Source of the DNA: Chryseobacterium sp. Bi04
GTDB lineage: Bacteria; Bacteroidota; Bacteroidia; Flavobacteriales; Weeksellaceae
DNA: 64,000 nt
Assembly: GCF_918698085.1 (NCBI RefSeq)
Contig: NZ_CAKKLP010000006.1
Location: forward strand, 124,001-188,000
Reading direction: 5' to 3'
The notes below the pieces were generated by a model. That model worked only from the letters and a program-made list of their open reading frames with translations. It was not told where the DNA came from and did not search any database. Below, piece by piece: positions 1 through 64,000 of the stretch. The number at the start of each line of letters is the position of its first letter. The stretch's first letter is position 1. The position numbers were made by a program, and so were the translations under genes.

Positions 1-71
1 GCGGTCTTAATAAAAGTGGCGAATTTATCCCATACAGAGGAGGGGTCATGATCTCTTACAAATTTAAATAA
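1..71 (+). CDS. 3' end of an unidentified CDS (partial)
   Basis: Frame 3 is open from the left edge to a TAA at 69-71 and encodes 22 residues ending ISYKFK. The stop lies only 4 bases before the next ATG, which is typical of an operon partner. The alternating polar/hydrophobic C-terminus with an aromatic penultimate residue would suit the last strand of an outer-membrane beta-barrel, but this is a guess from very few residues. The start lies outside the window. Confidence 0.5.
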   Translation, partial: GLNKSGEFIPYRGGVMISYKFK

Positions 72-75
72 TACA

Positions 76-282
76 ATGAAACCATTCGGAAGAAATCATA
101 TTATCATTTCAGTGATCACTTTTGTGATCCTTTTTTTAATGAACTACCTTGGGAATGATCTTCCTGATAAATTACAAAGAGCTTTGCTCACTGCTTTTGC
201 AGGAGTTGTTGGGTTAACTGTGGGTTTATTTATCTTAAACAAAGGTAAAAATGACAAAAACCCACCTCAGCATTTTGATTAG
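76..282 (+). CDS. small two-helix membrane protein of unknown function
   Basis: A 68-residue protein with a short basic N-terminus, a first membrane segment around residues 8-26, a short hydrophilic loop (DLPDKLQR) and a second segment around residues 36-54, ending in a charged cytoplasmic tail. The ATG is 4 bases after the stop of the upstream partial gene, so the two are probably co-transcribed. I do not recognise the family. The hydrophobicity pattern and tight spacing argue that it is real. Confidence 0.6.
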   Translation: MKPFGRNHIIISVITFVILFLMNYLGNDLPDKLQRALLTAFAGVVGLTVGLFILNKGKNDKNPPQHFD

Positions 283-286
283 TTAA

Positions 287-402
287 AAGCTGGAAGTTAG
301 AAGCACGAGGCTGGAAGTTATTTTCAGTCATATTACTACCAACTGGTCTTAAAAAAAATAAAAGCCATTTTTATGGCTTTCATAACTTCCGACTTCCAGC
401 TT
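287..402. repeat. nested inverted repeat flanking a terminator
   Basis: AAGCTGGAAGT at 287-297 is mirrored by ACTTCCAGCTT at 392-402, and GGAAGTTAT at 313-321 by ATAACTTCC at 382-390. The two nested arms enclose the terminator at 361-380. CTGGAAGT is repeated within the left arm. It looks like a member of an interspersed intergenic repeat family; I see no other copy in this window. Confidence 0.5.
351..380 (-). terminator. intrinsic terminator for namZ
   Basis: AAAGCCAT (361-368) and ATGGCTTT (373-380) form a hairpin with a TTTT loop. On the minus strand it is followed by a long T-rich run (351-360), as expected for Rho-independent termination after the DUF1343 gene that ends at 427. Confidence 0.75.
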
Positions 403-426
403 CAAACCTCCTTTCTAGCCCCCCAA

Positions 427-1623
427 TTAATTTTCGTACACCACATACCTGGTTCTGATCTTTTCAAAATCGGCCAGGTCTTTTTTCCACGAAGCTTTAA
501 TTTCCGGAATTGTTTTGCCGGCAATGATCTGCTTTCTGAATTCATCGGTTCCGGATAATGTATCAAACCATAGATTTTTCAGGAAGAAATCCAGCTGGGG
601 GTTTTTATAATTCTGATATGCTTTTATAACCCATTCAAGGTTAAGTTCTCTTAAATCTTTTGGGTATTTCGAAAGGTTTTCACCATGGCAGAGCTTTCCG
701 TTCAGAAAAGGATCTTTAGCCCCATAGCTTGGTTTGGGAGTAAACTCATATGGCAGTTTTTCTGTCCACGGAGAACCATAAACCTGGAAAGGGATATCTG
801 TTCCTCTTCCTACAGAAACCTGAGTTCCTTCAAAAAAGCATAAGCTAGGATAAAGATTAATGGCTTTATCATTCGGTAAGTTGGGAGAAGGTTTATCTAA
901 AATTGGATACCGTTGTTTTTTATGGTAATTTTTCATTGGAATAAGGGTATATTTAGCCTGAACACCATTTTTCAGCCACTTTTCTCCGTTTACCATTTTT
1001 CCATATTCTCCAATTGTCAGCCCATATACTACAGGAACTTCATGCATGCCTACAAAGCTTGCCCATTTTTTTCTTAAAACAGGGCCGTCAGTATAACCGT
1101 CATGTGGATTCGGGCGATCCAGAACCATGATTTCAACATTATTTTCAGCACCGGCTTCCATTAAATAAGTTAATGTAGAGATATAGGTATAAAACCTTAC
1201 ACCTACATCCTGGATATCAAAAAGAACAATGTCAATACCTTTTAACTGTTCAGGTTTTGGTTTTTTATTATTGCCATATAATGAAACAATGGGCAATCCT
1301 GTTTTTACATCTACTCCATTTTTCACTTTCGCACCGGCATCAGCATCTCCCCTGAACCCATGTTCCGGAGCAAAAATAGCTTTAATGTTAATCTTATTTT
1401 TTACTAAAAAATCTACCAGATGATTCTTATCACTCATCAGCCCGGTTTGATTGGTCACAATGCCAATCGTTTTGTTTTTTAACAGGGGTAAATACAATTC
1501 AGGCTGATCGGCTCCGGTTTTAAAATCCGGTTGAACTTGAGCCTGAGAATAATATTGGTTGAATACTCCTAAAAAAATTAGGCAAATAAGAAGTAAATTT
1601 TTAATTTTGAAATCTAAATTCAT
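427..1623 (-). CDS. namZ: DUF1343 exo-beta-N-acetylmuramidase (NamZ family), exported
   Basis: The 398-residue product starts with a classical signal peptide (MNLDFKIKNLLLICLIFLGV..., cleavage near YSQAQ). The mature part has the DUF1343 signatures NKTIGIVTNQTGL, FAPEHGFRGDADAGA, DIQDVGVRFYTY and DRPNPH, followed by the family's C-terminal domain. Characterised members release terminal N-acetylmuramic acid from peptidoglycan fragments in the periplasm, so a cell-wall recycling role is likely. The frame is open for 74 more codons upstream, but that part lies antisense to the neighbouring permease and lacks signal-peptide character; ATG 1623 is therefore chosen. This start is only 4 bp from the start of the divergent permease, so its promoter must lie inside that gene. 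Confidence 0.88.
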   Translation of the reverse strand: MNLDFKIKNLLLICLIFLGVFNQYYSQAQVQPDFKTGADQPELYLPLLKNKTIGIVTNQTGLMSDKNHLVDFLVKNKINIKAIFAPEHGFRGDADAGAKVKNGVDVKTGLPIVSLYGNNKKPKPEQLKGIDIVLFDIQDVGVRFYTYISTLTYLMEAGAENNVEIMVLDRPNPHDGYTDGPVLRKKWASFVGMHEVPVVYGLTIGEYGKMVNGEKWLKNGVQAKYTLIPMKNYHKKQRYPILDKPSPNLPNDKAINLYPSLCFFEGTQVSVGRGTDIPFQVYGSPWTEKLPYEFTPKPSYGAKDPFLNGKLCHGENLSKYPKDLRELNLEWVIKAYQNYKNPQLDFFLKNLWFDTLSGTDEFRKQIIAGKTIPEIKASWKKDLADFEKIRTRYVVYEN

Positions 1624-1627
1624 AAGC

Positions 1628-2857
1628 TTGAAATTTCCTTTATATTTCTCTAGAAAAATAGCATTTTCCAAAGATAACAAAAATAACCTTTCAAGAGTTA
1701 TCATCTTCATTGGCAGACTTTCTGTAGCTTTGGGAATCATTGTTTCCTTAATTACCGTGGCCACAGGCTTTGGTTCTAAAAAAGCTATTAAAGAAAGACT
1801 GGCAGATTTCAGCGGACATATTACCGTAAGGTCTACACGTTCCAATTCTTCCTATAATACTTCAGTACTTGATAACCAGGGGCTCAATATTCCTAAGATC
1901 AAAGAACTTCCAGATGTGGAAAGTATCCAGAAATATGCCACAGTTACCGGTATTATGCGGAATGAGCATAGCTTTGCAGGCATTACATTTAAGGGAGTTG
2001 GAAAAGATTTTGACAGTCTCAGGTTTAAGAAATTCTTAATTGCCGGTACTACTCCCAACGTCACAGAAGTAGGCTTCAACAACGATGTAGCCATTTCACA
2101 GAAAGTGGCTAACGATCTTCACCTAAAGCTCAACGATAGTATTGTCACTGTTTTTTTAAAGGCAGATCAAAAGCCAATTTATCGTAAGTTCCGTGTACTT
2201 GGAATTTATAGAACCGATATTAAGATGATTGATGATCAATTCGTTCTTGGAGGGATCAATCATGTAAGAAGAATTCTGGATATGAAGCCCGATGAAGCCG
2301 GAGGACTGGATATTTTCCTTAAAAATGTCAACGATATAGATAAAGATTTTCCCGATATTGAGAAACTGATAGGATATAAAAATTACGCAGAAAAAGCGAC
2401 AGAAAAGTTTCCGCAAATCAATGACTGGATAAGCATTTTCGATACGAATATTGCTTTAATCATCATTATTATGCTCATTGTAGTGGTTATTAATATTATT
2501 ATGGTTCTTCTGATCCTTATCATCGAAAGAACCAATTCCATAGGTCTTCTTAAAACATTAGGAGCCAGCAATTCTCAGATCCGGGCCACTTTTATCAACT
2601 ATACACTTATTATTATGATTCCCGGGCTTTTATATGGAAATGCCATTGGATTAGGTCTTATTCTGATTCAGAAATTCTTCGGAATTATTAAACTTAATCC
2701 TGAAAATTATTACGTAAGCACCGTTCCGGTAGATCTTAACCCTATTGCTATTATTTCTATTTCAGTGGGGATTCTAATCATCTCAGGGCTTGCTTTGATT
2801 ATCCCAAGTTATCTGATCAGTAAAATTTCACCGGTAAAAGCAATTAAATATAATTAG
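1628..2857 (+). CDS. FtsX/LolE-like ABC transporter permease
   Basis: A 409-residue membrane protein with the FtsX/MacB topology. One helix sits near the N-terminus (RVIIFIGRLSVALGIIVSLI), a periplasmic domain of roughly 200 residues follows, and three C-terminal helices end at LIIPSYLISKISPVKAIKYN. The layout matches LolC/LolE-type lipoprotein-releasing permeases or related efflux permeases; no ATPase is adjacent, so the partner is encoded elsewhere. No ATG precedes the conserved LKFPLYFSRKIAFSKDN beginning, so I take the TTG at 1628 as the start. It lies 4 bp from the oppositely directed namZ ATG. An upstream TTG (1559) would force a 65-bp overlap with the namZ signal peptide region. Confidence 0.82.
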   Translation: MKFPLYFSRKIAFSKDNKNNLSRVIIFIGRLSVALGIIVSLITVATGFGSKKAIKERLADFSGHITVRSTRSNSSYNTSVLDNQGLNIPKIKELPDVESIQKYATVTGIMRNEHSFAGITFKGVGKDFDSLRFKKFLIAGTTPNVTEVGFNNDVAISQKVANDLHLKLNDSIVTVFLKADQKPIYRKFRVLGIYRTDIKMIDDQFVLGGINHVRRILDMKPDEAGGLDIFLKNVNDIDKDFPDIEKLIGYKNYAEKATEKFPQINDWISIFDTNIALIIIIMLIVVVINIIMVLLILIIERTNSIGLLKTLGASNSQIRATFINYTLIIMIPGLLYGNAIGLGLILIQKFFGIIKLNPENYYVSTVPVDLNPIAIISISVGILIISGLALIIPSYLISKISPVKAIKYN

Positions 2858-2964
2858 TAACGGGAAGGAGCAATAAGCAGCTGATACCATTTTTGGATGT
2901 GAATATCGATGTTGCCAACACGTTATCCACATGTTATCCACAATAAAAATAATTTTAAAAGCCT

Positions 2965-2972
2965 TATCTTTG
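2965..2972 (+). promoter_or_regulatory. Bacteroidota -7 box (TATCTTTG)
   Basis: TATCTTTG matches the TAnnTTTG -7 consensus and lies 20 bases before the ATG of the cysteine-synthase-family gene. No convincing TTTG -33 box is present at the usual spacing. Confidence 0.6.
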
Positions 2973-2991
2973 TCCCGCATATAAAACATTT

Positions 2992-3975
2992 ATGAAATAC
3001 GCAAAAAATATTCTTGAAACTATAGGTAATACACCGCTGGTAAAACTTAACAATGTATTAGGAGAAGACTTTCCGGCATTAGTTTTAGCAAAAGTAGAGA
3101 CTTTCAATCCCGGAAATTCAGTAAAGGACAGAATGGCTCTTAAAATGATAGAAGATGCTGAAAAAGACGGCAGATTAAAACCTGGAGGAACCATCATTGA
3201 GGGAACTTCAGGAAATACAGGAATGGGATTAGCGCTTGCAGCGATCATCAAAGGGTACAAATGTATCTTCGTAACGAATTCCAAACAATCCAAAGAAAAA
3301 TGTGACATTCTTCGTGCTGTAGGTGCTGAGGTTATTGTATGTCCTACTGATGTAAAGCCTACTGACCCGCGTTCTTATTATTCAGTTTCCAAAAGACTGG
3401 CTAAAGAAACGGAGAACGGATGGTATGTGAACCAATATGACAATTTATCTAACAGAACAGCTCATTATGAGTCTACAGCGCCTGAAATCTGGGAGCAGAC
3501 AGAAGGAAAGCTGACTCACTTTGTAGCGGGTGCAGGAACAGGAGGTACGATTACAGGATGTGGAACATTCTTCAAAGAAAAAAACCAGGACATTAAAATA
3601 ATCGGAGTAGACACGTATGGTTCTATCCTGAAAGAATTCCATGAAACCGGAGAGCTTCATTATGACCATGCCTATACTTATATTACAGAAGGAATTGGAG
3701 AAGATATCATTCCTGAGAACTATGATATGTCTGTCATTGATCATTTTGAAAAAGTAACCGATAAAGACGGGGCCATCTATGCTAGAAAGCTGGCTAAAGA
3801 AGAAGGTATTTTCTGTGGATATTCTGCAGGAAGTGCTATTGCCTCCCTGATTCAGATGAAAGATCAGTTCACGAAAGATGATATCATTGTTGTTTTACTT
3901 CATGACCACGGTTCAAGATATGTAGGAAAAATTTACAATGACGAATGGATGAAGGAAATGGGCTGGCTTGATTAA
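2992..3975 (+). CDS. PLP-dependent cysteine synthase / cystathionine beta-synthase family protein
   Basis: The 327-residue protein has a fold-type II PLP enzyme core. The Schiff-base lysine is in NPGNSVKDR (K45), the substrate/phosphate loop is GTSGNTG (71-77), and the PLP-phosphate loop is GAGTGGT (180-186). There is no C-terminal CBS-domain pair, so it is either an O-acetylserine sulfhydrylase or a catalytic-core-only cystathionine beta-synthase; sequence alone does not separate these. Cytoplasmic sulfur amino-acid metabolism is expected. It is monocistronic, with its own -7 box and a downstream shared terminator. Confidence 0.9.
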   Translation: MKYAKNILETIGNTPLVKLNNVLGEDFPALVLAKVETFNPGNSVKDRMALKMIEDAEKDGRLKPGGTIIEGTSGNTGMGLALAAIIKGYKCIFVTNSKQSKEKCDILRAVGAEVIVCPTDVKPTDPRSYYSVSKRLAKETENGWYVNQYDNLSNRTAHYESTAPEIWEQTEGKLTHFVAGAGTGGTITGCGTFFKEKNQDIKIIGVDTYGSILKEFHETGELHYDHAYTYITEGIGEDIIPENYDMSVIDHFEKVTDKDGAIYARKLAKEEGIFCGYSAGSAIASLIQMKDQFTKDDIIVVLLHDHGSRYVGKIYNDEWMKEMGWLD

Positions 3976-4002
3976 TAAACGATCACTTCACGATAAAACA
4001 AA

Positions 4003-4026
4003 AATCAGAGCAATTGCTCTGATTTT
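4003..4026. terminator. bidirectional terminator
   Basis: A perfect palindrome (AATCAGAGCAA / TTGCTCTGATT, 4003-4024) runs into T6 on the plus strand and has a matching A-rich flank on the other side. It lies between the convergent ends at 3975 (+) and 4027 (-), so it can serve both genes. Confidence 0.85.
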
Positions 4027-4557
4027 TTATTCTTTATTAATATTTTCTTTAAGTATTTTTTTGAGTAGATTATACTCCCTTTCAGTCATTGACTTCTTTG
4101 GAAACATATAACTGTACTTACCTTCCAGAGCAATAAATTCATTATTAGCATCAAAATATTCAAAGTCTTTCCATTCGCTGGTTTCTTTCTCTCCATCTAT
4201 ATTTACCGTAAAAAAAAGAGAATCAAATCTTATTTCGTAAAGCTTACATTTTTCAAGTACTCCCAGATAATGATTCACCTGTTTCTTCCATCTGGACACT
4301 TTATTAATGCTTACAGACAGAAAAACCGTACAAAGGAGAAATATAAAACTTAAAAAATATAAGACTCCCCGGCTATCCTTACTCAAGCTGTCTTTCAAAA
4401 GAAATGCAATAAATAGAATAGCAGCAGCTACAATTGTTGTGATGGTCTTACTTCTGGTAGTAGGTGAGAAAAGTAAATTTCCCTGGTTTCCGCTAAAATA
4501 AATGTCTTCAAACGTCTTTCTGTCAGGCCTTAGTACGATCACCTTTTCTTCACTCAT
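4027..4557 (-). CDS. YcxB-like membrane protein
   Basis: A 176-residue protein with two adjacent membrane helices around residues 38-56 and 64-83, followed by a soluble C-terminal domain. That domain contains TSEWKDFEYFDANNEFIAL...YMFPKKSM, the pattern of YcxB-like C-terminal domains (W-x-D-h-x5-9-h-hL then FPK). Function is unknown in the family. It is last in a minus-strand run cbpA-cbpM-this gene, with a 41-bp gap to cbpM. Confidence 0.65.
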   Translation of the reverse strand: MSEEKVIVLRPDRKTFEDIYFSGNQGNLLFSPTTRSKTITTIVAAAILFIAFLLKDSLSKDSRGVLYFLSFIFLLCTVFLSVSINKVSRWKKQVNHYLGVLEKCKLYEIRFDSLFFTVNIDGEKETSEWKDFEYFDANNEFIALEGKYSYMFPKKSMTEREYNLLKKILKENINKE

Positions 4558-4598
4558 AATATAAATATATAGTTTGCTTTATAAAGCTGTAAAGCTAG

Positions 4599-4901
4599 CT
4601 AAATATCTTCATATTGATCACTTATAGCATTAAGTTTGTTCATCAGTTCCCGGTTTCTGTTTTTTAAGGCATTCAGTTTCTTCAGCATATTATGGATCAC
4701 TTCCAGACCGGGAAGATTGATTTCAAGATCATAATGCCAGTTGGAAAATTTTTCAAGTTCCGGCAGGTCTTCATACATCAGATAATGGATATCATTTTCA
4801 ATATGAATGTTTAACAAACCATATTCTACAAGATCATCAAAAAAAGTGATTTCTATATTATAGATTTTTACGAGTTCCTCCCGTGATATTCTTTCACTCA
4901 T
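4599..4901 (-). CDS. cbpM: chaperone modulator CbpM-like protein
   Basis: A 100-residue soluble protein with a MerR-like N-terminal helix-turn-helix (ISREELVKIYNIEITFFDDLVEYGLL) and a C-terminal helix (VIHNMLKKLNALKNRNRELMNKL) with coiled-coil character. CbpM proteins bind the J-domain of CbpA and inhibit its co-chaperone activity. The assignment is strongly supported by position: its ATG is 3 bp after the stop of the CbpA-like gene in the same operon. Confidence 0.8.
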   Translation of the reverse strand: MSERISREELVKIYNIEITFFDDLVEYGLLNIHIENDIHYLMYEDLPELEKFSNWHYDLEINLPGLEVIHNMLKKLNALKNRNRELMNKLNAISDQYEDI

Positions 4902-4904
4902 AGC

Positions 4905-5816
4905 CTAGGAATTTTTTAGTTGTTCAAAAAGTTCTTTCTGCTTTTCTGTAAGGTTTACCGGCAATCTCACTTCATAGGTTACAAAAAGATCACCATACTG
5001 CCCTTCTTTTTTGTAAACAGGAAAACCTTTTCCTTTAAGTCTTACCGTCATTCCGTTTTGAGTTTCCGGTTTTACTTTAAGATTGACGCTGCTATCCAGG
5101 GTATTTACTTGTATGCCTCCACCCAAAACAGCAGTATACATATCGATAACGACCTTAGTTTTCAGATCATCTCCTATTCTTTCAAAATCCGGATCAGCAG
5201 GGATATTAAATGTAATATAAAGATCTCCGTGAGGGCCACCGTTAAAACCGGGATTTCCATGTCCTTTCAACTTAATCTGCTGTCCGTCGTAAACCCCTGC
5301 AGGAATAGTAATTCTTACTTTTTTACCATTGATTTCAAAAGTTTGCGGATGAGTGGTAGCAGCATCTCTTAAATTCAGATTCAGCTCTGCCTGAATATCC
5401 TTTCCTTTAAATTTTCCGGAGGCACTTCCCCGTGAGCTTTTGCTAAAGCCGCCAGCTCCGCCAAACATACTTTGGAAGAAATCTGAAAAATCTTCCTCTT
5501 CACCAAAATCGGCTCCGGAATATCCTCTGCTATAATTCTGCTGCTGTTGATATTGCTTTTGCTGTTGCTGGGCTTTTTCGTATTCTTCACCATGTTTCCA
5601 ATGCTCTCCGTATTTATCATACTTAGCACGGTTTTCAGCATTACTGAGCACTTCATTGGCTTCATTCAGTTCTTTGAATTTTTTTTCGGCCTCTTTATCG
5701 TCGGGATTAAGATCAGGATGTAGTTTTCTGGCCAGCTTTCGATAAGCTTTCTTGATATCATCCTGTGTTGCGTTTTTATCTACGCCTAAAATTTTATAGT
5801 AATCTATATAAGCCAT
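4905..5816 (-). CDS. cbpA: DnaJ/CbpA-type J-domain co-chaperone
   Basis: The 303-residue protein has an N-terminal J-domain (residues 4-68) with the invariant HPD at 33-35, which stimulates DnaK ATPase. A Gln-rich linker (residues ~82-93) leads to a Gly/Phe-rich segment ([13 protein letters not shown]). The C-terminal substrate-binding domains follow ([20 protein letters not shown], then a second barrel ending [11 protein letters not shown]). The CxxCxGxG zinc region is absent, which makes it a class II/CbpA-type protein rather than DnaJ itself. It is the first gene of an operon with cbpM and the YcxB-like gene. Confidence 0.9.
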
Positions 5817-5832
5817 AGAAATGATGTTTACT

Positions 5833-5840
5833 CAAATTTA
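5833..5840 (-). promoter_or_regulatory. candidate -7 box for the cbpA operon
   Basis: The minus strand reads TAAATTTG, an exact TAnnTTTG match, 16 bases upstream of the cbpA ATG. No clear -33 TTTG lies at the standard distance. Confidence 0.4.
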
Positions 5841-5887
5841 TGAAATTTACCTCTGAAAGTTATATAACAAAATGTTAAAAATAAAGC

Positions 5888-5895
5888 TATCTTTG
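5888..5895 (+). promoter_or_regulatory. Bacteroidota -7 box (TATCTTTG)
   Basis: TATCTTTG is an exact TAnnTTTG match, 13 bases before the ATG of the symporter gene, implying a very short leader. Confidence 0.55.
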
Positions 5896-5908
5896 ATAAA
5901 AAGCCCAT

Positions 5909-7108
5909 ATGAAAGAAGTATTGAAAAACTACTCAGGAATTATATTATTACTCTTAGGAATTAGTGTTGGAAGCATTATAGGAATAGCTGCTCCCGGTAT
6001 TGTAGGGTATATAAAACCTTTGGGAGATATTTTCCTTAACCTTCTTTTTGTAAGTGTAGTACCTCTGGTATTCTTTGCCGTTTCCAATTCTATTGCTTCT
6101 TTGGAGCAGCAGTCAAAATTTGGAAAGATTATTCTTATTATGGCTCTTACCTTTTTATTCTTCATCCTGACGGCTGCCGTTTTTACCATCTGTGCAGTCT
6201 ATCTCTTCCCTGTTTCCGGGGTTTCGGGAAGCTCTGAAGCTATTACAGAGGCCGCTAATAATGATACATGGGGTGATAGGATTGTTGGATTTTTTACCGT
6301 AGGGGAATTTACAGCTCTTTTTTCAAGGCAGAATATGCTGGCCCTTCTTATATTTGCTTTTATGACGGGTTTTGCTGCCCGGAAAGCAGGAGAAAAGGGA
6401 GCGCCTTTCAGAGTTTTTATTGCTTCAGGATATGAAGTCATGAAAGAGCTTCTTCTATTGATCATGAACCTGGCTCCTATCGGTCTTGGAGCTTATTTTG
6501 CGTTTCAGGTAGCCACTTTAGGGCCTCAGCTCTTTGGATTTTATGCTAAGCCTTTAGGCTTGTACTATATTGCCGGAATTATTTATTTCTTTGTCTTTTT
6601 TTCACTGTATGCTTTTATGGCCAATGGGCAAAAAGGAGTTAGAAATTTCTGGACCAACGCCATTTATCCCAGCCTTACTGCCATAAGTACCTGCAGCAGT
6701 TTTGCTACCATGCCTGCCAACTTACAGGCAGCCTCTAAAATTGGAATACCTAACTCTATTGCCAACCTGGTTATTCCTATTGGGACAACACTCCATAAAA
6801 ACGGATCTTCCATGTCTTCCATTATAAAAATCTATGTTGCTTTTTTAATTATTGGAAAAGATTTTTTTGATCCGGCGAATCTGTTGCTGGCACTGGGAAT
6901 TACTGTTTTTGTAAGTATTGTAGCCGGAGGTATTCCCAATGGTGGATATATCGGTGAAATGCTGATGATTTCGGTGTATAAATTACCCCAGGAAGCCATT
7001 CCTGCTGTGATGATTATCGGAACATTGGTAGACCCGTTAGCCACTGTTCTGAACGCTGTAGGTGATATAGTTGCAGCAATGTTTGTAAACCGGTTTGTGA
7101 AGACCTGA
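5909..7108 (+). CDS. dicarboxylate/amino acid:cation (Na+ or H+) symporter, DAACS family
   Basis: The 399-residue polytopic inner-membrane protein has the DAACS/SDF hallmarks. These are a serine-rich hairpin (AISTCSSFATMPANL), the substrate/Na+-site motif region (IPIGTTLHKNGSSM), and the second hairpin with GGIPNGGYIGE and GTLVDPLATVLNAVGD. Family members take up glutamate, aspartate, C4-dicarboxylates or Ser/Thr; the substrate cannot be set from sequence. The length is slightly short for the family (about 400-450). It stands alone, directly behind its -7 box and divergent from the chaperone operon. Confidence 0.88.
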   Translation: MKEVLKNYSGIILLLLGISVGSIIGIAAPGIVGYIKPLGDIFLNLLFVSVVPLVFFAVSNSIASLEQQSKFGKIILIMALTFLFFILTAAVFTICAVYLFPVSGVSGSSEAITEAANNDTWGDRIVGFFTVGEFTALFSRQNMLALLIFAFMTGFAARKAGEKGAPFRVFIASGYEVMKELLLLIMNLAPIGLGAYFAFQVATLGPQLFGFYAKPLGLYYIAGIIYFFVFFSLYAFMANGQKGVRNFWTNAIYPSLTAISTCSSFATMPANLQAASKIGIPNSIANLVIPIGTTLHKNGSSMSSIIKIYVAFLIIGKDFFDPANLLLALGITVFVSIVAGGIPNGGYIGEMLMISVYKLPQEAIPAVMIIGTLVDPLATVLNAVGDIVAAMFVNRFVKT

Positions 7109-7176
7109 TTGTAGAATGACCTTCGATCAATTTCCACATAAAAACTTCTATAATAACCGCTTAAGCTTTATTTTCC

Positions 7177-7704
7177 ATGAATTCATTTTTTCAAAGTATC
7201 GGTTTATACACCAGTAAAAACATTGAAATTAACGTCAATATAGCTGAACTTAATAAAGGACTAAGGAAAATTACTTATACAACCAATACTACTTTTATAT
7301 CCCTGATTTCAGATTCAGCAATTCCCACAAGATTTGAATACCGGGGAATAGTTAATGAAAAAAACTTTACTATTAAGAGGAGAAGACATTTATTTGATAT
7401 CAACCTGAATTATCCGGTGATTAAAGGAAGCCTGTATGATCAGAATACTATAACCACTGTTTCTTTAACATATATTCCTTCCCCTTTTCAGATTTTCACC
7501 TTTATACTTTTGTTATGTTTCTTCATAGCTGCAGTTGCTGTCAATGTAAAAAATGGAGGTCAGCACCTTCCTTTTATTGCAGTTTCTTCACTCATGACGG
7601 GAACTCAATATTTCGTATTAAAAAGAGAGATCATAAAAGGAAAACACGATTTTGAAAGAGAGCTGAGCTCTATAAGTCAAGAATATTCTTCTGTAGTGCA
7701 CTGA
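7177..7704 (+). CDS. hypothetical protein with two membrane helices
   Basis: A 175-residue protein. The N-terminal ~100 residues look soluble and beta-rich. Two hydrophobic helices follow around residues 107-124 and 132-148, then a short basic/helical tail. The overall plan resembles the YcxB-like gene at 4027-4557 in reverse order (soluble domain first), but I see no shared motif. No assigned function. Its start is 68 bp after the symporter stop, so co-transcription is possible. Confidence 0.6.
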   Translation: MNSFFQSIGLYTSKNIEINVNIAELNKGLRKITYTTNTTFISLISDSAIPTRFEYRGIVNEKNFTIKRRRHLFDINLNYPVIKGSLYDQNTITTVSLTYIPSPFQIFTFILLLCFFIAAVAVNVKNGGQHLPFIAVSSLMTGTQYFVLKREIIKGKHDFERELSSISQEYSSVVH

Positions 7705-7743
7705 GAGCATTATATCCTGTATGAATCTATATCTGTCAGGATT

Positions 7744-8127
7744 CTATTCACTGCGTTTTACCGGCTCCAGGTTTTCATATTCTTCGGGAGTAAAAAGCCT
7801 GTACTGAACTTTAAATGTTTTCCCCAAAGGTGTTTCGAGAGAGAAACCTCCCGGTCCAAAGCCCTCTGCCACATCGAGGGTAAAGTGCGAATATTTCCAA
7901 TATTCGAATAAATCCCGGTCTATCCAGAATTCATATCCATTGATGGTTCCAATCATAGCATCGTTCATTCTGGGGAAAAACCCTCCTTTCTCAAAACATT
8001 GGGGCTGCGTTCCTTCACAGCATCCTCCAGCCTGATAAAACATCAGGGCACCATACTTATTTTCAAGCTCCCGAATGACGTCAAGTGCCTTTTCCGTTGC
8101 TGAAAGTCTTGCTATTTTTCCTTCCAT
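7744..8127 (-). CDS. DUF779 family protein
   Basis: A 127-residue cytoplasmic protein with the DUF779 signature: a cysteine cluster GGCCEGTQPQCF near residues 34-45, then GYEFWIDRDLFEYWKYSHFTLDV and GPGGFSLETPLG. The function is unresolved; the family is repeatedly found beside aldehyde dehydrogenases, which holds here (alcohol and aldehyde dehydrogenase genes lie upstream on the same strand). The clustered Cys residues suggest metal or thiol chemistry; that is inference. A strong terminator sits 18 bp upstream of its ATG, so its expression must depend on read-through or on a promoter overlapping that hairpin. Confidence 0.85.
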   Translation of the reverse strand: MEGKIARLSATEKALDVIRELENKYGALMFYQAGGCCEGTQPQCFEKGGFFPRMNDAMIGTINGYEFWIDRDLFEYWKYSHFTLDVAEGFGPGGFSLETPLGKTFKVQYRLFTPEEYENLEPVKRSE

Positions 8128-8145
8128 TTTTTTATTTTTATATTG

Positions 8146-8175
8146 AAAAAAGTCCGGCAGATTAGTCTGCCGGAC
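8146..8175 (-). terminator. strong intrinsic terminator/attenuator between adh and DUF779
   Basis: GTCCGGCAGA (8152-8161) pairs perfectly with TCTGCCGGAC (8166-8175) around a TTAG loop, and on the minus strand T6 (8151-8146) follows. It lies after the alcohol dehydrogenase stop and just before the DUF779 start. Confidence 0.88.
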
Positions 8176-8194
8176 ATAAAATACTCATCATGTT

Positions 8195-9229
8195 TTAATT
8201 TGAGCCGGCAATGTCTAATACGATTCTGCCATCAATCTGCCCTTTCTTCATTTTATCAAAAACATCATTAATATCTTCGAGCTTTGCGGGGGTTACTGTA
8301 GCTTTTACAAGTCCCTCATTGGCAAAATCCAGTGCCTCCTGCATATCCTTTCTGGTTCCCACGATAGAGCCTCTCACGGTTATTCTCTTTAAAACAGTTT
8401 CAAAAATCGGAAGTTCAAAAGATCCGGGAGGAAGTCCGTTAAGCGCAATAGTCCCTTTTCTCCGTAAAACATCTATTCCCTGTTTGAAGGCAATTGGAGA
8501 TACTGCTGTAATCAATGTACCGTGCATCCCGCCAACTTCTTTATGCAAATATTCTCCAGGGTCTGTATTCTTGGCATTGACTACCAGATCTGCCCCTAAT
8601 TTTTTTGCCAGGTTGAGTTTATCATCTGCTACATCTATTGCGGCAACGTGCATTCCCATTGCTTTAGCATACTGAACCGCTACATGTCCCAATCCTCCGA
8701 TTCCTGAGATGGCTACCCATTCTCCGGGTTTTGTTTCTGTTTCTTTTAATCCTTTATAAACTGTTACTCCTGCACATAAAATTGGCGCTATTTCCAGAAA
8801 GTTAACATTGGATTTTAAATGTCCTACATACCTGGAATCTGCAATTACATATTCTGCAAAGCCTCCATCTACACTGTATCCTCCGTTTTTCTGGGCTTCA
8901 CAAAGTGTTTCCCATCCCGTTATACAATAATCGCAGCAGCCACAGGCACTATACAGCCAGGGAACTCCTACCGCATCTCCTTCTTTTACAAAGGCTTCCG
9001 GTCCGCAGGCTACTACAATTCCTACTCCTTCATGTCCCGGAATAAGCGGCATCTTAGGCTTTGCCGGCCAATCACCATCTACAGCATGTAAATCTGTATG
9101 ACAGACTCCACAGGCTATCACCTTTACCAGAACTTCATATCTGCCGGGTTCTCTTACGGGCACTTCTTCAATTTTCAGTGGCTGTCCGTAGCCTTGAACT
9201 ACGGCGGCTTTCATTGTTTTTGGGATCAT
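8195..9229 (-). CDS. adhP: zinc-dependent alcohol dehydrogenase (AdhP-type)
   Basis: The 344-residue medium-chain dehydrogenase oxidises or reduces short primary alcohols/aldehydes with NAD(H). The catalytic zinc site is GVCHTDLH (C40) and GHEGVG (H66, E67), with the third ligand in APILCAGVT. The structural zinc ligands are C96, C99, C102 and C110 in [17 protein letters not shown]. The Rossmann motif [17 protein letters not shown] follows. The length is normal for AdhP. It sits in a minus-strand set with an aldehyde dehydrogenase (upstream) and DUF779 (downstream). An alternative start (MKAAVV) lies five codons in. Confidence 0.9.
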
Positions 9230-9295
9230 ATTTTATGTTTTGAATTGTTTTCTTTGAGGTTATTATATTTTCTGAATAAATAGACTGCTAGTCCG

Positions 9296-9440
9296 GTACA
9301 CACCCTATTTCTCCGCGTGAGGGATAGTAAGGGCGGCGAGGTACGAGCCGGTGCGGAATGTAATGAAGCACCGAAACGAAGTGAAGCCCTGAATAGCCCG
9401 ACCGTTTTGCCCTGGAAAAGCCAAGGCAATCGGGCACGTC
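9296..9440. repeat. GC-rich intergenic element with two hairpins
   Basis: A compact GC-rich block in an otherwise AT-rich spacer. Hairpin 1 is CGGTGC (9349-9354) with GCACCG (9368-9373). Hairpin 2 spans 9396-9435: GCCCGA pairs with TCGGGC, then TTGCC with GGCAA, then TGG with CCA, with an AAAAG-type loop. No convincing gene is encoded. It looks like a member of a dispersed REP-like or structured-RNA repeat family; I recall similar blocks in Flavobacteriia intergenic DNA but cannot verify this here. It separates the alcohol and aldehyde dehydrogenase genes. Confidence 0.55.
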
Positions 9441-9453
9441 CTAAATTTAAATA

Positions 9454-10983
9454 TTAAAAGAAGCCTAACTTATTTTTGTTATAAGAAATAAGCATGTTTT
9501 TAGTCTGACGATAGTGATCAAGCATCATTTTATGGTTCTCTCTTCCTATTCCCGACTGCTTATATCCTCCAAAAGGTGCTCCTGCCGGATAGGAGTGGTA
9601 TTGGTTTACCCAAACTCTTCCTGCTTCAATCTGACGTGGAATATTGTACAGCTGGTGTGCATCTCTGGTCCAAACTCCGGCTCCAAGGCCGTAAATGGTA
9701 TCATTAGCAATTTTCACTGCTTCCTCTTCATCCTTGAACGTTGTAAACGCCAGTACCGGGCCAAAAATCTCTTCCTGAAATATTCTCATCCTGTTGTTTC
9801 CTTTGAAAATGGTTGGCTGAATATAAAATCCGTTTTCAAGATCTTCTCCCAAATCATTGACTTGACCTCCTACCAGTACTTCTGCTCCCTCCTCTTTTCC
9901 TAGCTGTATATAGGAAAGTATTTTATCTTTTTGAATCTGCGAAGCCTGAGCCCCCATCATCACGGTTTTATCCAATGGATTTCCCACTTTGATTGCTTTT
10001 ACCCTCTCGATCACCTTTTCGATGAAAGCATCTGCAATACCTTCCTGAACCAGCAGTCTTGAAGGGCATGTACAGATTTCTCCCTGGTTAAGGGCAAAAA
10101 GAACAGCTCCTTCAATAGCTTTATCCAAAAATGCATCATCTGCATCCATTACTGAACTGAAGAAAACATTCGGTGATTTTCCTCCCAGCTCCAACGTGAC
10201 AGGAATAATGTTCTCTGTAGCGTACTGCATCACCAGACGTCCTGTAGCCGTAGAACCTGTAAAGGCTGCCTTAGAAACCTTAGGATTGGTTACTAAAGCT
10301 CTTCCCAATTCTGCTCCGAATCCATTCACAATATTGATTACTCCTGCAGGCAAAAGATCACCGATAAGCTCCATCATGACCATAATAGAAACCGGGGTGC
10401 TTTCTGCAGGTTTTAAAACCACGCAGTTTCCGGCAGCCAATGCCGGAGCCAGCTTCCATACCGCCATCAGTATAGGAAAATTCCATGGAATAATCTGGGC
10501 AATAACACCAAGAGGTTCATGTACGATAAGGGATACGGTATCTTTATCCAATTCGTTATGAGAGCCTTCTTCTGCACGGATCACAGAAGCAAAATATCTG
10601 AAGTGATCTATTGCCAGGGGTAAATCTGCTGCCAACGTTTCCCTTACTGCTTTTCCATTATCAATAGTCTCTACAATAGCAAGGTATTCCAGGTTTTGCT
10701 CTATTCTGTCTGCAATCTTATTCAAGATGACACTTCTCTCTGTAGATGAGGTGTTTTTCCAGGACTGAAATGCCTTATCTGCAGCATTCACTGCCAGTTC
10801 CAGATCTTCTTTAGAGGAATGGGCCACCTGAGTGAAATTTTTACCATCTACAGGAGAAACTACATCAAAATACTGCCCGTTAACAGGGGGTGTAAATTTT
10901 CCGTCAATATAATTATCATATCTGTTTTTAAATTCAGGACGCTGTAAAAGAGTCGCTGATCTTGTTTCTGTAATAGTGCTCAT
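9454..10983 (-). CDS. NAD(P)-dependent aldehyde dehydrogenase (AldB-like)
   Basis: The 509-residue protein of the ALDH superfamily oxidises aldehydes to acids. Motifs are PWNFPILMAVWKLAPALAAG, FTGSTATGR, the general base in ELGGKSP (E265) and the catalytic cysteine in NQGEICTCPSR (C304); PFGGYKQSGIGRE is near the C-terminus. The ELGGKSP/GEICTCPSR wording is closest to AldB/acetaldehyde dehydrogenase II. I use the ATG at 10983 (MSTITETRS); the longer frame to 11016 adds only 11 residues. Together with adhP and DUF779 it probably forms an aldehyde-detoxification or alcohol-use module under the divergent AraC regulator. Confidence 0.92.
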   Translation of the reverse strand: MSTITETRSATLLQRPEFKNRYDNYIDGKFTPPVNGQYFDVVSPVDGKNFTQVAHSSKEDLELAVNAADKAFQSWKNTSSTERSVILNKIADRIEQNLEYLAIVETIDNGKAVRETLAADLPLAIDHFRYFASVIRAEEGSHNELDKDTVSLIVHEPLGVIAQIIPWNFPILMAVWKLAPALAAGNCVVLKPAESTPVSIMVMMELIGDLLPAGVINIVNGFGAELGRALVTNPKVSKAAFTGSTATGRLVMQYATENIIPVTLELGGKSPNVFFSSVMDADDAFLDKAIEGAVLFALNQGEICTCPSRLLVQEGIADAFIEKVIERVKAIKVGNPLDKTVMMGAQASQIQKDKILSYIQLGKEEGAEVLVGGQVNDLGEDLENGFYIQPTIFKGNNRMRIFQEEIFGPVLAFTTFKDEEEAVKIANDTIYGLGAGVWTRDAHQLYNIPRQIEAGRVWVNQYHSYPAGAPFGGYKQSGIGRENHKMMLDHYRQTKNMLISYNKNKLGFF

Positions 10984-11063
10984 ATTAGTATATTTTACAT
11001 TTTTCTGTAATGCCAAATTACATGTACAACCATAAAAACATATAGCACAATCGTATAAAAAAA

Positions 11064-11080
11064 GTGCAGAATAGTGCAGA
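11064..11080. promoter_or_regulatory. direct repeat GTGCAGA x2, candidate AraC operator
   Basis: GTGCAGA occurs at 11064-11070 and 11074-11080, exactly one helical turn apart, in the spacer between the aldehyde dehydrogenase and the divergent AraC gene. AraC-family dimers typically bind direct repeats in such positions. Confidence 0.45.
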
Positions 11081-11127
11081 TGTTCAATTTTATCATTTTA
11101 TTAACAGCAACGTACAGGCAAATTCTC

Positions 11128-11135
11128 TATATTTG
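11128..11135 (+). promoter_or_regulatory. -7 box (TATATTTG) of the AraC gene
   Basis: Exact TAnnTTTG match 29 bases before the ATG at 11165. It lies about 48 bp downstream of the GTGCAGA repeats, so those could act on both divergent promoters. Confidence 0.5.
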
Positions 11136-11164
11136 AGTTACCTGCGCCTTTAAAATGTTTAGAA

Positions 11165-12091
11165 ATGAATAACAATAATAAATATTTATTAGACACTCCT
11201 GAGTTAATCAAGGAAAATAAGCTATTGAACATTGTTGAAAACCAGACAAAATTCAATCTAAACAATTGTGAATTCAGTATCTACGAAACGCATAAAGCGG
11301 CTTTTGATGTAAAACTTCACTTCGATAATATAGCATTTACAGCAATGCTGAGAGGCAAAAAACATATGAAACTGGATAATAAGACCAACTATTTTGATTA
11401 TTTCCCCGGTGAAAGCATCCTGGTTGCTCCGGGAGAAACTATGGTCATTGATTTTCCTGAAGCTGATGAAACGCCTACCCAATGTATTTCTTTAAGCTTA
11501 AATCCCGAATTTATAGAGGACTCTCTCAATTACCTGAACTATAGTCTCCCCAAAGTGGATGAAACCTCACAATGGAACATTCAGCTGGATGAGTATTTCC
11601 TTTTTAATAATCAGGCCCTGGCCTCAGCAACCAATAATATTATGAGAATTGCTATGGATGATAATTCTCAAAAAGACATCATGGCTGATTTTGCCCTGAA
11701 AGAACTGCTGATCAGGCTTATGCAAACCCAGGCAAGAAGCATGGTGGAAAAAAACATGGTAAAAAATAAATCAAGGATAGGCTTCGTGGTAGATTATATT
11801 AAGAAAAACCTCCACCAGAAGCTTTCTATTGACAGTATTGCAAGATTGGCTTATGTAAGCAAATCCAATTTCTTTAGAATGTTCAAAGACGAACTGGGAA
11901 CTTCTCCCAATGAATTTATTTTGCAAGAGAGAATCAACAGGGCCAAAGAATTACTGGCAGATCAGAACAGCATTAAAGAAACCGCCTATCAGACAGGATT
12001 TTCAGACACCAATTACTTTACAAGAGTATTCAAACAACTCGAAGGCATTACTCCCAAGAATTATCAGAATAAGATTACATTTTCGAGATAG
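11165..12091 (+). CDS. AraC-family transcriptional regulator of the aldehyde/alcohol module
   Basis: The 308-residue protein has an N-terminal ligand-sensing domain (~1-190), with a cupin-like stretch (GESILVAPGETMVIDFPEA) as in AraC-type N-terminal domains. A C-terminal double helix-turn-helix follows (LSIDSIARLAYVSKSNFFRMFK, then IKETAYQTGFSDTNYFTRVFK and GITPKNY). It is divergently transcribed from the aldehyde dehydrogenase across a 181-bp spacer with direct repeats, so it very likely controls aldH-adhP-DUF779. The inducer is unknown; an aldehyde or alcohol is a reasonable guess. Confidence 0.88.
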   Translation: MNNNNKYLLDTPELIKENKLLNIVENQTKFNLNNCEFSIYETHKAAFDVKLHFDNIAFTAMLRGKKHMKLDNKTNYFDYFPGESILVAPGETMVIDFPEADETPTQCISLSLNPEFIEDSLNYLNYSLPKVDETSQWNIQLDEYFLFNNQALASATNNIMRIAMDDNSQKDIMADFALKELLIRLMQTQARSMVEKNMVKNKSRIGFVVDYIKKNLHQKLSIDSIARLAYVSKSNFFRMFKDELGTSPNEFILQERINRAKELLADQNSIKETAYQTGFSDTNYFTRVFKQLEGITPKNYQNKITFSR

Positions 12092-12143
12092 GATTTGGTA
12101 TCAATTATTTTCCTTTGATTAAAACTATCTATCTGAAAAATAA

Positions 12144-12169
12144 AAGAGGCTGCCATAAAGCAACCTCTT
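12144..12169 (-). terminator. terminator of the susCD operon
   Basis: AAGAGG (12144-12149) and TGC (12151-12153) pair with CCTCTT (12164-12169) and GCA (12160-12162) with one mismatch. The minus strand then reads into a T-rich tract (12143 downwards). It lies 15 bp past the SusD stop. Confidence 0.7.
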
Positions 12170-12184
12170 CAAATTAAAATTTAT

Positions 12185-13627
12185 TTAATACCCAAAATTC
12201 TGTTGAATCTGTGGATTATTATTGATTGCATCTTGAGGAATTGGCCACTGCCACTTATGGCTGGAAACAGGAAGACTCAACACAGGTGCTGGATTCCCTG
12301 CACCAGTTGATTCCGGACCAAAGTTAGACCTTTGAATTGGAAGACCAAGTCTCTTCAATGTAAAGAATCTGTCTGTTTCAAATGCTAATTCCAATCTTCT
12401 TTCCAGCATAATTGCATTCCAAAGAGTTTGCCCAGCTTCTGTACCAGGTACAAATTCAGTATATCTCTGCGCTCTTAAAGTATTTAATAATCCCAGAGCT
12501 CCTGCTTCATCTCCTTTCTTAAACATTGCTTCTGCAACATTTAAAAGAACTTCAGCAGTTCTTAAATACTTTACATCTACCGCTTCAATTGGCTTATTAG
12601 TAGCCTGCTTGTATTTAATAATATTATTATAAGTTTTATCTGTAAAAGGAGAAGTTGTAATATAAGAACTTTTTCTAATGTCCGTAGTACCAAATTTAGT
12701 ATAGAAATCGAAGTCTACTACATATTCTGATTTAATCTGACCTCCTCCTAAAGTCTGATTATAAGCGGAACCTGTTTTGATATTCTCAATACTTGAGTTA
12801 AGTATTTTAAACAATACTCCATCACTTGATGTGTCATTCCAGATATTTTTAAATGTACCGATAGTTCCTACATTTGGACTCAAAGCTAAAGCTTTCTGTC
12901 CCCAAAGAATGGCATTATCATAATCACCTTTGTATAAATATACTCTTGATAACATCCCTTGGATAGCAGGTTTTTTAAGCTTACCTACATTGTCATTCTG
13001 AGTAATATTTTGCTCTGCAAAAAGCAAGTCATCAATAATTCTGTCATATACCTGGTTTACATTCAGGTTTCTTGTAACTAACTGAAATGGGTCAAACTTT
13101 TCTACATAAGCAATACCTAATGAAGTACCTGCATCAGCAGATTGTGTAGGTATTTTACAATATCTTCTTACAATATCAAAGTGAGCTATAGCACGAATAC
13201 CTCTTGCTTCTGCTTCAATATTACTTCTGAATGCACCCGGCGCTAAATTACCAATCTTATCAAGTACTGCATTGGCTCTTGCCGCCACAGCGTACCCTGC
13301 TCCATATGCAGCAACAACCGCATTAACATCTCCTGCAAAATTGAAATTGTATGCATCGTTGTTTGATCTTCTTCCCAGAGGATTCTGAATTAAATTATCT
13401 GAAATAACATCAGGAACAATTAATTGTGTATAATCCTGCTGATAATACCCAGAAATCTTAAAACCATCATAAGCATAATCTACACCTTTTCTAAAGTCAC
13501 TTTCAGATTGATAATAATTATCTAAAACCAATCTATCATTTGGCAATACTGTCAAATCATCTGTACAAGATGCAACGGTAAAAGCCAACGATGCAAATAA
13601 TACTACTCTTACTATATTTTTTTTCAT
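12185..13627 (-). CDS. RagB/SusD family nutrient-uptake outer-membrane lipoprotein
   Basis: The 480-residue product has a lipoprotein signal peptide with lipobox TVASC (Cys at residue ~21). The SusD fold follows: an N-terminal TPR-like part (YQSESDFRKGVDYAYDGF, RANAVLDKIG, AEARGIRAIAHFDIVRRY) and the C-terminal RagB/SusD signature (LYLKYLRTAEVLLNVAEAMFKKG-like region, RRLELAFETDRFFTLKRLG, WPIPQDAINNNPQIQQN). SusD proteins form a lid over the partner SusC channel and bind glycans or peptides at the cell surface. The gene begins 12 bp after susC. No glycoside hydrolase, sulfatase or peptidase adjoins, so the substrate is undetermined. Confidence 0.92.
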   Translation of the reverse strand: MKKNIVRVVLFASLAFTVASCTDDLTVLPNDRLVLDNYYQSESDFRKGVDYAYDGFKISGYYQQDYTQLIVPDVISDNLIQNPLGRRSNNDAYNFNFAGDVNAVVAAYGAGYAVAARANAVLDKIGNLAPGAFRSNIEAEARGIRAIAHFDIVRRYCKIPTQSADAGTSLGIAYVEKFDPFQLVTRNLNVNQVYDRIIDDLLFAEQNITQNDNVGKLKKPAIQGMLSRVYLYKGDYDNAILWGQKALALSPNVGTIGTFKNIWNDTSSDGVLFKILNSSIENIKTGSAYNQTLGGGQIKSEYVVDFDFYTKFGTTDIRKSSYITTSPFTDKTYNNIIKYKQATNKPIEAVDVKYLRTAEVLLNVAEAMFKKGDEAGALGLLNTLRAQRYTEFVPGTEAGQTLWNAIMLERRLELAFETDRFFTLKRLGLPIQRSNFGPESTGAGNPAPVLSLPVSSHKWQWPIPQDAINNNPQIQQNFGY

Positions 13628-13639
13628 GATAAAATTGAA

Positions 13640-16438
13640 TTAGAAGTTAACTTGTACTCCCATTAGGAATGTTCTTGTATTTGGATAATTATATAAACTG
13701 ATAGATCCCGGAATAAATGCTCCCCCCGGATTGGTTTGAGTTTCAGAAGCTAAAGCAACTTCAGGATCTCCTGTATAGTTAGTCCAAAGAGCTAAGTTCT
13801 GTCCGGAACCATATACTCTGATACTATTTACAGGAAGGGACTCACCTAAGAATTTCTTATCAAAAGTATATCCTATTTCCACTGATCTCAATCTTACAAA
13901 ATCTGTTTTCTGTAAAAATGCATCTGTAGATTGAATACCATTAACATTAGGTTTAGCTATTACATTGGTATCTCCCGGATTCTTCCAGTAATTAAATGCA
14001 TCCGTACTCAAGTTTTGACTATAAGCAGAGAAGTCAACAAGATTCTGTGCCATAACATTATAACTATACCCTCCGGTCTGGAAAGAGAAATCTGCATTTA
14101 AATCAAATCCTTTGTATCTGAATGTCGTTCCAAAACCACCATACGCACTTGGTAAAGTAGATTTACCTGGCAAAAATTGCGCATCACCTGAATTGTATAC
14201 ATTGGTAACCGAACCATCTGCTTTATAATACAGCGCATCTCCATTGGTAGGATCTACACCAGCACTTTTAACCATTTTGAATACGGTAGGCTCATCACCA
14301 ACACGCATAAATGTAGTACCATCTAAACTAAGCTGAGTATTATTTCCATATAAACTTTTTACATTATATTTAAGCATAGAGATATTCCCTCTCACAGACC
14401 AGTCAATATCTTTACTTCTGATGATATCAACATTTAATTCGGATTCCAACCCTTTAATTTCAATATTTCCAGCGTTGGTTACACTCGAGAACAAATATCC
14501 TCCTCCTTCAAACGGAGTATTAGCAATTGCATACAAGAAATCTTTTCTGTTATCTTTAAATACTTCGGCAGTTAATTTGATTCTGTTGTTCCACATCACC
14601 ACATCTACCCCTAAGTTCTGAGATTCTTTTTTCTCCCACTTAAGATCTTTATTTCCCACAAAATTAGATGGACCCGCTGTAGGATCTGTACCATAATCAC
14701 CTGATACGACAGCAATAAGATTTTGATAGTCTAAGAGAGCAGCTACATTACCTGTTGTACCAATACTATATCTGAATTTAACATCATTGATAAAAGGTAC
14801 ATCAAAGAAAGATTCTTTTGCTAAGTTCCATGCTGCTGAAGCAGACCAGAAGTTACCATATTTTTTACCTTCACCTAGTCTTGAGTTCCCATCTCTTCTG
14901 ATGGATCCTGATAATAGGTATCTACCAGCATAATTGTAGTCAATAATTCCTAATAAACTTACATATCTTGTCGAAGTTGTATTACCGGTAACAGCAAAAG
15001 GAGTAGACGCGGAACCCACATCAGTAATATCAGGCCCTAACATCACTCTTTTTGTTCCTGATAAACTTCCGAAGTCGTCCTTTGTAAACTCAAACATTGC
15101 AACAGCAGAAAGTTTATGCTGCCCAAATGACCTCGTAAAATCGAATCTGTTATTAAATACATAACTCCAGAAATCGGATCTTGTATCTCTGATAGTTCCA
15201 TCAGGAGTGCCATACGTTACAGCAATATCAGAACCTTTTCTTACTACATATTTATTTTTTCTAAGATCATAGATATTTCCGAAGGTAGATTTAAATGTAA
15301 GCCCTTTAAAGAATTCATAAGTACCGGATATTTGTCCTGAAAGTCTCGTTCTCCAGTCTGTAGTCACCTCATTTCTCCTAAGATCAATTGGGTTAATAGA
15401 GTTGGTTGTAGGATTAAAAGAACCGTCTGCATTATAGACAGTCTCATATGGATTCAATGTATAAATTGAATAAAATGGGCTTAATGCATTATAAGAAAAT
15501 CTCTGATCCTGTGTTCTAACATTAGTGATGCCAAAATCAAAAGCTAATTTCATTTTATCACTAACCTGCTGATCGAAATTAAATCGGCCACTATACCTTT
15601 TAAATCCATCTAATTCCTGTAAGATACCAGAATCTGAATCATATCCTAAAGAGGCGTAATATGAATTCTTATCACTCCCTCCTCTTACCGATAGATTATG
15701 ATACTGTATTGTTGAATTTCTTAAGATATCCTTAGACCAGTCATGATCCTGCGCCATTAATACCGCAGCTTTTGTTGGTGTGTAAACTGAATTTGGATTC
15801 ACTCCTAATCCTGACATCTCGTTCTCAAACTGAATCTTCTGGGCAGTATTCATCATTGTGAAGTTCTTGTCTTTCGGCTTATAGGCATAACCAAATCTTG
15901 TATCATAAGTGATTGCTGGTTTTCCTGATTTTCCTCTTTTTGTCGTAATTACGACAACTCCGTTAGCAGCTCTAGCTCCATATACAGCAGTTGAAGCCGC
16001 ATCTTTTAATTCCGTAACACTTTCAATATCTGATGCCGGAATGGAGTTGAACTGACGTTGAGTCATATAAACACCATCTACAACAAACAATGGATCTGAA
16101 GCTCCTATTGTAGTAGAAACATTGACAGCTCCTCTAATTCTGATGGACCCTTGTTCACCCGGCTTGCCAGAGTTGGTAGATACCTGCAAACCAGACATCT
16201 TACCCTGAAGCATGTTTGTAATACCGGTACTTGAGGCGGACATTCTTGTAAGCTCATCACCTCCCACTACCGAAACAGCCTGGGTAATTTCTTCTCTTTT
16301 CTTCTTTTGTACCCCAACAAGAACAACTTCTTCAATTGCTTTAGTATTCGCTGTATCTTTTTTCGTTGTCTGCGCAAAAGCCGTTTGTCCCAAGAAGAAC
16401 AAAACTCCTGCACTCAATACGCTTAGTTTAACATTCAT
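13640..16438 (-). CDS. SusC/RagA family TonB-linked outer-membrane protein
   Basis: The 932-residue protein has a signal peptide (MNVKLSVLSAGVLFFLGQTAFAQ), a TonB-box-like IEEVVLVG and a plug domain (GDELTRMSASSTGITNMLQGKMSGLQV, IRIRGAVNVS, YGARAANGVVVITTKRGKSG). A 22-stranded barrel ends in an aromatic-terminated strand (MGVQVNF). It imports large substrates with SusD using TonB energy. The N-terminal carboxypeptidase-like domain common in SusC proteins is missing; the plug starts within about 35 residues of the mature N-terminus. ATG 16438 is chosen over a GTG three codons upstream. The operon partner SusD follows at once. Confidence 0.92.
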   Translation of the reverse strand: MNVKLSVLSAGVLFFLGQTAFAQTTKKDTANTKAIEEVVLVGVQKKKREEITQAVSVVGGDELTRMSASSTGITNMLQGKMSGLQVSTNSGKPGEQGSIRIRGAVNVSTTIGASDPLFVVDGVYMTQRQFNSIPASDIESVTELKDAASTAVYGARAANGVVVITTKRGKSGKPAITYDTRFGYAYKPKDKNFTMMNTAQKIQFENEMSGLGVNPNSVYTPTKAAVLMAQDHDWSKDILRNSTIQYHNLSVRGGSDKNSYYASLGYDSDSGILQELDGFKRYSGRFNFDQQVSDKMKLAFDFGITNVRTQDQRFSYNALSPFYSIYTLNPYETVYNADGSFNPTTNSINPIDLRRNEVTTDWRTRLSGQISGTYEFFKGLTFKSTFGNIYDLRKNKYVVRKGSDIAVTYGTPDGTIRDTRSDFWSYVFNNRFDFTRSFGQHKLSAVAMFEFTKDDFGSLSGTKRVMLGPDITDVGSASTPFAVTGNTTSTRYVSLLGIIDYNYAGRYLLSGSIRRDGNSRLGEGKKYGNFWSASAAWNLAKESFFDVPFINDVKFRYSIGTTGNVAALLDYQNLIAVVSGDYGTDPTAGPSNFVGNKDLKWEKKESQNLGVDVVMWNNRIKLTAEVFKDNRKDFLYAIANTPFEGGGYLFSSVTNAGNIEIKGLESELNVDIIRSKDIDWSVRGNISMLKYNVKSLYGNNTQLSLDGTTFMRVGDEPTVFKMVKSAGVDPTNGDALYYKADGSVTNVYNSGDAQFLPGKSTLPSAYGGFGTTFRYKGFDLNADFSFQTGGYSYNVMAQNLVDFSAYSQNLSTDAFNYWKNPGDTNVIAKPNVNGIQSTDAFLQKTDFVRLRSVEIGYTFDKKFLGESLPVNSIRVYGSGQNLALWTNYTGDPEVALASETQTNPGGAFIPGSISLYNYPNTRTFLMGVQVNF

Positions 16439-16859
16439 ATTTAACACATTTTAATATTTTTCAGAAAACAAATATCCCAATAAACATTAACAGTATCAAC
16501 TTATAAAACACTGAAAAACAATGTGTTATTATATATTTATTTCACTATAAATAAATGATAGCATTAAAAAAAATAGTGAATTATAAAAAATGATAAAAAA
16601 AATTCAGTACAAGAGTACATTAACAGAATTTTAACAACCATTAAATATATTGCCAGCTTACACTTAATTATAAAAAACAGTAAAAAAAATTAATATAAAT
16701 ACAGGTTTCAACATAAAAAATCCAAAAAACAATTATTACATATTCTTATTAAAATCAACAAAACTGCACAAAATAAATAAAAAGAATTGCCAAAAACTTA
16801 TAAAAAAGCAAAGCATTCCAAATAATTGAAATGCTTTATATAATTTTAAGAAAATAATC
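16439..16859. other. 421-bp AT-rich spacer upstream of susC
   Basis: Extremely A-rich, with no credible reading frame; an overlapping minus-strand frame here is the out-of-frame tail of mvaS. It contains the mvaS terminator (16810-16837). For susC it holds a possible -7 box reading GATATTTG on the minus strand (16469-16476) with GTTG (16497-16500) upstream at a 20-bp spacing. The long A-tracts could bend DNA upstream of the susC promoter. Confidence 0.45.
16810..16837 (-). terminator. terminator of mvaS
   Basis: AAAGCATT (16810-16817) pairs with AATGCTTT (16830-16837). The minus strand continues into a T6 tract (16807-16802). It lies 23 bp after the mvaS stop. Confidence 0.8.
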
Positions 16860-18188
16860 TTATTTCTGATACATATAATATCTTGCTCCCATAAGAACAG
16901 GATTCTCTGATTCGATTGAGATAAGTCCAAATCCCTTATAATCAGAGCGTATAGATTGATGTAATTGTTTTCTATGCAGTTTCTCATAGGTTTCAAAATC
17001 AATAGGAGCTCTGTTGTTCAGGTTTTCAAATACGTTCCATTTTTCCACCACTTTTTTCCAGTTTTCAGAAACTTTACCTGCAAAAACTTTTGATTTTGAC
17101 CCGCTTCCATAGCCAAAGAAACCGATCTCTGTTCCTGACAATTCTTCATTTTCATCAAAGGAAGTCTGTAAAGCAGAAAGGAACGCCATGAAAACAGAAG
17201 CGGTATACATATTCCCGATCTCGGAAGAAGCCCGCTGTGTTTTCTCTATTTTATCACTGATTAAATTCAGATAATTTTCAGATTTTGCCACTGCTTTTTG
17301 CTCCTCAGGATTGGTATAAGGAAGTCCGTTTTCAAGACTATAGATTTCTGTAAATACCCTTTTACCATGAAAAGCATAAGGAAGATGAAAAATAATATAT
17401 TTCCAGTTTTCATAAGGCTTTTCCTGTCCTGCAACTTCTTTATAATGCTGATAAGCTTCTCTTATTCTGTCCTGATAGCACTGATTGGAATACTGACCGT
17501 CAAAAACAGGTTCATCCGTGAATATTTCAATAGTATCCGGGAACATTTCAGGTGCATTATGTAAGTCTTCTTTTTTATACTGTCTTCTCGGTTTGAAAAA
17601 GTCAAAAACACTTTCTGATGCTACTCCCCAGTGATTCTCTATTTCAAGCAGATCTGGCTTTGAAGAAATCAGTAAAGCAACGGCTCCCCCTCCCTGGGTA
17701 TATTCTCCTGAAGAAGCCAATTCATATTTCGCATAATCGCTGGCAATAACCACTGCTTTTTTATTGGGATTCACCCTTACAAAATCAAGGGCATTATGCA
17801 GGGCGTCTACCCCTCCCACACATGCAAAGGTCATATCTACAATATCACAATTTTTGAAGGCTCTTGTTCCGAATTTCTCCTCCAGCACTTTTTCTACCAT
17901 CTGTACTGCATATGACGCAGTAGGCTTTGCTGCATCCAGAGCACTTTCCGTACCCAAGTAAACTCTTGAGATCTCTCTGGGATCAATGGTATAATCATTA
18001 ATAAGTTTGAATAATGCTTCTGCCGCAAATGTTGCTGCATCTTCGTGAACATCGGGAAGCCCCATTTTATGAAGTCCCAATCCTTTTTCCAGCTTTGCAG
18101 GTTCAATCCCTCTTTTTTCAGCTAAATCCTTAATTTCTAAATATAAACCGGGTATATAGTAGCTCGCCGCTTCAATTCCAAAAGTCAT
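16860..18188 (-). CDS. mvaS: hydroxymethylglutaryl-CoA synthase
   Basis: The 442-residue thiolase-fold enzyme condenses acetyl-CoA with acetoacetyl-CoA to HMG-CoA, the committed entry to the mevalonate route for isoprenoids. The catalytic glutamate is in LGTESALDA (E81), the acyl-enzyme cysteine in DMTFACVGG (C123), and the His-bearing region is KYIIFHLPYAFHGKRV. GYGSGSKSKVF matches the C-terminal family motif. Use of the mevalonate pathway fits Flavobacteriia. It is somewhat longer than firmicute MvaS. It is monocistronic, between two terminators. Confidence 0.93.
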   Translation of the reverse strand: MTFGIEAASYYIPGLYLEIKDLAEKRGIEPAKLEKGLGLHKMGLPDVHEDAATFAAEALFKLINDYTIDPREISRVYLGTESALDAAKPTASYAVQMVEKVLEEKFGTRAFKNCDIVDMTFACVGGVDALHNALDFVRVNPNKKAVVIASDYAKYELASSGEYTQGGGAVALLISSKPDLLEIENHWGVASESVFDFFKPRRQYKKEDLHNAPEMFPDTIEIFTDEPVFDGQYSNQCYQDRIREAYQHYKEVAGQEKPYENWKYIIFHLPYAFHGKRVFTEIYSLENGLPYTNPEEQKAVAKSENYLNLISDKIEKTQRASSEIGNMYTASVFMAFLSALQTSFDENEELSGTEIGFFGYGSGSKSKVFAGKVSENWKKVVEKWNVFENLNNRAPIDFETYEKLHRKQLHQSIRSDYKGFGLISIESENPVLMGARYYMYQK

Positions 18189-18303
18189 TTTATTCTAATT
18201 TTTATACGAATTTAGAAAATGTAACCTGAATAACCTGTCAATATATCATGACTTTTTACTAATTATTTATAATTTAACTTTTTATTTCTGACGATCAATT
18301 ATA

Positions 18304-18339
18304 AAAAAGCAGCATCACAAAAATGTAATGCTGCTTTTT
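18304..18339 (-). terminator. terminator of the M1 aminopeptidase gene
   Basis: GCAGCAT (18309-18315) pairs with ATGCTGC (18328-18334), and flanking A6/T5 tracts extend the stem. It ends 18 bp past the stop codon at 18358. Confidence 0.85.
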
Positions 18340-18357
18340 CAATCAGATCTACTGAGT

Positions 18358-20868
18358 CTATCTAAAATTTTCAATAGCTTTATTCAGAGCGTCGATCTGT
18401 TTATTGATACTTGCGGATTTTTGCGGATTTTGTTTCAGCAATTCCATTTTTTTGCTTAGTCCGTCTTTCAGCATTTGAACAATCATCATCTTAGCCTGTG
18501 GGTTATTTCCCATATCGCTCTTTGCATAATCCAACATTTTTGTAATGTTTTCCACTGCTTTTAGGTTGTCAGAGCCCATGATCCAGTTATATCCTTCTTC
18601 TGCTGTTTTACCCAACTCCGGATTCTGGAATTTTACAAACGGATAAAATGCAGCAAGTGGAGCGATATGTTCCATTTGAGAGCTTATCTTATTCTTCACA
18701 ATAACCGGAAGCAAAAGGGCCAGCAACTCATCTGAAGCACCATCCAGCTCAATTTTATCAGCTAAAGCATTGGCCCGTGACGGATCAATGGTAAGAACAG
18801 CACTTAAAGAGTTTCCTTTAACTGCATTGGAAACTGCATTCACCCCTTTTTCAAATATCGGCAGGTATTTTTTATCTTTTGTTTTAGCCAACGCACCAAT
18901 AGCCGCAGCCTGAGCCAATGTTTTAGGATCATTTGAAGCGATTTTTTCAACTTCTGCTCCCAGGGCTTTCATCTGATCGGAATTGGTAAGATCCATTAAT
19001 TCCAACGCTTTAATTCTTATTCTAAAAAATGGATCTTTTAATGCAGCAGCCAATAATTTTATAGCTGCAGGACTTTTTCCTGTCTGATCTTTAATTCCGG
19101 CTAACGCTGTATATCTGCTTTTGAATTCTTTAGAATTGGTAAACTGCAGCAGGTTCTGCTCCGGTGTTTTGGTATCCGTGATATCAGCTACCAGTATTCC
19201 GTCTGCATTGATATTGACAAGATCCGGTGTTTTGGATACGTCAAAATTAAATGTATTCCTGTTTTCAGCATTAACCCAAACATTGTATCTTTTGGGTTTA
19301 CCATTATCATACACATCAATAGCCAAAGGAAACTCGAATAATTGATCCTGAGTTTGATTAACTGTTACAGCAATCTGTTTTTTTACAGGTTCAAAAGTAA
19401 ATGAATAATTCAATTTTGGGTTTCCGCTTCCAAAGTACCATTGGTTAAAGAACCAGTTCAGGTCTTTCCCTGAAACCTTTTCAAAAGAAAGCCTCAGTTG
19501 ATGGGCCTCAGCATTCTGATATTCATTGGTTTTCAGGTAATCATTCATACCGGCAAAAAAAGCATCATCCCCAAGATAATTTCTTAGCATATGAAGGATT
19601 CCACCTCCTTTCTGGTAGGTTACCAGGTCAAAAACATCTTCACGGGATTCATAATTAAATCTTACCAGGTTTTTCTTAAAGTCCGCAGGGTTATGAATGT
19701 ACATATTTACATCCTTCATCTGGTGATAATCTGCCTGATCTTTTCCATACTTGTATTCATTCCAGAGATATTCGGAATAATTGGCGAAGGATTCATTCAC
19801 GGTAAGGTTACTCCAGCTTTCTGCAGTTACAAGGTCACCAAACCAATGATGGAATAATTCGTGGGCAATAGTATCTTCCCATTTATTTTCATCAATCAGC
19901 TGCCCCGGTTTTTGAAGGATATCACTTCCGTGAAGGGTTGCCGTAGTATTCTCCATAGCCCCACTTACATATTTTCTTCCGGAAATCTGTGCATATTTTG
20001 CCCATGGATAATCATAGTTCATCTTTTTGGAGAAAAACTCGATCATCTCTGGAGTATTTCCGTAGATCTGCTTTACGTAAGGCTCATATTCTTTCTCGAT
20101 ATAATAATCAACCGGAATATTTTTCCATTTGTCTTTTACAACAGCATATTCTCCTACTCCCATAAAGAAAAGGTAGGTAGAATGTCTTTTATCCATTACC
20201 CAGTGATCTGTTCTCAGGTTGTTGGATTCTTTCTGAGAATCTTTTAGAATACCATTTGAAAGGGTTACATATTTATCCGGAACCGTCATATAGATTTCCT
20301 GGGTAGTCTTTTGATTCGGTTTATCTATTGTTGGGAACCATGCAGAAGATGATTCGGTTTCTCCCTGTGTCCAGATCTGTGTAGGCATATCAGGTTCTGT
20401 TCCCTGTGCATTAATGAAGTAAAGTCCTTTTGCATCATTAATAGCCATGCTTCCTTTTTGTTTTACTTCATTCGGACGGGCTGTATATTTGATATAAATG
20501 GTATAATCCTGGTTCTTCTGATACATTTTGTCCAGCGTAACCTTTAGTGTTTCGTCTTTGTATTCGTATTTCAAAGGAGATTTCTTGCCATTAGCCTCAA
20601 GGGCAACTTCATGAATCAACATTCCTTTAGCATCCAGAGACAATTCATTGGTAGGATAAAAATAGGGTGAAGCAGTAAGCCATTCTTCCCCGTTCATCTG
20701 TTCTTTCTGATAATCAAAGTTTACTTTCAGCTTAGTATGTTTAAGCTCTGTTACTTTAGTATGAGTGGCTCTGTACACCTTTTCTCTTCCTGAAGCCTCA
20801 GTTTGTGCCGATACATTAGCGGAAAATAAAATCCCAAGTATTGCAATGGATAAAATGGCCTTTTTCAT
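18358..20868 (-). CDS. M1 family zinc aminopeptidase, exported
   Basis: The 836-residue protein has a signal peptide (MKKAILSIAILGILFSANVSAQ). It carries the M1 substrate motif GAMEN (303-307) and the zinc site HELFHHWFGD (H336, E337, H340) with the third ligand E359 in NES, exactly HExxH-18-E. C-terminal HEAT-like helical repeats follow (from ~560). It removes N-terminal residues from peptides in the periplasm or at the surface and feeds peptide use. No T9SS sorting domain is visible. It follows a 72-residue gene by 27 bp and is likely co-transcribed. Confidence 0.93.
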   Translation of the reverse strand: MKKAILSIAILGILFSANVSAQTEASGREKVYRATHTKVTELKHTKLKVNFDYQKEQMNGEEWLTASPYFYPTNELSLDAKGMLIHEVALEANGKKSPLKYEYKDETLKVTLDKMYQKNQDYTIYIKYTARPNEVKQKGSMAINDAKGLYFINAQGTEPDMPTQIWTQGETESSSAWFPTIDKPNQKTTQEIYMTVPDKYVTLSNGILKDSQKESNNLRTDHWVMDKRHSTYLFFMGVGEYAVVKDKWKNIPVDYYIEKEYEPYVKQIYGNTPEMIEFFSKKMNYDYPWAKYAQISGRKYVSGAMENTTATLHGSDILQKPGQLIDENKWEDTIAHELFHHWFGDLVTAESWSNLTVNESFANYSEYLWNEYKYGKDQADYHQMKDVNMYIHNPADFKKNLVRFNYESREDVFDLVTYQKGGGILHMLRNYLGDDAFFAGMNDYLKTNEYQNAEAHQLRLSFEKVSGKDLNWFFNQWYFGSGNPKLNYSFTFEPVKKQIAVTVNQTQDQLFEFPLAIDVYDNGKPKRYNVWVNAENRNTFNFDVSKTPDLVNINADGILVADITDTKTPEQNLLQFTNSKEFKSRYTALAGIKDQTGKSPAAIKLLAAALKDPFFRIRIKALELMDLTNSDQMKALGAEVEKIASNDPKTLAQAAAIGALAKTKDKKYLPIFEKGVNAVSNAVKGNSLSAVLTIDPSRANALADKIELDGASDELLALLLPVIVKNKISSQMEHIAPLAAFYPFVKFQNPELGKTAEEGYNWIMGSDNLKAVENITKMLDYAKSDMGNNPQAKMMIVQMLKDGLSKKMELLKQNPQKSASINKQIDALNKAIENFR

Positions 20869-20895
20869 TCTTCTATTTTATTATTATTTTTAGAA

Positions 20896-21114
20896 TTATT
20901 TTTTTATTATTATATCAAAAATATCATTAACAAGCGTTTCGTAGTCACCTGTTTTCAACTGTTCTTTTGTTTTGGCAAAAGCTTTTTTCAGCTCACTCTC
21001 CGGATTTTCATCATCGATGATATCTACGGAAGCCACTCCTTTCAATTGAAGTAATGCATTTTTAAGTACTTCTATATCAGCAGTTTTTTCAAGATCTACT
21101 TTTAAATATTTCAT
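20896..21114 (-). CDS. small acidic/lysine-rich protein, unknown
   Basis: 72 residues with an N-terminal beta-alpha-beta pattern (MKYLKVDLEKTADIEVLKNALLQLKGVASVDIID), then a helical, charged C-terminus. The first half resembles a ferredoxin-like or HMA-like half-domain without metal-binding cysteines, and DUF2683-type antitoxin-like proteins have a similar size. No toxin gene adjoins; the neighbour downstream is the M1 aminopeptidase. Function not assigned. Confidence 0.55.
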   Translation of the reverse strand: MKYLKVDLEKTADIEVLKNALLQLKGVASVDIIDDENPESELKKAFAKTKEQLKTGDYETLVNDIFDIIIKK

Positions 21115-21308
21115 GAGAGATAATTTCCTTTAAAATTACAAATTTCTTTTGGGGCAGCCTACGGACACCGCATGATAAGTTCATGGGAACAGGAATTTGT
21201 TACAATGATACCTGGATTTATTATTGCATTTGAAGAAAATCTAAGAATGAAATGAAGGATTCTAAAAAAGTGAATTGAGTACCTCTTTAAAGATAGAACA
21301 GAAGATAG

Positions 21309-22220
21309 TTAATACGCTGTAGGATAGATCCCGTTATTTTCCAGCTGAAGTCTGATTCCACTGTCATCTATTGAAGCACTATCTTTTTTTATGTACTCAA
21401 GAATTGCTTTTTTATTATCGGGATTATTAAATGACATCAGGTGATACAGATAATTCCTGCTCTGAATTTCATGAATAGTATCATTTGTAAGAAAATGAAG
21501 ATACTCCCGCTGTAGCTGCTGAGCGTATTCTTTCTTATGCCAATTACTGAGATAAAGAACCGCCGAGCCTCTATGTTCCTGAAATGCCAGTTTCTCAATC
21601 TGCTTTTTCAGATGATCTGAATAGGTCCTATTCCTGAATGCTGTCGTAAGAATGAGCTCAGAAGCATTCTCAGCAAACAAAAGCATACTGTCCAGTTTTT
21701 GCATCTTAATATCTGATCTTACCTCTTCAGGTTTCAGCGTATTGAAATATTTTTGATATAAAGGTTCGGCAAGGTATTCATAGTCGATGATACATCCGTT
21801 CTGGGTATGAACCTTCCCTTTCCTATTGAGGAATTTTTGAAAAACTGCTGTAACATACTGAGGGTTTATTTCTAAAAGTCCTACGGCTGCATACATAGCA
21901 ACTGCATTATTTTTATTGTCGGTAAGATTTAGCAGCTCTTCTTCTGAAGCCTGATCATATAGCTTTTTGGCATTTTCAAAATTAAGGTTTTCAGTACCCC
22001 CTTTTGCTAAGGCTTCTGTTTCATAGGTGTTTAAAGTTGAAATATACCTTACGATCTTTCTCAAATGATGAGGTACCTGTACAGAATCAAAGACTGCCTC
22101 TTTAGAAAAGTTCAGGTCTTCGACAAGAATATCAGCTATCACTTCTTTATTCTCTTTCTGAGTACAGCTGAAGATAATAACAAACGTAAAGGCAATGACA
22201 AAAACACGGGAGAATAGCAT
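21309..22220 (-). CDS. lipoprotein of unknown function
   Basis: The 303-residue product has a lipobox FSC at about residues 17-19 (VFVIAFTFVIIFSCTQK) and is otherwise helical, with a HEAT/TPR-like rhythm (NNAVAMYAAVGLLEINPQYVTAVFQKFL; HRGSAVLYLSNWHKKEYAQQLQREYL). I do not recognise the family. Its ATG overlaps the thyA stop (TAATG), so it is translationally coupled to thyA; a functional link to thymidylate synthesis is not implied. Confidence 0.65.
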   Translation of the reverse strand: MLFSRVFVIAFTFVIIFSCTQKENKEVIADILVEDLNFSKEAVFDSVQVPHHLRKIVRYISTLNTYETEALAKGGTENLNFENAKKLYDQASEEELLNLTDNKNNAVAMYAAVGLLEINPQYVTAVFQKFLNRKGKVHTQNGCIIDYEYLAEPLYQKYFNTLKPEEVRSDIKMQKLDSMLLFAENASELILTTAFRNRTYSDHLKKQIEKLAFQEHRGSAVLYLSNWHKKEYAQQLQREYLHFLTNDTIHEIQSRNYLYHLMSFNNPDNKKAILEYIKKDSASIDDSGIRLQLENNGIYPTAY

Positions 22221-23014
22221 TATACCGCTACAGGAGCTTTGATTCCCGGATGCGGATCATAATTTTCAAGCGTAAAATCTTCAAAATTAAAATCGAAAAT
22301 ATCTTTGATTTCCGGGTTTAGCCTCATGGTAGGAAGAGATCTTGTTTCTCTTGAAAGCTGTCTGTTTACCTGTTCGAAATGATTGTTATAAATGTGAACA
22401 TCACCGAAACTGTGCACATAATCTCCTACTTCCAAATCACAAACCTGCGCTACCATCATTAATAAAAGAGCATAGCTGGCAATATTGAACGGCACTCCAA
22501 GAAATACATCAGCGCTTCTCTGGTAAAGTTGCAGGGATAATTTTCCATCCGCTACATAAAACTGGAATAAAGCATGGCAAGGCGCCAATGCCATATTAGG
22601 GATTTCCGCAACATTCCATGCGGAGACAATCAGTCTTCTGGAGTCCGGATTTTTTTTAATCTGATCAATTACTTCTGTGATCTGGTCTACAATTTTTCCG
22701 TCGGCGCCGTTCCAGCTTCTCCATTGTGCACCATACACCGGCCCAAGGTCACCATTTTCATCGGCCCACTCGTCCCAGATGCTCACTCCGTTATCATTAA
22801 GGTACTTCACATTCGTATCTCCTTTCAAAAACCAGAGTAATTCGTAAATTATTGATTTCAAATGCACCTTTTTAGTGGTTACCAAAGGAAAACCTTTCGA
22901 CAGGTCATATCTTAGCTGATACCCGAATACGCTTCTTGTTCCGGTACCTGTTCGATCGGTTTTATCTGTTCCGTTATCTAAAATATGTTGTAAAAGATCT
23001 AGGTAGTTTTGCAT
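22220..23014 (-). CDS. thyA: thymidylate synthase
   Basis: The 264-residue protein has exactly the length of E. coli ThyA. It methylates dUMP to dTMP with 5,10-methylene-THF. Motifs: DRTGTGT, the catalytic cysteine in [13 protein letters not shown] (C146), [21 protein letters not shown] and [11 protein letters not shown] 23014 is chosen because it gives the canonical [12 protein letters not shown] start; the frame is open for eight more codons. It overlaps the downstream lipoprotein gene. Confidence 0.97.
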
Positions 23015-23035
23015 TTTAAAAGGAATTTTATGGTT

Positions 23036-23043
23036 CAAATTTA
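23036..23043 (-). promoter_or_regulatory. candidate -7 box for thyA
   Basis: The minus strand reads TAAATTTG, an exact TAnnTTTG match, 21 bases upstream of the thyA ATG. The -33 element is not clear. Confidence 0.45.
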
Positions 23044-23157
23044 CTAAAAATGATCAAAAAAAACATCCCTTTTTATGAATGCTTTTTATAAGACAGATAC
23101 TTGCTTTCTATTAAAGAACTGTATATCTGATCTCTGTAAATTAATTATTTTAATTAA

Positions 23158-23808
23158 CTACAGAATAAAAACACTGACATCATCGCTGTTTCCTTTCATT
23201 GATTTCAGCTGACCGTATTTATTTTTTTCAATGAATTTGTCATTCCAGTATTCCAGGCTTACCGGCCCAAATTTTATAAGTTTCCGGTATTTACTTTCGT
23301 CAATAATATCTTTTATTCCATAATCAACAGAGATATCTCCTACCGATTTCAATTTTCCCATTCTGCTGTTATCAATGACATCATTGGGCCAGTAGTCGAT
23401 GGTAAAGTTTCCTATTTTCTTTATTTTGCCCCATTTTTCTTTATTAAAAATGGAGTCGTCCCAGTAGTCTACATCAATATTTCCAATGTTTTTCAGTTTA
23501 CCATACCGGGCACTGTCTTCATTTAAATCATCCCAGTAGTCTATTTTGACATCACCCATGCTTTTAAGCTTGCCATATTTGTACTGGTCAAAATATTGAT
23601 CATCATAATAGGTAAGTTCTCCATTCAAATCAGAATTATGAAAATCAGTAATCTCTCCCTGAGCATCAATTGTAATAATAAAACCGTCCACTTTAAGGTT
23701 TACAGATTCCAGATCATAGGTTTTTCCTGAGATGTTAGCACGGATTTGGGCTTCCAGAGCCATACTGCTCCATAAAAAAGTAAAGAAAAATAAATATTTT
23801 AATTTCAT
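23158..23808 (-). CDS. exported protein with tandem GKLKxxGxxxxDYWxD repeats
   Basis: The 216-residue product has a signal peptide (MKLKYLFFFTFLWSSMALEAQ) followed by five to six tandem units of about 30 residues. Each unit is built on Y/W-G-K-L/I-K-x-h-G-x-h-x-h-D-Y-W-x-D (for example YGKLKSMGDVKIDYWDD and YGKLKNIGNIDVDYWDD); the last two units diverge (YRKLIKFGPVSLEYWND, YGQLKSMKG). The regular alternating beta pattern suggests a beta-solenoid or beta-propeller-like repeat. Function unknown. It begins 7 bp after the Gre-like gene and is probably co-transcribed. ATG 23808 gives a proper signal peptide; the 8-residue-longer start does not. Confidence 0.7.
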   Translation of the reverse strand: MKLKYLFFFTFLWSSMALEAQIRANISGKTYDLESVNLKVDGFIITIDAQGEITDFHNSDLNGELTYYDDQYFDQYKYGKLKSMGDVKIDYWDDLNEDSARYGKLKNIGNIDVDYWDDSIFNKEKWGKIKKIGNFTIDYWPNDVIDNSRMGKLKSVGDISVDYGIKDIIDESKYRKLIKFGPVSLEYWNDKFIEKNKYGQLKSMKGNSDDVSVFIL

Positions 23809-23815
23809 AAGTTGT

Positions 23816-24256
23816 TTACCAGATATTTTCAATGACCTGATTCATTGTATTGATTGCAAATACATCACCCATTTTCTTGCCAAACATGGCTTTTACCAAT
23901 GGTGATTCTGCTGAAACCGTCATTACTTTCTGATTTTCAACGGTAATTTCCCCTATCGAAGCTGCAATATAAAAAAGCCCTTTGTCGGTTTTTACCAAAG
24001 CTCCGTTCTGAACTTTTTCAGAGGGATCGGAAGTTATTTTCTGCAGAACAGCCTGTTGATTTAAGGTTTCGTTAAGCTGTCTCTGAAGGTTATTGATTTC
24101 CTGCTGAAGCATTTCACGTCCGGTTTCATATTTATCACCCATTGAGCTTTTTGTATCATTATTGGAAGCCCGGGTTTCAGCAATCAAGGTTTCAAAATTC
24201 CGGATTTTTCCTGCAATTTTTGTATTGATTGTATTTATTATTTCCTGTTTGTTCAT
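23816..24256 (-). CDS. GreA/GreB-like transcription factor-related protein
   Basis: 146 residues. The N-terminal half is a helical hairpin/coiled coil (MLQQEINNLQRQLNETLNQQAVLQKI) and the C-terminal half is a GreA/B-like FKBP-type domain (VQNGALVKTDKGLFYIAAS, VSAESPLVKAMFGKKMGDVF). True Gre factors insert the coiled coil into the RNA polymerase secondary channel and stimulate cleavage of backtracked RNA through acidic tip residues; the tip here (ASNNDTKSSMGDKYETGRE) keeps one D and two E. Bacteroidota homologues are sometimes mislabelled 3-oxoacyl-ACP synthase; nothing here supports that. Confidence 0.72.
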   Translation of the reverse strand: MNKQEIINTINTKIAGKIRNFETLIAETRASNNDTKSSMGDKYETGREMLQQEINNLQRQLNETLNQQAVLQKITSDPSEKVQNGALVKTDKGLFYIAASIGEITVENQKVMTVSAESPLVKAMFGKKMGDVFAINTMNQVIENIW

Positions 24257-24409
24257 TATTGTAATTCAGGTTATTTTTATGATGGATGAGTAAGCCATCC
24301 CGTCTAAAATCAAAGATTTTGACACCTCCAGCGGAAGGGGACTCGGTATCTTTGAAAACTAATGTTCAAGGTTTCACAATCTCAGCCAGAATTGTAATGG
24401 CTTCAGTAT

Positions 24410-25759
24410 TTATTTTTCAAAAACAGCATAATCTGAAACTTTGAAAATGAAATCTTTGCCGTTACTGAAATCTCTTTTTGTCTTATCAAAAACGTTTTTG
24501 AAGATTCCCGATAAATGATCGTCTTCAACGGTAAAATCTACAGGTTCTTTTGACATATTCAGTACTACCAGCACCTCATCTTTTCCATTTTTTCTTATAT
24601 ACGCAAGAATCTTATCATTTGCTGTTGTATTCAGAAAATAAGTGGTCACATTCGCATCTCCTCCTCTTAAAGCAGGATTGGAAGATTTTAAATCCAATAA
24701 TGTTTTATAAAAATCTGCAGCCTGGTAAGTATTGGTCCATTTGATAGCATCTTTTTCAAAAAACTCAAGCCTTTTCATATTGGGAAGTTCCTGACCTGAG
24801 TATAATAAGGGTATACCATTCCATGTGGCTGAAAATACAGCCATAGGTTTTGTAATGACACCATATTTTTCATACTCCGTTCCATTCCATGAATTTTCAT
24901 CATGATTGGTCGTAAACCAGGCCCTCATAGACTGGTCTCCTATATTGGAATATTGAATCAATAAATCTTTCAGTTCCTGAAGTGGTTCATTTTTCTTATA
25001 ATAATCGGCTGACTTATGCATCCATTTCCATGAATAGCTGGCATCAAAAACTTTCCCATATTCGGGGCTTTCCAGTTCATCAAATTCTCCCAGCCAAAAA
25101 AGAGGCTTTAGTTTTTCAACTTCCGGGCGGGCCTGTTCCCAAAAATCTACTTCTACCCACGAAGCAAGATCACATCTGAACCCGTCAATATTTGTTTCTC
25201 TTACCCAAAATTTCATGGCTTCAATCATCTCCTGGCGCATTTCCTGATTTTTGTAATCCAGTTCGATAATATCATCCATTCCGGAGGCCCTATGAAATTC
25301 TCCGTCAGGGTCTTTTAAATAGAATTCAGGGTGCGTTTTGGTCCATACATGGTCCCAGCCCGTATGGTTAGCCACCCAGTCTATGATTACCTTGAACCCT
25401 AACCTGTGGGCTTCATTTACCATATCTTTAAAATCCTCAAGTGTTCCGAATTCCGGATTCACTGAAGTATAGTCGGCGGCGGCATAAGGGCTTCCCAAAC
25501 TTCCTTTCTTATTCTGCTGGGCAATTGGGGTAACAGGCATCATCCAAAGTGTTTTTATACCCATTGCTTTCAGGCGGGGCATCTCTTTGGCAAACGCTTT
25601 GAAAGTTCCCTCTTTGGTATATTGTCTTACGTTTACTTCGTAGATATTGGTGTTATATTTCCAATTTTTTGGCAGCTCTGTCATTTTCCGGGTATTTTTC
25701 TGAGAGGTACAGGAAACAATTCCCAGACCAATTAAGGTTAATAAAATTAATTTTTTCAT
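24410..25759 (-). CDS. alpha-amylase family (GH13) lipoprotein
   Basis: The 449-residue product has a lipobox GIVSC (Cys ~17) and a (beta/alpha)8 GH13 barrel. Conserved regions are DWVANHTGWDH, the nucleophile in DGFRCDLA (D197), the acid/base in FWLGEFDE (E225) and the transition-state Asp in TNHDENSW (D287). A short C-terminal beta domain follows. It hydrolyses alpha-1,4-glucans or malto-oligosaccharides in the periplasm or at the cell surface. The longer open frame upstream is not used, because ATG 25759 gives the lipoprotein signal. It is isolated from the susCD pair, so a shared operon is excluded. Confidence 0.9.
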   Translation of the reverse strand: MKKLILLTLIGLGIVSCTSQKNTRKMTELPKNWKYNTNIYEVNVRQYTKEGTFKAFAKEMPRLKAMGIKTLWMMPVTPIAQQNKKGSLGSPYAAADYTSVNPEFGTLEDFKDMVNEAHRLGFKVIIDWVANHTGWDHVWTKTHPEFYLKDPDGEFHRASGMDDIIELDYKNQEMRQEMIEAMKFWVRETNIDGFRCDLASWVEVDFWEQARPEVEKLKPLFWLGEFDELESPEYGKVFDASYSWKWMHKSADYYKKNEPLQELKDLLIQYSNIGDQSMRAWFTTNHDENSWNGTEYEKYGVITKPMAVFSATWNGIPLLYSGQELPNMKRLEFFEKDAIKWTNTYQAADFYKTLLDLKSSNPALRGGDANVTTYFLNTTANDKILAYIRKNGKDEVLVVLNMSKEPVDFTVEDDHLSGIFKNVFDKTKRDFSNGKDFIFKVSDYAVFEK

Positions 25760-25773
25760 TAATCTATTTTTAA

Positions 25774-25781
25774 CAAAAGTA
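25774..25781 (-). promoter_or_regulatory. candidate -7 box for the amylase gene
   Basis: The minus strand reads TACTTTTG, an exact TAnnTTTG match 14 bases upstream of the ATG. No -33 partner is seen at the usual spacing. Confidence 0.35.
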
Positions 25782-25941
25782 ATGATTTTGCAAAGTAAAA
25801 GGAACAGGAGGCAAAACCATGAAAAAGTTATTGGAAAAATTGACAATTGAACTCATGGGTCAGTTTTGCGCCAAATGAATGTGAATAAGTCTTAACATTT
25901 CAAACGTGGCATATTACGTATTTTTTCACTTCTCTTCCATC

Positions 25942-25967
25942 AAAAAGCCCCGGATCAAATCCAGGGC
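25942..25967 (-). terminator. terminator of the pRiA4b ORF-3-like gene
   Basis: GCCCCGGAT (25947-25955) pairs with ATCCAGGGC (25959-25967) with one mismatch and a CAA loop; the minus strand then reads T5. Confidence 0.75.
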
Positions 25968-25988
25968 CTATATTGTATTGTTTATCTC

Positions 25989-26582
25989 CTATCTTTCGTT
26001 GTCATCGTCATCTTCATCATCGAAAGCGTCATCATTGTAGTCCTCTTCTTCCTCATCATCAAAGCTGTCATCTTCATCTGAAAAATTACCCCCTGTTCCG
26101 AAATCATCTTCAAATCCAAAATCATCATCCATTAAAGGGGTTGCTGATTTCTTTTTGGATCCTGTGTTTCCGCTTTTACTTGGTGCCTTCAATGGAACAT
26201 TTCCAAATCTATATACTGTAATTGGATAATTAACACCTTTTGTTTCTTCGATAACTTCTATAAGTTCGCAGAAAAATTCCCACAGATCAAGAAGTCCGTA
26301 CTGGAACTGAGCTTTGTCACCTACATTTTCAAAAGCTTCATCAATGTATACGTCTGACATAATCTCACCGTCACCATCGTCACTCATATCTTCTAATGGG
26401 ACACTTTTTACTATTGTTCCGTCATTTTCCAACAGATTAAAAGTAGAAAGCTCATCTCCCTGCAGACTGAATGCACTTTTAATACCTAAATGTAAGTTCC
26501 ATAACGTTTGTTTTCCCTTAACTTCAACATCTCGGAAAATATCCTCTTTCGCATCTAATATTACGCGGATTTTGTAAACCAT
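25989..26582 (-). CDS. plasmid pRiA4b ORF-3-like (IS1096 passenger TnpR-like) protein with acidic tail
   Basis: A 197-residue protein. Residues ~1-135 carry the pRiA4b ORF-3-like pattern (VYKIRVILDAKEDIFRDVEVKGKQTLWNLHLGIKSAF; ...YGLLDLWEFFCELIEVIEE). The remainder is an intrinsically disordered, extremely Asp/Glu-rich tail from ~150. The domain name derives from a plasmid/IS context, but here the gene has its own promoter and terminator and no transposon ends, so it is a chromosomal member. Molecular role unknown. Confidence 0.75.
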   Translation of the reverse strand: MVYKIRVILDAKEDIFRDVEVKGKQTLWNLHLGIKSAFSLQGDELSTFNLLENDGTIVKSVPLEDMSDDGDGEIMSDVYIDEAFENVGDKAQFQYGLLDLWEFFCELIEVIEETKGVNYPITVYRFGNVPLKAPSKSGNTGSKKKSATPLMDDDFGFEDDFGTGGNFSDEDDSFDDEEEEDYNDDAFDDEDDDDNER

Positions 26583-26635
26583 ATCAGTTTCTTAAATTAC
26601 TTTTTTGCCTTTATAATTATGATAAATCTCTGGTG

Positions 26636-26664
26636 CAAATATATAATAAATGAGAGGTGACAAA
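26636..26664 (-). promoter_or_regulatory. complete Bacteroidota promoter (TTTG-N17-TATATTTG)
   Basis: On the minus strand TTTG (26664-26661) and TATATTTG (26643-26636) are separated by exactly 17 bp, the consensus -33/-7 arrangement. It lies 54 bp upstream of the ATG at 26582. Confidence 0.75.
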
Positions 26665-26716
26665 AAAATATTTCAAGATTTTTTAAAATATTTTTTTTTC
26701 TTACATTTTGCCAAAG

Positions 26717-27748
26717 TTATTTACTTTTTTCCAGCATGAAACTGAACTTTGTGCCTTCAAGGTATACACTTTCTACGGTAATGTTTTCGTTATGAGCTTC
26801 AAGGATGTGTTTTACGATGGCTAATCCTAATCCGGATCCGCCTTCTCTTCTGCTTCTGCTGGTTTCTACACGGTAGAAACGTTCAAATATTCTTGGAAGA
26901 ATTTCAGATTTAATTCCCATTCCGTTATCTATAACTTCTATCAGCACTTTATTTTTTAAGACGCTTGTTTTTACAATTACTTTTGCTTCCTGCCTGTTTG
27001 CATAATGAATAGCATTCGAAATAAGATTAATAAAAACCTGTGAAATCTTTTGTTTATCGGCATCCACAAAAATTTGCGGATGGAGGGTCTGGATTTGTAG
27101 GGTAGTATTTCTTTTTTCAGCCTCAAGATCGAGGAGGTCAAAAATTTCTTTGATCAGAAGGTTAACATCGAATTTTGAAACGGTAAGATTAATTTCACCA
27201 GCCTCGAGTCTGTTGATCATATCAAGATCTGTAACAATAGCGATCAGTCTTTCAACAGATTTATCGATTCTTTCAAGGTATTTATCGCGGATAATGAGAT
27301 CTTCCACGCCACCATCTCTCAGGGTTTCTACATAGCCCTGAATAGAAAACAGCGGGGTTTTAAGCTCATGGGAAACATTTCCGATGTATTCTTTACGGTA
27401 ACTCTCCATTTCCTTCATCATGTCAATTTCTGTTACCTTTCGCTGATTAAGGTCCGAAAAACGTTCCCCTAATTCTTTAATGGTAATATTTTCATCATGG
27501 TCATGAACAATTTCCTGTGGAAGAAGCTGAGAAAGCCCTCTTACCTGTTTTCTTCCATAATAGCTGAAAAGAAGCTCTAATACAACATAGTTGATAATAA
27601 AGATCATAACAACACAGACAAAAACCCCCGCTTTGAATAAAGGGGTTTCATAATAAATATCCTTTAGTGAGTCGAAAACAACTACTAAGAAAAGCATTAC
27701 CAGTGTCAGCAGACAGGAGGCAACGAAGGTAAGTCTGTAAAATTTCAA
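26717..27748 (-). CDS. two-component sensor histidine kinase (PhoR-like)
   Basis: 343 residues. Two membrane helices (about 7-25 and 41-62) enclose a very short periplasmic segment of ~15 residues. A linker, the HisKA domain with phospho-acceptor H127 in NVSHELKTPLFSIQGY, and the HATPase domain follow (INLISNAIHYA, DNGMGIKSEILPRIFERFYRV, GGSGLGLAIVKHI). The minimal sensor region suggests membrane- or partner-mediated sensing, as for PhoR acting with the Pst/PhoU system. The start codon appears to be TTG at 27748; no ATG lies upstream. It is co-transcribed with the response regulator (47-bp gap). Confidence 0.88.
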   Translation of the reverse strand: MKFYRLTFVASCLLTLVMLFLVVVFDSLKDIYYETPLFKAGVFVCVVMIFIINYVVLELLFSYYGRKQVRGLSQLLPQEIVHDHDENITIKELGERFSDLNQRKVTEIDMMKEMESYRKEYIGNVSHELKTPLFSIQGYVETLRDGGVEDLIIRDKYLERIDKSVERLIAIVTDLDMINRLEAGEINLTVSKFDVNLLIKEIFDLLDLEAEKRNTTLQIQTLHPQIFVDADKQKISQVFINLISNAIHYANRQEAKVIVKTSVLKNKVLIEVIDNGMGIKSEILPRIFERFYRVETSRSRREGGSGLGLAIVKHILEAHNENITVESVYLEGTKFSFMLEKSK

Positions 27749-27795
27749 TTTTACAAAGTTTTAGGTTTGAACGTAAAGGTAGGATTTTTAAGTGA

Positions 27796-28470
27796 TTAAA
27801 CGATCAGTTTATACCCTATTCCTTTTAATGTCTGAATGGTGTTGATTCCCAGTTTCTCTCTTAATCTCCGGATATGAACATCAATGGTTCTTTCTCCTAC
27901 AATTACATCATTGCCCCAAACTTTTTCCAGAATTTCTTCTCTTTTGAAAACTTTCTCGGTATTGGAGGCAAGCAGATAAAGCAGATCAAATTCTTTTTTA
28001 GGAAGCAAAAACTGCTGTCCGCTTTTGGAAACCCTGAAGTTATCTTTATCAATAATAAGGTCTCCTATTTCGATAAGTTTGGCATTATCTGAAACCTGAG
28101 AAGTCAGCTGTAACAGTGCATTTACTTTAGAAATAAGGATTTTCGGTTTGATTAGTTTTACGATATAATCATTAGCTCCTGCCTGAAACCCGGCCAACTG
28201 TGAAAACTCTTCGCTTCTTGCTGAAAGGAAAACGATAAGCGTTTTTTGTAGTTCTTTCACTTTACGAAGTTCCTGACAGGTTTCGATGCCATCTTTCTCA
28301 GGCATCATTACGTCCAGCAAAATAAGGTCCGGAATAATTTCCTTTGCTTTTTCTATACCTTCATTACCGTTAGTAGCAGTATAGATATTATAACCTTCTT
28401 TTTCCAGGTTGTAAGACAGAATCTCTAAAATGTCCAGTTCATCGTCTATTAAAAGAATTTTTTTACTCAT
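27796..28470 (-). CDS. OmpR/PhoB-type response regulator
   Basis: 224 residues. The receiver domain has D9/D10, phospho-acceptor D53 (LLDVMMPEKDG) and the conserved lysine K105. The winged-helix domain contains LPKKEFDLLYLLASN and GERTIDVHIRRLREKLG. One oddity: the usual K-P dipeptide after helix 4 is K-L here (GANDYIVKLIKPK), and the adjacent DD is ND. The Leu may be a lineage variant, since the next K-P follows three residues on. It pairs with the kinase downstream and is divergent from the TonB receptor operon, a plausible target. Confidence 0.9.
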   Translation of the reverse strand: MSKKILLIDDELDILEILSYNLEKEGYNIYTATNGNEGIEKAKEIIPDLILLDVMMPEKDGIETCQELRKVKELQKTLIVFLSARSEEFSQLAGFQAGANDYIVKLIKPKILISKVNALLQLTSQVSDNAKLIEIGDLIIDKDNFRVSKSGQQFLLPKKEFDLLYLLASNTEKVFKREEILEKVWGNDVIVGERTIDVHIRRLREKLGINTIQTLKGIGYKLIV

Positions 28471-28785
28471 CTTCTAGTTTAAGAATTCCCACAAAATTAA
28501 TTATTTTCATTGATTTTATCTATCCAGGCAATGTTAACTAATTATTAAAAAACAAACACCCCAAATCAAATTAGAAAATCATTAACAAAATGGATAAATA
28601 AATATATATTAAACAAATATACAAAAGAATAATTGAAATAAAACAAAAAAATATAAATATAAAAAACAAACATTCATAGTGTATGTTAACTCAATTTTAT
28701 TAATACAAACTTCACAATTAATTAAAATTCTCCTAAACGTTTAGTGAAAACTTAGCCCTTATTTTGCCCCTGAAAAAGAAGTAAA
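28471..28785. other. 315-bp regulatory spacer between the two-component and TonB receptor operons
   Basis: No coding potential is seen. Near the left side the minus strand carries TAATTTTG (28499-28492), a -7 match for the response regulator operon. Near the right side a 12-bp perfect palindrome (28733-28744) precedes TTATTTTG (28759-28766), a near-consensus -7 for the receptor gene. The centre is almost pure A/T with AAATATA-type tracts. Confidence 0.45.
28733..28744 (+). promoter_or_regulatory. 12-bp perfect palindrome, candidate operator
   Basis: CTAAACGTTTAG is a perfect palindrome centred about 24 bp upstream of the TTATTTTG -7-like element and 47 bp upstream of the receptor ATG, overlapping the expected -33 position. 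That is where an activator or repressor would act. Confidence 0.45.
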
Positions 28786-31575
28786 ATGAAAAAACAACTC
28801 CACAAGAGCATTATGCTACTTGCTTTGTTTTCTGCCGGCTACGCATTTGCACAAAGTCAGATCTTAGAAGGTAGGGTACTGGATGAGAAAGACAACACAC
28901 CTATTGAGGGGGTAAAAGTAAAGGTAAATGACCAGGAGGTCGTAACCGATATTGCGGGATACTACTCTATTAATCTTTCTCCTGGAACCAACTACATTAT
29001 CACGGTAAGTTCTAATGGATATAACAAAAAAGAGATCAGTGAAGTTATTGTAAAAAATGACACCAATACACACCTTGATATTGTGTTGGAAAAGCCATCC
29101 GCTAAGGAAAAAGAGATTGAAGGAGTTGTTATCAGATCCAATGCAAGAAAAGAAACGATAGCTTCTACGATCGGTTTGCAGAAGAATGCAGGTGTGGTTT
29201 CGCAGGTTATAGGTGTTGAAGCTATTAAAAGAAGTCCGGACAGAAATACAGGTGAGGTTCTGAAAAGAGTATCGGGTGTGAGTTTATTTGACGGAAAATA
29301 TATTGTTGTAAGAGGTTTATCTGACCGTTACAACCAGGCTATGTTAAATGGAATTCAGCTTTCCAGTACTGAGCCTGACCGAAAAACTTTTTCTTTTGAC
29401 CTTTTTCCTGCCAGCGTTATTGAAACCCTGGTGATCAATAAGACTTTTATTCCTGAATACAGTGGTGAATGGGCCGGAGGATTGATTCAGGTAAATACTA
29501 AAGATATTCCCAATAAAAACTTCTTCAATGTACAGGTAGGTGTAGGAGGAAATTCTATTACGATGAATAAGGAATTTCTTATGCAGAAAGGAGGGAAATG
29601 GGATTTCCTGGGTATTGATGACGGATACAGAAAGATTCCTACCAATATGCCAGCCAAGAATGCTTTCAGTATTCTGAGTGAAGCTCAGAAAACGGATATT
29701 GGTAAGGGGTTCACAAAAAACTTTGGATACAACAGCGTTGGTTATCCTGAAAATATAAGCTTACAGCTTGACGGAGGTTTTAATACCAAAATTTTCGGAA
29801 AAGATTTAGGGGTAATTGCTGTTCTTAACTACAGCAACAATAAGAGAAGAACAGAATCTAAAAACCGTTTCTTCACCATTAATGACCAGCTTGCTGATAC
29901 CAACTTCGATTACTACACAGAAAAATACAGCAATGATGTTATTTTAGGAGGGTTACTAAACCTTACTTTAAAACTTAACAGCAACAACAAAATTTCCCTG
30001 AAAAATATTATCACTAACAACACGGTGAATCATATGTCTTTCAGAACAGGAAAGGATTTTGAGTTTGATCCTATCAACGGAACGAACATTATCGCGAGAG
30101 AGACTGGATTTAAGCAAACTACATTCTATAATTCAACCCTTAACGGAACTCATAAGATAGATGCTTTAGGCGGTTTTACCCTGAACTGGTACGGAAGTTT
30201 CGGAATCCTTGATCAGTATATTCCTCTATTGCAGCGTTTACAATACAATCAGTATACAAATCTTGACGGAAGTCCTTATTTAGCTTTAATTTCTAATGGT
30301 CTTTCTCAAAAGTCGGGAAGTGTTTTCTATTCTACATTGAGCGATTACCTGTATAATGCAGGGGGAGACCTTACCAAGACTTTTACGATGTTCGGACAAA
30401 AGCAGACTATTAAAGGGGGGTATTTATTCCAGGTAAAAGACAGGATCTACAACTCAAGACCATTCTCTGTAAAGCTTGAAAAATATAACCAGGGATTACT
30501 TTCCCAGCCTTTTGAAAGTATCTTCAATCCTGAGAATTTCGGAACAGACGGTAAATTTACATTTGATGAAATTTCCGGAAACCAGTACAGGTATATTGCC
30601 AATACGATCCTTAATGCAGGATATTTACAATTTGACAACAACTTTGCACCATGGTTAAGAGCTGTTTGGGGATTAAGAGTTGAAAACTTTGACCAATTGG
30701 TAGGAAGTACAAAAAGAAGTGATGACCGTTTTGTTAATACTCGTGTAACAGACTTTTTACCAGCTGTTAATTTAACATTCAAGGTAAATCCTAAAATGAA
30801 TGTACGTCTTGCAGGTTCTCAAACTGTGGTAAGACCTGAATTCAGAGAGGTTTCTCCTTTAGCGTATTACGATTTCGATTTAGGAGCTACTGTTATTGGT
30901 AACAAATTTATTGAAAGAACAAAAATCACCAATGTGGACCTTCGTTGGGAATATTACCCAAGAAACGGAGAAATCCTTTCCGTAGCCGGTTTCTATAAAA
31001 ACTTCAAAAACCCAATCGAATTGTACTTCAATCAATCCGGGGTAGGAACCAGTAACACTTTCAACTACCTTAATGTAGATAAAGCAGATGCGTATGGAGT
31101 GGAGCTGGAATTCAGAAAAAAACTTGATTTTGCAAGCGCTCTTAAAAACTTCACATTGGGTGGAAACTTTGCTTACATTAAAAACAAAGTAACGGATGAA
31201 GCTACAAATATTGACAGACCAATGCAGGGACAATCTCCTTACACCATCAATTTAAGCCTTCAGTATGATGCTGAAAAAACAGGATGGTCTTCTACGGTAC
31301 TTTTCAATATGATCGGAAGAAGAATTCTTTATGTAGGTAATGATCAGATCCCACCAATCTGGGAAGCTCCAAGACCTCTTTTAGATTTCCAGATTGCTAA
31401 AAAGATCTGGCAAAATAAAGGAGAAATCAAATTAAATGTTTCAGATATACTTAACCGTCGTGCGAAATTTTACCATGACCTGAACGGAAATAAGAAATAT
31501 GACAACTCTGATGCTCTTGCTATAGAAAGGGTAACAGGAACCAATATCAGTTTAACACTGGGATACAATTTTTAA
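28786..31575 (+). CDS. TonB-dependent receptor with N-terminal carboxypeptidase-like domain
   Basis: The 929-residue protein has a signal peptide (to ~AYAFAQ), a carboxypeptidase-regulatory-like domain (~25-105; LEGRVLDEKDNTPIEGVKVKVNDQEVVTDIAGYY), a TonB-box-like IEGVVIRS, a plug (GVEAIKRSPDRNTGEVLKRVSGVSL, YIVVRGLSDRYNQAMLNG) and a barrel ending SLTLGYNF. Substrate unknown. It is followed 39 bp later by a surface-type lipoprotein, and the pair is divergent from a PhoB/PhoR-like system, so a phosphate-responsive uptake role is possible but unproven. Confidence 0.9.
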   Translation: MKKQLHKSIMLLALFSAGYAFAQSQILEGRVLDEKDNTPIEGVKVKVNDQEVVTDIAGYYSINLSPGTNYIITVSSNGYNKKEISEVIVKNDTNTHLDIVLEKPSAKEKEIEGVVIRSNARKETIASTIGLQKNAGVVSQVIGVEAIKRSPDRNTGEVLKRVSGVSLFDGKYIVVRGLSDRYNQAMLNGIQLSSTEPDRKTFSFDLFPASVIETLVINKTFIPEYSGEWAGGLIQVNTKDIPNKNFFNVQVGVGGNSITMNKEFLMQKGGKWDFLGIDDGYRKIPTNMPAKNAFSILSEAQKTDIGKGFTKNFGYNSVGYPENISLQLDGGFNTKIFGKDLGVIAVLNYSNNKRRTESKNRFFTINDQLADTNFDYYTEKYSNDVILGGLLNLTLKLNSNNKISLKNIITNNTVNHMSFRTGKDFEFDPINGTNIIARETGFKQTTFYNSTLNGTHKIDALGGFTLNWYGSFGILDQYIPLLQRLQYNQYTNLDGSPYLALISNGLSQKSGSVFYSTLSDYLYNAGGDLTKTFTMFGQKQTIKGGYLFQVKDRIYNSRPFSVKLEKYNQGLLSQPFESIFNPENFGTDGKFTFDEISGNQYRYIANTILNAGYLQFDNNFAPWLRAVWGLRVENFDQLVGSTKRSDDRFVNTRVTDFLPAVNLTFKVNPKMNVRLAGSQTVVRPEFREVSPLAYYDFDLGATVIGNKFIERTKITNVDLRWEYYPRNGEILSVAGFYKNFKNPIELYFNQSGVGTSNTFNYLNVDKADAYGVELEFRKKLDFASALKNFTLGGNFAYIKNKVTDEATNIDRPMQGQSPYTINLSLQYDAEKTGWSSTVLFNMIGRRILYVGNDQIPPIWEAPRPLLDFQIAKKIWQNKGEIKLNVSDILNRRAKFYHDLNGNKKYDNSDALAIERVTGTNISLTLGYNF

Positions 31576-31614
31576 CACATTCAATATTTAATAAATAACT
31601 TAATTCTTTATAAC

Positions 31615-33033
31615 ATGAAAAAATTCGTTTTATATTCTTTAATGCTTGGCGCTCTTGCTACAACTACTGCATGTAGAAATATAGAAGAAGACGGGCAAAC
31701 CATCATTCAGGATGGTTCCGGAAATGGAAACACTGACAACCTTATTCTCTCAGGAAAGATCACATCCAATGTTACGCTTAAAGCTAATAAAATTTATAAG
31801 TTAAGAGGATTAGTATATGTAACAAACGGAGCAACTTTAACCATTGAGCCGGGAACAAGAATTGTAGGTGAAGCTGATAAAAATGGAGCCTTGATTATCA
31901 CTAGAGGAAGTAAAATTATGGCAGAAGGAACTGCCGCCAACCCTATTATCTTCACTTCTGAAAAACCAAGTCCGAAAAGAGGAGACTGGGCAGGTATTGT
32001 CATTTTAGGAAGTGCTCCTACCAATGCTTCTTTCAACAACCAACAAGGAGTTGGAGAAATTGAAGGGGGTATCAACAACACGGAAGGTCTTGGTCTTTAC
32101 GGAGGAAATAATGCTGCTGACAACAGTGGTATCTTAAAATACGTAAGAATTGAATATGCAGGATATGCATTCTTACCAGACAAAGAGGTAAACGGAATTA
32201 CATTCGGAGGGGTAGGTAACGGAACTACTGTAGATTATGTAGAAGTGGCTTATGCTAATGACGACAGTTTTGAGTGGTTCGGAGGAACAGTAAACTGCTC
32301 TCACCTTATTTCTTATAAAGGTCTTGATGATGACTTTGATACTGATAACGGTTTTTCAGGAAAAATACAGTTCGGTATTGCAGTAAGAGATGCTCAGGTA
32401 GCTGACGTTTCAGGTTCTAACGGATTTGAATCTGATAATGATGCCAACGGTTCTGCTTTAACTCCTCAGAGCTCCGCTACATTCTCAAATATGACGATTA
32501 TCGGGCCAATCAACTCTTCAAGCACAAGTACCAATGTAGGTTCAATCAACTCATTGTTTCAAAATGGTTTACAGATCAGAAGAAACTCTTCTATTTCAGT
32601 ATTTAACTCTGTTTTCACAGGTTTTCCGGTTGGTTTATTCGTTGATGCTACCAAAGGAACTCCTACAGATAAAAATATCACCAGCGGAAGTCTTGCTTTC
32701 GAGAATAATATTCTGGCAGGAAGTGTAACTCCTTTAAAATACGGAGCTTCCACTTCTTCTCCAACAGGATATTCTATCACTGATCTTACTACTTTCTTCA
32801 ATGCTAAAGGAAATACCAGCCTTACTTATACAGCTGACGTAAAACTTACCAATGCATGGGCTCCTGCAGGAACAACACCAAACTTCTCTCCTGCTGCCGG
32901 GTCACCATTATTAACAGGAGGGGTATTCACCCATACTAAATTAGCATCTTGGTTCACTCCTGTAACGTACAGAGGAGCTGTAAAAGACGCTAGCGACACT
33001 TGGTATGCAGGCTGGACAAACTATAACTTATAG
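31615..33033 (+). CDS. lipoprotein with right-handed beta-helix-like repeats, TonB-receptor partner
   Basis: The 472-residue product has a lipobox TTACR (Cys ~20). The mature protein opens with a Ser/Thr/Gly-rich linker and then a parallel beta-helix-like region (LTIEPGTRIVGEADKNGALIITRG, IIFTSEKPSPKRGDWAGIVILG, GILKYVRIEYAG, VDYVEVAYANDDSFEWFGG). Such lipoproteins sit beside TonB receptors in Bacteroidota and presumably capture substrate at the surface. The name multidrug transporter sometimes given to this family is not supported. A strong terminator follows. Confidence 0.78.
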   Translation: MKKFVLYSLMLGALATTTACRNIEEDGQTIIQDGSGNGNTDNLILSGKITSNVTLKANKIYKLRGLVYVTNGATLTIEPGTRIVGEADKNGALIITRGSKIMAEGTAANPIIFTSEKPSPKRGDWAGIVILGSAPTNASFNNQQGVGEIEGGINNTEGLGLYGGNNAADNSGILKYVRIEYAGYAFLPDKEVNGITFGGVGNGTTVDYVEVAYANDDSFEWFGGTVNCSHLISYKGLDDDFDTDNGFSGKIQFGIAVRDAQVADVSGSNGFESDNDANGSALTPQSSATFSNMTIIGPINSSSTSTNVGSINSLFQNGLQIRRNSSISVFNSVFTGFPVGLFVDATKGTPTDKNITSGSLAFENNILAGSVTPLKYGASTSSPTGYSITDLTTFFNAKGNTSLTYTADVKLTNAWAPAGTTPNFSPAAGSPLLTGGVFTHTKLASWFTPVTYRGAVKDASDTWYAGWTNYNL

Positions 33034-33069
33034 TATATCTATTAACAGTTACTATCATATCAAATTATT

Positions 33070-33103
33070 AAAAAAGCCTTCAGAATCTTCTGAAGGCTTT
33101 TTT
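33070..33103 (+). terminator. terminator of the TonB receptor/lipoprotein operon
   Basis: A 16-bp stem (A6-GCCTTCAGAA / TTCTGAAGGC-T6) with a TC loop, 37 bp past the stop. Its symmetry would also let it act on the minus strand. Confidence 0.9.
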
Positions 33104-33155
33104 AGTACTGTCATTTTGTGTTGAATACAAAAGTAATAAGCCCTCAGCTATAAAC

Positions 33156-33186
33156 AATCAGCCACCGGAAAATCCGATGGCTGATT
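33156..33186 (-). terminator. terminator of the first amidohydrolase gene
   Basis: AATCAGCCA (33156-33164) with CGGA (33166-33169) pairs with TCCG and TGGCTGATT (33173-33186). It lies 36 bp past the stop at 33223; the following minus-strand tract is only moderately T-rich. Confidence 0.6.
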
Positions 33187-33222
33187 TACAAAAAACAAGT
33201 ATATAAAAAATATATATTCTTT

Positions 33223-34461
33223 TTAATTTCTCCAAAACAGATTTCCGTCATTCATCAGGGCTTCTATTGTGGTCATTCTGGAAACAGCTTCTGCAGAGCA
33301 TGATGCACCGGTAAAAACAACAGCTGCTTTATCTCCTGTTTTAGGCCACTGCTGATTTCCTTTTTCATCCAGTGGAAGAATACCCTGGGTAGCAAACTGC
33401 AGTGCTCTTGATAAGGCCAGCTCTGTTGCATATCCATATAATTCGGCGATTAAATTTGCTTTCTGCAGCATATTTCCTGATCCGAAGGTACTCCAGTAAT
33501 CCTGTACATTATCGTTTCCTATCAATACATCCACTCCATGTTTCTTTAAGGTTGGTATGGGCATTACAGTTCCTTTGAACGGTACAGAAGAGGCTATCCC
33601 CACTTTACCTTCAGCCAGCCTTTCAGCAATCTGTTGTGTTTCTTTTGGAGAAAGATGGGCTAAAGCAAAAGCATGACTCACAAATGTTTTCCCCTGGAGT
33701 TCCGGGTTTTCAATAGCTTTATCAATCAGGTAATTGATGGTTTTCATCCCCGACTCTCCTACTTCATGGAGGTGAATATCAATTCCTTTATGATGATCTA
33801 AAGCCAGCTGAACGGTAAAATCCATTACTTTTTCAATACTTCCATCAATGCTTAAAGGATCAAGCCCCCCGATAAAACCTACACTTTTCAGCTGAGCTGC
33901 TTCTTTCATTAAAGGAAGCGTTTCCGTGTAGTATACTCCATGTTGCGGGAAAGCAACCAGTTCAGCCCTGAAAGAGTCTTTTTTATTTTCAAGTGCCTGC
34001 TCCAGATGTTCAAGTGACTGTAATCCCGAGGTAGGATCAATATTAAAATGGGCTCTTGCAAAATGAGTTCCGTAGCGTTGCTGTAAGCTGATCAGCTGTT
34101 CGGCTCTTTCTACAGAAGTTTTTAGTAATTCAGGAATAATTTCCTGTTCATACGCAATCATATCTTTTACGGTTCTTCTTTTCGGAGAAAGTGCCTTCCA
34201 TGGAAGTCCGTATAATGTTTTATCCAAATGGATGTGCATATCTCTGAAAGCCGGAAGCATCAGATATCCTTTAGCATCTATAGCATTAGAAGCCGGATCA
34301 TTAATTCTTACGGCTTTTATTTTCCCATCTTCAATGTCAATACTGAAAAGATCTGTTTTTGTACCTGTTACCTCTTCATTTTCGTATTCAAAACCTGTTT
34401 CCAGGCGGACATTTTTCAGTGAGTATTTTCCTTTTGCAGTTAATTGATATGGAAATTGCAT
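33223..34461 (-). CDS. cytosine-deaminase-like amidohydrolase (cytoplasmic paralogue)
   Basis: The 412-residue TIM-barrel metallo-hydrolase has the metal ligands HxH in DMHIHLDK, His in GIDIHLHEVGESG and SHAFALAHL, and the conserved Asp in IGNDNVQDYW. The pattern is that of cytosine deaminase/N-isopropylammelide-type amidohydrolases. It is clearly paralogous to the gene at 36295-37626, sharing SLKNVRLETGFEY, MDFTVQLALDH and QQWPKTGDKA. It lacks the Tat-type N-terminus of that paralogue, so it should stay in the cytoplasm. A -7 match (TAATTTTG, 34489-34482) lies 21 bp upstream. Substrate unknown. Confidence 0.82.
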   Translation of the reverse strand: MQFPYQLTAKGKYSLKNVRLETGFEYENEEVTGTKTDLFSIDIEDGKIKAVRINDPASNAIDAKGYLMLPAFRDMHIHLDKTLYGLPWKALSPKRRTVKDMIAYEQEIIPELLKTSVERAEQLISLQQRYGTHFARAHFNIDPTSGLQSLEHLEQALENKKDSFRAELVAFPQHGVYYTETLPLMKEAAQLKSVGFIGGLDPLSIDGSIEKVMDFTVQLALDHHKGIDIHLHEVGESGMKTINYLIDKAIENPELQGKTFVSHAFALAHLSPKETQQIAERLAEGKVGIASSVPFKGTVMPIPTLKKHGVDVLIGNDNVQDYWSTFGSGNMLQKANLIAELYGYATELALSRALQFATQGILPLDEKGNQQWPKTGDKAAVVFTGASCSAEAVSRMTTIEALMNDGNLFWRN

Positions 34462-34541
34462 GATGTAAAATTTTAACCATACAAAATTACATCAGCTCTT
34501 CCTCGAAACCAGTGTATCAATTATGTCAAATGTTGTACAAA

Positions 34542-35387
34542 TTATTCTTTGAACTGAGAAGGCGTCATTCCGGTTTGTGCCTTAAAGAATTTTGAAAAGC
34601 TGGCATGATCATAGAAGCCAAGATCATAGACAATGTCTTTTACAGACATTTCAGAAACTTTCAGAAGACGTTTTGCTTCTAATAAAATTCTGTCCTGAAT
34701 AAGGGATGATGCTGAAGCATTGAGATTTTTTTTGCAGACAATATTCAGATAATTGGCAGAAATACTAAGTTTATCTGCATAGAAAGAAACAGATCTTTCG
34801 GTTTTAAAATGTTCATCGATCAGAGGTAAGAATTTTGAAATGATAGGATTTGAATGATAAACTTCAAAATCTTTGAAAGCTCCTTCCACAGACTTACTTA
34901 CCAACAGGCCTATCAGCTCACTTCTCTTCTGGATCAGTTCCCAAAAAACCTTTTCTCCATTCAGTTCTTTCTGGATTGCCTGAAATTCATATCTGAAAGT
35001 TGTAAAAATATCCTGGGAAAGATTGATCACCGGATGGTTCTGGTAATAGGAAGCAGAAAATCTTAATGAAGGCAGGAAACTCTCAAACCAATCCCTGCTG
35101 ATCATCAGCTGATATCCTATTGTTTCTTTTTCAATCACCCATTGATGCACCTGATCCGGAAAAACAAGATGGATCTGGAAATCTTTCACCTGATATTCTA
35201 CGAAATCAATCGTATGAGAACCAACTCCCTTTTCAAAAAGATTAATGATAAAAAAATCGTGTTTATGGGGATCATCAATAGAACGTGCCCCGTAAAGTTC
35301 GTTAAACAGCAGATTGCAGCCCTTAAGCTGATTCTCACTAAACTCCTGAATTCCTAAAATGGGAAAATGATCCGTATGATAACCCAC
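34542..35387 (-). CDS. AraC-family transcriptional regulator between the amidohydrolase genes
   Basis: 281 residues from a GTG at 35387. An N-terminal cupin sensor (PHKHDFFIINLFEKGVGSHTIDFVEYQVKDFQIHLVFPDQVHQW) is followed by a C-terminal double helix-turn-helix (RSVSFYADKLSISANYLNIVCKK; SVKDIVYDLGFYDHASFSKFFKAQTGMTPSQF). The open frame extends 33 codons upstream without an ATG and without domain character; GTG 35387 fits the cupin start. It lies between two paralogous amidohydrolase genes and is a likely regulator of one or both. Confidence 0.8.
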   Translation of the reverse strand: MGYHTDHFPILGIQEFSENQLKGCNLLFNELYGARSIDDPHKHDFFIINLFEKGVGSHTIDFVEYQVKDFQIHLVFPDQVHQWVIEKETIGYQLMISRDWFESFLPSLRFSASYYQNHPVINLSQDIFTTFRYEFQAIQKELNGEKVFWELIQKRSELIGLLVSKSVEGAFKDFEVYHSNPIISKFLPLIDEHFKTERSVSFYADKLSISANYLNIVCKKNLNASASSLIQDRILLEAKRLLKVSEMSVKDIVYDLGFYDHASFSKFFKAQTGMTPSQFKE

Positions 35388-35601
35388 ACTACCTGAATTT
35401 CTCCTAAAATTAATAAAAATTATGAGAGAAAAATTAAAATAACCACAAAAGAAACAAATACTGAATCCTTTGTGGTTCAAACACAAACTAAAATATATCT
35501 AAATTTATCAATTACAGGACATTAAGTAACGCAAAGACAAAATGATAAAACTCAATACAGCTTAACTCTTTGCACTTCTACGCCTACTCCTACGGTATGT
35601 G

Positions 35602-36270
35602 CTATGATGTTAAGATCTCAGCTATTTCTTTAAAACCTAGTGATTCTGCATGTTCCAAAGGAGTCTTCCCTGAATGGTCAGGAATGTTGATATCTGCGCC
35701 ATTATCTTTTAAAATCTGCACGATTTCCTGATATTTCCGGGTACCATTTCCAAGGATCACGGCTTCCATTAATGCCGTCCATCCTAAGCGGTTCACATGA
35801 TTGATCGGAAAACCCTTTGCCTTTACTAAAACTTTTACAGTTTCTACATATCCCCGTTCACATGCCGGAATTAATGCGGTACCGTTATATCGGTTATACA
35901 AATCAAAACGGGCTCCGTTGTCCAAAAACAGCGTAACCAATTCTGTCTGCCCGCTTGCTCCTGCGTATAAAAACGGACTGTCTTTCTGGTTATCCTGAAG
36001 GTTCACATCAGCTTTATAAGAAATAAGCAGTTTTGCCATTTCTATGTTCTTTTCTATTGTTGCTATCATTAATAAAGAACGTCCTCTTTCATCCTGAGTA
36101 TTAACATCTGTACCATTCTCTAAAGCAGATTTTACGGCCGTGAGATCATTGTTTTTCACCTTTTCTATAATATTTTCCTGAGGTCTCGTATCTTCTTTTG
36201 AGAAAGCAACCGGTTTCTCTCCGCAGGCACTCATACTTCCGAATGTTAAAAGAAATACTAAAACTTTCAT
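35602..36270 (-). CDS. ankyrin-repeat lipoprotein
   Basis: The 222-residue product has a lipobox MSACG (Cys ~16) and four to five ankyrin repeats from ~40 (ENGTDVNTQDERGRSLLMIATIEKNIEMAKLLISYKADVN..., GTALIPACERGYVETVKVLV, LGWTALMEAVI, HSGKTPLEHAESLGFKEIAEIL). It is a probable periplasmic protein-protein interaction module. It starts 24 bp after the second amidohydrolase on the same strand, so the two are probably co-expressed. Confidence 0.8.
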   Translation of the reverse strand: MKVLVFLLTFGSMSACGEKPVAFSKEDTRPQENIIEKVKNNDLTAVKSALENGTDVNTQDERGRSLLMIATIEKNIEMAKLLISYKADVNLQDNQKDSPFLYAGASGQTELVTLFLDNGARFDLYNRYNGTALIPACERGYVETVKVLVKAKGFPINHVNRLGWTALMEAVILGNGTRKYQEIVQILKDNGADINIPDHSGKTPLEHAESLGFKEIAEILTS

Positions 36271-36294
36271 AATCGTTTATTTTAGGTCGAAAAC

Positions 36295-37626
36295 TTAAAA
36301 GACTACATTTCCCTGATGCACCAATGACTCAACAGTTGAAATCCTTGATACGGCTTCTGCAGAACAGCTTGCATTCAGCAATACAAAATCTGCTTTATCA
36401 CCTGTTTTAGGCCACTGCTGACCTCCTTTATCATCTAATGGAAGAATATTTCCTGTCGCCAGCTTTAAACTTCTTGACAATAAAAATTCTGTAGAATAAC
36501 CATATAGCTGGGCCATCAGGTTGGCTTTCTCCAGCACACTCCCTGTTCCGAAAGTATTCCAGTGGTCTACAATACTGTCATTACCTGTCAATACCGTTAC
36601 ATTATGTTTGTATAATGTTGGGATAGGCATAATCATTCTTCCAAAAGGAATCGTGGAAACAATTCCGATTTGGGCATCTGCTAATTTCTCAGCTATTTCT
36701 TCCTGCTTTGTACTCTCCAGTTTGGCCAGTATGAAACAGTGACTTAAATAGGTTTTCCCTTTTAAAGAAGGATTTTCATTCAATTTTTTAATAAGATACT
36801 CTACAGTTTTCAATCCGGAATCTCCGGTTTCATGCAGATGAATATCTATTCCTTTTTGATGATCCAATGCCAACTGAACGGTAAAATCCATTACTTTTTC
36901 AATATTTCCGTCAATATTGAATGGGTCTACGCCCCCAATAAAATCAATATCCATCTTCGCAGCCTCTTTCAGATAAGGAGCTGAATCGGTATAGAATACA
37001 CCATGCTGCGGAAAAGCAACCAGCTCGGCTCCAAAGCCTTTCTTTTTATTCTCTAAAGCCTTTTGAAGGTTTTTTAATGATTGGAGTTTCGAAGTAGGTT
37101 CAATATTTACATGGCTTCTGGCATATGAAGTTCCTTTTGACTGAAGCAGCTCAATCAGTTTTTCAGCTTTAAATGTTGAATTTTTCAGCATCTCAGGAAG
37201 TATTTTCTGTTCCAGCTCAATCATTCCTTTGATTCCGCCGGTTCTTTTTCTTACAGCCTGCCATTGATCTCCATACAATGTTTTATCCAAATGAATATGC
37301 ATGTCTTTAAACGCAGGGAGCATTAACAATCCTTTTGCATCTACTGCTTTAGCATTAGGCTGGTTTGGGATGATCTTTGTGATCTTTCCATGCTCAACTT
37401 CTATATAAAACAGATCTGTTTTGGTGGATGCAACTTCCCCCTCCTGATATTCAAAACCGGTTTCTAAACGGACATTTTTAAGGCTTAACTTCCCTTTAGT
37501 CCATATATTCTTTTCATCAAAAAACGGTGATGCTGCCATGATATTAGGTATTAAGGTTAATCCGGCCATTGCCCATGCAGAATTTCTGATAAAATCCTTA
37601 CGGGATATATTATTGTCTGAAGTCAT
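36295..37626 (-). CDS. cytosine-deaminase-like amidohydrolase with Tat-type N-terminus
   Basis: The 443-residue protein has an N-terminal SRKDFIRNSAWAMAGLTLIP, a Tat-like signal (S-R-K-D-F rather than two arginines) that should target the folded metalloenzyme to the periplasm. The metal sites match its paralogue at 33223-34461: DMHIHLDK, IDIHLHETGDSG, LSHCFILA and TGNDSIVDHW. ATG 37626 is used because the upstream 16 residues precede the signal and overlap its promoter. It is followed by the ankyrin lipoprotein. The substrate is unknown; a heterocyclic amide/deaminase substrate is inferred from the family. Confidence 0.82.
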   Translation of the reverse strand: MTSDNNISRKDFIRNSAWAMAGLTLIPNIMAASPFFDEKNIWTKGKLSLKNVRLETGFEYQEGEVASTKTDLFYIEVEHGKITKIIPNQPNAKAVDAKGLLMLPAFKDMHIHLDKTLYGDQWQAVRKRTGGIKGMIELEQKILPEMLKNSTFKAEKLIELLQSKGTSYARSHVNIEPTSKLQSLKNLQKALENKKKGFGAELVAFPQHGVFYTDSAPYLKEAAKMDIDFIGGVDPFNIDGNIEKVMDFTVQLALDHQKGIDIHLHETGDSGLKTVEYLIKKLNENPSLKGKTYLSHCFILAKLESTKQEEIAEKLADAQIGIVSTIPFGRMIMPIPTLYKHNVTVLTGNDSIVDHWNTFGTGSVLEKANLMAQLYGYSTEFLLSRSLKLATGNILPLDDKGGQQWPKTGDKADFVLLNASCSAEAVSRISTVESLVHQGNVVF

Positions 37627-37646
37627 CCTTTCCAATCTATTTATGA

Positions 37647-37675
37647 CAAAATTAAAAAGAAGTCTGCTGACCAAA
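37647..37675 (-). promoter_or_regulatory. complete Bacteroidota promoter (TTTG-N17-TAATTTTG)
   Basis: On the minus strand TTTG (37675-37672) and TAATTTTG (37654-37647) are 17 bp apart, an exact -33/-7 arrangement, 21 bp upstream of the amidohydrolase ATG at 37626. This also supports that start. Confidence 0.78.
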
Positions 37676-37782
37676 GTGTATGGTTTATTACAAAACTTGT
37701 ATGATTTATGCTTTGTTTTGATTCCTTATTAACATCCCCTTTATCTTTTCTACACTAGAATAAAGAAGATACCCCACAACAA

Positions 37783-38359
37783 TTGTCATTCAGGAATCTA
37801 AACGGCTGATTCACTTTGATTGCTGAGACTCCTACGGAGTGACAAACTATATGGTTATTTTTAGACGTAAAAATTACTTACGACTTATACAAAAGTTTAC
37901 CAGCATCCTTTTCATTCCGCAGGAATCTAAACGGCTGACTCACTTTGATTACTGAGACTCCTACGGAGTGACAAACTATGTGCTTATTTTTAGATGTAAA
38001 AATTACTTACGATTTATACATAAGTTTACCAGCATCCTTGTCATTCCGCAGGAATCTAAACGGCTGACTCACTTTGATTACTGAGACTCCTACGGAGTGA
38101 CAAACTATGTGCTTATTTTTAGACGTAAAAATTACTTACGTTTTATACATAAGTTTACCAGCATCCTTGTCATTCCGCAGGAATCTAAACGGCTGATTCA
38201 CTTTGATTACTGAGACTCCTACGGAGTGACAAACTATGTGCTTATTTTTAGATGTAAAAATTACTTACGATTTATACATAAGTTTACCAGCATCCTTGTC
38301 ATTCCGCAGGAATCTAAATTATGCTGCTTACTCTGTTGAGACTCCTACGGAGTGACAAA
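37783..38359. repeat. 129-bp-period tandem repeat array (about 4.5 units)
   Basis: Five copies of a ~67-bp core start at 37783, 37909, 38038, 38167 and 38296, separated by four nearly identical 62-bp spacers; the last three intervals are exactly 129 bp. Each core begins TTGTCATTCCGCAGGAATCT and ends with the imperfect inverse AGACTCCTACGGAGTGACAA. The core is thus an imperfect inverted repeat whose two halves are themselves hairpins (ATTCC-GCA-GGAAT and ACTCC-TAC-GGAGT). The first copy has a 3-bp deletion and the last a diverged middle. No reading frame runs through it. It fills most of the 790-bp gap between the amidohydrolase and hemL genes; the remainder holds only the hemL terminator and a promoter. 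Confidence 0.9.
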
Positions 38360-38436
38360 AGATTGTGCATAACTTTGATTGCGTAGAGTTTTTTAGTGAT
38401 CTGCAAACTTCCTAATTCAAATCATTCTGCATAAAA

Positions 38437-38459
38437 AAACCGGATCTAAAATCCGGTTT
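38437..38459 (-). terminator. terminator of hemL
   Basis: AAACCGGAT (38437-38445) pairs with ATCCGGTTT (38451-38459). The minus strand continues with T4 (38436-38433), 6 bp after the hemL stop. Confidence 0.85.
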
Positions 38460-38464
38460 CACTA

Positions 38465-39754
38465 TTATTTATTAGAATATTCAAATTTTCTTACTGCTTC
38501 CAGCGTCATATCAATTTCTTTATCCTTGATCGCATCGCTGATGAAATACGTTTCATATCCGCTTGGTGGAAGATACACTCCATTTTGCAGCATCTGATGG
38601 AAGAAGTTATTAAATAACGAATGATTGGCTTCCTGAGCTTCATCAAAATTTGAAACCCTGTTGATATGGAAGAATACAGACATCATAGACCCTTTTCTAT
38701 TGATCTTATGGGCAATTCCTTTTTCATTTAAAATTTTTCCGATTTCAAAATCTAAAGTTTCTGTTGTCTTATTCAGTCTGTTGAAGAATTCCGAATCATT
38801 TTTAATAAGCTGAAGAGTTTTTAATCCTGCTCTCATAGCCAATGGATTTCCACTTAATGTTCCAGCCTGATATACGCCTCCTTTTGGAGCCAAATGATCC
38901 ATAATTTCATTTTTTCCGGCAAAAGCACCTACCGGCAGACCTCCACCGATTACCTTTCCATAGGTTACCAGGTCGGCTTTCACATTGAAAAGCTCCTGAG
39001 CTCCACCAAAAGACAATCTGAAACCGGTCATTACTTCATCAAAAATAAGTAAAGCACCATTCTCGTCACAGATTCTTCTTAAATTTTGAAGGAAATTATT
39101 TTCAGGTAAGACACAACCCATATTTCCGGCAACAGGTTCGATGATTACTGCTGCAATTTCACCCTGATTATGGCGGAACAGATCTTCCACCTGTTCAAAA
39201 TCGTTGTAACGGGCTAATAAAGTATCTTTAGCTGTTCCTGCTGTTACTCCCGGAGAATTGGGATTTCCGAATGTAGCAGCTCCACTTCCTGCTTTAATCA
39301 GGAATGAATCTGAATGTCCGTGGTAGCAACCTTCAAATTTTACAATTTTATCTCTTCCTGTATACCCTCTCGCCAGTCTGATGGCACTCATACATGCCTC
39401 AGTTCCTGAAGAAACCATTCTGATCTGGTCGATATTAGGTACATTTTCAATGATAAATTTTGCAATTTCTGTTTCCAGTTCTGTAGGAGCACCGAAAGAA
39501 AAACCTTTCTCAGCCTGAATTTTCAGTTCTTCCAAAACTTTAGGATGGGTATGTCCCAAGATGGCAGGCCCCCATGAGTTGATGTAATCGATATACGTAT
39601 TATCATCTGCATCGGTAAGGTAAGCACCTTTTGCTGATTTCATGAAAACAGGAACCCCTCCCACTGATTTGAATGCGCGAACCGGAGAGTTTACTCCTCC
39701 CGGAATGTATTTGTAGGCTTCATCAAATAAAGCCGAACTTCTTTGATACTTCAT
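38465..39754 (-). CDS. hemL: glutamate-1-semialdehyde 2,1-aminomutase
   Basis: The 429-residue fold-type I PLP enzyme converts glutamate-1-semialdehyde to 5-aminolevulinate in the C5 route to haem. Motifs: [18 protein letters not shown] at the start, [43 protein letters not shown] and the Schiff-base lysine in [15 protein letters not shown] (about residue 266). The length is normal. Transcription may continue from the glucosaminidase gene 73 bp upstream. Confidence 0.97.
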
Positions 39755-39827
39755 ATATTAGTTACGGGTTGACAAGAATTCAGTAACAGCTCATAATGAA
39801 CGGTTAATGAGAAGCTATCAACAAAGA

Positions 39828-40886
39828 TTAATTTCTTGGTTTTTTATCTATTAAATAAATTAACTGTCCTGCAGATGGCTGCTGTCCTTCATCCATCCTG
39901 TTTTTAGCATATAATTTATGTAATTTGATTCCGAATTTCTGGGCGATATCATGCATATCTTCCCCTGATGCCGCCTTGTAAGTTGCCGTATTTCCAGAAG
40001 AGTTTTTAGACTCAAGGAAAACAATATCATTTTTCTTTAATACATCGTTCTCCAATTCATTCCATTTCATCAGTCTGCTTTCGCTCACTTTAAATTTATT
40101 GGCAATAAACTGTACGTTGGTATCTTCAGGAATAACAATATATTTCAAACCATCATTTGGATGGCTTTTGATCAGAATAGCATTAAGGATCTCTGCTTTT
40201 GTTTTGATTCTCTCCACTCTTTTCTGCTGCTGTGCATAAGAGGTTTGCTTGTAAGGAACTTCCACAGTAACCGGATCTTTAGCTTTTTTACCCATTTTTG
40301 AAGGTTCAAGCTGCGCCATGAAAGATCTGTCATCCTTAAGGTCCGGATACATTTTAAGAACGGCATACAATACCTCATTAGAACTGGTATTGTCGTATTC
40401 GTATAATCTGTATTTTTCAATTTTAGTGATCAGGATGGAAGCATAACGTGGATTGGTGGCGTATCCTGCTTTTTTCAGACCATAAGCCCAGGCTCTGTAA
40501 TCCTTCATATCCAGATTAAAAAGATTGGCGTAGTATTTCCTTGTAGATAAAAATATGGAATGGTCTTCATAAGACTGTCTTGGATCTTCATACACACGGA
40601 AGCATTCATTAGGTGCATCATCCGTATGTTTCATTGTCTTACCTGTCCAGTCTTCCTTACATTTTATTCCGAAGTGGTTTTTACCTTCCAGTGCCAGTCT
40701 GCTTTGTCCTCCTCCGGTTTCCAATAGTCCCTGAGCAAGGGTAATAGAAGCAGGAATTTTATATTTTTCCATTTCCTCTACCGCATATTTAGCAAATTTT
40801 TGGATATACTGATCTTCAGTTGCCCAATTTTGGGCAGAAAATTTTGATAAAACTAAAAGGCTTATTAGTACGAAAAGTCTTTTCAT
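39828..40886 (-). CDS. exported N-acetylglucosaminidase with C-terminal LysM domains
   Basis: The 352-residue product has a signal peptide (MKRLFVLISLLVLSKFSAQ) and a glucosaminidase (GH73-like) domain around 25-165 (IPASITLAQGLLETGGGQSRLALEGKNHFGIKC, with the candidate catalytic Glu in LETGGG; YANLFNLDMKDYRAWAYGLKKAGYATNPRYASILI). Two LysM-type repeats follow in the C-terminal part (IPEDTNVQFIANKFKVSESRLMKWNEL; AASGEDMHDIAQKFGIKLHKLYAKN). It cleaves peptidoglycan glycan strands in growth or daughter-cell separation. A TTG three codons upstream is disregarded in favour of ATG 40886. Confidence 0.9.
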   Translation of the reverse strand: MKRLFVLISLLVLSKFSAQNWATEDQYIQKFAKYAVEEMEKYKIPASITLAQGLLETGGGQSRLALEGKNHFGIKCKEDWTGKTMKHTDDAPNECFRVYEDPRQSYEDHSIFLSTRKYYANLFNLDMKDYRAWAYGLKKAGYATNPRYASILITKIEKYRLYEYDNTSSNEVLYAVLKMYPDLKDDRSFMAQLEPSKMGKKAKDPVTVEVPYKQTSYAQQQKRVERIKTKAEILNAILIKSHPNDGLKYIVIPEDTNVQFIANKFKVSESRLMKWNELENDVLKKNDIVFLESKNSSGNTATYKAASGEDMHDIAQKFGIKLHKLYAKNRMDEGQQPSAGQLIYLIDKKPRN

Positions 40887-40902
40887 GTTTTTCAATGTTA
40901 CT

Positions 40903-41811
40903 TTATATAATTAAATTTCTATTCTGTTTTTCTAACAGTAGATTTGCTCCCTCAATTCCCTGTAATCCTCCTGTATGAAAGCATAATATACTGGTGTTTT
41001 CAGGAAAATAGTTTTCTTCAATCAGCTCAAAAACCTTCTGCATCATCTTTCCTGTATAAATAGGTTCCAAAGGAATATTATATTTCTCTTTAAAATCATT
41101 GATAAAACGAATGTTTTCGTCATTTATTTTACCATAACCTCCAAAATCTGAATCTATTAGATTAAAATTATGTTTCGAAGTTAATTCTGCTATTTTTTTC
41201 TCCAGCGAAGTATCGTCAACCACCTTAAACCCTATAACTTTCTGATTGTCTTCACAAAATTTCGAGATTCCAGCAATGGTTCCTCCTGTTCCAACTGCGG
41301 TGCAAAGATAGTCAAAATCTTTTGTTTGCTCATTGAGCATCATTTTTATCCCTTCCACAGCCTCTTCATTGGTTCCTCCTTCCGGAACGATCAATGCATC
41401 AGGGAACTCCTGTTGCAGAAATTCGGTAAATTTTTCTTTATGTCTGTACTCTTCACGGGTGACAAATTTCAGGTTCATCCCATTTCTTTTGGCAAAAACC
41501 AAAGTAGGATTATCCCGCCATTTATTCTGCAGTTCTTCCCCTCTTATAATTCCCAATGTTGGAATACCTGCCATGTTCCCTGCTGCAGAAACCGCAGAAA
41601 TATGATTCGAGAACGCTCCTCCAAAAGTAATAACATAAGGATTTTCAGGTTTTTTTTCCAGATATTTATTGATATTATAGAAAAGTTTCCAGTATTTATT
41701 TCCTGAAATTTGAGGATGGATAAGATCTTCTCTTTTTATAAAAAGTCTCACCTTTTTATCAATGGAAATTTCCTGAATGGGAACAGGTTCTGTGGGAAGT
41801 TGTAATACCAT
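40903..41811 (-). CDS. ACC deaminase / D-cysteine desulfhydrase family PLP enzyme
   Basis: A 302-residue fold-type II PLP protein with KREDLIHPQISGNKYWKL (Schiff-base lysine in GNKYWK), TFGGAFSNHISAVSAAG and a C-terminal phosphate loop AVGTGGTIAGI. True ACC deaminases need specific substrate residues that I cannot confirm; Bacteroidota members of this type are usually D-cysteine desulfhydrase-like. ATG 41811 (MVLQLPTEP) is preferred over an upstream TTG. It is 16 bp ahead of the glucosaminidase gene, so they share an operon by position. Confidence 0.85.
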   Translation of the reverse strand: MVLQLPTEPVPIQEISIDKKVRLFIKREDLIHPQISGNKYWKLFYNINKYLEKKPENPYVITFGGAFSNHISAVSAAGNMAGIPTLGIIRGEELQNKWRDNPTLVFAKRNGMNLKFVTREEYRHKEKFTEFLQQEFPDALIVPEGGTNEEAVEGIKMMLNEQTKDFDYLCTAVGTGGTIAGISKFCEDNQKVIGFKVVDDTSLEKKIAELTSKHNFNLIDSDFGGYGKINDENIRFINDFKEKYNIPLEPIYTGKMMQKVFELIEENYFPENTSILCFHTGGLQGIEGANLLLEKQNRNLII

Positions 41812-41937
41812 GTTTATTTTTGAACTACTCAAGGTTTATTGATTACAAAAATAACAAAAGATTTATTTCCATTGAGATTTCAGCAGTTGTGCAAATTTTG
41901 ATGGGTATTTTCGTTGAAAGATGTATTTCAATAATTA

Positions 41938-42498
41938 GGTTTCGGCTAAAGCCAATCAATGAATACTTATTTGTAAGTGGACTAAAGTCCACTCCTATTG
42001 ATATGGAATAAGCTCTGGTAGAATCAGATTATATTGTAATTTAGTAAGTCTTACAAAATGACAGCTCTATGGAATCTGTTTTTTGAAATAATGGCTCAAA
42101 TATGACCATGTAAATGGCATCTATTCACGATCTTTGTCATCCCGTAGGGATCTCAGCCATATTTTACGAACAATTATCAAGAATATTTTAATGATCGGTT
42201 TAAGCTAAGCCAATCGATGAAATGTTTATTTGTAAGTGGACTAAAGTCCACTTCTATTGAATGGAATAAGCTCTGGTAGAATCAGATTATATTGTAATTT
42301 AGTAAGTCGTATGAAATGACACACTTTATCAAATCTATTTTTTGAATAATGGCTCAAATATGACCATGTAAATGGTATCTATTCACAATCTTTATCATCC
42401 CGTAGGGATCGCAGCCATATTTTACGAACAATTATCAAGAATATTTTAATGATCGGTTTTAGCTAAGCCAATCGATGAAATGTTTATTTGTAAGTGGG
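41938..42498. repeat. 258-bp-period direct repeat array (about 2.2 units)
   Basis: Aligned copies begin at 41938, 42197 and 42455 (GGTTT..GCTAA.GCCAATC) and run through GTGGACTAAAGTCCAC (a palindrome at 41977-41992, repeated near 42236), TGGAATAAGCTCTGG (42004 and 42262) and the small hairpin ATCCC-GTA-GGGAT (42139-42151 and 42397-42409). The third copy breaks off after TTTGTAAGTGG. TTTGTCATCCCGTAGGGATCT is the same module as in the 129-bp array at 37.8 kb. There is no coding potential. This fills the 774-bp gap between the D-cysteine-desulfhydrase-like gene and the hypothetical gene at 42586. Confidence 0.85.
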
Positions 42499-42585
42499 TT
42501 CCTGCAGTTTAAAGACCATTACTTTAAAACTCTGTTTTTAAATAATAATTTCTAACTTGGTTACGATAAAACTAAAAAGCCGGAT

Positions 42586-43197
42586 ATGAAAAAAATATTG
42601 ATCACCATAATATCTGCACTTGTTGTCATCATCTTTATGGCAGGAATGTTTTACATTTTTTTTGGAAATCAGCTGTTTTCCCGATCAGAGCTGGATATCC
42701 CCGATAAGCCTAACGACAAAATAATCAGTATGTTTAATGCTCAGATCGAACAGGAAGTGGAAGATCATACGCGAAGTATAACGTATCCCGGATATATTCC
42801 GGAAAGCAGGCAAAATACCATTGAATATTTACAAACGATCAGTTCTATTGAAAGCTCAACCCGTTATGGTGTGCAATCTACACAGCCCAGAAATCAGCTT
42901 GAGCTGAAAATCACTTTCAACGATGGAACTGTTGCCAAAGAAGTATACACAGGGCATTCATGTTCCGGTTACCTGTCTCCATGCTTAGTGATGAAAGTGG
43001 AAATGAAAGAGGGTAAAGCCACTAAAATATTTACAAACGGTCAGGAAAAAAAAGGTTCTCCGGAATGGATTATCCCAGATTTGGATATTTTAATCGGAAA
43101 AGCAATTCTCTATGATATCAAGAGAAATCACGATAAATATTTTCAACCCCAGAAAACCCAGCAGGATTTTGATAATGAATGGAAGGATAAGAAATAG
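42586..43197 (+). CDS. hypothetical single-pass membrane protein
   Basis: 203 residues. One N-terminal membrane anchor (ILITIISALVVIIFMAGMFYIFF, ~4-26) precedes a soluble, probably periplasmic domain with alternating beta strands (NQLELKITFNDGTVAKEVYTGHSCSGYLSPCLVMKVEMKEG) and a Cys pair that could form a disulfide. I do not recognise the family. It lies just after the 258-bp repeat array. The stop is 4 bp from the stop of the convergent membrane gene. Confidence 0.6.
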   Translation: MKKILITIISALVVIIFMAGMFYIFFGNQLFSRSELDIPDKPNDKIISMFNAQIEQEVEDHTRSITYPGYIPESRQNTIEYLQTISSIESSTRYGVQSTQPRNQLELKITFNDGTVAKEVYTGHSCSGYLSPCLVMKVEMKEGKATKIFTNGQEKKGSPEWIIPDLDILIGKAILYDIKRNHDKYFQPQKTQQDFDNEWKDKK

Positions 43198-43201
43198 AAC
43201 T

Positions 43202-43534
43202 TTATGATCTTATATATTTCCAGAAACCCCACAGTTTTCTTGTTTTAAGATAATTCAAATCTTTTTCTCTTGCATAGGCTTCTCTTTCAAATGAAATTCT
43301 TTTATAGGCCAGATAGCCATCTTTTAGTTTGAAAAACCAGTAATAATATTCGATCACATAGAATATATAGAAGAAAATAATAAGCATCTCCAGCTGCTGT
43401 CTTAAATGGATCTTTTCGTGATTGATAAGTACTTTATTTTCCTTATCTTCGGGTTTCCTAATGAAGATAAAGGGAAAGAGAGCAATGCCGTTAATTTTTA
43501 GTTTTTTTAATGGCTTTTGGCATACAATTATCAT
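43202..43534 (-). CDS. small membrane protein with an HExxH motif
   Basis: A 110-residue protein from ATG 43534. KVLINHEKIHLRQQLEMLIIFFYIFYVIEYYYWFF contains NHEKIH, an HExxH zinc-peptidase-like motif at the edge of a long hydrophobic helix, followed by LAYKRISFEREAYAREKD. M56/M48-like integral-membrane proteases show such a layout, but 110 residues is far below their usual length, so activity is uncertain. The frame is open upstream to 43693, but that would run antisense through the whole first part of the DUF5522 gene, so the shorter start is chosen. Confidence 0.6.
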   Translation of the reverse strand: MIIVCQKPLKKLKINGIALFPFIFIRKPEDKENKVLINHEKIHLRQQLEMLIIFFYIFYVIEYYYWFFKLKDGYLAYKRISFEREAYAREKDLNYLKTRKLWGFWKYIRS

Positions 43535-43570
43535 AACAACAAATATAAAAAGTTTTTGACTAACGTTTAA

Positions 43571-43756
<186 letters not shown>

Positions 43757-43757
43757 A

Positions 43758-44285
43758 ATGAAAAAATATATTTTTATCTTGTTGGCTTCTGCTACATTAG
43801 GTCTTACTTCATGTAGTCCTTTTCAGGTACGTTCAGACTACGCTGAAACAGCCAATTTCAATTCTTATAAAACCTATAAAATAAGAATTGATGATTTGAA
43901 ATTGAATGATATTGATAAAGACAGGGTTTTGAATGAATTATCAAGACAGCTTCAAAGCAAAGGACTTCAGTCCGGAGAAAATCCTGATCTGATTGTCAAC
44001 GTAAAAGCTAACCATAAGAAAGTTACTGATATTAATTCTTCTTCACCTTACGGAATGTGGGGCTGGGGCGGCCCATTCGGATGGGGTGTCGGAATGAGCA
44101 GAACATGGACCAGCAATTATAATGAAGGTGCCTTAATCGTAGACCTTATCGATTCAAAAACAAATAAGTTGGTTTGGCAGGGTATCGGAAGTGGAATTTC
44201 TGTGGATTCACCAAAATCCAAACAGAGACAAATTCCGGAAATTCTGGCTGAGATTATGAAAAACTATCCGCCACAAAGAAAATAA
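43758..44285 (+). CDS. DUF4136 lipoprotein
   Basis: The 175-residue product has a lipobox LTSCS (Cys ~19). The DUF4136 pattern follows: an N-terminal FQVRSDYAETANFNSYKTYKI, ELSRQLQSKGLQSGENPDLIVNVKA, a Gly/Trp-rich loop (GMWGWGGPFGWGVG) and EGALIVDLIDSKTNKLVWQGIGSG. It is an outer-membrane/periplasmic lipoprotein with no proven function. It is co-transcribed with DUF5522 and ends at a strong terminator. Confidence 0.85.
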   Translation: MKKYIFILLASATLGLTSCSPFQVRSDYAETANFNSYKTYKIRIDDLKLNDIDKDRVLNELSRQLQSKGLQSGENPDLIVNVKANHKKVTDINSSSPYGMWGWGGPFGWGVGMSRTWTSNYNEGALIVDLIDSKTNKLVWQGIGSGISVDSPKSKQRQIPEILAEIMKNYPPQRK

Positions 44286-44304
44286 ATTAAAGCAATTATT
44301 ATAG

Positions 44305-44334
44305 ATGCCGGTACATTTTGTGCCGGCATTTTTT
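44305..44334 (+). terminator. terminator of the DUF5522-DUF4136 operon
   Basis: ATGCCGG-AC pairs with GT-CCGGCAT (stem 44305-44329, ATTTTGT-type loop), followed by T5-6, 20 bp after the stop. Confidence 0.88.
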
Positions 44335-44546
44335 ATGGTGATATGATATAAGGATATACTTCTATTACTTATTGTGTTTTTACATACAGATTAGCTGAAA
44401 ATTTCATAGACACCTTCTCCTATTTTTAGTGAACAATGATGACGCGTTACTTATTATGCAAAGCACAATATTGACTATTGAAAATTAATAATTATGTAAT
44501 TTTTTATTCATAAAAATGTAGTATTCTTGCTTGAAATAATATTAGT

Positions 44547-46337
44547 ATGAAAAAAATCATTTTATTTTCTGTTTTTGCGGGACTTGTAAATGCTCAGGCT
44601 CCTGCAGGATATTACAATTCTGCCAACGGACTGAGCGGTGCTGCTTTGAAAACGGCATTAAGCACCATTATTACCAACGGTCATCAGGATAAAGGCTACA
44701 GCGGATTGTGGACCGGTTATAAAACCACCGATATTGATAAGAATTATGAAAATGACGGGTCTATCCTTGATATTTATTCAGAAAAACCTGTAGGAGCTGA
44801 TCCTTATAACTATACACCGGGTACCAATCAGTGTGGTACTTATTCTACGGAAGGAAATTGCTATAACAGAGAACATATTGTTCCTCAGAGTTTATTTAAC
44901 CAGTCTTCACCTATGGTTTCTGATATTCATTTCATCAGAGCCACTGACGGAAAAGTAAATGGTATGAGAAGCAATTATCCTTTCGGACAGGTGGGAAGCG
45001 CTACTTTTACATCTAAAAACGGATCAAAGCTTGGAAATTCTGCTTCTTCGGGATATTCAGGAACTGTTTTCGAACCGATTGATGAGTTTAAAGGTGATGT
45101 AGCCCGTATGATCTTTTATTTCGTAACCCGTTATCAAAGTAAACTTTCTTCTTTTTCTTCTGGGAATATGCTGGGAAGTTCTGCTTTTCCGGGCTTACAG
45201 ACATGGGAACTTAACGTACTTCTAGCCTGGAACAACCAGGATCCTGTTTCTCAGGCTGAAATCAATAGAAATAATGCATCCTATACTTTTCAGGGGAATA
45301 GAAACCCATTTATTGATAATCCCAGCTATGTAAATCTTATCTGGGGATCTCAGCAGCCAAGCAATGATACCCAGGCTCCCACAACGGCTACAGGTTTAGC
45401 TGTTAGCGGAAAAACAGCTAACAGTATTTCTCTTGGATGGAATGCTTCTACTGATAACGTAGGGGTTTCTTCTTATGCTGTTTATATGAACGGAAGCCTG
45501 AATACTACAGTAAATTCTACTACAGCTACGATTTCAGGTCTCAACCCTTCCACTACCTATACTTTCTATGTGGTAGCTAAGGATGCCGCCGGAAATTCTT
45601 CTGCAAACAGCTCTACTGTTTCAGGAACTACCAACGCCGGATCTACAAATCCATCTACAGGGTGTGTAAACGAAACTTTTGAAACCATCCCTGCCACCAG
45701 TGCCTCTTATACTACAAGAACATGGAGCAACAGCGGAATTTCCTGGACCGCTACTGATGCCAGAACAGACCAAACGATCAACAATAAAGCTATTACCATA
45801 AGAAGCGGTTCTTTAACATCAGGCAGCTCAGGCAATGGTATTGGCTCTTTAACGGTAACTACTCAACTGAAGTTTTCCGGAAGTAATGGAAATCTTGATG
45901 TAAAAGTAAACGGAACTACTGTAGGAACTGTTCCTTATAGCGCAACGGCAACCACTACGACGATTAATAATATTGATGTTTCCGGTAATGTAACGGTAAG
46001 TCTGGTTAACGGTTCTGCAAGTAACAGAATTGCTATTGACGATCTTCAATGGACATGCTATTCTGGAGAAACTGCCAGACAAGCTCAAGCTGCTGCTTTG
46101 GAAACAAAAGCTCAAAATTTTAAAATTTCTCCAAACCCGGTCACTAATCAGGAAATCTTTGTAAGCGGAGATGTACAGCATATCAAAAAAGCTGAGATTT
46201 ATAATGTACAGGGGAAAGTGATGCAAACGGTTAATCAGCCTTTTAAAAATGGAAATTCTATTAAGACCCAAAATCTTGGTCAGGGAATTTATATTTTAAA
46301 ACTGGATAATACAACGATGCAGTTTTTGGTAAAATAA
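44547..46337 (+). CDS. secreted endonuclease I with fibronectin III domain and T9SS sorting domain
   Basis: The 596-residue product has a signal peptide (MKKIILFSVFAGLVNAQ). An endonuclease I/EndA-type beta-beta-alpha-metal nuclease occupies ~20-270 (NCYNREHIVPQSLF with the catalytic-type REH; MVSDIHFIRATDGKVNGMRSNYPFG). A fibronectin type III domain (~278-370: PTTATGLAVSGKTANSISLGWNASTDNVGVSSYAVYMNG) and a beta-sandwich region follow. The T9SS type A sorting domain is at the end (FKISPNPVTNQEIFVSGD, AEIYNVQGKVMQ, LGQGIYILKL). It is exported by the type IX system and degrades extracellular DNA/RNA. A weak -7-like TATTCTTG lies at 44522-44529. Confidence 0.92.
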   Translation: MKKIILFSVFAGLVNAQAPAGYYNSANGLSGAALKTALSTIITNGHQDKGYSGLWTGYKTTDIDKNYENDGSILDIYSEKPVGADPYNYTPGTNQCGTYSTEGNCYNREHIVPQSLFNQSSPMVSDIHFIRATDGKVNGMRSNYPFGQVGSATFTSKNGSKLGNSASSGYSGTVFEPIDEFKGDVARMIFYFVTRYQSKLSSFSSGNMLGSSAFPGLQTWELNVLLAWNNQDPVSQAEINRNNASYTFQGNRNPFIDNPSYVNLIWGSQQPSNDTQAPTTATGLAVSGKTANSISLGWNASTDNVGVSSYAVYMNGSLNTTVNSTTATISGLNPSTTYTFYVVAKDAAGNSSANSSTVSGTTNAGSTNPSTGCVNETFETIPATSASYTTRTWSNSGISWTATDARTDQTINNKAITIRSGSLTSGSSGNGIGSLTVTTQLKFSGSNGNLDVKVNGTTVGTVPYSATATTTTINNIDVSGNVTVSLVNGSASNRIAIDDLQWTCYSGETARQAQAAALETKAQNFKISPNPVTNQEIFVSGDVQHIKKAEIYNVQGKVMQTVNQPFKNGNSIKTQNLGQGIYILKLDNTTMQFLVK

Positions 46338-46359
46338 TCTTAAATTGATAATAATAAGT

Positions 46360-46392
46360 AAGGCTGGTTTCTATTTTCAGAGACCAGCCTTT
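46360..46392 (+). terminator. terminator of the endonuclease gene
   Basis: AAGGCTGGT-TCT pairs with AGA-ACCAGCCTT around an ATTTTC loop (46360-46392), with a T-rich tract following, 22 bp past the stop. Confidence 0.85.
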
Positions 46393-46543
46393 TATTTTAT
46401 ACCTTTCGCATTTGCCAATACAAGGAGTAATTTGTTCTTTAATACCGAATTATTATAACGCAAAGGTTCATTTTTAGGTGCTTAAACTTAAGAAAACTAA
46501 GAGAAACCAGTAAGCTGATCTGACAGAGCAGCTGTGAAAGACA

Positions 46544-46574
46544 CTCTTAACTCTTAACTCTTAACTCTTAACTC
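46544..46574. repeat. heptanucleotide microsatellite CTCTTAA x4
   Basis: Four perfect units of CTCTTAA plus CTC. It covers the last codons and the stop of the minus-strand membrane gene ending at 46554; each 7-bp unit gained or lost would shift the frame at the C-terminus. Confidence 0.85.
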
Positions 46575-46961
46575 ATTCCCTTCCCTTCCATCCTTCTCTT
46601 TAATAATCTTTGACCAATCCGTAAACATTTTGGTAATGGTATTGGCATTGATCATACTGAAAAAGAACATCCCTATCAATACAGTGAGCCAGCAATACGC
46701 TAATTTCACCCCGTTTCTATCCGTGATAAAGAAGAGTATAAATATGGTAAGCGCTCCTATTACAAAGGTAAACATCAGCGTATACAGCAATACATGAATA
46801 CTATACATGTTGAATTTCAGCTTTCTGAATATCCAGCCTATTACAGCAACAGGGATAAATAAAAACAAAGGTAAAAACAGGGCTCCAAATATCGCGACTT
46901 CAGGATATTCTGCCATATGTCTTTCGAGTCCGAAAAAGGTATTAAAACTGAATTCCGTCAT
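46554..46961 (-). CDS. polytopic membrane protein of unknown function (LemA operon)
   Basis: 135 residues with three membrane helices (about 24-42, 55-78 and 86-107) and a charged C-terminus. No recognised family. The start overlaps the lemA stop region by 20 bp, so it is the third gene of the GIDE-LemA operon. Its last codons (NELRVKS-stop) lie inside the CTCTTAA microsatellite, so the natural C-terminus is probably variable. Confidence 0.65.
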   Translation of the reverse strand: MTEFSFNTFFGLERHMAEYPEVAIFGALFLPLFLFIPVAVIGWIFRKLKFNMYSIHVLLYTLMFTFVIGALTIFILFFITDRNGVKLAYCWLTVLIGMFFFSMINANTITKMFTDWSKIIKEKDGREGNELRVKS

Positions 46962-47502
46962 ATTGTTTTTCGGCGTTTGTTACTTCCAGTAAAGTCTTGT
47001 CTTTATAGCCCAGCATTTTTGCCAGTATTACATTGGGAAATTCATGAATTCCTATATTGTAGAGGTTAATGCTGTCGTTAAAAAATTCTCTTCTGTCTGC
47101 TATTTTGTTTTCAAGTTCAGAAATTCTTTTCTGCAGTTCCAGGAAGTTGTTGTTGGAAGCAAGCTCCGGGTAGTTTTCAGAAACGGCAAAGAATGAAGAT
47201 AAAGCCTTTGAAGTCTCATTGGCCAGTTCGGTTTTTTTATCAGCATCTGTTGTACTGTTATAAAAGGTTCTCAATTCTGTAAGACGTGCAAGCAGCTTTT
47301 CTTCATAGCTCATAAAATGTTTGGCTACGTTCACCAGGTTAGGAATTTCATCTGCCCTTTGTTTCAAAACCACATCAATATTTCCGTAGGCTTTTTCTAC
47401 ATTGAATTTAAGCATCACCAGCTTATTATACAAATTGATTAAGAAGCTTATAACGGCAACGCCCAGCAGGATCAGTAATATAATTGCAACAGTTTGGTTC
47501 AT
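46942..47502 (-). CDS. lemA: LemA family membrane protein
   Basis: 186 residues. An N-terminal helix (VAIILLILLGVAVISFLINLYNKLV) and a LemA core helical bundle (YGNIDVVLKQRADEIPNLVNVAKHFMSYEEKLLARLTELR; YPELASNNNFLELQKRISELENKIADRREFFNDSINLYNIGIHEFPNVILAKMLGY) match the family closely. LemA proteins have one N-terminal membrane anchor and a coiled-coil domain; the function is unsettled. The ATG overlaps the stop of the GIDE gene (TAATG). Confidence 0.9.
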   Translation of the reverse strand: MNQTVAIILLILLGVAVISFLINLYNKLVMLKFNVEKAYGNIDVVLKQRADEIPNLVNVAKHFMSYEEKLLARLTELRTFYNSTTDADKKTELANETSKALSSFFAVSENYPELASNNNFLELQKRISELENKIADRREFFNDSINLYNIGIHEFPNVILAKMLGYKDKTLLEVTNAEKQYDGIQF

Positions 47503-48284
47503 TATTGTGTAAATATAAATATGATTATTAAAAGGATAACAGAGCAGGTAAACAGGAATGACCTCAACAATGGCTGATATTTATTCCATACGGTAATTCC
47601 TGATGCAGAGGTAATTCCCAGCACTTTATAACGATCGTCTTTTCTGATGAATGGCAGTCCGTTTTTAACATCAGCATAGCCCACCAGCAGCATTTTTTGA
47701 CCGTCTTTCAGAAGGGTTTCTTTGTACCTTTTGCTATTGTTGCTGCTCACATTTGTTTCTCCGAGAAGGATCAGCTCTATTCCTTCGGGTTCTACCTCAA
47801 TGATTCCTGTTTCATCTTTTATCTGGAAAGGATTACACTGGGTTTCTCTATGTATTGTTCTGTAAGATTCTTTACCGTCAGAATCTTTATCAATATCTTC
47901 AATGGTATAATAATATCCGATACAGGCTTCATTATCCACCGGAGAAAGCAGCGGATTCTTCATCACCAATGTTCCTTCCACTTCCACGAGTCCTTTAGCT
48001 AAGGATTTTATTTTTGAGGTTGGAAGTGATGCCTGCAACCGTAAAAAACGTTTAGCAGAAGTAGGCTTCATTAAGGTAATAAAAATGAAAACAAAAAATA
48101 CTAATGGAAAAATAAACAGTGCCTTTTCTGCATACGCATCATAATTACTGGATATTTCATACAGATATTTATGCAGTGGCATTTTCTCTTTAAAGATAGT
48201 CCACAGAATAAAATAGAGAAAACAAAATCCTATTATTCCCAGAACAATGTATCCCGTGTATGACGTTTTCTTGTCGTTCTTCAT
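47502..48284 (-). CDS. GIDE-domain membrane protein (E3-ligase-like, no RING)
   Basis: The 260-residue protein has two N-terminal helices (~9-31 and 56-73), a soluble domain with the GIDE pattern (GLVEVEGTLVMKNPLLSPVDNEACIGYYYTIED, RETQCNPFQIKDETGIIEVEPEGIELIL, GLPFIRKDDRYKVLGITSASGITVW) and a C-terminal helix (FLFTCSVILLIIIFIF). Eukaryotic MUL1/GIDE has the same domain plus a RING finger, which is absent here, so the ubiquitin-ligase label is not applicable. GIDE proteins commonly accompany LemA, as here. ATG 48284 is preferred because an upstream start (48320) would lie inside a terminator hairpin. Confidence 0.75.
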   Translation of the reverse strand: MKNDKKTSYTGYIVLGIIGFCFLYFILWTIFKEKMPLHKYLYEISSNYDAYAEKALFIFPLVFFVFIFITLMKPTSAKRFLRLQASLPTSKIKSLAKGLVEVEGTLVMKNPLLSPVDNEACIGYYYTIEDIDKDSDGKESYRTIHRETQCNPFQIKDETGIIEVEPEGIELILLGETNVSSNNSKRYKETLLKDGQKMLLVGYADVKNGLPFIRKDDRYKVLGITSASGITVWNKYQPLLRSFLFTCSVILLIIIFIFTQ

Positions 48285-48302
48285 AGATGATATGGATATT
48301 GA

Positions 48303-48339
48303 AAGGCCGGCAATATTCATCAGGAATAGGGTCGGCCTT
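48303..48339 (-). terminator. hairpin at the end of the T6SS cargo operon
   Basis: AAGGCCG (48303-48309) pairs with CGGCCTT (48333-48339) across a 23-nt loop, 25 bp past the stop at 48364. The minus strand after it is only weakly T-rich. A TACTTTTG -7 match (48347-48340) abuts it and could start the GIDE-LemA transcript, so the hairpin might instead be in that leader. Confidence 0.5.
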
Positions 48340-48363
48340 CAAAAGTACATTTTATTTGCAAGA

Positions 48364-49134
48364 TTATATGATCTCAAATTCGTTTTTTCCCTGCGGTATA
48401 TAGAAGGTAATATCAAGCATCAGTTCTTCCTGTGTTTTAGAATCTATTAAATATAATGCCGCATCGCCATTGGGCCTTTTTAAAACGGCGGCTCTACTGT
48501 CTGCATACAGCATCATAACAGCATCATCAGGTATTGGCTGAACTTTCATACCGCCCATGAACTCATTAAGTAATTCTTTGAATCTTCCTTCAGATTCCCG
48601 GGGAGATAGATACATCGACTGGGCCATGTTCCCTTCTCTTCTCAGAATGAGCTTCTTATACTCATCATATTTGGCATTCTCAATCAGCCTGATGATTTTA
48701 TGATAGGCCATATCCAGTTTTTCCCGGCAGTCTTTAACATCTTTAAGGTTCATTCCGTCCTGCCAGGCAGTAAGCTTATAAGGAACGTCGGCATCAAAGG
48801 AGCTTTCATACCTGATCACAGGTAATTTTTTATCTTCTACAGGCTTTGACTGATAGTCACCAAACTGTTTATCAAATACAAAATTATTGGTGACATCAAA
48901 AAGCTTGATATTGAATTTCAGTTCAGCCTGTTTATCAATTTCGGTTTGCCCCGCCACCGGTAAAATGGAAGCTGTGATCGTCTGTTTTCCTTTTTCCAGT
49001 ATGGCATAGTTGACAGGAATCATAGTAGATACCTGATTGGTAGCATTCATATGGATAACAGGATAATCATTGATCCTGATCTCAAACATACATGCTGATG
49101 CACTGAAGTCAATTACATAATAAGGCTGCTGCAT
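48364..49134 (-). CDS. soluble protein of unknown function at the end of the T6SS cargo operon
   Basis: 256 residues without signal peptide or membrane helix. Residues ~1-75 look like a beta-sandwich (FEIRINDYPVIHMNATNQVSTMIPVNYAILEKGKQTITASILPVAG). The second half is helical then beta (DMAYHKIIRLIENAKYDEYKKLILRREGNMAQSMYLS; ...AALYLIDSKTQEELMLDITFYIP). I do not recognise it. It is 63 bp after the second lipoprotein gene, so it belongs by position to the effector module; a cytoplasmic immunity or chaperone role is possible but speculative. Confidence 0.6.
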   Translation of the reverse strand: MQQPYYVIDFSASACMFEIRINDYPVIHMNATNQVSTMIPVNYAILEKGKQTITASILPVAGQTEIDKQAELKFNIKLFDVTNNFVFDKQFGDYQSKPVEDKKLPVIRYESSFDADVPYKLTAWQDGMNLKDVKDCREKLDMAYHKIIRLIENAKYDEYKKLILRREGNMAQSMYLSPRESEGRFKELLNEFMGGMKVQPIPDDAVMMLYADSRAAVLKRPNGDAALYLIDSKTQEELMLDITFYIPQGKNEFEII

Positions 49135-49197
49135 GGGAAATATATACTATTTTTTACTGGTTTTATTGTATTGAAATTACGATATCCTCTGTTCATA

Positions 49198-49917
49198 TCA
49201 ATTGAGAGAAATTTTATCGAGATCCTGATATCCTGATCCTTTCAGCAGATCTTTCCATTCTTTATTTTTAAACACAAATAAGTTACATCTGTATTCATCA
49301 GGTTTATTATCTATTTTGGTTTCACAGTAATAATAGATCATTCCTTTATTTTTCCATATGGCCACTTCCTGTCTGAGTTTATTTTGAGTCTGTATGATCT
49401 CATTGTCTTTGACTTCTGATTCAAAACTTTCATGTACTGTAGTAAAAACAGGTTTCTGAAGGGTTTTGTTTAAGTTTTCAAAAAGGGCTTTTTTTTCAGG
49501 TTCGGTATAAATATCCAGCTGATACATTCCCAGCTCGTCATCCTTTTCATTAGCGAGAGGTCCAATTTCCTGGTCTACTTTTCCAAAGTGTAAAAGGACT
49601 TTATTGGTATTTTTATTATTTTTCCCATCTAAACTGATCCCGTTAAAATGTAATAATGCTTCAGAAGAAAAAGCTAATCTCTCATTTCCAATCAGCGTCA
49701 CCTCATCGGTTTGTACGGTATCTTTAGCGGTCATCCCACCTGATTTTAAAATATCATTGATATTTTGTCCCATCGTAAGAGCAGCAAGATTGAAAGGTCC
49801 CGTTTGAGTATCATTCCGGGCTTCAATTTGAGCTTCACTGCTTTTCTTGTCCTGTTGGTTACATGATGTAAATCCCATACAGATTATTGGTATTAATGCG
49901 TATTTTAAATTTTTCAT
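49198..49917 (-). CDS. lipoprotein in the DUF4280/OmpA effector module (putative immunity)
   Basis: The 239-residue product has a lipobox FTSCN (Cys ~19) after MKNLKYALIPIICMG. The mature domain has no recognised signature (NISL...KNKEWKDLLKGSG at the end). The ATG at 49917 is one base from the preceding stop; an upstream ATG (49929) would overlap that gene by 11 bp. Lipid-anchored periplasmic proteins directly downstream of a candidate antibacterial effector often neutralise it, so this is a candidate immunity protein. Confidence 0.6.
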   Translation of the reverse strand: MKNLKYALIPIICMGFTSCNQQDKKSSEAQIEARNDTQTGPFNLAALTMGQNINDILKSGGMTAKDTVQTDEVTLIGNERLAFSSEALLHFNGISLDGKNNKNTNKVLLHFGKVDQEIGPLANEKDDELGMYQLDIYTEPEKKALFENLNKTLQKPVFTTVHESFESEVKDNEIIQTQNKLRQEVAIWKNKGMIYYYCETKIDNKPDEYRCNLFVFKNKEWKDLLKGSGYQDLDKISLN

Positions 49918-49918
49918 A

Positions 49919-50524
49919 TTATTGTTCATGTCTGGTTATAAAGCTCTGCAATACAGTCTCTCTGTCTTTCATATTTCCGTAATGTGATCCTTTTTTTATA
50001 AAATACAGGTTGGTTTCAAGACCTTTTATTTCTTTCTGATCAACATTAATTTTCTTTTTCACCTGCTCCATCATAATATCAAAACCATCTTTAGTGCCCT
50101 GCCAGTAATATCCTGAATATGGCCATCTGTCGGTAGCTTCAATAATTATTTTAGGCTCACCATACTTTTTCTTTAATGCAGCTGACAACGCCTCACTTTC
50201 TTTAAAGTTTTTGGTCATTATATAGTATCCTGCCAGTATATTATGTTCCTGATTTTCCACTAAAAATCCAATCTCACTTTTTATGTACTTTCTTTCTTTA
50301 GGGTAATCCTGCAAAAAACTGATATCTCCATACTGATATTGGTCTACTTTGTAAGTATTGTAATAGAGGAAGCCAGTAGTCTGTTCAAGGTCAACTTGCT
50401 TTGTGGTGTTTTTTATCACTATTTCATTGGCCGCTCCCAATTCTAAAGCTGTCAGATCTGTTTTTGACTGTGAGCTGCAAAAATTAAACAGCATAAGCAC
50501 TCCTGTTACTATTATTTTTTTCAT
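49919..50524 (-). CDS. lipoprotein following the OmpA-domain protein (putative immunity)
   Basis: The 201-residue product has a lipobox FNFCS (Cys ~16) and a mature domain with mixed alpha/beta character (AALKKKYGEPKIIIEATDRWPYSGYYWQGTKDGFDIMMEQVKKK). No family recognised. Its ATG lies one base after the stop of the 930-residue gene, the tightest coupling in the island, which makes it the best immunity candidate for that protein. Confidence 0.65.
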   Translation of the reverse strand: MKKIIVTGVLMLFNFCSSQSKTDLTALELGAANEIVIKNTTKQVDLEQTTGFLYYNTYKVDQYQYGDISFLQDYPKERKYIKSEIGFLVENQEHNILAGYYIMTKNFKESEALSAALKKKYGEPKIIIEATDRWPYSGYYWQGTKDGFDIMMEQVKKKINVDQKEIKGLETNLYFIKKGSHYGNMKDRETVLQSFITRHEQ

Positions 50525-50525
50525 A

Positions 50526-53318
50526 TTATCCCTGCTGAATGAACGGTATCGTTGGAGAGAATCCGGTATATTTCTCCAGCTTTTCTATAATATCGAATTC
50601 CGGAAGGATTTCGTATGTTTTATCAAAATCTGCAAGGTCCATTTTTCTGTCTCCTTTTAAAATTCCTTTTTTAATATATAAGCCAACACTTGCCTTCACA
50701 ACTACAGTAGCGACCAGGCCATCAAATTTCAGATCCGGTTTGTAGTACAGCGTTTTCTGGGTGCTGCTCTTCTGATCATAAATAAGATTATGCCCAAAAG
50801 TAGCAGTTGCTTTACCGGTTGCTTTTATTTTCCCTTCGGCATAAGCTTCCGCCACAATGATTACAAATTTTGCTTTTACTTCAATACCGGCATCCAATTC
50901 AATACCAATCTGGGTTTCCAGTTTTCCATTTCCACTACTTTCATCTGAATTGGTATTAAAATGGATCTTTGATTCTCCGGAAATATTTCCAAATACCTTC
51001 AGGTCAATATACATATTCAAAGATATCGGATGGTCTTCATCAGCCAGCCAGGCTCTCACCTCATCAAGGATCACTTTAGCGGCAACGTTGGCTGTTCCGC
51101 CACTTACCACTCCTACTCCGGCCTGAATCAGCATATCAAGGAGGTCTATAGTGATTTCTATCCCTACAATTGGAGAAGCTTTGAAATAAAACTCCAGATC
51201 TGTTCCAATAGTGGAAAGGGATTTTTTATTTTTCTTGCCTCTTTCCAGCATCCATTCTGCTCCCAGGCAGAAATTGGGTGGCTTCATTTCTATTGTTAAT
51301 GGCATTTTACTGGTAAAACTTTTTTTTCTGATTTTACCTTTGGTTTGGTCTGTCACTCCTTTTGAAAATTCTTTCAGGGAGCTAAAGACTTTATACATCC
51401 ATTTTATTTTATCTTCAAATTTTAAGGTGGCATCAGCATGACCGTTATATTTATCAGCGGCTGTTCTGTCCCAGTTGGCTTCCATTGTCACCCCAAAATC
51501 TACTTCGGTCTGTTTCCATCTTTTTTCTGCTCCTATTTTTCCGGCTTTTTCCTGCATTTCCTTATGTCTTGCAGCAGAAAGGTTTTGCCATTTAACGCTT
51601 AGATCATTACTCAGATTCAGGAAAAAATGGAAATCCCATTTGATATCGGGATAGGCTTTTATTAAAACCGTAGTTCGCTTTTTATTGCTATAAAATCTGC
51701 AGCTGTGGGCATACATCTGTATTTTATTCGGAGTGGTTGCTTCCGGCCAGATATACTGCAGCGGAAGGGCATTTGCTCTGGATAAATCTGAATATACCGG
51801 ATAATCGAATGTGGGTGGGGCAAATTTTTTCTCCTTATCTCCGGCATCAATAGCCTGGCCTACATCCAGTAATCTGATCTCTTTGGTATGAAGGTCATTA
51901 TTCCTGAAACAGGCTTTCGTATCAAATGCTGATACATCTATCGTTATATTCCTTTTGGTGGACGAAGAAGGGGCAATGGTATGATAAATAATGGTATTTG
52001 CATCGTGCGGATAATAATCAAAATAGATATCTACTCTTCGGTTATTTTTATATTCTTTTTCGTCCTTATATTTTACGTTGTCCTTACCGTTCTTATCATC
52101 TGTAGCATGTACTTCTCCTTTTCCCAGGGATTTTATTCTTTTGCTGTCCAATCCTCCGTCAGTAAAAAATTTCTTTACAATATCTGATCTTTTCTGAGAA
52201 AGGCTTTGATTGTACTGCATCTTACCAATCACACAGGCATATCCATCTACGGTTATTGTAGAATGTTGATGCTCCAGTAAGAAACGAAGAATATTATTCA
52301 GTTTCTTTTCTCCGTCACCTTCAATGACTGCAGAATTGAATTCATAAAAAATGGTGGCATGTATGGTTTCCCTTTCTGCAATATTCTTAACACCAACTCC
52401 TTTATTAAAAAGTGTGATTGGCTTTTTAACTTCTTTGTCTTTTTCAAAAACGATGTCACTGATCTGTATCGTCTCAAATTTGCAGGGTTCATATCTTGCC
52501 AGGTTTTTATCCGGCGCATAGATCTTGGTAGGAACAACATTCTGAGGCGGTTGGGGAGCTGCAGCTACCAGCTCGTTTTTCATCCTTAAAAACCTTGCGT
52601 GGATGTCATCATTATTATCGTCTACAATATATTTTCCGGTCTTTGGATCTTTAACCTTTACGTACAGCTCTTCCACATCTTTTATATCCTTGATGACTCC
52701 TTTCCATTGTGATGTATTCTGAACTTTAACATTAATCTCCCCATCGTTGACTTCCACATCCGCCCATCTTCTCATCATAGGATCATCTTTTGCCCCTCTT
52801 CCTGTTCTGATTCTTCTGTAGATCTCAACGATAAGGTCTTTTCTTCCATTCAGTCCTTCTGTTCCCAGGTAAAGATGAATAATATGCCCATAGCTGAAGT
52901 AAAAGGTCTGTCTGACATCTTTTCCCCCTTCCTTAGTACTCCATCTGGAGTCTACAATCCTTGGGGGGCAATGTCCAAAGATATATTTCCCTACTTTATT
53001 TACTTTATCCGGTTTTCCGCCCAGGCTTGCTTCTATATAATAAGAAAGAATCCCACATTCTTTTTTGGTGAATGTATAGCTGTATACATAGCCAGCGGGT
53101 CTTCTAAGCTGATTAATCACTTTTTGGCGTGCACTGTCTTGCCGGATCCAGATTACTTCCTTTTTTTTGTCTGCCTCAGGGGTACCGGGAAACCATTCTG
53201 AAACCTGAAACCAGATAGGTTTTCCGGGCTCAACTCCAATAAAGTCGCCCTGGGTGGCTACCACTTTTGTATTGTCTTCAGCTGTAGCTATATTTATTTT
53301 CTTTATTCCTTTTGCCAT
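50526..53318 (-). CDS. 930-residue OmpA-domain protein without signal peptide, candidate T6SS effector
   Basis: The N-terminal ~270 residues are beta-rich and unrecognised. Residues ~320-433 form an OmpA-like peptidoglycan-binding domain (TIFYEFNSAVIEGDG, NQSLSQKRSDIVKKFF, NNRRVDIYF). The Asp that usually contacts diaminopimelate in GHTDxxG is replaced: the motif here is GYACVIG (359-365), while the NxxLSxxR part is kept. The C-terminal ~350 residues contain Ala/Gly/Val-rich amphipathic stretches (LDMLIQAGVGVVSGGTANVAA; FVIIVAEAYAEGKIKATGKATATFG) that could insert into membranes. There is no signal peptide, so the Sec route is unlikely. The 16-bp overlap with the PAAR-like gene upstream supports delivery on that tip. 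Effector identity is inference. Confidence 0.72.
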   Translation of the reverse strand: MAKGIKKINIATAEDNTKVVATQGDFIGVEPGKPIWFQVSEWFPGTPEADKKKEVIWIRQDSARQKVINQLRRPAGYVYSYTFTKKECGILSYYIEASLGGKPDKVNKVGKYIFGHCPPRIVDSRWSTKEGGKDVRQTFYFSYGHIIHLYLGTEGLNGRKDLIVEIYRRIRTGRGAKDDPMMRRWADVEVNDGEINVKVQNTSQWKGVIKDIKDVEELYVKVKDPKTGKYIVDDNNDDIHARFLRMKNELVAAAPQPPQNVVPTKIYAPDKNLARYEPCKFETIQISDIVFEKDKEVKKPITLFNKGVGVKNIAERETIHATIFYEFNSAVIEGDGEKKLNNILRFLLEHQHSTITVDGYACVIGKMQYNQSLSQKRSDIVKKFFTDGGLDSKRIKSLGKGEVHATDDKNGKDNVKYKDEKEYKNNRRVDIYFDYYPHDANTIIYHTIAPSSSTKRNITIDVSAFDTKACFRNNDLHTKEIRLLDVGQAIDAGDKEKKFAPPTFDYPVYSDLSRANALPLQYIWPEATTPNKIQMYAHSCRFYSNKKRTTVLIKAYPDIKWDFHFFLNLSNDLSVKWQNLSAARHKEMQEKAGKIGAEKRWKQTEVDFGVTMEANWDRTAADKYNGHADATLKFEDKIKWMYKVFSSLKEFSKGVTDQTKGKIRKKSFTSKMPLTIEMKPPNFCLGAEWMLERGKKNKKSLSTIGTDLEFYFKASPIVGIEITIDLLDMLIQAGVGVVSGGTANVAAKVILDEVRAWLADEDHPISLNMYIDLKVFGNISGESKIHFNTNSDESSGNGKLETQIGIELDAGIEVKAKFVIIVAEAYAEGKIKATGKATATFGHNLIYDQKSSTQKTLYYKPDLKFDGLVATVVVKASVGLYIKKGILKGDRKMDLADFDKTYEILPEFDIIEKLEKYTGFSPTIPFIQQG

Positions 53319-53815
53319 CCTGTATTCTTTGAATTATCACCTGATGTGTCATAAACAGGTTCTTTTTTATACATTTCTTCAGCATTCACCAAAGGATTGA
53401 TCTGCTGTTGTACGTCTTTATCAGCATTTTTAAAATTCTGCTGGCCGGCTTCAGCTCTCTGCCCATGGTCTATGATCTCAATACATGGGGTTCCTGCCAC
53501 AGCACAGACCGCTTTACTGTCTTCCAGAATAATAAACCCACCGTTACTAAGCTGTACTTTATCATAAAACTTCTGCCATTCGGTCACCATTATTTTGCAT
53601 GGCGGCGGCGGACCTCCGTTTTTTGTGCAGTTCCCGAATGTATTTTTTTCAAAAGTGGCGCCTCCTATTTCCTTCGTGGTAGCGATCAGTTTTTTGGAAG
53701 CACTTTTATCATTCGCATATTCTTTTTGGTGTGTAAGCACTTTCAGTTTATCCGGGGCTTGTCCAAACTGACATTTGCACATCGCACCCTGTACTACAAT
53801 ATGTTTTTCGGCCAT
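53303..53815 (-). CDS. DUF4280 PAAR-like T6SS tip protein
   Basis: 170 residues, no signal peptide. The DUF4280 signature is clear: VVQGAMCKCQFGQAPDKLKVLT at the start, IGGATFEKNTFGNCTKNGGPPPPCKIM in the middle and AVCAVAGTPCIEIIDHGQ. The Cys/His residues at regular positions fit the metal-bound apex of PAAR-like cones that cap the VgrG spike. It overlaps the OmpA-domain gene by 16 bp and follows the secreted-protein gene after 2 bp. In T6SS(iii) such proteins carry effectors. Confidence 0.85.
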   Translation of the reverse strand: MAEKHIVVQGAMCKCQFGQAPDKLKVLTHQKEYANDKSASKKLIATTKEIGGATFEKNTFGNCTKNGGPPPPCKIMVTEWQKFYDKVQLSNGGFIILEDSKAVCAVAGTPCIEIIDHGQRAEAGQQNFKNADKDVQQQINPLVNAEEMYKKEPVYDTSGDNSKNTGWQKE

Positions 53816-53817
53816 GG

Positions 53818-54861
53818 TTAGAATTCTTTGTTTGAGATAACAAGTCTGGTTAAATATTCATTTCCAAATTCAAGACGAACAAAACTGGTGTTGATCTTAA
53901 AAGTAACTACTGTAAGTGCTTTTGATGAGTTTTTATCGGTATCCACTGTTGTCTGGTAAAGCTGGGCATTATATCTTGCAAATTTTGTTTTACATTCAGA
54001 AGGTGAACTGTCATTGAATACCAGGCCATATGGTAATCCTGAAACTTTTTGATTGCCATAATACTGCAGGGCATAATATTCTAATCCTGTTGTCATCTGG
54101 GCATAGATCATATTAAAATCATCAAAATCCCAACTGGAATATTTTCCGTTTTTACAATCCCCACATTCAAGTTCGCTGGGCTGTATCTGTAAAAGCTTAG
54201 TAAAGTTTCCGGATGTTGTTGGCAGAGCAATAAACTGTTTTTTACTGAATACGCTCTGTAATTTTTTTGATGTTACTTTCTCTATTGCATTTCTGGCTTC
54301 AAAATCAGCAACCTGAGCTGTGGCCATGGCTTCTGTGGCCGCAATATCAGCTGCATCTGCCGCTGCTTCTAAAGCCTCTGAAACCTTTGGTTCCTCATAA
54401 TTTAAAAGAAACTCTTTGATTTCCTGCTCTACTTTTCCTGTAGATTGGGTCTGTTTTACATCAATATCTTTTTTTGACCAACGATCCGGAGTAACAGTTT
54501 CAAGAAAAACACTTACTTTCGTGCTTTTCCCGGACACTTTTTTCATGGTTACATTCCATACTGCCTGCTGAATAAACTGCTTCGGCTTTGCTCCATTTTT
54601 TAATGCCGGTTTCAGATAAGGATTTTTGTAGTCTGTATCGTATTTTAAATTATAAAGATCAACAGTTGTGGAGAAATCATCATCAGATGCCGCTGCTGCT
54701 TTGGCTTCATCTTTTGTAAAGTCATTACTGAAATAAAATATAGAATTCTGTAATGTTTCAATACTTTTGGGTACGGTAAATTCTACTTTCTGCCCGAAAT
54801 ACAGGCCATAATATGCTATAAAAAGCAGTGTAAGAAGTTTATGATTTAATTTTATTTTCAT
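53818..54861 (-). CDS. secreted protein of the T6SS cargo operon, unknown
   Basis: The 347-residue product has a signal peptide (MKIKLNHKLLTLLFIAYYGLYFGQ). The central helical segment is strikingly alanine-rich (EALEAAADAADIAATEAMATAQVADFEARNAIEKV, ~163-197). The C-terminal half is alpha/beta with a Cys pair (LECGDCKNGKYSSWDFDDF). No family recognised. Because it is exported by Sec, it is more likely periplasmic (immunity or assembly aid) than injected cargo. Confidence 0.65.
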   Translation of the reverse strand: MKIKLNHKLLTLLFIAYYGLYFGQKVEFTVPKSIETLQNSIFYFSNDFTKDEAKAAAASDDDFSTTVDLYNLKYDTDYKNPYLKPALKNGAKPKQFIQQAVWNVTMKKVSGKSTKVSVFLETVTPDRWSKKDIDVKQTQSTGKVEQEIKEFLLNYEEPKVSEALEAAADAADIAATEAMATAQVADFEARNAIEKVTSKKLQSVFSKKQFIALPTTSGNFTKLLQIQPSELECGDCKNGKYSSWDFDDFNMIYAQMTTGLEYYALQYYGNQKVSGLPYGLVFNDSSPSECKTKFARYNAQLYQTTVDTDKNSSKALTVVTFKINTSFVRLEFGNEYLTRLVISNKEF

Positions 54862-54874
54862 ATTATTTTGTTTT

Positions 54875-55918
54875 TTACTGTTCCGGCAGAGCGGCTACTA
54901 CTACTGATATTTTTTTCTTTTCTTTGAGCATGATGCTGCATTCCAAATACATGGATTCCGGAAGCTGGAGTTTCCCATCCAGATAATATTTTATCCTGAA
55001 ATCTCCCTGATTATTTATTACCGGGTCATCTTCAATAATTAAAGAGAAAGGGGATTCGTTGATAAAATCATGTACATCTCTTTCATCATGTAATTTACCT
55101 TCTCCCTCAATATTCACAAGGTCATATTCATCTTTCAGGGGGTCAATTTCCAGCTTTATTTTATACCGGGGCTCTATCGGGTTGTTTACAACAGGAAAAC
55201 TCTCTGTTCCCCCAATCTGATAATTCTGCCCAAAACTCTGATAGACTCCGAAAAATAGTGTCCTGATGAAATAATCATTTTTAAGATACAGACTGAGTGC
55301 ATCCGGCTCATCCAGTATCTCTTCAATCTTTCTGCAATATTCGTCTACTACTTCTCCTTCAAATTCTTTATAGACTTCATTTTTAACATCCGGCCACCGC
55401 TCATTGAAAACGGAAAGGTTTTCAACAGCATTGAATTTAGCATACTGATCTACACTTACCTGTAGAGGGTATAAAACTTTTGATGTTTTATAAGCCAGTG
55501 TATCTGCTATTTCATTTACTTCTTCTTCGTTCAGAAAAAGATTGGAAGTTCGGTCTATTTCAAAAAAATGCAGGTTATTTTCACTTTTAAGCCAGCGTAC
55601 TGACGTTTCATATTTCAGTTCATTTTTATGATCTCCTGTTTCCAGATTGATGATCACCCCATATTTAAAAAATGAATGACCCGGCTGAAAGGTCAGGCTT
55701 TTTCCTCTCCCCAACTTTACCAGCTTATTTTTATCTGCTACTGCCGTCCTTGGAATGAAAAGCTCTTTCTGCCCCGTCAATTCTATAAGGATCATATCTT
55801 TTACCTGACAAAGATTATTATGAAATAGCTTTAAAGCATCCACATCCAGGCTATAAAAGGCAGCAATGCTTTTTAAGGTTTCCCCTTTTTGAACGATATG
55901 TTTATTAAATTTCTGCAT
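54875..55918 (-). CDS. LysM-domain protein without signal peptide, possible T6SS adaptor
   Basis: 347 residues. An N-terminal LysM-like module (HIVQKGETLKSIAAFYSLDVDALKLFHNN, ~7-45) with no signal peptide is followed by a long alpha/beta region without recognised motifs. LysM modules without export signals occur in spike-associated proteins of phage tails and contractile injection systems; an adaptor linking cargo or PAAR to VgrG is therefore plausible. It is the first gene of a five-to-six gene run with a TAACTTTG -7 box upstream. Confidence 0.7.
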   Translation of the reverse strand: MQKFNKHIVQKGETLKSIAAFYSLDVDALKLFHNNLCQVKDMILIELTGQKELFIPRTAVADKNKLVKLGRGKSLTFQPGHSFFKYGVIINLETGDHKNELKYETSVRWLKSENNLHFFEIDRTSNLFLNEEEVNEIADTLAYKTSKVLYPLQVSVDQYAKFNAVENLSVFNERWPDVKNEVYKEFEGEVVDEYCRKIEEILDEPDALSLYLKNDYFIRTLFFGVYQSFGQNYQIGGTESFPVVNNPIEPRYKIKLEIDPLKDEYDLVNIEGEGKLHDERDVHDFINESPFSLIIEDDPVINNQGDFRIKYYLDGKLQLPESMYLECSIMLKEKKKISVVVAALPEQ

Positions 55919-55977
55919 ACAATCATCTTCGTACTTTATTTCTCTACAGGCATTCCTTTCTGAGAGGGTATTACCAA

Positions 55978-55985
55978 CAAAGTTA
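55978..55985 (-). promoter_or_regulatory. candidate -7 box for the LysM-DUF4280 module
   Basis: The minus strand reads TAACTTTG, an exact TAnnTTTG match, 60 bp upstream of the LysM gene in a 154-bp spacer. No -33 TTTG is at the usual spacing. It suggests that the second effector module can be transcribed independently of the VgrG module. Confidence 0.45.
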
Positions 55986-56072
55986 TGCCCATAATTTCAA
56001 TATTTGCTTTTCAACTCCTATCATTACATGCGTCTTCATATTATGCAGATTATCATGTAACCCGGTTTTATA

Positions 56073-57134
56073 CTATTTTGATTTATATTTTTTAAGTTTC
56101 CACATATTGTCATAATCAATTTTCTGTATAGGAAACTCGTTATTTCCCTGTTTTAAGATCAGCCTTCTATTGGTCAGATCTTCATTCATACGAAGGACAA
56201 TTTCTATAGGTTTATTTTCATCTGCTTTTTTAAATAATGAAAATATCTCTTCTTCATCGAAGTATCTTACTTCAAAAACTGTTTGCTTACCATTTTTGTC
56301 TTCAAATAAATAAGATAACAGACGGGGAACCGCCCTTTCTTTAAAAGGATTTTTGTCAATGGTCTCATTAAACAATGTTTCCTCCTCTCCGTTATACATT
56401 TCCAATGTTACATTTTTGAAAGTATGATTAGGAATTTCTATGCTGGTTCTCCAGTTGTATTTTTTACGGTAGGTATCCCAAATCCCAAACTGAATTCCAT
56501 TTTTCTTCATGTTTTCATAGGCCTCAGGAACAGATTTACTCATATCAAAATATTCTTCCTGTGTTATTGTAGGATTTCCGGGGACATAATCTTTCATAGA
56601 TACAGAAGTTTCTTTTGCCTGATATCGTCCTATTTCTACCTGTTGGTCATTACCATACATCCAGACTACTACCACGCCTCCCGGGGCCAGACCTACGACA
56701 ACAGAGGAATACCCTTCTTTTTCATTGGTTCTCCAATTAACGGTTCCTTCTTTAAAAAGTTCTTTTATTTTATCTACAGGCAAATCCCAGCTACCGGTAT
56801 AAAATTTATTTTCTAAAAATGACGCCCAGGTTACCTCAAGCTTAACGGGAACAGCTTTTAAATCACTTCCCTGAGTATGCATAGAGCCACTATAGCCCCA
56901 ACCTGTATGAGAACTACCCGAACAGGGAATATATACACTGCTGCCATCTTCAAGAAAAAGATGACCTTTATAAATATTCATAGGATATAGAAGAGGTGAA
57001 CTTTCCGTGGGAAGCCATTTGTATTTTTCCATTTTATTTTGGCATGAGATTAAGGTACTGATGAAAAGTAAACAATAAATTATATTCGTTTTAAACTGCA
57101 TTCCAGATTTATTTTTGAAATTTAAAGAAATCAT
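56073..57134 (-). CDS. DUF2931 lipoprotein, second copy (putative Tle1 immunity)
   Basis: The 353-residue product has a lipobox LISCQ (Cys ~31; 20 if the inner ATG at 57101 is used). The DUF2931 pattern is WASFLENKFYTGSWDLPVDKIKELF...LAPGGVVVVWMYGNDQQVEIGRYQAKE. It shares long near-identical blocks with the next gene upstream and is a tandem duplicate. The ATG at 57134 overlaps the preceding stop as ATGA, which supports coupled translation. Directly following a phospholipase effector, an outer-membrane or periplasmic lipoprotein is the expected form of a lipase immunity protein. Confidence 0.8.
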   Translation of the reverse strand: MISLNFKNKSGMQFKTNIIYCLLFISTLISCQNKMEKYKWLPTESSPLLYPMNIYKGHLFLEDGSSVYIPCSGSSHTGWGYSGSMHTQGSDLKAVPVKLEVTWASFLENKFYTGSWDLPVDKIKELFKEGTVNWRTNEKEGYSSVVVGLAPGGVVVVWMYGNDQQVEIGRYQAKETSVSMKDYVPGNPTITQEEYFDMSKSVPEAYENMKKNGIQFGIWDTYRKKYNWRTSIEIPNHTFKNVTLEMYNGEEETLFNETIDKNPFKERAVPRLLSYLFEDKNGKQTVFEVRYFDEEEIFSLFKKADENKPIEIVLRMNEDLTNRRLILKQGNNEFPIQKIDYDNMWKLKKYKSK

Positions 57135-58141
57135 TCTTCATATTTCCAAAAGTTATCCATGTCTATTTTTTTAATCAGAATTTCTTTACCTTCCTGTTTG
57201 AAGACCAATTTTTTATCATTCAGATCTCCATTCATCTGTAATATAATCTCTATAGGTTTGTTTTTATCTGCATTTTTAAATAATTCAAGCATTTCGTCTT
57301 CATCAGCATATTTTACTTCAAAGACATATTTATCACCTTTTGAATTCGAAAATAAAAAAGAGAAGTATCTTGGAATTGCTCTTGATTTGAATTGATTATT
57401 GGTCAATGTGTTTCCAAATAAAGTTTCCATTTCCCCATTGAACATTTCAAAAATAACATGATCTAATGTATAGCCAGGAATCTGTATCTCCGGCTTCCAT
57501 GAATATTTTTCACGATAGATATCCCATACACCATAGGGAATTCCTTTTTTCTTCATATTCTCATAGGCTGCTGGTACGGAACTGCTGATATCAAAAAACT
57601 CATCAGATGAAATAGTAGGATTTCCCGGTACGTATTCTGCCATACTGATGGTTGTTTCCTTCGCCTGAAAACGTGCAATTTCTACCTGCTGATCATCTCC
57701 ATACATCCATACTACAACTACGCCTCCTGGAGCACAACCAACAACAATGTAAGAATAGTTTTCTTTGACATTTGTACGCCAGTTGATGAGCCCTTTATTG
57801 AAAAGTTCTTTTATTTTGTCCACAGGCAGGTCCCAACTTCCTTTATAGAATTTTTTCTCCATAAATGAGGCCCAGGTAAGCTCCAGCTTTACAGGTATTG
57901 CCTTTAAAGAACTCCCCTGTACGTGCGTAGAACCTATATGTCCCCATATCTCGTTTGAAATTCCTGAAGATGGAATATATACATTGCTTCCATCTTCTAA
58001 CACCAATGTTCCCTGATGTATATTCATAGGATACATTTTAGGAGAACTTTCTGTTGGCATCCATTCGTATTTATCCATATTTTTTTGACATGAGATCAGA
58101 AAACATTGAAATATTAGTATATAAATAAGTAGTTTTTTCAT
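57131..58141 (-). CDS. DUF2931 lipoprotein, first copy (putative Tle1 immunity)
   Basis: The 336-residue product has a lipobox LISCQ (Cys ~18), then the same DUF2931 body as its duplicate (WASFMEKKFYKGSWDLPVDKIKELF; CAPGGVVVVWMYGDDQQVEIARFQAKE) with a diverged C-terminus. It is the gene next to the Tle1-like lipase (139-bp gap). The two copies may neutralise different lipase variants. The mature protein starts NMDKYEWMPTESSP, near-identical in both. Confidence 0.82.
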   Translation of the reverse strand: MKKLLIYILIFQCFLISCQKNMDKYEWMPTESSPKMYPMNIHQGTLVLEDGSNVYIPSSGISNEIWGHIGSTHVQGSSLKAIPVKLELTWASFMEKKFYKGSWDLPVDKIKELFNKGLINWRTNVKENYSYIVVGCAPGGVVVVWMYGDDQQVEIARFQAKETTISMAEYVPGNPTISSDEFFDISSSVPAAYENMKKKGIPYGVWDIYREKYSWKPEIQIPGYTLDHVIFEMFNGEMETLFGNTLTNNQFKSRAIPRYFSFLFSNSKGDKYVFEVKYADEDEMLELFKNADKNKPIEIILQMNGDLNDKKLVFKQEGKEILIKKIDMDNFWKYEE

Positions 58142-58221
58142 ATCTCAATAATTAAGGTATTATATTATTTAATAAAATTTGTTCTAAAAAAGAACATAGA
58201 GATCCGCTTTACATGATCCCT

Positions 58222-58237
58222 GTTGAAACATTTCAAC
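58222..58237. promoter_or_regulatory. 16-bp palindrome between lipase and immunity genes
   Basis: GTTGAAA-CA-TTTCAAC is a 7-bp perfect inverted repeat with a 2-bp centre; a second small one, GTTCT-A5-AGAAC, lies at 58181-58195. Neither is followed by a T-run, so operator sites or RNA processing hairpins are more likely than terminators. They sit where differential expression of immunity over lipase would be set. Confidence 0.35.
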
Positions 58238-58280
58238 GAAAAATATTGAAGGGAAATTATGCTCTTTTTACATATATTAT

Positions 58281-59834
58281 TTATGAATCAGGAGCAATTC
58301 TACGCCATCTGGTTACTTTTAAATTCTTTTTATCCAAAGTATAATTGGGTTTGTATCCGATTTCCGCAAATCTTGAATTCCAATGAAGATATCTGTTTCT
58401 AAGAACCATCAGCATATTATGATCATTTACAATGGTATTAAACCGTTCAGTAGTCATCTTTTTCTGTTTCAACTGAATTCTGAACTGTTCGATTTCCTTA
58501 TTGGTATAATACATCATCTTTGGTTTGGCACCGTTTAAATATTCTTTAAGCCTGGATTTCACCTTGGTCAGATCCAGTGAATAGTATTCATCTCCTGCTC
58601 CATTAGGGATCTTATAATTCTTTTCTATCTGTTCAAAATCTATGGTAGAAGGATAATTTTCATTCACCATCTCAGCAAGCAGATGTAATGTGACAAAACT
58701 ATATCTATTGCTTATTCCTTTTCTATTGATATAGGTTTCATGCCAAGAATTGGGCCTTACAACCTCCTCTTGTTTAAACCATCCCTGCTCTATCAGGTGA
58801 TCCAGATCAGCATTTAAAATTTTATTATAGTCCTCATCACTTAAACCATCTCCCCATGTATTATCAAAGTCCATAATCTGCCGGTTCAATTCTTTCATAT
58901 TGTGAGTGTAACATCCTCCTACATCAGAATGTACCCCAGGAAGAAAAAAATCATTTCCTCCGGCATTCCTGGTTAAAGTCAACATAAAATTTTCCCTGTG
59001 TTCATCTGATGCACAAAAATGGATAATCTTTTTTGCTTTTAATGTATTTAATTTCAATTCAGCAACATCATTACTAAAGTTAGGACTTATCGTCTTATTA
59101 GTTGCCGTTGGATCATAAGAAGAAACCGTATCATACAATCCCAGAAAACGAATGGTTATGGTTGTAATCTTTAGATTTTTCTCCTGTAACTGTATTCCCA
59201 AATGTCCTCTTGCCGGAAATTCTTTTAATTCCGTATAATACCCATCGCTATCAGTAGAGATAGGTTCCGCACCTTGTACAGGAGCCACATATGTAAGTGG
59301 GCTATATTTGGGTTTATGCACTTCATAAACAAAATTTCTTGCAGCAGCCGCCCCTCTGCTAAATCCAAAAACATCAAGGGTTAAGGTATTCACCCGTTTA
59401 TCTTTCTTCAATTGAACAACCTTCTTTACAACCTCCTCACAACCTTTTCTCACTTTCGCCCGAACTCCCATTTCACCGGATCCAAATGCCACACCTAAAT
59501 GCTCTGTAATCTTATCACTATCTCCTTTAAGGTCCTGTGTTCCTATTCCTTCTATATATATTTTCCCTACATATTCATCATCGTTCTTTTTATACCAGTA
59601 TTCTTTTCTTGCCACATTGGACAGATCATTTACATAACTATCATCTTCTTTATTAGAATATTTTTTATATTTCTGTTTTTCTTCCTCAGTTGGATAATAC
59701 TTCGGTTCATTTCCTGCAGCTCTGGTATTACTCCTGTTATTTTGGGTTCCATCGAAAAAGACACCAATTCTAATATTGATTTCTCCTTTTGGCGGTGCTG
59801 GCGGTGTATAATTTCCAAATTGATTATTATGCAT
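58281..59834 (-). CDS. Tle1-like (DUF2235) T6SS lipase effector
   Basis: 517 residues, no signal peptide. The DUF2235 alpha/beta-hydrolase layout is evident: INIRIGVFFDGTQNN at the start, the nucleophile elbow GFSRGAAAARNF (S159), FLGLYDTVSS (D235) and LPGVHSDVGGCY (H302, D304). Tle1 proteins are phospholipases delivered by T6SS into competitors' periplasm. The C-terminal ~150 residues are unassigned. Position just after VgrG and before two lipoproteins fits an effector/immunity cassette. Which Asp completes the triad is not decided here. Confidence 0.85.
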   Translation of the reverse strand: MHNNQFGNYTPPAPPKGEINIRIGVFFDGTQNNRSNTRAAGNEPKYYPTEEEKQKYKKYSNKEDDSYVNDLSNVARKEYWYKKNDDEYVGKIYIEGIGTQDLKGDSDKITEHLGVAFGSGEMGVRAKVRKGCEEVVKKVVQLKKDKRVNTLTLDVFGFSRGAAAARNFVYEVHKPKYSPLTYVAPVQGAEPISTDSDGYYTELKEFPARGHLGIQLQEKNLKITTITIRFLGLYDTVSSYDPTATNKTISPNFSNDVAELKLNTLKAKKIIHFCASDEHRENFMLTLTRNAGGNDFFLPGVHSDVGGCYTHNMKELNRQIMDFDNTWGDGLSDEDYNKILNADLDHLIEQGWFKQEEVVRPNSWHETYINRKGISNRYSFVTLHLLAEMVNENYPSTIDFEQIEKNYKIPNGAGDEYYSLDLTKVKSRLKEYLNGAKPKMMYYTNKEIEQFRIQLKQKKMTTERFNTIVNDHNMLMVLRNRYLHWNSRFAEIGYKPNYTLDKKNLKVTRWRRIAPDS

Positions 59835-59901
59835 AGTTTTTCTCTAAAAATTGATTGACAGAAATAGTTTGGAATTGTCTTTATTAACTTTAGCTGTAAA
59901 T

Positions 59902-60072
59902 TTATTTATTCCCATGAGACATGATTTTCTTATTACTTGCTAACACAAGATTTTCTCTTTGTGCTTCAACGTTGATCTTCTTTGCTATTTTTTCAACTTT
60001 TTTCCCCGCGTTCAGATGATAGGAATCTTTGACCGTTATTTTTATATTGGTTGCTGTCTTTATAATGGCCAT
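59902..60072 (-). CDS. 56-residue beta-helix-like protein next to VgrG
   Basis: A short protein (MAIIKTATNIKITVKDSYHL...NKKIMSHGNK) starting one base after the vgrG stop in another frame. Its repeating hydrophobic/polar short beta strands (TNIKITVKDSYHLNAGKKVEKI; INVEAQRENLVLASNKKI) resemble the C-terminal gp5-type beta-helix of VgrG (ISMKAPKNFTLNAGENINISAGK). It may be a detached piece of that spike or a helper for lipase loading. The longer frame (to 60114) would overlap vgrG and is not used. Confidence 0.6.
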   Translation of the reverse strand: MAIIKTATNIKITVKDSYHLNAGKKVEKIAKKINVEAQRENLVLASNKKIMSHGNK

Positions 60073-60073
60073 A

Positions 60074-62002
60074 TCAGAACAATTTTGATTTTTCAGCACT
60101 GTTGAATTCCACAATTTTTCCGCTCTGCATGGTCATATTCTCAAGTTCGCTGAACATAGAAATTTCACCTGCTATTTCATTAGAAGTTTCAGACTGTCTT
60201 CTAAACTCTTTTTCCACCATTTCCGTTCTGGTATCCGAAGATTCTGTGATATCCCCTGATGCCGTAAGTTTCATATCTTTTCCGGCGGTAGAAATAATAT
60301 CTTCATTGGCGGTACTGGTAATACTTGCCCCTGCACTCACAGAAATTTCCTTTCCTGCACTGATATTGATATTCTCACCGGCATTTAATGTGAAATTTTT
60401 CGGAGCTTTCATGCTGATATTTCCTTTACCATCCATAAAATAGCTATTGCCACTTGGATCAAGGATCGTTACACTTCCTTCCTGATCATTCATTAAGATT
60501 CTGATCCCACTTCGGGTTTGGATTGATTTCAAATGATTATTAACGCCGCCACCCAGCGCCACCCCTCCATGAAACATTCCTCCCATTACGAAAGGTCTGT
60601 CCGGATGACTGTGAACAAAATTAACCATCACCTGGTCTCCTACTTCAGGAATTGCTACATAGCCTCTGTTTTGAGAAATCTGATCCGTTCCTCCGGCGTC
60701 AGGACTCATCATTCGGATAAAGTGCGTGGTATCATTAGTCTGCCAGTCGAATCTCACCTGTATCCTCCCTTGCCCTTCAGGATCTGTATTGGAAATTACC
60801 GTTGCCGTCTGTGGCTCTGCTTTTGGAACCGTGTATTCCGGTTTTGGAAGAAATCCCGTATCTGAAGCTATTCCTACGAAGCTTCCCTGATAATGACCTA
60901 TAGTATCAATTTCATGTTCTGCCTCTGTAATCATAATTCTTGTGAAATAAGATGTTTCATTAGAATCTGGTTTACGCATCTGCATATCTACCACACATCC
61001 CGGATGCAGAAAGGGAACGGTTGTATTTCCCGAGACAGAAAAAACATTTACCGCTTCACTTCCTGAAGCACTTTTCTGTGAATATTCCACATCAAGATGT
61101 GTAGATGCTTTTACGGGTGCTATTTGCAATGCCGGTGTTTTATAGATAGAATCGTTATGGCTGTATGCTGTTTTAGCCAGATCTCCCACATGTTTAATAG
61201 GCGTAGATCCCGAAGTCAGTTTTTCATTTTTATTACTGTTGTACCCGTAGAATTGCGGTCTGGTGTGAACAGCTTTGAGGTCAACCTTTATATCGTTGGC
61301 ACTGCTTCCGTAAGTCAATACAATAGGTTTGTTTTGTGGAGGCAATTTTCCGAAATGAAGCACTTCCCCATCATAATAAAACTGCTCTCCATAGGCTTCT
61401 GCCATCCTCGCCAGATAATTGTAGTGGGTTTCATCATATTGGCTGCTGTAAATAATCTGTGAAAAATTATTGGCATCCACCCTGATATCAAAACGGCCTT
61501 TATCAATTCCCTGTTTAATCACTTCATCAGCAATAATTCCCATATTGACAGGCTGAGTTCCTCCAAAGCTCTGAATATGAGGCGCTCCATCAAGCAGAAT
61601 GGTTGGACTACAACCCGTAAGCACAACATTTCCCAAGCTCATTTTCTCCTGGCTGAATCCCACTCCTGTAATAACTCCTACAAAAGTTCTTTCCGGGCTG
61701 TTGTCTATATCTTTATAAGAGAGTACTGCCGTAAGACGTTTACCCAAAAACTTATTGGCTTCTTCCAGTGAATGGGTTTGCCGGTCTCCCAGCGCATCGT
61801 GTGCCAGGGTAAGCGTAAATTCATGGTGGCGTCTTGTGCTTTGCTTAAGCTTAAAGTGTTTATAGTATTTGATTATCTTTCCTTCTATAACCAAAGAAAG
61901 CTTTACCAGGCGGTTAATTCCAGTATGGTGATTTTCAGATACACCGTCTGCATTTTGTGTCGGACGAAAAGATCCTGCACCTCTTCCAGATGTGATTGAC
62001 AT
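60074..62002 (-). CDS. vgrG: VgrG spike protein of a T6SS(iii)
   Basis: The 642-residue protein has a gp27-like N-terminal region (LEGKIIKYYKHFKLKQ-type core, YDETHYNYLARMAEAYGEQFYYDGEVLHFG), a gp5 OB-fold (ATVISNTDPEGQGRIQVRFDW, GGTDQISQNRGYVAIPEVGDQVMVNF, HPDRPFVMGGMFHG) and a C-terminal beta-helix (ISMKAPKNFTLNAGENINISAGKEISVSAGASIT). ATG 62002 (MSITSGRGAGSF) is preferred to the longer frame, which lacks domain character. It forms the trimeric puncturing device with the DUF4280 tip. Confidence 0.92.
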   Translation of the reverse strand: MSITSGRGAGSFRPTQNADGVSENHHTGINRLVKLSLVIEGKIIKYYKHFKLKQSTRRHHEFTLTLAHDALGDRQTHSLEEANKFLGKRLTAVLSYKDIDNSPERTFVGVITGVGFSQEKMSLGNVVLTGCSPTILLDGAPHIQSFGGTQPVNMGIIADEVIKQGIDKGRFDIRVDANNFSQIIYSSQYDETHYNYLARMAEAYGEQFYYDGEVLHFGKLPPQNKPIVLTYGSSANDIKVDLKAVHTRPQFYGYNSNKNEKLTSGSTPIKHVGDLAKTAYSHNDSIYKTPALQIAPVKASTHLDVEYSQKSASGSEAVNVFSVSGNTTVPFLHPGCVVDMQMRKPDSNETSYFTRIMITEAEHEIDTIGHYQGSFVGIASDTGFLPKPEYTVPKAEPQTATVISNTDPEGQGRIQVRFDWQTNDTTHFIRMMSPDAGGTDQISQNRGYVAIPEVGDQVMVNFVHSHPDRPFVMGGMFHGGVALGGGVNNHLKSIQTRSGIRILMNDQEGSVTILDPSGNSYFMDGKGNISMKAPKNFTLNAGENINISAGKEISVSAGASITSTANEDIISTAGKDMKLTASGDITESSDTRTEMVEKEFRRQSETSNEIAGEISMFSELENMTMQSGKIVEFNSAEKSKLF

Positions 62003-62093
62003 ATTTTGTAGTGATTTGTTAAGGTTTTTAATTTTTTTATAAAATGGATTCCAGTAAATAATCATCCCTGAAATCAGGTTACAATGGGTAAAA

Positions 62094-62120
62094 AAAGACC
62101 GTCTTAAGAGGACAGCCTTT
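62094..62120 (-). terminator. intercistronic terminator between hcp and vgrG
   Basis: AAAGACCGTC (62094-62103) pairs with GACAGCCTTT (62111-62120), including two G-T wobbles, and T6 on the minus strand (62096-62091) overlaps the stem end and follows. It should lower vgrG relative to hcp expression. Confidence 0.72.
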
Positions 62121-62140
62121 TATATTTCAGTACTGAAGAC

Positions 62141-62545
62141 TTAGCTCATAGGCCAAAGTCCGTCATAAGATGAATTTCCATACGTAATACTCTCTGCACT
62201 AACTACAAAGCTGATCAGCATATTGTTGCTGTCTAAAGCATCAAAATCTACTTCATGCTGGATCACATATCCGTTCTCCCATTTTAAAGAGATCAATGTT
62301 CCCTCTTCATGAGATTTATTGAAATTTATTTCCCCGTTGGTAGGTTTGTATTTACTGTTGAGTAAGCTTTCCAAAACATCAGATTTTTCTGTTGCTTCAA
62401 TTGTTACTTTAATAAGGGCGTTTGTCGGATCAGATGCTACACGTCCTGAAACATCCGTAGCTCTTGATACGCTGTAATTAAGCTTTAGTAGCTTTTGACC
62501 TTCACCTCCATTGAATTTTAAGATTCCTCTTGAATTTCCTGCCAT
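62141..62545 (-). CDS. tssD: Hcp/TssD tube protein of a T6SS(iii)
   Basis: 134 residues, no signal peptide, with the Bacteroidota TssD pattern: KFNGGEGQKLLKLNYSVSRATDVSGRVASDP, then GEINFNKSHEEGTLISLKWENGYVIQHEVDFDALDSNNMLISFVVSAESITYGNSSY. These proteins stack as hexameric rings to form the expelled tube. It has its own -7 box and a terminator downstream and leads the export island. The Y/F-rich core also distinguishes it from proteobacterial Hcp. Confidence 0.9.
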   Translation of the reverse strand: MAGNSRGILKFNGGEGQKLLKLNYSVSRATDVSGRVASDPTNALIKVTIEATEKSDVLESLLNSKYKPTNGEINFNKSHEEGTLISLKWENGYVIQHEVDFDALDSNNMLISFVVSAESITYGNSSYDGLWPMS

Positions 62546-62596
62546 TTCTTAAATTTTATCCTTAATGATTGTTCCCGTATAATAGGATTTACATAA

Positions 62597-62604
62597 CAAA
62601 GATA
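62597..62604 (-). promoter_or_regulatory. -7 box (TATCTTTG) of the hcp-vgrG island
   Basis: The minus strand reads TATCTTTG, the same exact box as at 2965 and 5888, 52 bp upstream of hcp. A weak TTTAG (62625-62621) lies at about the -33 spacing. Confidence 0.65.
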
Positions 62605-62776
62605 GAGTTCATGTTCTAATCTAAAAAGTTTTTAAGCAACAGTTTCATAAATTGTAGTAGTTCTACGACTTTTTACAGGCAATAAAACAAACAAAAGGAA
62701 TGCTTCATATTGGCTTTTAGTCTTCTGTAGACCACTATGGAATGAATAACAACTCATTGCAGGACATTAAACGGTT

Positions 62777-63061
62777 TCAAAAAACACTATGCTTATAAAT
62801 ATATGCAGCAATCATAATTAAAAGATTTGTTACCACCATAATTCCTAACGCAACGCCATATTTTCTTTTCTTGTCGATGAAACTCCAACCCAGTGTAAAA
62901 AAAAACAATAATAAAGTATATACTGCAGGGTACATATGAAAAGCTTCAGAAAACTTCCCTTCAAATACCAGTACAATAGCTCTTTGAGCGCCACATCCAA
63001 GGCATTCTACTCCCAGAAATTTTTTACTGGGACAGGTCAGCATAAAGTCTTCAATATTCAT
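62777..63061 (-). CDS. DUF2752 membrane protein
   Basis: The 94-residue protein has the DUF2752 motif CPSKKFLGVECLGCGAQRAIVLVFEGKFSEAFHMYP (Cys-x-Gly-Cys-Gly near the first loop) and two or three membrane helices (about 43-60 and 67-88). Function unknown; the cysteines are conserved in the family. It starts 20 bp after the flavin oxidoreductase stop, so the two are probably one operon. Confidence 0.85.
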   Translation of the reverse strand: MNIEDFMLTCPSKKFLGVECLGCGAQRAIVLVFEGKFSEAFHMYPAVYTLLLFFFTLGWSFIDKKRKYGVALGIMVVTNLLIMIAAYIYKHSVF

Positions 63062-63081
63062 TTCTGCAGTATTACAAGTAC

Positions 63082-64000
63082 TTATGATGATATTTTCGCC
63101 CTGGTATACTGATGAGGAAAAAAGCAGTCTTCTTTCATCTCAAATGATCCCTGAACCGCAATGTATGGATTCCTAAGGATTTCCCGTGCTACAAATATAA
63201 GATCAGCATCTCCATTCTGAAGGATTTCTTCAGCCTGTTTAACTTCAGTAATCAACCCTACAGCACCTGTTTTAACAGCAGCCTCATTTCTTATCTGTGA
63301 AGAAAACGGAACCTGATAGCCATCAAAAACAGAAATTTTAGCTCCATGAATATTTCCTCCGCTTGATACGTCTACCAGATCAACGGAATGCTCTTTTAAA
63401 ACTTTAGCTAAAGCAACACTGCTTTTAATATCCCAGCCATTTTCGGCATATTCTGTTCCGGAAATCCTTACAAAAAGCGCCGTTTCTTCATTCAGTTCTT
63501 CATTTACAGCCTCTACAATTTCCATCAGAAACCGAATCCTGTTTTCAAAACTTCCGCCATATTCATCGGTTCTTATATTGGAAAGTGGTGACAGAAACTG
63601 ATGGATAAGATATCCGTGTGCCCCATGAAGTTCAATAATATCAAAACCTGCTTTTACAGCTCTTCTTGCTGCTTCTTTAAAGTTTAACACCAGTTCTTTC
63701 ACCTCATCAGTAGACAATACATGCGGAATTCTTTCTGACGGATGATACGGAATAGGACTCGGGGCAATCGTTTCCCAGCCTTCTTCAACGGAGATCTGAT
63801 GATTGTTCCATGTAGAACCTTTCCTACCGGCATGTGCCAGCTGGATTCCTATCTTAGACTCCGAGTGAGTATGCACAAATTCTACTATTTTCTGCAGTTT
63901 GCCCGCCTGCTCATCATTCCAGATTCCCATACAATGATTGGTAATCCTTCCCCGGGGTTCTACTCCTGTAGCCTCTATCATAATCAGTCCTGTTCCTCCC
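63082..64000 (-). CDS. NADH:flavin oxidoreductase, old yellow enzyme (YqjM-like), 5' truncated by window
   Basis: The visible ~306 residues have no start inside the window: the frame runs to 64000 and the first residues read GGTGLIMIEATGVEPRGRITNHCMGIW, which is internal in YqjM-type OYEs. Key parts: QLAHAGRKG, the active-site HGAHGYLIHQFLSPLSNIRTDEYGGSFENRIRFLMEIV, RISGTEYAENGWD and GGNIHGAK. It reduces activated alkenes with FMN and NAD(P)H. The apparent ATG at 63981 is an internal Met, not the true start. Confidence 0.9.
   Translation of the reverse strand, partial: GGTGLIMIEATGVEPRGRITNHCMGIWNDEQAGKLQKIVEFVHTHSESKIGIQLAHAGRKGSTWNNHQISVEEGWETIAPSPIPYHPSERIPHVLSTDEVKELVLNFKEAARRAVKAGFDIIELHGAHGYLIHQFLSPLSNIRTDEYGGSFENRIRFLMEIVEAVNEELNEETALFVRISGTEYAENGWDIKSSVALAKVLKEHSVDLVDVSSGGNIHGAKISVFDGYQVPFSSQIRNEAAVKTGAVGLITEVKQAEEILQNGDADLIFVAREILRNPYIAVQGSFEMKEDCFFPHQYTRAKISS

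Follow-up and report, generated by a model that had tools for sequence, protein, structure and literature searches.

REPs that carry a CGTC tag occur in Bacteroidetes with no transposase attached to them; their tag is often TGTC, their stem begins with AT and they lie mostly in pairs with the tags outside (Di Nocera et al. 2013, PMC3733652). The REP pairs known as REPINs are linked to RAYT enzymes (Bertels and Rainey 2011, PMC3116915), and in REPIN clusters nearly identical elements are repeated in tandem together with DNA from their flanks (PMC3116915). In Neisseria, intergenic NIME arrays span 200-2700 bp (PMC3898611), and BIME-2 of E. coli binds gyrase (PMC2817692). Since no transposase is tied to the CGTC-type REPs, the question of how they spread lacks an answer. 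Here we describe an array from Chryseobacterium sp. Bi04 that is very probably a tandem cluster of TGTC-tagged paired REPs of the CGTC superfamily, formed by local amplification through recombination or slippage.

The stretch of DNA analysed (the window) comprises 64,000 nucleotides. Direct reading of the gap between hemL and an amidohydrolase-like gene showed five inverted-repeat cores and four 63-bp spacers at positions 37783-38358, the exact number of these near-identical units being possibly an artefact of the draft assembly. The features are arranged as follows:

36295-37674, minus strand: amidohydrolase-like gene, left neighbour (reading frame; named from the initial annotation and the sequence)
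37783-37845, plus strand: core 1, REP pair with a left half of 17 nt owing to a 3-bp deletion (direct reading, unit search)
37846-37908, plus strand: spacer 1, 63 bp, homologous to the spacers of other species (direct reading)
37909-37974, plus strand: core 2, REP pair with halves 37909-37928 and 37955-37974 (direct reading, unit search)
37975-38037, plus strand: spacer 2, 63 bp (direct reading, spacer comparison across species)
38038-38103, plus strand: core 3, REP pair with halves 38038-38057 and 38084-38103 (direct reading, unit search, half-motif search)
38104-38166, plus strand: spacer 3, 63 bp (direct reading, spacer comparison across species)
38167-38232, plus strand: core 4, REP pair with halves 38167-38186 and 38213-38232 (direct reading, unit search, half-motif search)
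38233-38295, plus strand: spacer 4, 63 bp (direct reading, spacer comparison across species)
38296-38358, plus strand: core 5, REP pair of differing interior with halves 38296-38315 and 38339-38358 (direct reading, unit search, half-motif search)
38437-38459, minus strand: terminator-like hairpin of hemL, between hemL and the array (scan, listed on the plus strand; fold on the minus strand)
38465-39754, minus strand: hemL, glutamate-1-semialdehyde aminotransferase, right neighbour (reading frame; named from the initial annotation and the sequence)

The cores measure 63, 66, 66, 66 and 63 bp in order, with 126, 129, 129 and 129 bp from start to start. TRF gave a single array (37791-38359, period 129, 4.4 copies, 94% matches) and an in-register repeat search gave spacings of 129, 129 and 129, so that the 129-bp spacing reported in the initial annotation for the last three intervals is confirmed. 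The division of the period into a 67-bp core and a 62-bp spacer proposed there was one base off (66 and 63), although the array itself is real. The TTGTCA/TGACAA ends and the two internal hairpins ascribed to each core were also found, with the exception of the start of core 2, which reads TTTTCA; either half of a core is able to form a hairpin. In the window the left half-motif has 10 matches, against 0 in shuffles, and the right half-motif 8, against 0.02 expected. With counts so far above the shuffles the array is not due to chance. The array is not covered by any reading frame of at least 80 aa, and the search of the window against Rfam gave no match.

Each core is made of two inward-facing 20-nt units, TTGTC-ATTCC-GNA-GGAAT-CY, with the TTGTC tags outside. 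It is this 20-nt unit that is conserved and not the 66-bp core, the interior of the pair differing between loci; hence, of the small REP/MITE-like palindrome suggested at first, the REP character holds, but the element appears to be a pair of REP units and not one 67-bp MITE. The stem was analysed in a set whose partner halves had been found via the GACAA tag only, and which is therefore unbiased for the stem. In shuffle tests that ignore common descent, 120 of 140 cells were paired, against 109.9 ± 2.0 after shuffling, and 10 double changes were counted, against 2.7 ± 1.4; the signal was weaker on smaller sets. In the array, both bases of one stem pair are changed between the right halves (ACTCC...GGAGT) and the left ones (ATTCC...GGAAT), which retain the standard form. 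The TTGTC tag before the stem is conserved in distinct half-sites. A search with the five central bases left free, whose rows were copied by hand, gave a GNA loop in 139 of the 150 listed rows (93%), each of the four bases occurring at N, and T-A as innermost stem pair 27 times, against 8.0 ± 2.2 expected. Taken together, the double changes in the stem and the predominance of the GNA loop point to the small hairpin as the target of selection.

The whole core also folds better than all 200 shuffles, at about -10 to -11 kcal/mol as DNA (z about -3.5 to -3.8) and at -23 to -27 kcal/mol as RNA (z -5.0 to -6.4). A long hairpin comprising the whole core was considered as the selected structure and rejected, as neither covariation of the interior nor a matching loop base N in the two halves spoke for it. 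The interiors of the pairs have no excess of complementarity (96 matches against 104.6 ± 7.6). In single-stranded DNA, a GNA loop with a closing C-G pair is unusually stable, and therefore a single-stranded DNA hairpin would be the likelier form to be recognised.

When up to three mismatches are allowed, the unit has 93 copies in the Bi04 genome, whereas its reversed control has 2. The element is thus dispersed well outside the array, whose being without scattered copies would have spoken against the initial annotation. Among close neighbouring units, 26 have the tags outside (20 of these spanning 63-69 bp), 13 have them inside, several of the latter being cluster spacers, and none point in the same direction. 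In a sample of about 1.65 Mb, part of it picked for having clusters, 69 of 70 unit sites fall outside reading frames of at least 100 aa, within which about 86% of the sampled DNA lies, and the 16 distinct unit-bearing gaps are convergent in 8 cases, co-directional in 7 and divergent in 1. At least six other tandem clusters of the unit exist in the same genome, each with a private spacer and a period of its own, including:

Contig C2: further cluster, period 193/389 bp
Contig C3: further cluster, period about 175
Contig C8: further clusters, periods 220, 228 and 341
Contig C14: further cluster, period 213/239
Contig C18: further cluster, period 180/183

In 1.19 Mb of unselected DNA (parts of C1, C2 and C3) the unit was present in 2 of 7-8 long-period arrays. 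The idea that long tandem arrays are REP arrays in general was discarded, the rest being repeats in coding DNA, a cluster of tRNAs and repeats of other kinds. One array of this genome (C3, 40092-40613, period 112, 4.7 copies) has a tRNA-like unit with anticodon CAT. Another palindrome, TTTTATC-N3-GATAAAA, lies in arrays on C2 (267901-268276), C8 (69579-70135) and C14 (112369-113450); its loops are GAA, GCA or similar, with TCC in one, and it represents perhaps a second family with this type of loop.

Counting the Bi04 genome itself, 87 of 98 genomes of the genus contain the unit, with 0 to 86 copies. Named records in which it was found belong mainly to Chryseobacterium, Epilithonimonas, Halpernia and Flavobacterium, and an exact 18-mer of it was present in 16 of 395 genomes of a phylum-wide sample, mostly from the same genus, family or order. 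The exact unit was absent from the viral contigs searched.

The hemL-amidohydrolase gap was compared among those relatives whose hemL is most similar. Seven have no core there (G010, G082, G089, G042, G030, G077 and G025), three have a single one (G037, G044 and G023) and three a damaged one (G069, G070 and G002); two cores were found in G020 and G066 and remains of two in G083, G016 has three with the last one cut short, and G096 has five, as does the Bi04 genome. The array is consequently neither unique nor fixed in number, and the variation in copy number that had been predicted between strains is borne out at the level of species, with 0 to 5 cores among relatives. In G025 the same gap (L077) holds GGGCTAAAGCCC palindromes in place of the TGTC REP, so that the palindrome family accommodated by this gap varies from species to species.

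The spacers of Bi04, G020, G096, G016 and G083 are homologous. Hence the clusters at this gap either predate the species concerned or have passed between them. Inside the Bi04 genome the units of the array are 92-98% alike, but only 75-88% alike to those of other species; in G096 two unlike units alternate, and a 258-bp doublet is repeated exactly. Such a pattern of likeness is expected from local amplification and homogenisation that occurred repeatedly. The amplification of core plus spacer assumed in the initial annotation is in agreement with both the changed number of units and their greater likeness within than between genomes. One spacer of G096 aligns over its full length with the hemL-side flank of Bi04 and of G020 (z 4.5 and 5.9), supporting a putative duplication of the pair together with its flank through one spacer type, the other spacers being too diverged. 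An origin of a spacer from the amidohydrolase-side flank was rejected, similarity being at most weak and confined to G066. In a poorly supported hemL tree, species with and without clusters are not cleanly separated, which points either to repeated gain and loss of units or to several losses. A clean empty site with target boundaries, which would also show any target-site duplication of the kind left by a MITE of a DDE-type insertion sequence, was not found among the relatives, which are too diverged.

It could be argued that the number of units merely reflects the assembly of near-identical repeats from short reads and that the true count differs, since the genome is available as a draft of 34 contigs and the units are up to 98% alike. 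The units do contain distinguishing bases, the first and last cores are distinct, and G096 and G020, each in a single contig, have an identical layout with an almost equal period in this gap; the explanation is extremely improbable, and it bears on the count and not on the nature of the array. Local amplification of a REP pair would have proceeded from an ancestral pair of 20-nt hairpin units, tags outward, in the hemL-amidohydrolase gap. This pair would have been duplicated in tandem, taking along some 63 bp of adjacent DNA. The unit count has since risen and fallen, probably through unequal recombination or replication slippage, while the units within a genome have stayed alike. We infer the recombination or slippage step from the outcome that was seen, namely a changed number of units that are alike within a genome, and it is likewise this outcome that bears on the recombination hot spot suggested in the initial annotation. 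Scattered through the genus, the element is a palindrome that codes for nothing, is probably parasitic and would be tolerated chiefly at the ends of genes.

The location of the array raises the question of its effect on the adjacent genes. The strand of hemL contains the hairpin at 38437-38459, with a fold of -15.2 kcal/mol followed by a run of T, and, of the 98 genomes of the genus, 97 have a conserved hemL. In array-free relatives hemL and the amidohydrolase gene are still side by side or nearly so. Given the terminator-like hairpin that hemL has of its own and the persistence of both genes next to each other where the array is missing, a role of the array for the flanking genes is unlikely on sequence grounds, and most likely it has no specific role. 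Its hairpins might nonetheless stop, slow or protect hemL or amidohydrolase transcripts and be kept for that, as the strong RNA folds of the cores and the avoidance of divergent gaps by unit sites, that is, their position at gene ends, would suggest. Yet the hemL hairpin precedes the array, several relatives have no core at all in the gap, no T run follows the cores (the scan gave no other terminator) and the interior lacks the covariation of one long RNA hairpin, which makes a transcriptional function very improbable and leaves unsupported the transcription barrier between the two genes proposed in the initial annotation. An array required as a row of many sites for protein binding or supercoiling control, for example by gyrase, is a still less probable explanation: the layout of oppositely facing tandem REPs does resemble that of the gyrase-binding E. 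coli BIME-2 (PMC2817692), but copy numbers of 0 to 5 at the gap and 0 to 86 genome-wide are hard to fit with a needed function. In the same region, the amidohydrolase-like gene at 36295-37674 has a paralogue on its own strand at 33223-34461, with an AraC-like gene and an ankyrin-repeat gene between the two, as judged from the sequences, and a perfect repeat of the heptamer ACTCTTA (4.6 copies by TRF) is located at 46543-46574 of the window.

The single-stranded DNA hairpin would be recognised by some enzyme that spreads the element in trans. Y1 transposase genes were the class searched, at 6 loci of the Bi04 genome and 30 from ten high-copy relatives, and at none of these 36 loci, from 11 genomes, was the unit within 1.5 kb. 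A Y1 transposase was accordingly dismissed as the partner of the unit. No Y1 hits were obtained in G066 (86 copies) or G055 (68 copies), and the existence of high-copy genomes that lack such a gene suggests that the element can persist without a Y1 enzyme in residence. The negative result is informative, because the same loci revealed a different palindrome: GGGCTTTAGCCC precedes the Y1 domain by about 100 bp at 10 of the 36 (9 genes; 0.04 expected per locus), and GGGCTAAAGCCC lies just past the Y1 gene at 8 of these 10, the upstream copy being alone at two. The loci concerned are L008, L122, L124, L128, L132, L135, L136, L140 and L141/L145, two of them pieces of one gene. The palindrome-flanked proteins resemble subclass 1.2 of PMC6006769 (YIKNQ..HH), a subclass reported to be generally without such flanking palindromes (PMC6006769). 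The Y1 gene and GGGCTTTAGCCC/GGGCTAAAGCCC could represent an undescribed pairing of transposase and palindrome.

Two further observations concern palindromes. A second tandem array in the window (41949-42497, period 258, 2.1 copies by TRF) has units that each contain GGACTAAAGTCC, of the family of GGGCTTTAGCCC/GGGCTAAAGCCC, and one degenerate TGTC REP half (42134-42153). At L010 (1495-1539 and 1803-1841), near position 49300 of contig C19 of the Bi04 genome, a RAYT-like Y1 gene contains a palindrome with perfect 20-bp arms inside its frame and has a related one upstream; REP insertions inside genes of subclass 2.4 have been described (PMC6006769). As for the TGTC units, we consider it possible, if unlikely, that they are kept as single-stranded DNA mini-hairpins (C-GNA-G) and spread in trans by an enzyme of a non-Y1 type; if true, such an enzyme would answer how CGTC-type REPs move. 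The genus offers a clean test bed, with 0 to 86 copies among relatives and 0 to 5 units at one gap, and the clusters are usable as variable-number markers. We regard the array as a tandem REP cluster of the ordinary sort, moderately interesting with respect to the movement of REPs of this kind.

The arrangement of these units can be compared with that of four known systems. E. coli BIME-2 similarly contains tandem, oppositely facing REPs between genes, but its REP sequence is another one and a RAYT (yafM) is present in the genome. REPINs share with the element two inverted REPs with a spacer, a size of about 70 bp, dispersal and tandem clusters that include flanking DNA; they differ in being of the GTAG type, in having RAYT genes alongside and in their covarying paired interiors. 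Neither a link to an enzyme nor a paired interior was found when looked for here, and for this reason the element was not filed as a REPIN despite its similar build. Likeness to the CGTC-tagged REPs is closer, involving the unpaired tag, the A-T, T-A start of the stem, paired changes in the stem, tags-outside pairs, the intergenic position at gene ends, many copies per genome and no associated transposase (here for Y1 genes only). However, CGTC-1 to CGTC-4 have stems of 8-9 bp and loops of 4-5 nt, and clusters are rare in most CGTC families but common for the present unit, whose 5-bp stem and 3-nt GNA loop place it outside the four published families. A search of the open-access literature found no description of this REP family in Chryseobacterium, and the family, although of a known REP kind, appears to be undescribed. 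The nearest look-alike in the same superfamily is dRS3/NIME of Neisseria (PMC3898611; CGTC-1 in PMC3733652), which is built from 20-bp palindromes, with ATTCC...GGAAT at their ends, that alternate with spacers of greater length. The dRS3 core reads ATTCCC-N8-GGGAAT, and that of the present unit ATTCC-GNA-GGAAT; NIME spacers are shared RS families, whereas here, where no phage link was seen, each cluster has spacers of its own.
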